Assembly (NCBI GenBank): GCA_016930485.1
Contig: JAFGGP010000052.1
Location: forward strand, 1 to 34,741
From: Candidatus Omnitrophota bacterium
GTDB lineage: Bacteria > Omnitrophota > Gorgyraeia > JAFGGP01
Length of the DNA stretch: 34,741 bases
Direction: 5' to 3'
Shown here: positions 1-34,741 of the stretch, piece by piece
How the letters are laid out: the number at the start of each line of letters is the position of its first letter
Position numbering within the stretch: position 1 is the first letter of the stretch
Position numbers and translations under genes: made by a program
The notes under the pieces: model-generated
Told to the model about the DNA's origin: nothing
Seen by the model: only the letters and a program-made list of their open reading frames with translations
The model's database searches: none

Positions 1-60
1 AGCGACCGAAGTAATCTCAAAAAGAGAGATTGCTTCGCCATCCAGGCTCGCAATGACGTC
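1..60. repeat. fragment of a palindromic intergenic repeat
   Basis: GAAGTAATCTC (8-18) pairs with GAGATTGCTTC (26-36) with one mismatch, followed by GCTCGCAATGAC; resembles widely dispersed bacterial intergenic palindromes. Confidence 0.5.
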
Positions 61-83
61 TTTAGCAGGGTTTTGCAACGGTC

Positions 84-209
84 TCAAATTCCAAAATCCA
101 AATGAATCAATAAAATCCAAATCACTCGACTCCTCCAGAGGTGAATAATTGGATCATTTGGGATGAAAGGATTCATTAGACATTTGTTATTTGAAATTTG
201 TTATTCGGG
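84..209. repeat. AT-rich heptad-arm repeat, copy A
   Basis: Left side CAAATTCCAAAATCCAAATG...; right arm 182-209 reads ATTTGTT ATTTGAA ATTTGTT ATTCGGG, a 7-nt period. Confidence 0.6.
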
Positions 210-228
210 CCTCTCCAGGCCAGACGAT

Positions 229-1713
229 ATGAAGCACATACGCTGTTCTACCCCCATATTCCGCAGCATTCCTGTAATTGCGACGGCGATGATCGTTGTC
301 TGCGTTTCCGGATGCGTGACCACAGGCTCTTCCGTTCGGATCCCCTCCAAGGTCCCACAAACACAAGGAGGCGTGCCGGTGCGTTATGCCGCGATTCCCT
401 CGCGGGCATACGCGCACTATGCAATGGGGTTGATCCTTGACAATGAGAATGACCCGGAAGCGGCCATCGAGGAGTACCGGCAGGCGCTGAAGTACGACAG
501 CGAAAGCTCCATGATTTATCTGAGGATAGGCGCCAATCTCATCCAGACGGACCAGCCAGGCGAGGCGGAGGAGACGCTCAAACACGCCCTTGAGCTTGAC
601 CCCGGCGATGAGCGGGGGCGGTTTTTGCTCGCTATTCTCTATACCTCACGGAGCCGTTTCGACATGGCCGAGGCAGAGTACCGGAGTATTCTGGAGGCAG
701 CGCCCGACAACCTCCTGGCACTGAGTTCGCTGGCGGATCTCTACGTCGTGAAAGGGGAGTTTGAAAAGGCGGTTGCCATCTATCAGGAGATCCTGGCGCA
801 CAGCGAGGTCGAGTCCTATAAGGTCTGCTTTAATCTCGGAATTATCTATATTAAACTCGACCAGTTCCCCGAGGCGCTCGAGTACCTCGAGAAGACCATC
901 CGGATTAACCCCGAGTATCTGCCCGCGCATGTAGCCTGCGCACTTCTGTATGAGGAGAGCGGTCAGCTCGATAAGGCGATCGAATGTTTTGAGGCCGCCC
1001 TGCAGATCGACCCGCTCAATTTTCGGCTTTACAATCAGTTGGGGCAGCTATATTATAGGGCGGGTTTGACGAGTGATGCGATCAGACAGTATGAGTTTGT
1101 CATCGGTCTCAATCCGGAAAATATCCTCTCAATCGTGTCGCTTGCCTACATCTACGTGGAGACCGGTGATTACGTTAATGCCAAGAAGTATCTGTACGAC
1201 GCCATCAAACTCGAGCCCGAGAACGCACAGCTCTATTTTTATCTTGGCTCTGTCTTTGAAAGGAACGGGGAATCGGAGCAGGCAAAGGAGATGCTGCTAC
1301 GCGCGATAGCGCTTAATCCGAGAAACGCCGAGGCATTAAACTATCTGGGTTATTTGTATGCGGATGCCGGCGAGAATCTGGAAGAGGCGGTTAATCTGAT
1401 AAAACAGGCCATCGCCATCGAGCCGATGAACGGGGCGTATATAGACAGCCTGGGGTGGGCGTACTACAAGCTGGGGATGCTTGAGCAGGCCAGGAAAGAA
1501 CTCGAGCGCGCCATCGAGCTCCTGGAGGACGATCCCGAGGTGCGCTATCATCTGGGTGAGGTGTATCACGCACTCGGCAATACCGAAAAGGCGGTCTGTG
1601 AGCTAGAGAAGTCACTGGAACTTGATCCCGGGCAGGAGAAGGCAAGGGCACTTTTGAAGAACCTCTCCGATTTTGCCGCCCGCGAGGTTGCGATAACGGA
1701 AGAAAAGCCATGA
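229..1713 (+). CDS. TPR-repeat lipoprotein
   Basis: ORF 163-1713; start at 229 (MKHIRCSTPIF...) preferred because upstream codons lie in repeat DNA; lipobox-like VSGC; many TPR units. Confidence 0.85.
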   Translation: MKHIRCSTPIFRSIPVIATAMIVVCVSGCVTTGSSVRIPSKVPQTQGGVPVRYAAIPSRAYAHYAMGLILDNENDPEAAIEEYRQALKYDSESSMIYLRIGANLIQTDQPGEAEETLKHALELDPGDERGRFLLAILYTSRSRFDMAEAEYRSILEAAPDNLLALSSLADLYVVKGEFEKAVAIYQEILAHSEVESYKVCFNLGIIYIKLDQFPEALEYLEKTIRINPEYLPAHVACALLYEESGQLDKAIECFEAALQIDPLNFRLYNQLGQLYYRAGLTSDAIRQYEFVIGLNPENILSIVSLAYIYVETGDYVNAKKYLYDAIKLEPENAQLYFYLGSVFERNGESEQAKEMLLRAIALNPRNAEALNYLGYLYADAGENLEEAVNLIKQAIAIEPMNGAYIDSLGWAYYKLGMLEQARKELERAIELLEDDPEVRYHLGEVYHALGNTEKAVCELEKSLELDPGQEKARALLKNLSDFAAREVAITEEKP

Positions 1714-2534
1714 GCGCAAAAAAAACAGATACGGCGTCTCTCAAAAAAAAGGCCCAGCAGCTGAGGCGCGACATCCTGGCGATGCTATGCGAGGCAGGCA
1801 GCGGGCATCCGGGCGGGTCGTTGTCTCTCGTTGAGCTTATCGTCGGATTGTATTTTCATGCCCTCAGACACCGTCCCGGTGACCCGCAGTGGGCCGGGCG
1901 GGACATCTTTATTCTCTCCAAGGGCCACGGTTGTCCGGCGCTCTATGCGGCGCTGGCCGATTGCGGCTATTTTCCCAAAGAGGAACTGAAGACACTCCGC
2001 AGGCTCAATTCGCGCCTGCAGGGACACCCGCAACGCGGACTGCCGGGTATCGAGGCCTCCACCGGTTCTCTCGGCCAGGGTCTTTCCATTGCGAATGGCA
2101 TTGCCCTTGCCGCGCGCCTTGACAGGCTGGACAGACGCGTCTACTGCATTATGGGTGACGGAGAGATACAAGAAGGGCAGATATGGGAGGCTGCACTTAC
2201 CGCAGGGCACTACAAGCTGGATAATCTCTGCGGGATTATCGATAACAATGGATACCAGATCGACGGCAGGATAGAGGATACGAAGAATCTGGCGCCGATA
2301 GCGGATAAATGGCGCTCATTTAACTGGCATGCGATAGAGATCGACGGGCACGATATCGGCCAGGTTATCGCCGCTTACGACGAGGCAGGAACTATTAAAG
2401 GAAAACCGACGATGATCGTTGCCCGTACCGTCAAGGGAAAAGGCATCTCATTTATGGAGTGCGATAATAAATGGCACGGCGTTGCCCCGAGTGAGGATGA
2501 ATTCAGGAAGGCGATAGAGGAACTGAACAATTAA
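1710..2534 (+). CDS. transketolase, N-terminal subunit
   Basis: GHPGGSLS, GSLGQGLSIANGIA and GDGEIQEGQIWEA TPP-binding motifs. Confidence 0.92.
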   Translation: MSAKKTDTASLKKKAQQLRRDILAMLCEAGSGHPGGSLSLVELIVGLYFHALRHRPGDPQWAGRDIFILSKGHGCPALYAALADCGYFPKEELKTLRRLNSRLQGHPQRGLPGIEASTGSLGQGLSIANGIALAARLDRLDRRVYCIMGDGEIQEGQIWEAALTAGHYKLDNLCGIIDNNGYQIDGRIEDTKNLAPIADKWRSFNWHAIEIDGHDIGQVIAAYDEAGTIKGKPTMIVARTVKGKGISFMECDNKWHGVAPSEDEFRKAIEELNN

Positions 2535-2605
2535 ATTCTAACAGTATCAAAAATCAAAATGACATATCAAAATGCAAAGAGCCTAAAACTCTAACGAATA
2601 ATAAC

Positions 2606-2639
2606 CAATATACAAATTCCAATAATCAAACAATACACA
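2606..2639. repeat. 34-nt repeat, second copy at 29019-29052
   Basis: CAATATACAAATTCCAATAATCAAACAATACACA; 32/34 identical to 29019-29052. Confidence 0.8.
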
Positions 2640-2651
2640 GACAAAAAACAA

Positions 2652-2704
2652 TATGTCATTTCCGCGAAGCCTCTCCTCACGAAAGTGGGGAGTGGGAATC
2701 CAGG
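2652..2704. repeat. palindromic MITE-like fragment (TGTCATTTCC...GGGAATCCAG)
   Basis: Imperfect outer inverted repeat; inner hairpin CTCCTCAC-GAAA-GTGGGGAG. Confidence 0.5.
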
Positions 2705-2713
2705 AGAATGTAG

Positions 2714-2733
2714 CCCCACATTTCAATGTGGGG
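2714..2733. repeat. perfect short hairpin
   Basis: CCCCACAT-TTCA-ATGTGGGG. Confidence 0.7.
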
Positions 2734-2797
2734 ATGAACCCAGATTTTAAACCGAGGAAGACCGAAGGTCGGGCCCGGTCAGAAAAAGGAACAGTGC

Positions 2798-3748
2798 ATG
2801 TCTGAAGCGAGAAAGCCAAAGTCAAGCCGGGACGGATTCGGCGAAGGGTTGCTTGAGGCGGGCAGGGCTGATGAGCGGGTGGTCGTTTTGTGTGCCGATT
2901 TGACCGACTCTGTCAGGGCCGGCTGGTTTAAGCGGGAGTTTCCGGAGAGGTTTTTCTCCCTTGGGGTGAGCGAACAGGATATGATGGGGACGGCCGCCGG
3001 CCTTGCGCTGGGCGGCAAGATCCCGTTCGCCTGCACCTTCAGTGCCTTTGCGGCCGGCAGGGTATGGGAACAGATCCGCGTCTCACTTTGCTATATGAAA
3101 CTGGATGTCAAGATCGGGGCAAGCCACGGCGGCATCACGGTAGGCGAAGACGGGGCAACACACCAGGCACTGGAGGAAATCGCTATTCTGCGTTCGCTCC
3201 CCAATATGACGATCGTTGTCCCGGCCGACGCCGATGAGGCGAGGCGGGCGACGGTCCAGGCGGTCACATACCCCGGACCTGTCTATATCAGGACCAGCCG
3301 TAACAGCGTGCCGTTTGTTACCGGCGGTGATGAGGCGTTCCAGATCGGGAGGGCGGCTATTTTGAGACAGGGTGACGACATTACCCTGATTGCGTGCGGC
3401 CAGCTGGTCTATCAGGCCCTCGAGGCCGCAAAGGTACTGGCAGCCAGGGGGATTGAGGCGCGCGTTGTCAACATGCACACGATAAAGCCGCTTGATGAAG
3501 AGGCTGTGCTGGCGGCATGCAGGGATACAGGGGCAGTTGTTACCTGCGAGGAACACACGATTATAGGTGGACTCGGCGGCGCTGTGGCAGAGGTGGTATG
3601 CAAAAAATGTCCGGTACCGGTAGAGATGGTGGGCACCAGGGATGTCTTCGGGGTCTCGGGCTCGCCGACCGAACTCCTGCATGTCTTTGAACTCGATGCC
3701 GATGCGATTGTGAGGGCGGCAGAACGCATCATACAGAAGAAGCAGTGA
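2798..3748 (+). CDS. transketolase, C-terminal subunit
   Basis: Pyr domain (SLGVSEQDMMGTAAGLALGGKIPFACTFSAF) and C-terminal domain. Confidence 0.92.
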   Translation: MSEARKPKSSRDGFGEGLLEAGRADERVVVLCADLTDSVRAGWFKREFPERFFSLGVSEQDMMGTAAGLALGGKIPFACTFSAFAAGRVWEQIRVSLCYMKLDVKIGASHGGITVGEDGATHQALEEIAILRSLPNMTIVVPADADEARRATVQAVTYPGPVYIRTSRNSVPFVTGGDEAFQIGRAAILRQGDDITLIACGQLVYQALEAAKVLAARGIEARVVNMHTIKPLDEEAVLAACRDTGAVVTCEEHTIIGGLGGAVAEVVCKKCPVPVEMVGTRDVFGVSGSPTELLHVFELDADAIVRAAERIIQKKQ

Positions 3749-4620
3749 AAGAGCTTTCCTTAACGTCTCCTGCCAAGATCAATCTGTTTCTCAATGTCCT
3801 GGAAAGAATGCCGGACGGCTATCACCGCATAGAAACCCTCTTTGAACGCATCTCTCTCTGTGACGATATCTCCTTTACGCTCCTTAAGAAAGGCCGCCTC
3901 GAGGTAGTTATGGAAGGTGCCCCCGGGGTGCCGAGACAGGAAGACAATCTGGCGTTCCGAGCCGCCCGGCTGCTCAAGGCACACCTTGGTATCAGTGCCG
4001 GGGCCCGGATCAGGGTTGCCAAACGCATTCCCATAGGGGCCGGTCTCGCAGGGGGTTCAAGCAACGCCGCGACTACCCTGGAAGGATTATGTCGCTTGTG
4101 GTCTCTCTCGGTTCCACATGAAGTGCTGATGGCGTTGGGGGCCTCATTAGGGGCGGATGTCCCCTTTTTTGTGAGCGGGGCATCCAGGGCGATAGGCAGA
4201 GGGAGAGGTGATGAGATTGAGCCGGTCAGGGGTAGCGCACGGTTCTGGTATGTGCTGGTGACACCGAACGTTATTGTGCGCACCAAAGAGATTTACGAGA
4301 AATGGGAGCATACTTTTAGCTTGACAACCGGAAGGGATAGACTTACACTTATAGCCTGCGCCGTTCGGGAGGGCGACCTTCTGAGACTCGGGAATGCGTT
4401 ATATAACTCTCTCGAACCCATTACAGCGCAGTGTATTAAAGATATAGACCTGATTAAAGGCGCGCTCTTACACCAGGGGGCGCGGTATGCCTTGATGAGC
4501 GGTAGCGGACCGACGGTTTTCGGGATTGCGGATGACGAAGGGCATGCAGGGGATATAGCGAGGAATCTCGCCTCCCTAAATAAAAATTGGCGTGTTACTT
4601 GTGCCCATAGTATAATATAG
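3745..4620 (+). CDS. ispE: 4-diphosphocytidyl-2-C-methyl-D-erythritol kinase
   Basis: PAKINLFLNVLERMPDGYHRIETLF and GHMP motif PIGAGLAGGSSNAA. Confidence 0.95.
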   Translation: MKELSLTSPAKINLFLNVLERMPDGYHRIETLFERISLCDDISFTLLKKGRLEVVMEGAPGVPRQEDNLAFRAARLLKAHLGISAGARIRVAKRIPIGAGLAGGSSNAATTLEGLCRLWSLSVPHEVLMALGASLGADVPFFVSGASRAIGRGRGDEIEPVRGSARFWYVLVTPNVIVRTKEIYEKWEHTFSLTTGRDRLTLIACAVREGDLLRLGNALYNSLEPITAQCIKDIDLIKGALLHQGARYALMSGSGPTVFGIADDEGHAGDIARNLASLNKNWRVTCAHSII

Positions 4621-4659
4621 TCCGTTTCGTCTGAGACGTTGCAGGGAGGCAAGACAGAG

Positions 4660-5049
4660 GTGGAGATTACCGAGGTCCGGATCTTTTTGAAGGAACATCC
4701 GGAAAACGACAGACTCAAGGCGTACGCAACAGTGACCTTTGAGAATGTCTTTGTCGTGAGAAACGTGAAGGTCATTCAGGGCACAAAAGGGCTCTTTGTG
4801 GCAATGCCCTCACGCAGAACCAAGGAGCCGTGCCCAAGATGCCAGAGCAGCAACGAAGTAAGAAGCAGGTTTTGCAATCAGTGCGGCAGTGCCCTGCCGC
4901 CGCCGCGGGAGATAAGCGGCAAGGATCGTGAATCCGAGCATAGGGATATTGCCCACCCTATCACCCTCGAATATCGGGAATATATACAAAAAAAGGTTTT
5001 AGAGGCCTACGAGTCCGAGAGGCATAAGACACAACCACCGCCTCGATAA
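4660..5049 (+). CDS. SpoVG family protein with inserted zinc ribbon
   Basis: SpoVG-like N-terminus (EITEVRIFL...LKAYATVTFENVFVVRNVKVIQG) and C-terminus (AHPITLEYREYIQKKVLEAYE); CPRC-x10-CNQC between; GTG at 4660 follows GGGAGG. Confidence 0.85.
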   Translation: MEITEVRIFLKEHPENDRLKAYATVTFENVFVVRNVKVIQGTKGLFVAMPSRRTKEPCPRCQSSNEVRSRFCNQCGSALPPPREISGKDRESEHRDIAHPITLEYREYIQKKVLEAYESERHKTQPPPR

Positions 5050-5063
5050 TGAGTGATGTATGG

Positions 5064-5138
5064 TGCCCGGTGGTGTAATTGGTAACACACCGGCCTTTGG
5101 AGCCGAGATTCGAGGTTCGAGCCCTCGCCGGGCAGCCA
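5064..5138 (+). tRNA. tRNA-Gln (anticodon TTG)
   Basis: Acceptor TGCCCGG (5064-5070)/CCGGGCA (5128-5134), anticodon loop CTTTGGA, T-loop GGTTCGAGCC, encoded CCA. Confidence 0.93.
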
Positions 5139-5144
5139 CCTTAG

Positions 5145-5192
5145 ACCACACAGGGTTTAGGGTGAGCCCTGAACCCTGTGTGGTTCAGGGCT
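5145..5192 (+). promoter_or_regulatory. overlapping, mutually exclusive hairpins between tRNA-Gln and glmU
   Basis: ACCACACAGGGTT (5145-5157)/AACCCTGTGTGGT (5172-5184), 13 bp; alternative AGCCCTGAACC (5165-5175)/GGTTCAGGGCT (5182-5192), 11 bp. Confidence 0.6.
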
Positions 5193-5274
5193 GGAGACTC
5201 AAGACCCGGTCTTTCATGTGGGCGCGAATCCGAGTGGGCCATTAAGCAGTGAATTCCTAACAACAGTTATCTAT

Positions 5275-6042
5275 ATGGATACCCGTGAGTCAGTTCCTGT
5301 ATCAGAGGTAGCGGCGATTGTGCTTGCTGCCGGAGAGGGAACGCGTATGAAGTCACCCCTGCCGAAGGTATTGCATCTTCTCAGGGGCAGGCCGCTTTTG
5401 GCATATGTCCTTGATGCCCTCAGCGGCGCGGGGGTGTCTCATGTGACGGTCGTCGTCGGCTATAAGGGCGAGGAGATAGAAAAGATAGTATCCGATGGCA
5501 TCAGGACCGTCTGGCAGAAAGACCAGCTCGGTACCGGGGATGCCGTACGTCAGGCCGAGGCATCATTACAGGATTTTGACGGACCGATACTGGTCCTTTA
5601 CGGCGATACCCCGTTACTGACCGCCGATACCCTGATGCAGCTGGTGAAGCTTCATCGGGACGGCGGGGCCAGCTGTACGCTGCTTACCGTGGAGATCGAT
5701 GACCCGGCCGGCTACGGAAGGATTATCCGGTCAGAAGAAGGGGCGGTCGTCGCCATCCGGGAGGATAAGGATGCGACGAGTGAGGAGCGTGCCATACGGG
5801 AGATTAATGTCGGTGCGTATGTGTTCAATGCCAGGGAGCTTTTTCAGGTACTTACCGAGGTAACCTGTGCCAATCGCAGCGGGGAGTATTATCTGACCGA
5901 TACCATCGCGCTTTTCTGCGCTCAGGGCAAGAAGGTCCTCGGATATAAGACACCGAGGGCATGGGAAACACTCGGGATCAATTCTCAGGAAGAGCTGAGA
6001 CAGGCAGATGAGATACTTGGCGGGACGCGTTCCTCGCGCTAG
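5275..6042 (+). CDS. glmU: GlmU-type N-acetylglucosamine-1-phosphate uridylyltransferase, pyrophosphorylase domain only
   Basis: VLAAGEGTRMKSPLPKVLHLLRGRPLLAYVLDAL; about 255 aa, no C-terminal left-handed beta-helix. Confidence 0.85.
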   Translation: MDTRESVPVSEVAAIVLAAGEGTRMKSPLPKVLHLLRGRPLLAYVLDALSGAGVSHVTVVVGYKGEEIEKIVSDGIRTVWQKDQLGTGDAVRQAEASLQDFDGPILVLYGDTPLLTADTLMQLVKLHRDGGASCTLLTVEIDDPAGYGRIIRSEEGAVVAIREDKDATSEERAIREINVGAYVFNARELFQVLTEVTCANRSGEYYLTDTIALFCAQGKKVLGYKTPRAWETLGINSQEELRQADEILGGTRSSR

Positions 6043-6152
6043 GCGTTGGCGTTTTGCGGCCTCTGGCAGTTTTCCCGGACGGCCGACAAGGGCGGGAGAC
6101 GCCGCTGTAAAAGGAGAGGCGATATATCGCTGCCACACAAAAGAGGTAGACC

Positions 6153-7118
6153 ATGAAAACCAAAATTTCCGTTTTTACCGGCAATGCGCACCCTGCGCTC
6201 GCGCAGGAGATCTGCGACCATCTTGATGTGCCCTTGAGCAGGGCCCGCGTCGGGCGTTTCAGCGAAGGCGAGATCAGCGTTAAGATAGAGGAGAATGTCC
6301 GGGGCAAAGATGTCTTTGTTGTCCAGCCGACGTGTCCGCCGCCGAACGAACATCTCATGGAGCTTTTGATTATGCTGGATGCCCTGAGGAGGGCATCTGC
6401 CCGGCGCATTACGGCGGTAGTGCCGTATTTCGGCTATGCCCGGCAGGACAGGAAGGACCAGCCCCGCGTGCCGATTACGGCAAAGCTTGTAGCAAATCTC
6501 ATTACGGTTGCCGGCGCCAACAGGGTATTGACGATCGACCTGCACGCCGGACAGCTGCAGGGCTTTTTCGATCTTCCGCTTGATAACCTGTACGCAATTA
6601 ACGTATTTGTCGATCATGTGATGGAGATGAATATCGATGACCTGGCGGTGGTGTCTCCGGACGTAGGCGGCATCAAGATGGCGCGTGCCTATGCCAAGCG
6701 TTTCGGCGCGGCACTGGCCATTGTGGATAAGAGAAGACTGAGCCCCGACTCGACAGAGGTCATGAATATCATGGGCGATGTGAAGGGGAAGAACGTGCTG
6801 ATCATCGATGATATTATCGCGACGGCGGGCTCGATCTGCGAGGCCTCGGTTGCCCTGAAGGCCGCGGGGGCACGGGATATTTTCGCGGCGATCACACACC
6901 CGGTGCTTTCCGGGCCAGCGCTCGAACGTCTGGAAAAGGCGCCGATCAAAACCTTATTCGTGACCAATACCATTCCCCTTGATGATCGAAAAAAGCGGTG
7001 TTCGAAGATAGAGATGATTACCATCGCCTCGCTCTTAGCCGAGGCCATACAGCGTATACACAATGAGGCGTCGATTAGCGAACTGTTTGTTGAGAGCTAT
7101 GATGCGGGAGGTATGTAA
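6153..7118 (+). CDS. prs: ribose-phosphate pyrophosphokinase
   Basis: VVPYFGYARQDRK and VLIIDDIIATAGSI motifs. Confidence 0.96.
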   Translation: MKTKISVFTGNAHPALAQEICDHLDVPLSRARVGRFSEGEISVKIEENVRGKDVFVVQPTCPPPNEHLMELLIMLDALRRASARRITAVVPYFGYARQDRKDQPRVPITAKLVANLITVAGANRVLTIDLHAGQLQGFFDLPLDNLYAINVFVDHVMEMNIDDLAVVSPDVGGIKMARAYAKRFGAALAIVDKRRLSPDSTEVMNIMGDVKGKNVLIIDDIIATAGSICEASVALKAAGARDIFAAITHPVLSGPALERLEKAPIKTLFVTNTIPLDDRKKRCSKIEMITIASLLAEAIQRIHNEASISELFVESYDAGGM

Positions 7119-7171
7119 GGACGCGGTCTTGAGCTCATGATACGTTCGCTTATCGTTGTACGGAGGATACC

Positions 7172-7846
7172 ATGGAACAGAGAACACTTTCGGTTCAACG
7201 GAGAGACAAGACGGGAAAAGAGTCCTGCAAGAAACTAAGGGCGGAGGGGCTGGTGCCCGCGGTTGTCTATGCAGGCGGAAAAGAGGCAGTGCTGCTCGCG
7301 GTGCCTGCCAGAGAGATGCAGCGAATATTACACGGAGAGGGTTCAACCAACGCAATCATCAATCTTATGATTAAGGAAAACGGTGCCTCGCAAGAAAAGA
7401 CGGTTATCATCAAGGAGGTGCAGTTTAATCCGGTAAAGGATGATATGGTTCACATCGATTTTCAGGAGATTTCGCTGACCGAAAAACTCACCGTGAACGT
7501 GCCGGTTGTTGAAAAAGGTGAACCGATAGGTGTGAGACGCGACGGCGGCATCCTGGAACACTCGACCCGGGAGCTCGAGATCGAGTGTCTGCCGACCCAG
7601 ATTCCTGAGTCGATCGTGGTTGATGTCTCCAATCTGGAGATCGGTGATTCGATCCACCTGAAGGATATCGTCTTGCCGGAGGGGGTTGAGGTACTTGACT
7701 CCCTCGAGACCACCCTGTTTAGTGTAATGGCCCCGCGCCTTGAGGAAGAACCGGTGGCCGCCGCCGCCGAGGAGGCAGGGCCGCAGGAACCCGAGGTTAT
7801 CAGGGAAAAGAAGGCAGAGCCTGAGGGTGAAGAGGCCGAGGCATAG
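7172..7846 (+). CDS. rplY: 50S ribosomal protein L25/Ctc
   Basis: L25 N-terminal domain plus TL5 C-terminal domain and acidic tail. Confidence 0.93.
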   Translation: MEQRTLSVQRRDKTGKESCKKLRAEGLVPAVVYAGGKEAVLLAVPAREMQRILHGEGSTNAIINLMIKENGASQEKTVIIKEVQFNPVKDDMVHIDFQEISLTEKLTVNVPVVEKGEPIGVRRDGGILEHSTRELEIECLPTQIPESIVVDVSNLEIGDSIHLKDIVLPEGVEVLDSLETTLFSVMAPRLEEEPVAAAAEEAGPQEPEVIREKKAEPEGEEAEA

Positions 7847-7875
7847 GATTTCAGGCGTCTTTTCCGGCAACTATT

Positions 7876-8475
7876 ATGGCTGAGCGACTGTGCGATAAAG
7901 TAATGATCGGTCTCGGGAATCCGGGAAGGACGTATGCCGGGACGCGCCATAATGTCGGATTTCTCGTTATAGCGGCCCTTGCCAGGAGGCATGACATAGC
8001 AGTAACGAGAAAGGCGCACAAGAGCCTCGTTGGTTCGGGTCTGATATGCGGTACTCGCGTGGTTCTGGCATTGCCGCAGACCTATATGAATGCCTCCGGG
8101 GTGGCGGTGAGGCAGCTGTTTGCGCATTATGGCGTGACACAGGATGGCGTACTGGTTATCTGTGATGATCTGAACCTGCCGCAGGGCACGATACGGCTGA
8201 GAGGGCAGGGAAGTGACGGCGGTCATAAGGGCCTGCGGTCAATTATCGAAGAAACAGGGTCAGAAGAGTTTGCCCGACTCAGGGTGGGCATTGATTGCCC
8301 GCCGGCCGAGAAGGCGGCAGAGGAGTATGTGCTGGAGCCTTTTTCCGGTGAGGAGAAAAAAATAATGGCGGATGTTGTCGTAACCGCCGTTCGCGCCTGC
8401 GAGTCGTGGCTGGAACACGGCATCGACGTTACCATGAGCGCATTTAATCACCCGAGGATGGAAGTTGGGGAGTGA
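7876..8475 (+). CDS. pth: peptidyl-tRNA hydrolase
   Basis: GLGNPGRTYAGTRHNVGF, PQTYMNASG, GSDGGHKGLRSI. Confidence 0.96.
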   Translation: MAERLCDKVMIGLGNPGRTYAGTRHNVGFLVIAALARRHDIAVTRKAHKSLVGSGLICGTRVVLALPQTYMNASGVAVRQLFAHYGVTQDGVLVICDDLNLPQGTIRLRGQGSDGGHKGLRSIIEETGSEEFARLRVGIDCPPAEKAAEEYVLEPFSGEEKKIMADVVVTAVRACESWLEHGIDVTMSAFNHPRMEVGE

Positions 8476-8683
8476 TAATTCGGCCAGACAATTTACATTC
8501 ACTTCGTTCTATACATTGTGGCCTTCCGCCAAATCTGTGATTTAGCGAGATCTCGCCCTCCGCAGAAGCGGAGAGGTGGACATATAAAGGAATATAACCA
8601 GACATCCCTTGCCTAAATAGCGGGGAAAATGTCTTCGACTTTTTCCCCGGTAGGCCTGTCCTCTGAGAGGGCTGTGGGATACA

Positions 8684-8721
8684 CCCCATGAGAGAAAAAA
8701 ACAAAAGACTCTCTCACGGGG
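8684..8721. repeat. hairpin CCCCATGAGAG/CTCTCACGGGG
   Basis: 11-bp arms with one mismatch; related sequence at 19664-19703. Confidence 0.55.
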
Positions 8722-8732
8722 TACATTCGCCC

Positions 8733-8774
8733 CCGCTGATTCGTTTTGAGAAGTAAGACGAATCAAAACGGCGG
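8733..8774 (+). promoter_or_regulatory. candidate rpsF leader structure, possible pseudoknot
   Basis: CCGC/GCGG outer stem; GATTCGT (8738-8744)/ACGAATC (8758-8764); loop TTTG (8745-8748) can pair with CAAA (8764-8767). Confidence 0.45.
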
Positions 8775-8791
8775 AGGCTCATGTAAAGGAG

Positions 8792-9115
8792 ATGACCGTG
8801 AGCAAGAACTATGAGGGTTTATTCATCATGAGGGGCGATTTGGACGACGGGCGCGTCGATGCGGCGTTCGAAGAGTTGAAAGGCCTTATTGCGAAACATG
8901 GAGGAACGGTTTCCAAGGTGGACAAATGGGGCCGGCGCAAACTGGCGTACCCCATACAGAAACTGAAGGAGGGCGTCTATTTTATTGTGTACTTCGCGAT
9001 TCTTCCTACCCAGTTGCTGGATCTGGAGAGGGCCCTGAAGTTGTATGAAAACCTCTTGAGATTTTTGATTATAAAAATGGAAGAAGGGGCGCTGGCAGGA
9101 GCCGGAACAAAGTAA
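8792..9115 (+). CDS. rpsF: 30S ribosomal protein S6
   Basis: KWGRRKLAYPIQKLKEGVYFIVYF signature; upstream AAAGGAG. Confidence 0.95.
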   Translation: MTVSKNYEGLFIMRGDLDDGRVDAAFEELKGLIAKHGGTVSKVDKWGRRKLAYPIQKLKEGVYFIVYFAILPTQLLDLERALKLYENLLRFLIIKMEEGALAGAGTK

Positions 9116-9204
9116 ACGCCGTCCCATTTTACACACTGTATTGGTTGGGCGCATGAGAAGACTTGGTGCAAAACTTTTTTGATGTCCGGCCCTTTTCAGT
9201 AAAA

Positions 9205-9423
9205 TTGGTTGGGGGTAAACCCCATAGCAGGATAGGTGGCTGCCGAAAGCCTGCGGTTGGCGTGAGTGACGCCGGTACGCAGTGTGCCGGTTGCTTGGGT
9301 ATTGATAACAAAAAAGTACACCTCGTCAGTAGTAAGGTAGTATTAAGCTTACTTATACAGGCGCAACAGGCGCAAGGAACCTCAGACGGAATAGTCCTGA
9401 TTCCGCTTTCAGCGGGCGAGGTT
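9205..9423 (+). ncRNA. candidate structured RNA or ssb leader in rpsF-ssb spacer, class unknown
   Basis: Hairpins: GGGG-TAAA-CCCC (9212-9223); GGCGT-GAGTG-ACGCC (9259-9273); GGTAC-GCAGT-GTGCC (9274-9288); AGTAAG/CTTACT (9331-9353); AACCTC/GAGGTT (9378-9423) enclosing CGGAAT/ATTCCG. Confidence 0.35.
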
Positions 9424-9453
9424 GCTTGACAGGGGAAAAAGGAGGAGAGACGT

Positions 9454-9897
9454 ATGCCAAATCTTAACAAGGTGTTTCTTATAGGGAATCTTACCCGGGA
9501 TCCCGAGCTTCGTTACGTTCCAAGCGGTACGGCAGTGGCGACGTTTGGCCTTGCGATCAACAGGGTGTTTACGACGCAGGGGGGCGAGCGGAAAGAAGAG
9601 ACATGTTTTGTCAGAGTGGTGGTCTGGGGAAAACAGGCGGAAAGCTGCAGCCAGTATTTAGCAAAAGGGAGTTTGGTATTTGTCGAGGGCCGTCTTGTCT
9701 ATCGTGCGTGGGAGAGCGAGGGTCAGCGGAGGACCTCTTTGGAGGTGCGTGCCGACAGAGTGCAGTTTCTTGACAGGAGCAAAATGAGCAGCACGCAGGC
9801 CCCTGAAGGAGAGAGAGACGAGCACGTTGCGGTCATACATGAGGAAGACATTATCTCTGATACCCCTTCACCGACAGACGAGGAAGTTCCTTTTTAA
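9454..9897 (+). CDS. ssb: single-stranded DNA-binding protein
   Basis: NKVFLIGNLTRDPELRYVPSGTAVATFGLAINR; acidic C-terminal tail ending EEVPF. Confidence 0.96.
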   Translation: MPNLNKVFLIGNLTRDPELRYVPSGTAVATFGLAINRVFTTQGGERKEETCFVRVVVWGKQAESCSQYLAKGSLVFVEGRLVYRAWESEGQRRTSLEVRADRVQFLDRSKMSSTQAPEGERDEHVAVIHEEDIISDTPSPTDEEVPF

Positions 9898-10027
9898 AAG
9901 CGTGCAGACGGCACCGTGGGCGGACTGTTGTATATGACAACCTGTGAGACGGAAGAAACAGCGCGCCCCGCCTCACGGGATAAGCAATAAGGAGGCGCGT
10001 TACTAACGGTATAGAACGGGGACAGTT

Positions 10028-10255
10028 ATGAGAGGCACTCCACTACGTTTTAAGAAAAAGGTCTGCAGGCTGTGTGCGGACAAGGTAAAGTCGATCGATT
10101 ATAAAGAAATCGATATGTTAAGGCGTTTTACCACGGAGCGCGGGAAAATTTTGCCTTCCCGGTTTTCCGGCAATTGTGCCAAGCACCAGCGGCAGGTTTC
10201 TCAGGCAATCAAGAGGGCACGTATCGCTGCTCTTCTGCCGTTTATCAGTGATTAA
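10028..10255 (+). CDS. rpsR: 30S ribosomal protein S18
   Basis: [23 protein letters not shown]...[21 protein letters not shown]. Confidence 0.95.
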
Positions 10256-10261
10256 CATAGA

Positions 10262-10340
10262 TAGCTTCTAGCGGATAGCGATTAGCGATTAGATTTTTCG
10301 GTTTCTTGACTATACGCTAGCCGCTAATCGCTAAACGCTA
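10262..10340. repeat. TAGCGNN heptad-arm inverted repeat, copy 1
   Basis: Left arm 10262-10292 TAGCTTC TAGCGGA TAGCGAT TAGCGAT TAG; right arm 10310-10340 revcomp TAGCGTT TAGCGAT TAGCGGC TAGCGTA TAG; 17-nt loop. Confidence 0.9.
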
Positions 10341-10354
10341 AAAGAGGTTTGGTT

Positions 10355-10798
10355 ATGAAGATTATCCTAATCGAAGACATCGATTCATTGGGGCAGTCGG
10401 GGGATGTAATCGAGGTAAAGGACGGTTATGCACGGAACTACCTCATTCCCCGGGGTGCTGCCAGGCCGGCGACGCCGGGAAATATCCAGCTGGCCGAGCG
10501 TCTTAAACAGCAAAAGCAGACGAGACTGGAGAGGGAAAAGAAGGAGGTCGAGGAGTTTGCCGCTAAGATCTCATCGGTTTCGTGCACCATATCGGTCAAA
10601 GTCGGGCACGATGACAAACTGTACGGCGCTGTTACGGCGGCCCATATAGCGGATGCGTTGAAGCGGGAAGGTATCGAGGTTGACAAGCGCAATGTCGTTT
10701 TGGAAGAGCCGATAAAAAACCTGGGGGTATACACTATCTCCATCCATCTGCGTCCCGACGTGACGGCGAAGGTGAAGGTCTGGGTGGTGAAGGAATAA
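10355..10798 (+). CDS. rplI: 50S ribosomal protein L9
   Basis: MKIILIEDIDSLGQSGDVIEVKDGYARNYLIPRG. Confidence 0.96.
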   Translation: MKIILIEDIDSLGQSGDVIEVKDGYARNYLIPRGAARPATPGNIQLAERLKQQKQTRLEREKKEVEEFAAKISSVSCTISVKVGHDDKLYGAVTAAHIADALKREGIEVDKRNVVLEEPIKNLGVYTISIHLRPDVTAKVKVWVVKE

Positions 10799-10848
10799 TC
10801 TAATAACCCGTAGGGCAGAGTTTCACGGGCTTGCCTGTGGGTATCTAC

Positions 10849-10990
10849 AAACTCAATGACAAATGACAAATCCCAAAACCCAAATGAAATCCAAATCATC
10901 AAATAACCTAAAAAAGAATTTTTTATTTTAATTTGTCCTGTGGGATTAGGTGATTCATTTGAGATTTGGCATTTGGAATTTGGGATTACA
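10849..10990. repeat. AT-rich heptad-arm inverted repeat, copy B
   Basis: Left arm CAAATGACAAATCCCAAAACCCAAATG...; right arm 10957-10984 ATTTGAG ATTTGGC ATTTGGA ATTTGGG. Confidence 0.7.
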
Positions 10991-11017
10991 AGAGATGGCC
11001 GAAGGCCGGATTTGGTT

Positions 11018-12406
11018 ATGGCTATGGACGTAACCCTTGAAAAACTCCCACCGCAGAATCTCGAGGCCGAGATGGCGCTTCTCGGTTCAATGTTAATCGA
11101 AGAGGAGGCAATCGCGCAGGCACTCGAGATCATCGACGGCAATGCTTTTTATAAAGATAATCACACGGTCATATTCAATGCCGTGGTAGAGCTGTATTCA
11201 AAAAACAGCGCTATTGATTTGGTAACCCTCATCGATCATCTGAAGAAGAAGAAGGTATTGGATAAAGTGGGCGGTGCGGCATATCTAACTTCCCTGACAA
11301 CCGTGGTGCCGACCGCGGCAAACGTGATGCACTACGCCCGCATCGTCAAAGAAAAAAGCATCCTTCGCAACCTGATTGCCGCTGCGACGCAGATCGTCGC
11401 GGAGTCCTATGACTCTAAGGAGGAGGTAGACAGCCTCCTCGATAAGGCCGAACACCTTATTTTTGATATCTCCAGCAAAAAGATCGAGAAGGGGTTTGTG
11501 CAGATAAAAGACATTATCCGGGGTAGCATCGAGGCCATTGATAATTTATATCAGCGCAAGACCTATGTCACCGGCCTGCCCACGGGTTTTGTCAAATTTG
11601 ATACGATGACGGCGGGACTACAGCCCTCTGATTTGATCGTCATAGCAGGGCGTCCGTCTATGGGGAAGAGCGCCCTCGCCTGTTCTATTGTCGAGCATCT
11701 CGGCGTGATAGAAAAGATCCCGGTCGCTATTTTCAGTCTTGAGATGTCCCGGGAACAGCTGGTGCAGCGTCTGCTATGCTCCCACGCCCGGGTCGATGCC
11801 CATAAGGTCAGGACCGGTTTTTTATCCCAGAGCGACTGGCCTAAATTGACCAATGCCGCCGGCAAGCTGTCCGAGGCCCCTATTTTTATAGACGATAGCC
11901 CTGCCATTTCGGTTCTGGAGTTACGGGCGAAGGCCCGAAGGCTCAAGTCGCGCCACGATGTGAGACTGCTGGTTGTCGATTATCTCCAGCTTATGCGGGG
12001 CGTCTCCGGTGAAAACCGGCAGCAGGAGATTTCGGAAATTTCCCGGTCGCTTAAAGGACTTGCCAGGGAGTTAAACGTCCCGGTGATTGCGATCAGCCAG
12101 CTTTCCCGGGCCGTTGAGAACCGGCCGGGCCGCAGACCGCAGATATCCGATTTACGGGAATCGGGGGCCATCGAGCAGGATGCCGATGTCGTTGTCCTGC
12201 TTTTCCGTGAGGAGTACTACGACCCTACCCCTGACAATAAGGGCGTTGCCGAGGTTATTATCGGCAAGCAGCGAAACGGGCCTGTCGGCACTGTGAAGCT
12301 CATGTTTGTCAAGGAGATTACCCGGTTCGAAAATCTCTCATTCCGCGAAGAGGGTACTGAAGAGACCGAACCGATTGAAGAGGCAGCATTTGAGGAAGAA
12401 CTGTAG
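11018..12406 (+). CDS. dnaB: replicative DNA helicase DnaB
   Basis: PPQNLEAEMALLGSML; GRPSMGKSALA Walker A; VVDYLQLM; upstream ORF codons lie in repeat DNA. Confidence 0.96.
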   Translation: MAMDVTLEKLPPQNLEAEMALLGSMLIEEEAIAQALEIIDGNAFYKDNHTVIFNAVVELYSKNSAIDLVTLIDHLKKKKVLDKVGGAAYLTSLTTVVPTAANVMHYARIVKEKSILRNLIAAATQIVAESYDSKEEVDSLLDKAEHLIFDISSKKIEKGFVQIKDIIRGSIEAIDNLYQRKTYVTGLPTGFVKFDTMTAGLQPSDLIVIAGRPSMGKSALACSIVEHLGVIEKIPVAIFSLEMSREQLVQRLLCSHARVDAHKVRTGFLSQSDWPKLTNAAGKLSEAPIFIDDSPAISVLELRAKARRLKSRHDVRLLVVDYLQLMRGVSGENRQQEISEISRSLKGLARELNVPVIAISQLSRAVENRPGRRPQISDLRESGAIEQDADVVVLLFREEYYDPTPDNKGVAEVIIGKQRNGPVGTVKLMFVKEITRFENLSFREEGTEETEPIEEAAFEEEL

Positions 12407-12416
12407 ACCGTATTTA

Positions 12417-12445
12417 TTGACAGCCGTGACGATATATGTTATATT
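12417..12445 (+). promoter_or_regulatory. sigma70-type promoter upstream of bamA
   Basis: TTGACA (12417-12422), 17-nt spacer, TATATT (12440-12445). Confidence 0.7.
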
Positions 12446-12581
12446 TTGTTAAATTATTTACCCCATAAGAGAGGCGATCCAAAAAATGAGATTTTTTCAT
12501 GGGGGTTATTCGGTTGTCAGCAAGGGTACATACGGATAAGAGTCAAACGGAAATTATGGACGAGAGCGGAGGACGTGTGTT

Positions 12582-14954
12582 GTGGGGGGCCTTTTAAAAA
12601 CAGAAGTTCCCAAACGCAGATTTCCTATGAAGATACGAGCCAGCTGGTTTTTTTTCGTTGTGCCCCTCCTTATAACCGTTTCTTGCTGGGCCCAGGAGCC
12701 TTCCTCCGAAAACCGCTACCCCTCTCCGTATCGTAAAGTCATCAAAGAGATCACCATTGCAGGGGCCAAGACGGTAAGCATTCCCTCTATTGAGGCCCAT
12801 ATGAAGTTAAAGGCGGGGGCCGTACTGGACGAGCAGGCGGTGGGTGAGGATATCAAGCGGCTGTATGCGACTGGTTATTTCACCGATGTGCGAATCGACG
12901 TACAGGATCTGCCCGACAACTTTGTAAGACTGGCGGTAACCGTTGAAGAGAAAAAGGTGTTACGGGAGATTGTCATCAAGGGAAACAGGCACCTGAGAGA
13001 AAAGAACATTCGGGAGGCAATGGGGCTTGCGGTAGGCGACTTTATGTCCCAGCGGCAGCTTGTTGAGGATATCAAGAGGGTCAAGGAACTCTATGAAAGC
13101 AAGGGGTATCCGTACAGTGAGATTGCCACCGAACTAACCGAGTACCCCGATACGAATGAGGTTGGTTTGACTATCGTGATATACGAAAGGGCCAAACGTC
13201 GCATCAAGGAGATTTCTTTTGAGGGAAACAGCGCTTTTTCGGAAAAACAGTTACGGAAACTGCTCAAAACGAAACGCGACACGCTATTTACCTCGGGATA
13301 TCTGAAGGAGGCCGCTCTTGAGTCTGATATGGACAGGATTCGCGCATTTTATCAGCGTGAGGGGTTTATGGATGTTCAGGTATCCTGGGAGCTGACAGAA
13401 GGAAAGAAAGAGGGCGAGGTTATCCTTACGATTCACATTGCCGAGGGCAAGCAGTACCATGTCGGGACGGTTTCTGTTCAGGGCACCGTTCTGTTTCCAT
13501 CAACCGAGTTATACAAGCTGTTTGAACTGGGCAGCGGTGATATTTTTAGCAGGGAGGCGGTCCAGAAGGATATCGGCAAACTCCAGGCGTTTTATTATGA
13601 CCGGGGATACATTTTTGCCGAAATCAGGGTTTCTACCGCTTTTGACCCGGCCACCGAAAACATCGATATTACCTATGCGATTACCGAAAATGAGATTGCG
13701 TATGTGAATAAAATTAACATCCGCGGCAACCAGAAAACCAAGGATATTGTAATCAGGCGGGAGCTGAGGATTAACCCTGGTGATCAATTCGACGGCTCGA
13801 AGATTGCCCGAAGCAAGGAGCGTCTATACAACCTGGGATTTTTTGAAGAGGTGAGTTTCGACACGGTTGAGACCGACGAAACAGCGAAGCAGGATCTGGT
13901 TGTTTCGGTGAAAGAGGCAAAAACCGGAGAACTCAGCTTTGGTGCCGGTTTTAGCTCTATAGATAAGGTTATCGGTTTTGTGGAATTGGCGCAGCACAAC
14001 TTTGATATAGGAAACTGGAAAACCTTTACCGGTGACGGCCAGGACCTGAAACTGCGCGCCTCTATTGGTACGGTTAGACGGGATATGCTGCTCAGTTTTA
14101 CCGAACCGTGGATTTTTGATCACCCGGTACTGTTTGGTGTTGACCTCTATAACAAGACCTTGCTCAGGGAAAGTGACATCGGTGTTGGCTTTGACGAAGA
14201 GCGCCGTGGCGGCGATATGCGCCTGGGGAAAGAATTCTTGGAGTACCTGAGGGGAGATCTGATGTACCGTCTGGACCGGGTTGTCATTTCCAATGTCTCG
14301 GAGGAGGCGAGTGCCGACCTCAAGGATGAGGCCGGCACAAACTATATATCAAGTATTAATTCAAGACTTACCTATGATAAGACCGACAGCCGCTTCAATC
14401 CTACGAAAGGGCATGTCCTTGTGGGGTCGTGGGAAATTGCGGGGGGCTTTATCGGCGGCGATAAAGAGTACAGCAAGTACTACGGGTCGGCAAGCCAGTA
14501 TTTTTCTTTAAAGGAGAAGCACATCCTCGAACTGAAATTACGCCTTGGGGCGGTGCACGCATTTGGCGACTCCGAGACAGTCCCCGTCTACGAACGGTTT
14601 TTTGCCGGGGGCACCAATAGCATCCGCGGCTACGAAGAACGCCGGGTCGGTCCGCGCGACAGCCGTTCGAACGATCCCCTCGGTGGAGAAGGAATGCTTA
14701 TCGCCAATGCGGAGTACACATTCCCGACGGTGATCGACGTACTCAAGGGGGCCGTCTTTTTTGACGTAGGCAATGTCTGGGGGAAGATGAAGGACTTTGG
14801 TACCGACGAATACCGAATGGGCGTCGGCGCCGGCATCAGGATCAAGACGCCGGTCGGTCCCGTACGGCTTGATTACGGCTTTCCGCTTAATCCGCAGGAG
14901 GAGGATGAAGACTCGAAGGGGAGATTTCATTTCAGCTTAAGTAAAGGATTTTAG
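12582..14954 (+). CDS. bamA: outer membrane protein assembly factor BamA (Omp85)
   Basis: Signal-peptide-like N-terminus, POTRA repeats, RFFAGGTNSIRGYEERRVGPR and GPVRLDYGFPL; GTG at 12582 has GGAGGA upstream (12627 ATG alternative). Confidence 0.94.
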   Translation: MGGLLKTEVPKRRFPMKIRASWFFFVVPLLITVSCWAQEPSSENRYPSPYRKVIKEITIAGAKTVSIPSIEAHMKLKAGAVLDEQAVGEDIKRLYATGYFTDVRIDVQDLPDNFVRLAVTVEEKKVLREIVIKGNRHLREKNIREAMGLAVGDFMSQRQLVEDIKRVKELYESKGYPYSEIATELTEYPDTNEVGLTIVIYERAKRRIKEISFEGNSAFSEKQLRKLLKTKRDTLFTSGYLKEAALESDMDRIRAFYQREGFMDVQVSWELTEGKKEGEVILTIHIAEGKQYHVGTVSVQGTVLFPSTELYKLFELGSGDIFSREAVQKDIGKLQAFYYDRGYIFAEIRVSTAFDPATENIDITYAITENEIAYVNKINIRGNQKTKDIVIRRELRINPGDQFDGSKIARSKERLYNLGFFEEVSFDTVETDETAKQDLVVSVKEAKTGELSFGAGFSSIDKVIGFVELAQHNFDIGNWKTFTGDGQDLKLRASIGTVRRDMLLSFTEPWIFDHPVLFGVDLYNKTLLRESDIGVGFDEERRGGDMRLGKEFLEYLRGDLMYRLDRVVISNVSEEASADLKDEAGTNYISSINSRLTYDKTDSRFNPTKGHVLVGSWEIAGGFIGGDKEYSKYYGSASQYFSLKEKHILELKLRLGAVHAFGDSETVPVYERFFAGGTNSIRGYEERRVGPRDSRSNDPLGGEGMLIANAEYTFPTVIDVLKGAVFFDVGNVWGKMKDFGTDEYRMGVGAGIRIKTPVGPVRLDYGFPLNPQEEDEDSKGRFHFSLSKGF

Positions 14955-15024
14955 AAGGCAGTCCGACAACACGCGTTATGTGAATGAGTTAGGAACCGAC
15001 AATACAAAGGGGAGGTTAAAAAAC

Positions 15025-15540
15025 ATGCGGAATTTTCTTTTATATCTTCTCATCGCTGTGGTAATATACTATGCTAATGGCGGCACAGCCGGGACGGCTT
15101 ACGCGGTTGAAAAAATCGCCTATATCGACGTTTCCAGGACCTTTGACGAATACCAGAAGACCATCGATTCCGAAGAAAAGTTAAAAGAGAAACGCGAGAC
15201 GGGGCAGGACCAGCTCAACAGCCTTGTCGAAGAGATCAAGGGGATGAGGCAGGAGCTTGATCTGCTGAGCGATACGGCAAAGGAAGAGAAACAAACCGAG
15301 CTCGACGAAAAGGTGCGCGAACTTCAGAAAGTGGAACGCGACCTGAGGGATGAGTTGCGCCGGGAACGGGACGCCATGGCCCGTGATATTTTTGCGGAGA
15401 TGAAGACGGTTATAGAAGAATACGGCGCAAAAGAGGGCTACAGTCTTATCCTTGACGATAAGGTATTGCTATACCGCGATAAGTCACTAGATATTACCGA
15501 TACCATCCTCAACGTGCTCAACAGGAAATACAAGCAATAG
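15025..15540 (+). CDS. OmpH/Skp family periplasmic chaperone
   Basis: Signal peptide then EKIAYIDVSRTFDEYQKT and coiled coil; SD GGGAGG before 15025. Confidence 0.88.
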   Translation: MRNFLLYLLIAVVIYYANGGTAGTAYAVEKIAYIDVSRTFDEYQKTIDSEEKLKEKRETGQDQLNSLVEEIKGMRQELDLLSDTAKEEKQTELDEKVRELQKVERDLRDELRRERDAMARDIFAEMKTVIEEYGAKEGYSLILDDKVLLYRDKSLDITDTILNVLNRKYKQ

Positions 15541-15594
15541 ACAACCCCCTTTCCGTAACAGGGGGGAAGCGTGTTTGATATGTGGGGTGCAGGG

Positions 15595-16641
15595 ATGAAA
15601 AAAACACTGAGAGAGGTTGCCCAACTCATCGACGGCGAAGTTGTCGGTGACGAGGGGATTGTGATTACGGGTGTCTGCGGCATTAAGGAGGCGGTCGAGG
15701 GAGACCTGACTTTTGTCGCCAACTCTCGTTATCTCGCGCTAATGGAGTCAACCCGGGCGTCCGCGATTATTACCTCACGCGATGTAGATGGGGCGCCGAA
15801 ACCGATTATCCGGACCGAGAATCCTTCACTGGCATTTGCCAAGATGGTTTCGCTGCTTGCTCCCAACGAAGTACATCACCCCGAGGGCATCGACGACACC
15901 GCCCGTATCGGCAGCCATGTGAAGCTAGGCAAAGACGTGGCGGTTGCGCCATACTGCGTTATCGATGATTACGCCGAGATCGGCGACCGTACCATACTGT
16001 ATGCCGGTGTTTTTATAGGGTCTCATTCCAGGATCGGCTCTGATACACTGGTATATCCTCACGTTGTTATCCGGGAGCGCGTCGAGATCGGGCACCGCGT
16101 TATTGTCCACAGCGGGACTATTATCGGTTCCGATGGTTTTGGATTTTCCACGGTCAAGGGCGTTCACCATAAAATTCCTCAGATTGGAACGGTGGTTATT
16201 GAAGATGATGTTGAAATCGGCGCCAACGTTACGATCGACCGGGCCAGATTTGGCAAGACCCTTATCGGAAAAGGGACGAAGATCGATAATCTTGTCCAGA
16301 TCGCCCATAATGTTATCATCGGAGAAAACTCCATTATTGTGGCACAGTCGGGCATTTCCGGTTCTACCGTTGTCGGCAAGGGTGTGACGCTTGCTGGACA
16401 GGCGGGCATTGTGGGGCATATTACCATAGGGGATAACGTTGTGATAGCGGCCCAGGCCGGCGTTACAAAACCCGTCCCTGCAAATACCTGCGTTTCAGGA
16501 TACCCTGCAAAACCGCATGCTCAGGCAAAGCGGATCAACGCGTGTGTGCAGAGCCTGCCCAAGCTGTACAAGACTGTCAAGGAATTAGAGGAAAAAATAG
16601 CGGAGCTGGAGCGGACTAGTGGAAGCTCAAAAAACCATTAA
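15595..16641 (+). CDS. lpxD: UDP-3-O-acylglucosamine N-acyltransferase
   Basis: LpxD N-terminal domain and hexapeptide repeats; start could be 15571 (GTG). Confidence 0.94.
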
Positions 16642-17938
16642 GAGTTCGGTGAGCATTAAGGGGGTAGGGCTTCACACCGGTCAGGCGGTTACCATTACGT
16701 TTAAACCAGCCGAGGCCGATACCGGCATCCGGTTTTGCCGCGTTGACCTGCCCGGCCGTCCGGTTGTTGTCGCAAACCCAGAGACAATACTGGACATCTC
16801 CAAGAATCCCCGGCGCACCTCGATAGGAGTCAATAGCGTTGAGATACACACCATAGAGCACCTTATGGCGGCGCTGGCGGGACTGCAGATAGACAATATC
16901 GTTATTGACATCAACGGACTTGAGGTCCCGGGGCTTGACGGGAGCGCGGCCCCTTTCGTGGAGGCGCTGCTGTCGGCGGGTATTAGCGACCTGCTTGAAG
17001 GGCGCAAGTATTTTCAGGTAAAAGAGCCCATCTGGTGTGAAGAGGGAGACGCCAGTATAGCGATTTTACCGTCCAACGATTTCACCATTTCCTACACCCT
17101 GAGTTACGAGCATTCCATTTTAAAATCCCAGTATTTCACCTTTACCATGAACGGCCGCTCTTTTATAGACGAAGTCGCTCCCGGAAGGACGTTCTGTCTG
17201 CAAAAAGAAGTGGATGCCTTACGGGCGCAGGGGCTCGGCAAAGGGGCGAATTACGAAAATACCATTGTGATTGACGAGGACGGCGGGGTGATAGAAAATG
17301 AACTGCGATGCCAGGACGAGTGCGCGCGACATAAGATACTGGATCTGATCGGCGACCTGTACCTCCTGGGGATGCCTCTCAAGGGCCATATCATCGCGGT
17401 CAAGAGCGGGCATCCGCTCAATATAAAACTCCTGCGGAGAATAGCGCATCAATACGAACGTTCGCTTGCAGGGGCCATACAGGGGCTGGGTGTTTTGCCC
17501 GGAAGGACAGAGCTCGATGCGGCCCAAATACAGCAGATTCTTCCCCACCGGTATCCCTTCCTTTTTGTTGACCGGGTGATAGAGATGGAAGAAGATAAAC
17601 GCGCGGTCGGCATAAAAAATGTGACGATAAATGATTACTTTTTTCAGGGCCACTTTCCGGGACAGCCGGTTATGCCCGGCGTTCTTATTATCGAGGCAAT
17701 GGCGCAGCTGGCAGGCATCTTACTCCTCAATAAGCCGGAAAACAAGGGCAAGCTCGCTTTCTTTATGAGCCTTGAAAAGGCCAAATTCCGCAAGTCCATC
17801 TTACCGGGCGACCAGGTTGTCATGGTTGCCGAAGTTGTCAGAATCCGCTCACGGACCGGCCAGGTCAATACCAAGGCGTATGTTGATGAAAAAGTGGCCG
17901 CCGAGGCGTCTTTAATGTTTTCTCTCATCGATGCATAA
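16619..17938 (+). CDS. lpxC/fabZ: bifunctional LpxC deacetylase / FabZ dehydratase fusion
   Basis: [23 protein letters not shown] (LpxC); [18 protein letters not shown]...[23 protein letters not shown] (FabZ). Confidence 0.95.
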
Positions 17939-18704
17939 CACCCATCCTACGGCTATTATTCATGAAGGTGCCCGGCTGACCGACTCGGTCGAGGTCGGCC
18001 CGTATACTGTCGTCGACGGCACGGTGAGTATCGGCGCGGGGACCAGGATCGGTTCCCATTGTGTAATCCAGGGCAATACCACGATCGGTGAGGGGTGCCG
18101 TGTCTTTACCGGGGCGGTTATCGGAAGCATCCCGCAGGACCTGAAATATAAAGGAGAGAAGAGCGCCCTTATTATAGGAAATAATAACATCATCCGCGAG
18201 TACGTAACCATCAATCCGGGAACCGGCAGGGGCGGTGTGACGAGAATCGGTGATAACAATCTTCTTATGGCCTATGTGCATGTTGCCCATGATGTCCGGA
18301 TCGGGAATCAGTGCGTCATAGCCAATGTCGGGACACTGGGGGGGCATGTGGCGATAGGTGACAGGGTTATTATAGGAGGTCTTGCTGCTATTCATCAGTT
18401 TGTCCGGATAGGCAGCGTGGCCATTATCGGCGGCTGCTCAAAAGTGGTGCAGGATATACCGCCGTACTCCACCTGTGACGGTCACCCCGCCTGTGTCCGC
18501 GGCCTGAATATCGAGGGGCTGAAACGGGCCGGTATGTCCCCGGCGGTACGCGCCGCGCTGAAGAAGGCCTTTAAGATACTTTTCTTTTCCAAGCTCGCGT
18601 TTTCCCACGCGGCCGAAAGGATACAGGACGAAGTTGAATTGCTTCCCGAGGTTTCCTTCCTGCTCGATTTTTTCAAAGATTCAAAACGGGGTATTTGCGG
18701 GTAA
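17931..18704 (+). CDS. lpxA: UDP-N-acetylglucosamine acyltransferase
   Basis: HPTAIIHEGARLTDSVEVGPYTVVDG hexapeptides; NIEGLKRAGMSP. Confidence 0.95.
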   Translation: MHNTHPTAIIHEGARLTDSVEVGPYTVVDGTVSIGAGTRIGSHCVIQGNTTIGEGCRVFTGAVIGSIPQDLKYKGEKSALIIGNNNIIREYVTINPGTGRGGVTRIGDNNLLMAYVHVAHDVRIGNQCVIANVGTLGGHVAIGDRVIIGGLAAIHQFVRIGSVAIIGGCSKVVQDIPPYSTCDGHPACVRGLNIEGLKRAGMSPAVRAALKKAFKILFFSKLAFSHAAERIQDEVELLPEVSFLLDFFKDSKRGICG

Positions 18705-18710
18705 CTGCTC

Positions 18711-19514
18711 ATGAAACAGATCGGTCTCATTGCCGGAAACGGGGAATTCCCTTTTATCTTTGCAAGAGCCGCCAGGCAGAAGGGATATGAGGTGGTGGCT
18801 ATTTGCATTCGGGAAGAGACATCGCCCGAGATAGAGACCGAGGTGGCGCGGTCGGTATGGATCGGTTTAGGGGAACTGGCGAAACTCCTGACAATTCTCA
18901 AGGAGGAGCGCATTGATACGCTGGCCCTGGCAGGTCAGGTAAGACAAATTCATGTATTACGGGATACGACGGCACTGGATGCGGAGATGCGGGGCGTGCT
19001 CGATTCCCTCGATATCAGAAAACCGACCGCCCTTTTTGAGAGAATCTGCGCAAAGATTGAATCGCTGGGCATCCGCATCGTCAATTCCACCACCTTTCTC
19101 GACGAACTCTTGCCGCGTAAGGGGACGTTGACGAAAAAGGGCCCCAGCGATGCCCAGTGGAAGGATATTGCCTTTGGAGTTGAGGTGGCAAAAGAACTGG
19201 CGCGATTAGATATCGGTCTGACCGTGGTGGTAAAGCGCGGGGTCATTGTGGCGCTGGAGGCGGTTGAAGGGACCAATGAGGCGATTGCCCGGGGGGGCGC
19301 GTGGGGAGGCGAGGGGACCGTAGTGGTAAAGGTGGCCCGGCCTGACCAGGATATGCGTTTCGATATACCGGTGATAGGCCCCCGGACAATCGAGGCGTTG
19401 CGTGGCGTACGCTCGGGCGTCCTGGCGGTAGAGGCGGGAAAAACCCTGATTATTGACCGGGCAAGCTGCCTGAAAGAGGCGGATTCGGCCGGTATTTCCG
19501 TAGTCGCATTATAA
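18711..19514 (+). CDS. lpxI: LpxI-type UDP-2,3-diacylglucosamine pyrophosphatase (DUF1009)
   Basis: IGLIAGNGEFPFIFARAARQKGYEVVAICI; lpxA neighbour. Confidence 0.9.
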   Translation: MKQIGLIAGNGEFPFIFARAARQKGYEVVAICIREETSPEIETEVARSVWIGLGELAKLLTILKEERIDTLALAGQVRQIHVLRDTTALDAEMRGVLDSLDIRKPTALFERICAKIESLGIRIVNSTTFLDELLPRKGTLTKKGPSDAQWKDIAFGVEVAKELARLDIGLTVVVKRGVIVALEAVEGTNEAIARGGAWGGEGTVVVKVARPDQDMRFDIPVIGPRTIEALRGVRSGVLAVEAGKTLIIDRASCLKEADSAGISVVAL

Positions 19515-19663
19515 TACTTTATACATCGTAACTATAGTAATATCAATCTGTTATATCATAGAAGGCCCTTTTCTGTATATTCCTCTTTAGAAGATCTTTG
19601 TTGCGGAAATTGACTAATTGTATTATTCTATTAGTCTAACAAATAGGTATTACCGCATTTTTT

Positions 19664-19703
19664 CCCCGTGAGAGAACATGCATACAAGCCTCTTTTTACG
19701 GGG
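19664..19703. repeat. hairpin CCCCGTGAGAG...CTTTTTACGGGG
   Basis: CCCCGT/ACGGGG perfect, extended by A-T and G-T pairs; related to 8684-8721. Confidence 0.5.
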
Positions 19704-19833
19704 TGTGCCCTGTTAGAGAAGGCAATCATAAGGAATCTTTTTAAGCATACATATGTTTTTTGACAGGGCGTTCCTTCCTTGGTTTGTATAGATAGTGTCA
19801 CATAAGCAGCTTATTCTGATAGATTTTCTTCCT

Positions 19834-20253
19834 ATGTTAGAGAGGGCAACGGTTATACACCTTGATGATGACGCGCTTGCCACGGTCACCTTCGAGCGCA
19901 ACAGTGCCTGTGGCCGGTGCGGATTGTGTGACTCTGCCGGAGACAACACAATGACCGCCCAGGTGCGTAATACAATCGGCGCCCGTGTGGGCGATAGCGT
20001 GTATATCGAGATAGATCCATCTGCTTTTGTCAGGGCAACCACGTTTCTATACGCCATCCCTCTGGCTGTTCTCTTGGGAGGCCTTGTCCTTGGGAATGCA
20101 GCAGGCATTCTTGCCGGCATAGAGGAAACGGGACGTATATCATTGAGTGTATTTACGGGAATCGCCTGTACTATACTGGCGCTTGTTGTTGTCAGCAAAT
20201 ATATGCTTCAATCTAAGGAAAGGTTTCTGCCGAAGATAGCCAGAATCGGATGA
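19834..20253 (+). CDS. RseC/MucC family protein
   Basis: MLERATVIHLDDDALATVTFERNSACGRCGLCDSAGDN and two TM segments. Confidence 0.85.
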   Translation: MLERATVIHLDDDALATVTFERNSACGRCGLCDSAGDNTMTAQVRNTIGARVGDSVYIEIDPSAFVRATTFLYAIPLAVLLGGLVLGNAAGILAGIEETGRISLSVFTGIACTILALVVVSKYMLQSKERFLPKIARIG

Positions 20254-20364
20254 GCTATTTTTCCCGTGGAAGAGCCTGACCAAGGCGCCGAATCTCTAAG
20301 AGGGTAGTTCAATATAAACAAGGTAGCGCAAAAACATTTGTGCTACATCACCAGAGGAGACACT

Positions 20365-21522
20365 ATGACAAAAACAGAACTTACCAAAAAGACAAAACAG
20401 CAGCTTCTTGCGCTTGCTAAGGAGCATGGTTTAACGGGGGTCTCGGTCCTAAAAAAAGAGCAGCTTATCAACAGGCTCTTGGAGGCGCGGCCGGCAGAGC
20501 CGTTCAGAAAGACCCCTCCCCAGCCCGCGAAGAAGACGGAAGCTATCGGCTCGCGTGTTTCTCCGAAGAGGCCAGGACCCGGGAGACCAAGGAAGACCCC
20601 GGTAGGTGCCTCTATCACCGGTGATGTTCAGTCACCGGACAGCATCTCCCTTGATAAAGAACGCATAGAGGAGTTAAAGTTTTATCGCGGGCCGCAGCCC
20701 TTCGAGGTACGCGAACCCATGGAGATTCCCGCAGGCTACGGGGATAATCGCATTGTTGCCCTGGTGCGCGATCCGTGGTGGCTCTATGCCTACTGGGAGA
20801 TTACACAAACGCGATACAATGAGATAGCCGCGGCAATTCGTGCCAAGGGCGATGAGGTCTCTCATTCGCTGTTAAGGATTTATGATATAACCGGCATTAC
20901 CTTTGACGGTGGCAATGCCAACAGTTTTTTTGATATCACCCTTTCGGGCATGGCGAATAACTGGTATATTCATGTCGGTCAGCCGAACCGGAGCTGGGTC
21001 ATAGAGATCGGGCTGCTCTCCACCTCGGGAGAGTTCTATTGCTTGGCTCGCTCAAACGCGGTTGCTACGCCGCGGTTCGGACCCAGCGATGTTGTTGATG
21101 AACAGTGGCTGTCACTGGACGATGATTACTGGCAGCTGTTTGGCATTGCGGGGGGGTTCGGTATCGGCAAGACTTCTCTCGAGATGAAGGAGTTATTTGA
21201 ACAGCGTTTTCAGGAGGAGATATCATCAGGCGCCATCTCCAGTTTATTCAGTCCCGCAATGGCCCAGCTCAAGGAGCGCGGCTTTTGGCTGGTTGCCGAC
21301 TGTGAGCTTATTGTCTATGGTGCGACCGATCCACAGGCGAAGGTAACGGTTCAAGGGAGTCCTATTGCGCTCAGGGAAGACGGGACCTTTACCCTGCGCT
21401 TTGCCCTTCCGGATGGCAGACAGAATATTCCTATCGACGCCGTCTCTCCCGATGAAATTGAGACACGAAACATTACCTTTGTCGTCTCCAGGGCAACAAC
21501 CGCCTCTAATACTGTTACATAA
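20365..21522 (+). CDS. DUF4912 domain protein with Rho-N-like N-terminus
   Basis: LTKKTKQQLLALAKEHGLTGVSVLKKEQLINRLLEA; ALVRDPWWLYAYWEIT...WYIHVGQPNRSWVIEIGL. Confidence 0.85.
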   Translation: MTKTELTKKTKQQLLALAKEHGLTGVSVLKKEQLINRLLEARPAEPFRKTPPQPAKKTEAIGSRVSPKRPGPGRPRKTPVGASITGDVQSPDSISLDKERIEELKFYRGPQPFEVREPMEIPAGYGDNRIVALVRDPWWLYAYWEITQTRYNEIAAAIRAKGDEVSHSLLRIYDITGITFDGGNANSFFDITLSGMANNWYIHVGQPNRSWVIEIGLLSTSGEFYCLARSNAVATPRFGPSDVVDEQWLSLDDDYWQLFGIAGGFGIGKTSLEMKELFEQRFQEEISSGAISSLFSPAMAQLKERGFWLVADCELIVYGATDPQAKVTVQGSPIALREDGTFTLRFALPDGRQNIPIDAVSPDEIETRNITFVVSRATTASNTVT

Positions 21523-21571
21523 AAAGCGCCGTTATTACTTAGCAGAATGTGCTATACCAGAGGACGCTCGA

Positions 21572-21634
21572 ATGGCTCAGTGCCTTTTAGAAGAGGGGGC
21601 GTCTGCATGGTATGAGAGGTGCACACGGCGATAA
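21572..21634 (+). CDS. possible 20-aa small ORF upstream of GH57 gene
   Basis: MAQCLLEEGASAWYERCTRR; GAGG eight nt upstream of ATG. Confidence 0.2.
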   Translation: MAQCLLEEGASAWYERCTRR

Positions 21635-21652
21635 AGCTTTCAAGGAGAAGCT

Positions 21653-23263
21653 ATGGAACACGGATATCTTGCGATGGTTTTACACGCCCATCTTCCGTTT
21701 GTAAAGCATCCGGAATTTGAGGATTTTTTAGAGGAGGACTGGCTGTATGAGGCTATTACCGAGACCTATATTCCGCTGATCTGGGTCTTTGAAGAGCTTT
21801 TGGCAGAGGGAGTTGACTTCAAAGTCACTATGTCCCTGACACCGACCCTCATCGCGATGCTGACAGATCCTCTCTTGCAGGACCGCTACATCAGACACAT
21901 ATCCAGACTCATAGAACTTGCCGGAAAAGAAGTTGATCGCACCCGATGGCAGCCCGAGATGAACAATCTCGCGCTTATGTACTTTCACCGCTTTGTAAAT
22001 GCCCGCCGGACATTTGTCGAGCGCTACAATAAAAATCTGGTTACCGCTTTCAAAGATGTACAGGAGGCGGGGAAGCTCGAGATCATCACCTGTTGCGCGA
22101 CCCACGGGTTTTTGCCGCTTATGGAAATTCAGCGCCGCGCCTCGGTGAGGGCACAGGTCCGGGTAGGGACCGAACTCTACCGCCGTCATCTGCACCGGGA
22201 CCCGAAGGGGATATGGCTTCCCGAGTGCGGTTATAATCCGAGTGACGACGAGGTCTTGAAGGAAGAAGGGATACGGTTTTTTATAACTGATACTCACGGC
22301 ATTCTTTTTGGGTCACCGAGGCCGAAGTACGGTGTGTACGCCCCGTGTTACTGCCCCAGCGGTGTTGCCACCTTTGCCAGGGATCTGGAGTCATCCAAGA
22401 GTGTGTGGAGTTCAAAGGAGGGATATCCCGGCGATTATCATTACCGGGAGTTCTATCGCGACATCGGATACGACCTTGAGTATGACTATGTTAAACCATA
22501 TATCAATCCCGACGGGACCAGGATTAATACCGGGATTAAGTATCACCGGATTACCGGAAAGACCCCGCATAAGGAGCTGTACAATCCGCAACGCGCCTTA
22601 GAGAAGGCAGCCGAACACGCGGGTAATTTTATGTTTAACCGTGAGCAGCAGGTGAAGCATCTCCACGGGATCATGGGCGACCGTAAACCCATCATTCTTT
22701 CCCCGTATGATGCCGAGCTTTTCGGTCACTGGTGGTTTGAGGGACCCGACTGGCTCAAGTTTCTCATGAAGAAGATCCACTATGATCAGGACATCATCAA
22801 GATGGTTACCCCCTCTGATTATTTGAGGATGCATCCAAAGAACCAGGTCCTGACCCCCTCCTTTTCCAGCTGGGGATATAAGGGATACAGCGAGGTCTGG
22901 CTCGAGGGCTCGAACGACTGGGTTTACCGGCATCTGCACAAGGCGGTTGAGCGCATGGTGGAGTCTGCGAACAGACACCCGCGGGCAGACGGCATCAGAC
23001 GGAGGATACTGAATCAGATGGCCCGGGAACTCCTGCTGGCACAGTCGAGCGACTGGGCGTTCATTATGAAAACAGGGACCTTTGTCGACTATGCCGTCCG
23101 GAGAACCAAGGATCACGTGGGTCGGTTTACGACGCTCTATGAATCGCTGCACAGCGGCCTCCTCGACGAACGGTGGCTCAGCGAAATCGAGCATAAAGAC
23201 CGCATCTTTGATTTTATCGATTACAGGGTCTACTCGACACAGCCGGAAGGAGCGCGGGCGTGA
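21653..23263 (+). CDS. GH57 family protein (DUF1957-type 1,4-alpha-glucan branching enzyme)
   Basis: MVLHAHLPFVKHPE; GIWLPECGYNPSDDEVLKEEGIRFFITDTHG; SPYDAELFGHWWFEGPDWL. Confidence 0.92.
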   Translation: MEHGYLAMVLHAHLPFVKHPEFEDFLEEDWLYEAITETYIPLIWVFEELLAEGVDFKVTMSLTPTLIAMLTDPLLQDRYIRHISRLIELAGKEVDRTRWQPEMNNLALMYFHRFVNARRTFVERYNKNLVTAFKDVQEAGKLEIITCCATHGFLPLMEIQRRASVRAQVRVGTELYRRHLHRDPKGIWLPECGYNPSDDEVLKEEGIRFFITDTHGILFGSPRPKYGVYAPCYCPSGVATFARDLESSKSVWSSKEGYPGDYHYREFYRDIGYDLEYDYVKPYINPDGTRINTGIKYHRITGKTPHKELYNPQRALEKAAEHAGNFMFNREQQVKHLHGIMGDRKPIILSPYDAELFGHWWFEGPDWLKFLMKKIHYDQDIIKMVTPSDYLRMHPKNQVLTPSFSSWGYKGYSEVWLEGSNDWVYRHLHKAVERMVESANRHPRADGIRRRILNQMARELLLAQSSDWAFIMKTGTFVDYAVRRTKDHVGRFTTLYESLHSGLLDERWLSEIEHKDRIFDFIDYRVYSTQPEGARA

Positions 23264-23790
23264 CCCAGCGGGCGCTGATTGTTATCGATATGCTGTATGA
23301 TTTTGTCGAGAAGGGCGCCCCCCTGGAGGTCCCGGGGGTAGAGACTATTATCCCGTGTATACAGCGGGAGATTGAAAGGGCCCGTTTGGAAGGAGTGCCG
23401 GTATTCTATCTGTGCGATGGGCACGAGGAGGACGATCCTGAGTTTGCGGCATGGCCCCCTCACGCGGTTCGGGGAAGCCGGGGCGCGGAGATTATTGCCG
23501 AGCTCGTCCCTCGTCCGGAAGACGTCATTATTTATAAGACGACCTACTCAAGCTTTTATAATACAGAACTCGAGGATATGCTGAGGAAGTTCGGCGCGAC
23601 CCGTCTGACTATTACCGGCCTATGCACCGAGATCTGCGTGCTGTACACCGCCGTGGACGCCTATATGCGCGGTTTTGAAGTAACAGTTCCTGACGGTTGC
23701 ACAAAGGGATTGACAGAAGAAGACCACCGGTTTGCCCTCAAGCAGATTAGGCACATATTAAAACCGGCACAAGTAGCGTCTAGCGGATAG
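23260..23790 (+). CDS. isochorismatase-family hydrolase, probable nicotinamidase
   Basis: ALIVIDMLYDFVEKGAPL; KTTYSSFYNTELEDML; GLCTEICVLYTAVDAYMRGFEV. Confidence 0.88.
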   Translation: MTQRALIVIDMLYDFVEKGAPLEVPGVETIIPCIQREIERARLEGVPVFYLCDGHEEDDPEFAAWPPHAVRGSRGAEIIAELVPRPEDVIIYKTTYSSFYNTELEDMLRKFGATRLTITGLCTEICVLYTAVDAYMRGFEVTVPDGCTKGLTEEDHRFALKQIRHILKPAQVASSG

Positions 23791-23843
23791 CGTTTAGCGA
23801 TTAGATTTTTTTCTATACGCTAGCCGCTAATCGCTATACGCTA
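23774..23843. repeat. TAGCGNN heptad-arm inverted repeat, copy 2
   Basis: Left arm 23774-23804 TAGCGTC TAGCGGA TAGCGTT TAGCGAT TAG; right arm 23813-23843 revcomp TAGCGTA TAGCGAT TAGCGGC TAGCGTA TAG; 8-nt loop. Confidence 0.92.
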
Positions 23844-23851
23844 AAAAAGTT

Positions 23852-25015
23852 ATGCACACAGCGACTTTTAAGGAAATAAAAGCAGGTAAGGTAACCGACG
23901 TCTACTTTCAGCGGACAAAGGAAATTTTGAAAAAGAAAGGCATCCGCAGGAGGGTGGCGGTTGAGGTTACGACAAAGAGCTTGCCCGAGGAGTGGTCGTG
24001 GGCCGTCTTTGTCGGCCTGGAGGAGTGCGTAGAGCTGCTCAGGGGGCTAAGGGGTGTTGATGTATGGGCCCTTGAGGAAGGGACCCTCTTTTTTCCGTCG
24101 ATGCCGGTTATGGTTATTGAGGGCGAGTACACCAGCTTTGGTTGTTATGAGACCGCGCTTTTGGGCATACTGTGCCAGGCCTCGGGTGTTGCCACCAGGG
24201 CCGCGCGCTGTAAAAAGGCGGCAGCAGGAAGGCCCATCGTCAGTTTTGGCGCGCGAAGGATGCATCCCGCTATTGCGCCGATGATCGAGCGAAGTGCCTT
24301 TATCGGCGGATGCGACGGTGTCGCGACAGTCAAGGGTGCCGAGATGGCGGGCGTTGCCCCTACCGGCACTATTCCGCATGCACTAGTACTCCTGACGGGT
24401 GGTGCCGCCGAGGCAGTAGAGGCCTTTGATGACATTATCGACCGCACCGTCAAGAGGATTGCGCTGGTTGATACTTTTTCTGATGAAAAATTTGAGGCGT
24501 TAAGTGCGGCGGCGGCGCTCGGCAGGCGCCTTTACGGTATCCGGATTGACACGACACCTTCCCGGAGGGGCAATCTGAAGGAAATTTTGCGAGAGGTGAG
24601 ATGGGAGCTTGATCTCAGGGGTTTTCGCCAGGTGAAGATTTTTGTCAGTGGGGGAATCGACGAAAAGAGGATAGAGGCACTCAACGAATTTTCAGATGCC
24701 TACGGCGTCGGGACCGCGCTTAGCAACGCGCCAACGATTGATTTTGCGATGGATATTGTGAGCATAGACGATATGCCTGTCTCTAAAAAAGGGAAGTTGT
24801 CCGGCGTCAAGGAGGTGCACCGGTGTCCGGTATGCCTGGGGACGTGGGTCACCCCGAAGGGGTACGCGCCTAAAAGACGATGCAATCACGCTGCCCCGTG
24901 CAAAAAACTCCTCAGGAAGAGTATCGCCGACGGTACGTTGACAAAAGAGCTCCCTCACCCTCAGACAATCAGAAAATCTGTCCTCAAGCAGTTGGCCCTC
25001 GTAAGCCTCTCATAG
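23852..25015 (+). CDS. nicotinate phosphoribosyltransferase
   Basis: Short NAPRTase type: FGARRMHPAIAPMIERSAFIGGCDGVATVKGAEMAGVAPTGTIPHALVL; C-terminal CPVC...C...C. Confidence 0.9.
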   Translation: MHTATFKEIKAGKVTDVYFQRTKEILKKKGIRRRVAVEVTTKSLPEEWSWAVFVGLEECVELLRGLRGVDVWALEEGTLFFPSMPVMVIEGEYTSFGCYETALLGILCQASGVATRAARCKKAAAGRPIVSFGARRMHPAIAPMIERSAFIGGCDGVATVKGAEMAGVAPTGTIPHALVLLTGGAAEAVEAFDDIIDRTVKRIALVDTFSDEKFEALSAAAALGRRLYGIRIDTTPSRRGNLKEILREVRWELDLRGFRQVKIFVSGGIDEKRIEALNEFSDAYGVGTALSNAPTIDFAMDIVSIDDMPVSKKGKLSGVKEVHRCPVCLGTWVTPKGYAPKRRCNHAAPCKKLLRKSIADGTLTKELPHPQTIRKSVLKQLALVSLS

Positions 25016-25082
25016 TCTGTCCTGTATTTTCTGTAACTTTTTTAAATATAAAATGTTATAAACATCCCCCGTCTTTTCTTAA

Positions 25083-25115
25083 ATACTTGACGGAATTAGT
25101 TATATATAGTATTAT
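25083..25115 (+). promoter_or_regulatory. sigma70-type promoter overlapping an IscR type-1-like site
   Basis: TTGACG (25087-25092), 17-nt spacer, TATTAT (25110-25115); 25083-25107 ATACTTGACGGAATTAGTTATATAT. Confidence 0.6.
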
Positions 25116-25126
25116 GACACCTGTAT

Positions 25127-25621
25127 ATGAGACTCTCGACGCGGAGTACCTATGGATTGCGGGCGCTGTGTGAACTGGCGCTCAACTGGGAACAGGGACC
25201 GGTTTCTGTCTCGGCGATTTCCCAGAAGGAACGGCTCTCGATCGCGTATCTGGAGAAACTGTTGAATCTCCTGAAGCACTACGGTTTTGTCAGGAGTATA
25301 CGAGGCTCAAAAGGGGGGTATGTGTTGGCGCGCGATCCCGGGGAAATCTCCGTAGGGGAGATTATCCGTGCGCTTGAGGGGGAGGGCGCGAGGCTGCTTT
25401 ACATCGAAGACCGCCTCCAGACAGATGAGGAAAAAAATGAGACGCCCGCCAGCAGGATGATCAGCCTGCTGGTCAAGCGACTCGGTATGATTATCTCCGA
25501 GAGCCTCAACTCGCTGAGTTTAAAACGGCTCTGCTCTGATCCCGAGGTCTGGAATCTTATCGATCCCGGGGACAAAGCACATGTGTGTCAGGGCCAGGTT
25601 CGGGAGCTGGCACACATGTAG
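25127..25621 (+). CDS. Rrf2 family transcriptional regulator
   Basis: MRLSTRSTYGLRALCELALN...YLEKLLNLLKHYGFVRSIRGSKGGYVLAR. Confidence 0.93.
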   Translation: MRLSTRSTYGLRALCELALNWEQGPVSVSAISQKERLSIAYLEKLLNLLKHYGFVRSIRGSKGGYVLARDPGEISVGEIIRALEGEGARLLYIEDRLQTDEEKNETPASRMISLLVKRLGMIISESLNSLSLKRLCSDPEVWNLIDPGDKAHVCQGQVRELAHM

Positions 25622-25644
25622 CGCATAGCCACGGTGAACGACCG

Positions 25645-26802
25645 ATGAAGCGCATATATCTTGATTACAACGCGACAACGCCCCAGGCCGATGAGGTAAC
25701 GGAGGCGATGCTGCCTTACTTTAGGGAAAGGTACGGAAACGCCTCTTCTCCTCATCTCTTCGGCAGGGAGGCGCGGGGGGGCCTTGAGAGGGCACGGGAG
25801 CGCGTGGCGGCACTTATCGGAGCAGACACCCGGGAGATTATCTTTACCTCGGGCGCGACAGAGTCCAATAATGCCCTGATTAAGGGGATTGCCCGGAAAA
25901 AGAGAGATGCGGGCAGGCATATTATTACGACGGCTGTTGAACACCACTCGGTGCTTGCCCCCTGCAAGGCGTTGGAGCGCGAAGGGTTTGAAGTGACCTA
26001 TCTCGGCGTTGACTCCTACGGCGTTATCGATCTTGACCAGCTGCGCGATGCCCTGAGAGACGACACGGTGCTGGTTACCGTTATGTCGGCGAATAATGAG
26101 ACGGGGACGCTTCAGCCGATCGAAGAGATAGCAACATTAGTCAGAGAACGGAATAGTGTATTTCATACGGACGCGGTGCAGCAGGCTGGTAAGCTGCCCT
26201 TGGACGTCAAAGAGCTTCATGTGGATGCCCTGTCGCTTTCGGCCCATAAATTTTACGGACCGAAGGGCGTCGGGGCATTGTATGTGAGAAGGGGCGTTGT
26301 CATTCCGCCTTTATTAGAAGGGGGACATCATGAAAGGAATCTCAGAGCAGGAACAGAAAATATCGCAGGTATCGTTGGTATGGGGAGGGCCGCTGAATTA
26401 GCGCGCGAGCGCATGGAAAATGATAGAGTACTAGTGACCTCGTTGCGAGAACGCCTGCATCGCGAAATCACGCAGCGTATTTCCGATGTGGTCGTCAACG
26501 GACACCCTGAGCGGCGGTTACCGAATACGCTCAATGTGAGTTTTCGTTATGTGGAAGGAGAGTCGGTTATACTGAGTCTGGACATGAAGGGCATCGCGGT
26601 TGCCTCCGGTTCTGCCTGTACCTCGGGCTCTCTGGAGGCCTCCCACGTCCTTCTCGCAATGGGCGTGCCGCCCGAACAGGCATACAGTTCGGTACGGTTT
26701 TCTTTAGGAAGATATACTACGGCCGAAGAGATCGATTGTCTCGTGAAAGAGTTACCGTCCATTATCGAACGGTTGCGATCTATCTCGACATTTTCCCGTT
26801 AA
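25645..26802 (+). CDS. iscS: cysteine desulfurase
   Basis: YLDYNATTPQADEV; SLSAHKFYGPKGVGALYVR; ASGSACTSGSLEASHVLLAMG. Confidence 0.94.
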   Translation: MKRIYLDYNATTPQADEVTEAMLPYFRERYGNASSPHLFGREARGGLERARERVAALIGADTREIIFTSGATESNNALIKGIARKKRDAGRHIITTAVEHHSVLAPCKALEREGFEVTYLGVDSYGVIDLDQLRDALRDDTVLVTVMSANNETGTLQPIEEIATLVRERNSVFHTDAVQQAGKLPLDVKELHVDALSLSAHKFYGPKGVGALYVRRGVVIPPLLEGGHHERNLRAGTENIAGIVGMGRAAELARERMENDRVLVTSLRERLHREITQRISDVVVNGHPERRLPNTLNVSFRYVEGESVILSLDMKGIAVASGSACTSGSLEASHVLLAMGVPPEQAYSSVRFSLGRYTTAEEIDCLVKELPSIIERLRSISTFSR

Positions 26803-26834
26803 CGGTAATGGCCTTAGAGGAGCGCACAGGAGTG

Positions 26835-27386
26835 ATGGAACGTTCGGATATACGAAACCGCATCAAACACAAGCTGTTGAATCAAACAGAGGCCGAGAGA
26901 AAACGGAAGAGCAGCGTTATTCAGAATCGGCTGCTTGAGAGCGACGAATTCAGAAAGGCGCACACAGTAATGGTGTATGTATCTACCGACGGTGAGGTAA
27001 TGACTGACGGCGTCATTCAGAGAAGCCTTGATCTGCGCAAGAGAGTGGGTGTTCCCGTGACTGTTATTGAGGAAAAGAGGCTGGTAGTTTCACTTTTGGA
27101 AGATCCGGAAAAAGAACTGGTACGGGGTCCGTACGGCATCCTGCAACCGGCGACCCCCTACATAAAACCTATTACACCAGAGGAGATTGACTTAATTGTC
27201 GCACCCGGCATCGCATTCGATGTGCACGGTAACCGGCTCGGCAGAGGAGCCGGGTATTACGACCGTTTTCTGGAAACGGTGCCTAAGGATACTCCTGTTA
27301 TAGGTTTTGCCTTTGATTTTCAGGTCCTTCCTGAACTGCCGCTTCTCCCTCACGATGTTCCTGTAACAAAAGTACTCAGCGCGTAG
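26835..27386 (+). CDS. 5-formyltetrahydrofolate cyclo-ligase
   Basis: [29 protein letters not shown]. Confidence 0.92.
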
Positions 27387-27433
27387 TACGCTTTACGCAA
27401 CGTGACACGGTGTTATTTTCAGGAGGTGACATA

Positions 27434-29002
27434 ATGTTTCAGCAAACTCTGAATCCGGTGGTTATCGGCGGCATCGGAGTGGCTATCGGCCTGTGTATCG
27501 GCATGGCGATACGACATTTCTTTGCCGCGGGGAGGTTAAAGAGCGCCAGAATAGAGGCAAAGACGGTACTGGAGCAGGCAAGGCTTGAGGCCGAGAACAA
27601 GAGACGTGAGGTTGAACTTGAGGCGAAGGACCTCATGTATAAACTGCGGCATGATTTCGAGAAGGAGACCAAGGAGCGGCGCGACGAGCTGCAGGCGCTT
27701 GAGAAACGGTTAGTGCAGAAGGAAGAAAATCTCGATCGCAAGGTCGATGTACTGGAGAAAAAAGAGCATGATGTGCGCGAGAAAGAAACATTTCTCTCAA
27801 CAAAGGAAGAAAAGCTACAGCACCAGGAACAGGAGCTCGAACAGCAGTTAAACGAAGAAAAGAGGATGTTGCAGAAGATCTCCGGGTTGAGCATCGAGGA
27901 GGCAAAGAAACTACTACTCTCCAAGATGGAGAACGACGTCAGGCATGAGGCCGATCTCATGGTTAAACGCATCGAAGAAGAGACGCAGCAGAGGGCCGAG
28001 AAGAAAGCGAAGGAAATTATCAGCTTGGCTATGCAGCGCTGTGCCGCGGAGCATACCATAGAATCGACCATTAGCGTCGTCAGCCTTCCCAATGACGAGA
28101 TGAAAGGGAGGATTATCGGCCGGGAAGGGAGAAATATCCGTGCGTTCGAGGAGGCGGCGGGGGTTGACGTGATCATCGATGATACCCCCGGGGCGGTGAC
28201 CCTCTCCAGCTTTGATACGGTGCGCCGTGAGGTGGCGCGGATCGCCCTTGAGCGCTTAATCGTAGACGGCAGGATTCATCCGGCACGCATCGAAGAAATT
28301 GTCGAAAAGGTAAAAAAGGAGATCGAGGTAGAGATTCAGGAGGAAGGCGAGAAGACGGTTCTTGAGTTTAACCTCCATCGCGTTCACCCGGAGCTGGTGC
28401 GTCTCCTGGGCCGTCTGAAATACCGCACGAGTTACGGGCAGAACGTACTGGGGCACGCCAAGGAGGTGGCGTACCTTATGGGGGTCATGGCGAGCGAGCT
28501 GGGACTCAATCCTCAAATAGCGAAACGATGCGGGCTGCTTCACGATATCGGTAAAGCGGTAAGCCACGAGGCAGAGGGCCCTCACGCGAAGATCGGGGCA
28601 GAGCTTGCCAAGAAATACGGGGAACACCCCGAGGTCATCCATTGCATCGAGGCGCACCACGAGGATGTGGAGCAGCACAGTATTTACGCGGTGCTTTCGC
28701 AGGTGGCCGATGCCATCAGCGGTTCCCGGCCCGGGGCTCGGCGTGAGACACTGGAACATTACATCAAACGTCTCACCAAGCTCGAGAAGATAGCGGATTC
28801 CTTCAAGGGTGTCGAGAAGTCATTCGCGATTCAGGCAGGGCGCGAGATCCGGGTTATCGTGAAGCCGGACCAGATAGGAGACGGGTCCATGTCTCTTCTG
28901 GCACGTGATATTACCAAGAAGATCGAGGAGTCGCTTGAGTATCCGGGCCAGATCAAGGTGATTCTGATCCGTGAGATGCGGACGGTTGAGTACGCGAAGT
29001 AA
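27434..29002 (+). CDS. rny: ribonuclease Y
   Basis: N-terminal TM, long coiled coil, KH domain ([15 protein letters not shown]), HD domain ([30 protein letters not shown]). Confidence 0.96.
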
Positions 29003-29016
29003 CAGATAAAATAATA

Positions 29017-29148
29017 CACAATATACAAATTCCAATAACCAAACAATGCACAATAATCAATGACTAAAATCACAAACAAAAAAAGAAAAAACTATTTTGA
29101 TTGTTTTAATTTGTTTGTAATTTGTGATTTGTAATTTGGAATTTTATA
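29017..29148. repeat. AT-rich heptad-arm inverted repeat, copy D
   Basis: Right arm 29114-29148: TTTGTAA TTTGTGA TTTGTAA TTTGGAA TTTTATA; left arm carries complementary CAAATTCCAATAACCAAACAA. Confidence 0.75.
29019..29052. repeat. 34-nt repeat, second copy of 2606-2639
   Basis: CAATATACAAATTCCAATAACCAAACAATGCACA; 2 differences of 34. Confidence 0.8.
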
Positions 29149-29162
29149 GGAAAGAGGTTGTT

Positions 29163-29951
29163 ATGAGGGCACTCTTAATCGGGGATATTGTCGGCAGGCC
29201 GGGGAGGAAGGCGCTAAAGGAACTTATGGGCCCGCTGATTTCCAAAGAAAAGATAGACTTCGTTATTGCCAATGCGGAGAACGCCGCCGGCGGGCTGGGC
29301 CTGACGAGAAAGATAGCCGCGGATCTTTTTTCGCTAAGGGTTGACGTTTTAACCAGCGGCAACCACATCTGGAAGCAGAAGGAGATCTACGACTTTGTCA
29401 ATAGCGAGGCACGGATACTGCGGCCGGCCAACTACCCGCCCGATGTCCCCGGCAAGGGCTGGGTGTTGGTAGAGTCCCGCACAGGCGTCAGGGCGGCCGT
29501 TATCAATCTTGAGGGGCGGGTATTTATGCGCTCTCTGGATTGTCCCTTTCGGACGGCGGATGTCCTCCTTGAGGAGATCAGGTCGTACACTTCTGTTATC
29601 TTCGTCGATTTTCACGCAGAGGCCACCAGCGAAAAGATCGCGCTGGGCAGGTACTTGGACGGAAGGATTTCCTGTCTTTTCGGCACCCACACCCATGTGC
29701 AGACGGCCGACGAGAAGATACTTCCCGGTGGCACCGGTTACATCACCGATATCGGCATGACCGGTCCGCACGATTCGGTGATCGGGCGGGATATCGACAA
29801 CATTATTTTTCACTTTAAGACCGAACTGCCCGTTGCCTTTGACATTGCCTCTGGCGGCGTCCGTTTGAACGGCGCGATAGTCGAGGTCGACGAGGATACG
29901 GGAAAAGCGGTTTCTATCAGGCGGGTCGATGAAGGACTGATGGATGGATGA
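29163..29951 (+). CDS. TIGR00282/YmdB family metallophosphoesterase
   Basis: MRALLIGDIVGRPGRKAL; NAENAAGGLGLT; TSGNHIWKQKEI; GTHTHVQTAD. Confidence 0.94.
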   Translation: MRALLIGDIVGRPGRKALKELMGPLISKEKIDFVIANAENAAGGLGLTRKIAADLFSLRVDVLTSGNHIWKQKEIYDFVNSEARILRPANYPPDVPGKGWVLVESRTGVRAAVINLEGRVFMRSLDCPFRTADVLLEEIRSYTSVIFVDFHAEATSEKIALGRYLDGRISCLFGTHTHVQTADEKILPGGTGYITDIGMTGPHDSVIGRDIDNIIFHFKTELPVAFDIASGGVRLNGAIVEVDEDTGKAVSIRRVDEGLMDG

Positions 29952-31119
29952 TGAGGTATATGAATTAGTGCCGGGGCATCCCGGGAAGAAGATCTACACG
30001 GTCAGCGAGGTAACCCGCCAGGTTCGCCTGCTGTTAGAGGATGCCTTTCCTTTCTTTTGGGTTGCGGGGGAGGCGTCCAACGTGCGACGGCCTGCCTCAG
30101 GGCATCTCTACTTTACGCTCAAAGACGAAGGCGCCCAGCTCAGCTGTGTCATGTTCCGCGGGGCGAATCAGAAGCTCGCCTTTGAACTGGAGGACGGGCT
30201 TGAGATTATCTGTGCGGGCAGGATGGGCGTCTACGAAAAAAGTGGTGCCTACCAGCTGTATGCCGAGGAGATAGAACTGCGGGGGAAAGGCGCGCTGCAA
30301 CTTGCCTTTGAACAGCTTAAGAAAAAGCTTGCCGAAGAAGGGCTGTTTGACCCTGCTGCGAAAAAGCCGATCCCGGTCTACCCGTCGTGTATCGGGGTTG
30401 TTACCTCTCAGACCGGTGCGGCGCTGCGCGATATTCTGAATGTCCTGACCAGGAGAGTGAGCGACGTCCATGTCATTGTCCGTCCGGTCCGGGTTCAGGG
30501 TGCCGGCTCGGCCGAGGAGATAGCCGGCGCCATAGACGACCTGAACAGATTCGGTAAGGTCGATGTCATCATCGTGGGCAGAGGCGGCGGCAGCATCGAG
30601 GATCTGTGGGCCTTCAATGAAGAGGTGGTTGCCCGTGCCATCTATGCCTCGCGGATACCGGTTATCAGCGCGGTCGGCCACGAAATTGACTGGACGATAT
30701 CCGATTTTGCCGCCGATCTCAGGGCGCCGACACCGTCAGCGGCAGCCGAACTGGTTTCCCTGGGGAAAGAGGAACTGGTCAACCGGCTGCGTTACGGTAC
30801 CGAAAAACTGGATTCGTATATTTCATATATGCTGGAGCAGCTCTTTCAGCGAATCGACGAGGCGCTGGCGAGGGGCGGTTATTCTCTCATGCACACCGTG
30901 GAGTTGGCCGGAGAGAGGCTCGCCTCGCTGGGGGGGAGGCTTGAGGCGTTGAGCCCCCTCGGCGTATTGGCGCGCGGATACACCGTTACCTATAATGCGC
31001 GGGGAGAGGCCGTGAAGAGCGCGGGTGATGTTGCTATTAATGAAGAGATTTTGACTCATGCCGCCAAAGGCGCATTTTACTCACGGGTTACCAGAAAAGA
31101 CAAAAAGTCAAATCTATAA
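29944..31119 (+). CDS. xseA: exodeoxyribonuclease VII large subunit
   Basis: FPFFWVAGEASNVRRPASGHLYFTLKDEGAQLSCVMFRG; VDVIIVGRGGGSIEDLWAFNEE. Confidence 0.96.
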   Translation: MDDEVYELVPGHPGKKIYTVSEVTRQVRLLLEDAFPFFWVAGEASNVRRPASGHLYFTLKDEGAQLSCVMFRGANQKLAFELEDGLEIICAGRMGVYEKSGAYQLYAEEIELRGKGALQLAFEQLKKKLAEEGLFDPAAKKPIPVYPSCIGVVTSQTGAALRDILNVLTRRVSDVHVIVRPVRVQGAGSAEEIAGAIDDLNRFGKVDVIIVGRGGGSIEDLWAFNEEVVARAIYASRIPVISAVGHEIDWTISDFAADLRAPTPSAAAELVSLGKEELVNRLRYGTEKLDSYISYMLEQLFQRIDEALARGGYSLMHTVELAGERLASLGGRLEALSPLGVLARGYTVTYNARGEAVKSAGDVAINEEILTHAAKGAFYSRVTRKDKKSNL

Positions 31120-31150
31120 AGCCATCGGCTGTCAGCCTTCAGTATTTTTT

Positions 31151-31178
31151 TGGATCCCGGATTAGCTCTGGGATGACA
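31151..31178. repeat. fragment of a TCCCGGA...TCTGGGATGAC palindromic repeat
   Basis: GGATCCCGGATTAGCTCTGGGATGACA inverted symmetry. Confidence 0.4.
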
Positions 31179-31200
31179 CAAAAGTTTAAAATTTTTACTT

Positions 31201-31226
31201 GTGACATGTGTCTTGTGTCATGTGAC
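31201..31226. repeat. GTGNCNT heptad tandem
   Basis: GTGACAT GTGTCTT GTGTCAT GTGAC: 7-nt period. Confidence 0.65.
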
Positions 31227-31235
31227 TAACATTTT

Positions 31236-31265
31236 TATACGCTAGCCGCTAATCGCTACACGCTA
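31236..31265. repeat. TAGCGNN heptad single arm, copy 3
   Basis: Revcomp TAGCGTG TAGCGAT TAGCGGC TAGCGTA TA. Confidence 0.88.
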
Positions 31266-31281
31266 AAAAAAGGAAGAGGCT

Positions 31282-31533
31282 ATGGCAAAAAAAAGCCCTA
31301 AGGGCGTTAACTTCGAGAAGGCCCTGGCAGAGCTTGAGGACATCGTAAAAAAACTCGAGGAGGGCGAGATTTGCCTCGCCGAGGCGATGAAGCTCTATGA
31401 AGAGGGTGTCCGGCGCGCCAAGGAGTGTTTTGCGGTGCTTAATGCTTCACGGCGCAAAATTGAAATTCTGCAGAAAGAGGCGGAGGCCTTTATAACGAGG
31501 CCGTTTGACGAAGGTGCGGTTTCTGAAGAGTAG
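31282..31533 (+). CDS. xseB: exodeoxyribonuclease VII small subunit
   Basis: FEKALAELEDIVKKLEEGEICLAEAMKLYEEGV. Confidence 0.95.
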   Translation: MAKKSPKGVNFEKALAELEDIVKKLEEGEICLAEAMKLYEEGVRRAKECFAVLNASRRKIEILQKEAEAFITRPFDEGAVSEE

Positions 31534-31576
31534 CGTTTTTCCGGCGGTGATTATGTACAACAATGGGGGAGACGGC

Positions 31577-32422
31577 ATGGATTATGCAAGGCAGTTTTCG
31601 GAGTATCAGCAGCTAATCAATCAGGCACTTAATTCCTTTCTTCCCGGCGATGACGTCGGACCGACCCTCATCCACCAGGCCATGCGTTACTGTGTGATGA
31701 ACAGGGGCAAGCGGCTGAGGCCTATCTTTGCGGTGATAGCCTGTGAGTTGTGCGGGGGCACCCGGGACGAGGCCCTGGGGCTGGCCTGCGGCATAGAACT
31801 GATTCATACCTATTCCCTGATACACGACGACCTTCCGTCGATGGACAACGACGATTACCGGCGCGGAAAGCCGTCCTGCCATAAGCAGTACGGCGAGGCG
31901 GTGGCGATTTTAACGGGGGACGCCCTCCTGAGCCTGAGTTATAAATTAATGTGTGAAAGTCTCCAGAGGCGGCGCAAGGTCGAGATCATCCGGAATGTCT
32001 GTGACGCCATAGGCAGTTTTGGTATGGTGGGCGGACAGGTGCTTGACCTGAGGCTTCAGGAGTCAGACGCTGCAGCGGTGGATGAGAAGACGCTGCTCGA
32101 TATCATCCATAATAAAACGGCCCGGCTTTTTTCTATCTCGCTTGAGAGCGGCGCAATGCTTGCTACGGATGACGAGGAGGCCATCAGGCGCCTCTCTGAG
32201 TTCGGTACATTTTTTGGCCTTGTATTTCAATTGGTCGACGATATAATGGATAACGAGGCGTATATTGCCACCATAGGCAAGGGGCGCCTGCGTGAGCTGG
32301 TGACGGCGTATTCCACTCAGGCGCGCGAACGGCTCAGCGGTTTTGGCCCACGGGCCGCGTTGTTAGAGTGGTTTTTGGAACAGATCACGCAAAAGGCGGC
32401 GGCCCCACAGGTATATTCATGA
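31577..32422 (+). CDS. polyprenyl synthetase (farnesyl/geranyl diphosphate synthase-like)
   Basis: MNRGKRLRPIFA; LIHTYSLIHDDLPSMDNDDYRRGKPSCHKQYGEAVAILTGDALL; FQLVDDIMD. Confidence 0.92.
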   Translation: MDYARQFSEYQQLINQALNSFLPGDDVGPTLIHQAMRYCVMNRGKRLRPIFAVIACELCGGTRDEALGLACGIELIHTYSLIHDDLPSMDNDDYRRGKPSCHKQYGEAVAILTGDALLSLSYKLMCESLQRRRKVEIIRNVCDAIGSFGMVGGQVLDLRLQESDAAAVDEKTLLDIIHNKTARLFSISLESGAMLATDDEEAIRRLSEFGTFFGLVFQLVDDIMDNEAYIATIGKGRLRELVTAYSTQARERLSGFGPRAALLEWFLEQITQKAAAPQVYS

Positions 32423-34374
32423 AGACGTTACTGGATACGATCGAGTCTCCCCAAGACCTCAAAAAACTCCCCCACGAACAGCTCCCGCACCTTGCCCAGG
32501 AGATACGTGAGAGAATCCTTGAGGTGGTGTCGATGCAAGGGGGACATCTTGCCAGCCCCCTGGGGGCGGTTGAACTGGCTATAGCCCTCCACTATGTCTT
32601 TGATGCCCCGAAGGACCTGTTGTTATGGGACGTGGGACACCAGACATACGCGCACAAACTCCTCACCGGGCGCCGGGAGCGTTTTTCCACGCTCAGGCAG
32701 TACGGCGGGATAAGCGGCTTAAACAACAAAAACGAAGGTCCGTACGACCCGTTTACCTCAGGGCACGGCGGCACCGCAATCTCGACGGCGCTGGGTCTGG
32801 CTGTTGCCAGGGATGCGAGAGGTGCCGAGGAGAAGATACTCGCCATTATCGGCGACGCCTCGTTAGGAGAGGGGATGGCCCTTGAGGCCCTTAACCACGC
32901 CGGACATATGAAGACCGATATGATCGTGGTCCTGAATGATAACGAGATGAGTATCTCCAAAACCGTCGGTGCCCTCAGCAAGTACTTGAACCGTATGATT
33001 ACCGACCCCCGGTACAACAGGATACGGCGCGAGATCGGCTCCCTTATCGAAAAGATGCCCCGCTTCGGCGAACGCATGGTAAAGAGCGCCCGACATCTGG
33101 AGGAACTGGCAAAGAGTCTTCTGGTTCCCGGCGTGCTATTTGAGGAGCTGGGGTTTAGGTATTTCGGCCCCATAGACGGACATAATATCGAACAGCTCAT
33201 AGAGACCTTTACGGCGCTCAAGAAGATACGGGGGCCGGTACTGATGCATGCGGTTACGAAGAAGGGAAAGGGGTACGAGCTGGCGGAGAATAATCCCGAA
33301 AAGTTCCACGGGGTGGGTGCCTTTGATGTGAAGACGGGGGGGGCGAAGAAGGACCGGGCGGTGCCGGATAAGATTAAGGTCCCGGCGGATAAAGGGATTA
33401 CCTATACCCGTGCCTTCAGCGATGCTCTCATCACACTTGCCTCGTGTTATGAACGGGTGGTCGGTGTTACCGCGGCGATGCCGGAGGGCACGGGGCTTGA
33501 CGTATTCCGGGAACATTTTCCTGACCGATACTTTGATGTCGGCATGGCAGAGCAGCATGCCGTTGGTTTTAGCGCGGGTCTCGCCAGGGGGGGATTCATC
33601 CCTGTCTGTGCGGTCTATTCGTCGTTTTTGCAGCGTTCCTATGATCAGATTTTCCATGACGTCTGCCTGCAGGATCTCCATGTCATTTTTGCGATTGACC
33701 GTGCCGGGGTGGTCGGCTCGGACGGACCGACACACCACGGTGTGATGGATATTGCCTATCTGCGGAGTATGCCCGGGTTGTATGTGCTGGCCCCGAAGGA
33801 TACCGATGAACTGAAAGATATGCTTGAGTGGGCGGCACGACATCACTTTCCCAGCGCCATACGCTATCCGCGGGGGGGCGTTCAGTATCCCCAGCATGCA
33901 CCGTGTGACGTTGAGGCACTCAGGGAACCGGTCACGTCGGGTGTCGCCCAGGTCGTACGCCAGGGAAGGGATGCAGCCATCTGGGCTATCGGCAACATGG
34001 TCTATCCGGCGCTTGACGCGGCACAGCTTCTCGCGGCTGACGGCATCGAGGCGACCGTAGTAAACGCCCGTTTCATCGCACCGCTTGATGAGGCGCTGCT
34101 TACGGAGCTAGGGGGCGATATTTCCCTATTCTGCACGGTGGAGGACGGTATTTTGGACGGCGGGTTTGGCAGTGCGGTGGGCGAGGCGCTGTCGCGGCTC
34201 AACCTGGATACGGTGAAGAAAATTTCCCTTGGTCTGCCAAGAAAGTTTATCGTTCACGGGCCGCAGGAACAGCTTTTGGCAGAATATGGGCTGTCGAGCG
34301 AAGGGATTTATACGGCTGTAAAAAATGTATTGCATAAGAGCGAGGAAAAAAGTATTGCCGGTAACGCACAATAA
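32419..34374 (+). CDS. dxs: 1-deoxy-D-xylulose-5-phosphate synthase
   Basis: LLDTIESPQDLKKLPHEQLPHLAQEIRERIL; GDASLGEGMALEALNHAG; VGMAEQHAVGFSAGLA; GSDGPTHHGVMDIAYL. Confidence 0.96.
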   Translation: MKTLLDTIESPQDLKKLPHEQLPHLAQEIRERILEVVSMQGGHLASPLGAVELAIALHYVFDAPKDLLLWDVGHQTYAHKLLTGRRERFSTLRQYGGISGLNNKNEGPYDPFTSGHGGTAISTALGLAVARDARGAEEKILAIIGDASLGEGMALEALNHAGHMKTDMIVVLNDNEMSISKTVGALSKYLNRMITDPRYNRIRREIGSLIEKMPRFGERMVKSARHLEELAKSLLVPGVLFEELGFRYFGPIDGHNIEQLIETFTALKKIRGPVLMHAVTKKGKGYELAENNPEKFHGVGAFDVKTGGAKKDRAVPDKIKVPADKGITYTRAFSDALITLASCYERVVGVTAAMPEGTGLDVFREHFPDRYFDVGMAEQHAVGFSAGLARGGFIPVCAVYSSFLQRSYDQIFHDVCLQDLHVIFAIDRAGVVGSDGPTHHGVMDIAYLRSMPGLYVLAPKDTDELKDMLEWAARHHFPSAIRYPRGGVQYPQHAPCDVEALREPVTSGVAQVVRQGRDAAIWAIGNMVYPALDAAQLLAADGIEATVVNARFIAPLDEALLTELGGDISLFCTVEDGILDGGFGSAVGEALSRLNLDTVKKISLGLPRKFIVHGPQEQLLAEYGLSSEGIYTAVKNVLHKSEEKSIAGNAQ

Positions 34375-34618
34375 CAATGCAAAGATCGGGCAGGAAATCG
34401 GGGAGGGCCGGGGCGTCCTCATCATAGAGAAGGAGAGGTGTAAGGGGTGCCAGTTGTGTATCGGTGCCTGCCCGCGGGGGTGCCTCAAGTTGAGCGACAC
34501 CTTAAACAAGCGTGGGGTCCGCTCAGCCGAGTTTTATCTGAAGGACCGGTGCACGGGCTGCGCCCTGTGCGCGGTCATGTGCCCGGATGTGTGTATTGAG
34601 GTTAAGAAAAACAGTTAA
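34355..34618 (+). CDS. 2x[4Fe-4S] ferredoxin, delta-subunit-like of a 2-oxoacid:ferredoxin oxidoreductase
   Basis: CKGCQLCIGACP and CTGCALCAVMCP; start uncertain (TTG 34355 or ATG 34325). Confidence 0.82.
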   Translation: MPVTHNNNAKIGQEIGEGRGVLIIEKERCKGCQLCIGACPRGCLKLSDTLNKRGVRSAEFYLKDRCTGCALCAVMCPDVCIEVKKNS

Positions 34619-34647
34619 CGAGTTCTGTGAGTTCGCGAGTTTTTCTT

Positions 34648-34671
34648 TAGCGTGTAGCGGCTAGCGTATAG
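34648..34671. repeat. TAGCGNN heptad single arm, copy 4
   Basis: TAGCGTG TAGCGGC TAGCGTA TAG. Confidence 0.85.
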
Positions 34672-34697
34672 TGAATAAAATTGAAAACGATTGTTAC

Positions 34698-34741
34698 GGT
34701 TCGAGCCTGTCGAGAACCCTTTGGCTATGTTCAGCACAAAC
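34698..34741. repeat. fragment of a dispersed repeat (GGTTCGAGCCTGTCGAGAACC...TTCAGCACAAAC)
   Basis: Short inverted repeat GGTTC/GAACC; truncated by window end. Confidence 0.35.

Follow-up and report, generated by a model that had tools for sequence, protein, structure and literature searches.

TAGCG heptad hairpins in an Omnitrophota genome: probable hollow copies of an IVS-type mobile element

For decades, heptamer arrays have been reported in bacteria either as repeats without an explanation or as presumed regulatory sites. The intervening sequences (IVSs) of 23S rRNA have been regarded as orphan selfish sequences that encode a protein whose function is unknown; IVSs that are short and lack an ORF are known as well. 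To our knowledge, the widespread small protein family concerned, PF05635 (23S_rRNA_IVP or S23p, here IVP), has no known role. Known IVSs lie in helices 9, 25 or 45 of 23S rRNA, and those of Coxiella, Leptospira and Brucella carry an S23p/IVP ORF between terminal inverted repeats. In Coxiella, three GACAGAT heptamers and one GACAGAA heptamer precede the S23p ORF and the terminal stem measures 28 bp; the IVS RNA of both Salmonella and Coxiella is excised by RNase III, and these IVSs too are suspected of being mobile (PMC4990558). Cyanobacterial STRRs are degenerate intergenic 7-nt tandem repeats able to form hairpins, among them those between hupS and hupL (PMC2670836). The 'global regulator sites' (classes 1-3) and H4 heptanucleotide elements of Geobacter metallireducens consist of three to five tandem units of 7-8 nt, some positions of which vary; they occur in tens of copies, as pairs on opposite strands separated by variable distances (PMC2700814), and have been interpreted as IHF/HU sites. 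The intergenic TAACTGA heptads of Beggiatoaceae form 169 sets near start codons and recur in cyanobacteria and Bacteroidetes (PMC4679880); these arrays are mostly exact direct repeats in one orientation, for which a translational role was proposed. STRR hairpins, Geobacter repeats and TAACTGA arrays have all been described without a link to IVP, and our literature search, to which subscription journals were mostly closed, found no publication linking heptad repeats to it. MITEs and REPINs are short, dispersed, gene-less inverted repeats derived from a coding element.

The TAGCG element described here follows the plan of the Coxiella IVS, with heptamers upstream of an IVP ORF between terminal inverted repeats, but it lies in protein-operon spacers rather than in 23S rRNA, occurs in tens of copies that mostly lack an ORF, and has the core TAGCGNN. 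Its resemblance to STRRs is apt, as the original prediction had it; the supposed distinction, folding into hairpins, is none, since hairpin-forming STRRs had already been described (PMC2670836). What separates the two is that STRRs are described as tandem repeats, whereas TAGCG heptads form four-unit arms in inverted pairs and are tied to an IVP element. The Geobacter sites share the opposite-strand pairing and copy number but have other cores, and MITEs and REPINs share the dispersed gene-less form, but the TAGCG parent carries IVP, not a known transposase, and its arms are heptad arrays. We conclude, with a probability of roughly 0.7, that the hairpins studied here are hollow (ORF-less, MITE-like) copies of an IVS-type mobile element residing in operon spacers. 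This element appears to be related to STRRs, to the paired repeats of Geobacter and to the IVSs of 23S rRNA.

The window hairpins and the TAGCG family

The window is the whole 34,741-nt stretch analysed (contig JAFGGP010000052.1); its genome (G000) comprises 1.92 Mb in 57 contigs. The features discussed are as follows.

10028-10255, forward strand: rpsR (ribosomal protein S18; Pfam Ribosomal_S18), upstream of copy 1
10262-10292, forward strand: copy 1 left arm, (TAGCGNN)4TAG, 31 nt, first core mutated to TAGCT
10293-10309, no strand: copy 1 loop, 17 nt, T-rich
10310-10340, reverse strand: copy 1 right arm, 31 nt, inverted (TAGCGNN)4TAG
10355-10798, forward strand: rplI (ribosomal protein L9; Pfam Ribosomal_L9), downstream of copy 1
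23774-23804, forward strand: copy 2 left arm, 31 nt, four perfect heptads and TAG
23805-23812, no strand: copy 2 loop, 8 nt
23813-23843, reverse strand: copy 2 right arm, 31 nt
31240-31265, reverse strand: copy 3, single right arm between xseA and xseB, immediately 5' of the xseB ribosome-binding site
34648-34671, forward strand: copy 4, single arm of three heptads and TAG at the contig end, followed by TAGTGAATAAAATTG...

Both complete hairpins have the two inverted 31-nt arms (4 x 7 + 3 nt) and the loops of 17 and 8 nt that had been read from the sequence; one core of copy 1 is mutated to TAGCT. The arms, with 23 core pairs and 95.7% pairing, agree with the terminal inverted repeats of IVSs (stem of about 28 bp). 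The copies lie between protein genes, outside 23S rRNA, and we therefore term them IVS-type and not 23S rRNA IVSs. Both had been placed exactly between a stop and a start codon. For copy 1, 6 nt separate the rpsR stop (TAA, 10253-10255) from the left arm and the rplI ribosome-binding site follows immediately 3' of the right arm; at copy 2 the placement fails, as the upstream isochorismatase-like ORF enters the array and ends in frame at a TAG (23788-23790) within the left arm. The idea of a fixed core with a floating dinucleotide holds for the core, which is conserved, but the NN are not free: across copies, each position favours a particular dinucleotide.

We note two neighbouring features. 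A heptad-like array, GTGACATGTGTCTTGTGTCATGTGAC, occupies 31199-31227, shortly 5' of the single arm at 31240. The junction between the copy 4 arm and TAGTGAATAAAATTG recurs at several contig ends of G000; TAGTGAATAAAATTGAAAACGATTGTTACGGTTCGAGCC adjoins TAGCG arms at 34618-34741 of the window and at the ends of contigs C16, C43, C50 and C53, and this junction probably belongs to a larger repeat at which the assembly broke.

The copies are many. The window has 16 three-core matches (up to two mismatches) against 0.05 expected, and the genome has 67 exact three-core matches against none for the reversed control pattern; a 79-nt query gave 57 matches in the genome. No IS terminal repeat was identified as the source of the 7-nt period. 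The 16 two-armed copies in the fetched stretches mostly have four heptads per arm, ending in TAG, and the heptad that follows an exact pair begins with T, A and G in 97-98% but has C and G in only about 60%. Of the G000 arms with unequal linkers, 41 have four heptads, and seven more were scored as five because the terminal TAG happens to continue core-like. The peak at four heptads in arms with unequal linkers is found again in three further genomes (G070, G071, G014); arrays with identical linkers are spread over 3-21 units. The tandem heptamers that characterise STRRs are present; STRRs vary in unit number, which in TAGCG is fixed at four.

The (TAGCGNN)4TAG arm also occurs in the genome of an Aerophobetes locus (L080; G070), in CSMAG_2518 (G071), in Elusimicrobia and in other Omnitrophota, and the exact 31-mer TAGCGTATAGCGGGTAGCGTTTAGCGTATAG is common to four related genomes. 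Among class relatives, 16 of 59 have the TAGCG pattern, in very uneven numbers. Within one genome the linkers are position-specific, the list for the left arm differing from that for the right, and entire elements are found repeatedly with an unchanged series of linkers. In G000, many TAGCG copies are nested inside another inverted array, RGTTNNCG. Of 38 TAGCG matches in viral contigs, the majority have identical linkers; AA or AG linkers predominate among the remainder. No nucleotide match to the element was found in E. coli or plasmids.

Intact elements and insertion into operon spacers

In the ispD-ispF spacer of G071 (L187, 3750-4170), TAGCG arms enclose a complete 23S_rRNA_IVP ORF (PF05635, E 4e-38); a neighbouring site at this locus (site 3, 4649-4771) is a different repeat and was excluded from the TAGCG evidence. 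G070 has an intact PF05635 gene between TAGCG arms (L351; E 2.7e-38) that is 84% identical to the G071 copy, and in these intact copies the GTG start of the IVP gene overlaps the last TAG of the arm. PF05635 is located between inverted TAGCG arms not only in G071 and G070 but also in Mesorhizobium (L082) and Verrucomicrobia (L137). Another G070 locus (L179) retains both arms and the 5' and 3' remnants of an IVP ORF whose middle is deleted; judged by sequence, some elements are internal-deletion derivatives of the IVP-carrying element. The only solved structure matched by IVP is 2gsc, which has five chains and is described as a homopentamer (PMC4990558), and the profile of bAvd (PF22296) gives a weak match below its cut-off.

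The rpsR-rplI spacer measures 99 nt in the window compared to a median of 19 nt in the 21 class relatives in which it could be read; without the 79-bp copy, 20 nt would be left. In another clade, orthologous loci of G071 and G079, close relatives with 88-90% nucleotide identity, show precise presence and absence: TAGCG elements occupy the disA, ispD-ispF and lysC spacers in one genome and are missing in the other. The disA insert sits exactly between the stop TAA and AGGAGG with at most a few duplicated bases, and the lysC insert, a single case, has about 19 bp of target (AGGAGGGAACAATAATTGA) on both sides. At lysC only the spacer insertion counts: we considered and rejected the split aspartokinase of G071 as a gene broken by the element, since the kinase part ends there natively in relatives. 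In G071 and its relatives (L364, L366-L369) the kinase ORF stops around residue 244, and in G071 and G079 an ACT ORF is read separately 3' of it; G000 has a single ORF instead. The closest relatives of G000 compared are related at class level, so that the window copies have no nucleotide-exact empty site, and no IVP gene was found in the roughly 280 kb of G000 stretches read; the link of the window to the IVP element consequently rests on the shared 31-nt arm.

TAGCG copies lie between co-directional genes, inside operons and not at promoters. In most cases in G070, G071 and G014 the outer arm edge is -24 to +11 nt from the upstream stop codon; alternatively (G070, G071) it is about 14-31 nt before the start codon, immediately 5' of the ribosome-binding site. 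In G000 the nesting makes the distances to genes larger. A TAG of the array itself ends the upstream gene at many sites.

On this reading, the full element consists of a left arm (four degenerate heptads and TAG), a gene for an IVP/S23p, a four-helix-bundle protein of about 115 amino acids, and the inverted arm. Its copies insert into short operon spacers, from the stop codon to the next ribosome-binding site, where harm is presumably least, and in-frame TAGs of the arm can act as the stop for the upstream gene. A trans-acting factor, probably IVP itself, may recognise each arm by reading the TAGCG of successive heptads, and gene-less copies may be mobilised by factors provided in trans. RNase III would probably cut the transcribed hairpin, as it does in IVSs of 23S rRNA.

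Sequence variation and alternative explanations

Variation was measured on copies found by similarity and not by core. Minority bases make up 6.3/6.6% in the core compared to 25.7/28% in NN, a core that is about four times less variable, and its TAG and CG are equally conserved. Alleles common to at least two copies fall 5 in the core and 16 in NN, private ones 20 and 13 (Fisher p = 0.012). Shared variants being mostly in NN and private ones in both core and NN is the pattern predicted for a mobile family: propagating copies would need the core, and inserted copies would decay. The spacer comparison, the presence and absence between relatives, the pattern of variants and the link to IVP together support the proposal of a mobile or replicating hairpin, and we take the TAGCG family to behave as a mobile element.

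The other half of that proposal, a periodic protein-binding array, may apply to recognition of the element ends but not to a regulatory site conserved copy by copy. A dispersed array in which each copy binds a ribbon-helix-helix or other global protein reading heptads on both strands would account for the conservation of core over NN and for inverted pairs at variable spacing. Omega (pSM19035 parS), which recognises 7-bp WATCACW heptads, reads heptads as well, and the architecture closely matches the class 1-3 sites of Geobacter metallireducens (PMC2700814). We nevertheless consider it unlikely. Private mutations strike the core in 20 of 33 cases, roughly in proportion to the 74% expected by length and, few as they are (20 in the core), without significant depletion, so that no upkeep of individual copies is visible; the family includes many lone or broken arms, the presence of copies varies between close relatives, and they lie within operons and not at promoters. 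Much the same location, between co-directional genes and beside ribosome-binding sites, would suit a hairpin acting in processing, stability or attenuation of operon mRNA, as does strong RNA folding in six of six copies tested (z -4.5 to -6.5), and STRR hairpins have been proposed to stabilise or couple (PMC2670836). Any inverted repeat is expected to fold strongly, however, and across 12 elements none of the 23 core pairs had a compensatory change. Nor do the NN positions, for which covariation had been proposed as a check, pair with one another: standard pairs make up 30%, compared to 48% after shuffling. These results therefore give no indication of a conserved RNA fold; single-arm copies are abundant and there is no Rfam match, and a function in RNA seems to us quite improbable.

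A TAG every 7 nt places stops in all three frames of each arm, six per hairpin, and the hairpin could have been kept as a universal stop cassette. Many upstream genes do end at such a TAG (outward distances -3, -10 and -17), and the TAACTGA arrays of Beggiatoa hold stops too (PMC4679880), but within the core TAG is conserved no better than CG, and neither the ATTTGNN arrays of G000 nor the GGAGT and AGGGT cores that flank IVP genes need a stop codon; we see very little likelihood in this explanation. Slippage of heptamers without any mobile element fits a proposal for 7-nt repeats by Mrazek, cited in PMC4679880, and the pure heptad VNTRs that share the core in many genomes. It is hard to credit for elements whose unit number is fixed at four, whose adjacent linkers are unequal, whose arms are inverted and which recur entire with identical linker order.

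Two known kinds of mobiliser were also considered and rejected. Both TnpA_REP (Y1) genes of G000 (L223:1390-1968 and L224:1243-1500) are bounded by their own palindromes, unrelated hairpins without a TAGCG array, so that G000 has no TnpA_REP gene flanked by the same hairpin as in REP/REPIN systems. An IS630/Tc1-derived MITE was dismissed as no PF13358 (DDE_3) match was found in G000, G070, G071, G002 or G014; a TA target duplication would be indistinguishable from the TAGCG/CGCTA ends of the element.

IVP genes and other heptad families

Several of the IVP loci were fetched through the TAGCG pattern; the 16 taken from plasmid records (mostly cyanobacteria, also Azospirillum, Riemerella and others) were chosen with no repeat criterion, and neither they nor L444 came through that pattern. 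Lag-7 periodicity of at least 15/21 on both sides was found at 7 of these 16 loci compared to 2 of 142 control ORFs (p 5e-6); lag 7 is by far the most enriched, lags 4-6 and 8-11 each giving p 0.01 or weaker. Inverted flanks (at least 17/21) likewise occur at 7 of 16 IVP loci and 2 of 142 control ORFs. The cores around the plasmid IVP genes differ: GGAGT, AGGGT, AGTCA, AGGTG and AAGGT. A profile search gave nine more IVP loci, one of them inside a control plasmid, and every one has lag 7 on at least one side. On three cyanobacterial plasmids (L432, L433, L434) IVP genes lie within CRISPR-cas operons (cas6-cas4, cas10-cmr3), surrounded by repeat arrays in at least two of the three.

Omnitrophota that lack TAGCG have other heptad families, and G000 itself carries further four-unit families, such as inverted TCAGCNN pairs. 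Two of the latter (L157:1157-1210 and L150:1832-1880) have four heptads per arm and a loop of 0-1 nt. The window also has ATTTGNN arrays (5+2 period, three or four units) at 182-200, 10957-10982 and 29120-29138.

The intact IVP-carrying versions suggest an origin for the puzzling heptad repeats of bacteria. As a wider and more tentative proposal, which we put at somewhat below even odds, the degenerate heptad arrays of bacterial intergenic regions may largely be the ends of one very large class of IVP elements and their hollow derivatives, with pentameric IVP, which is distantly related to Avd, an accessory protein of retroelements, reading the heptads and driving movement. If heptamer arrays and 23S rRNA IVSs do form one class of element, the function of PF05635 would become directly testable, and many supposed regulatory repeats in operon spacers would have to be re-read as insertions.
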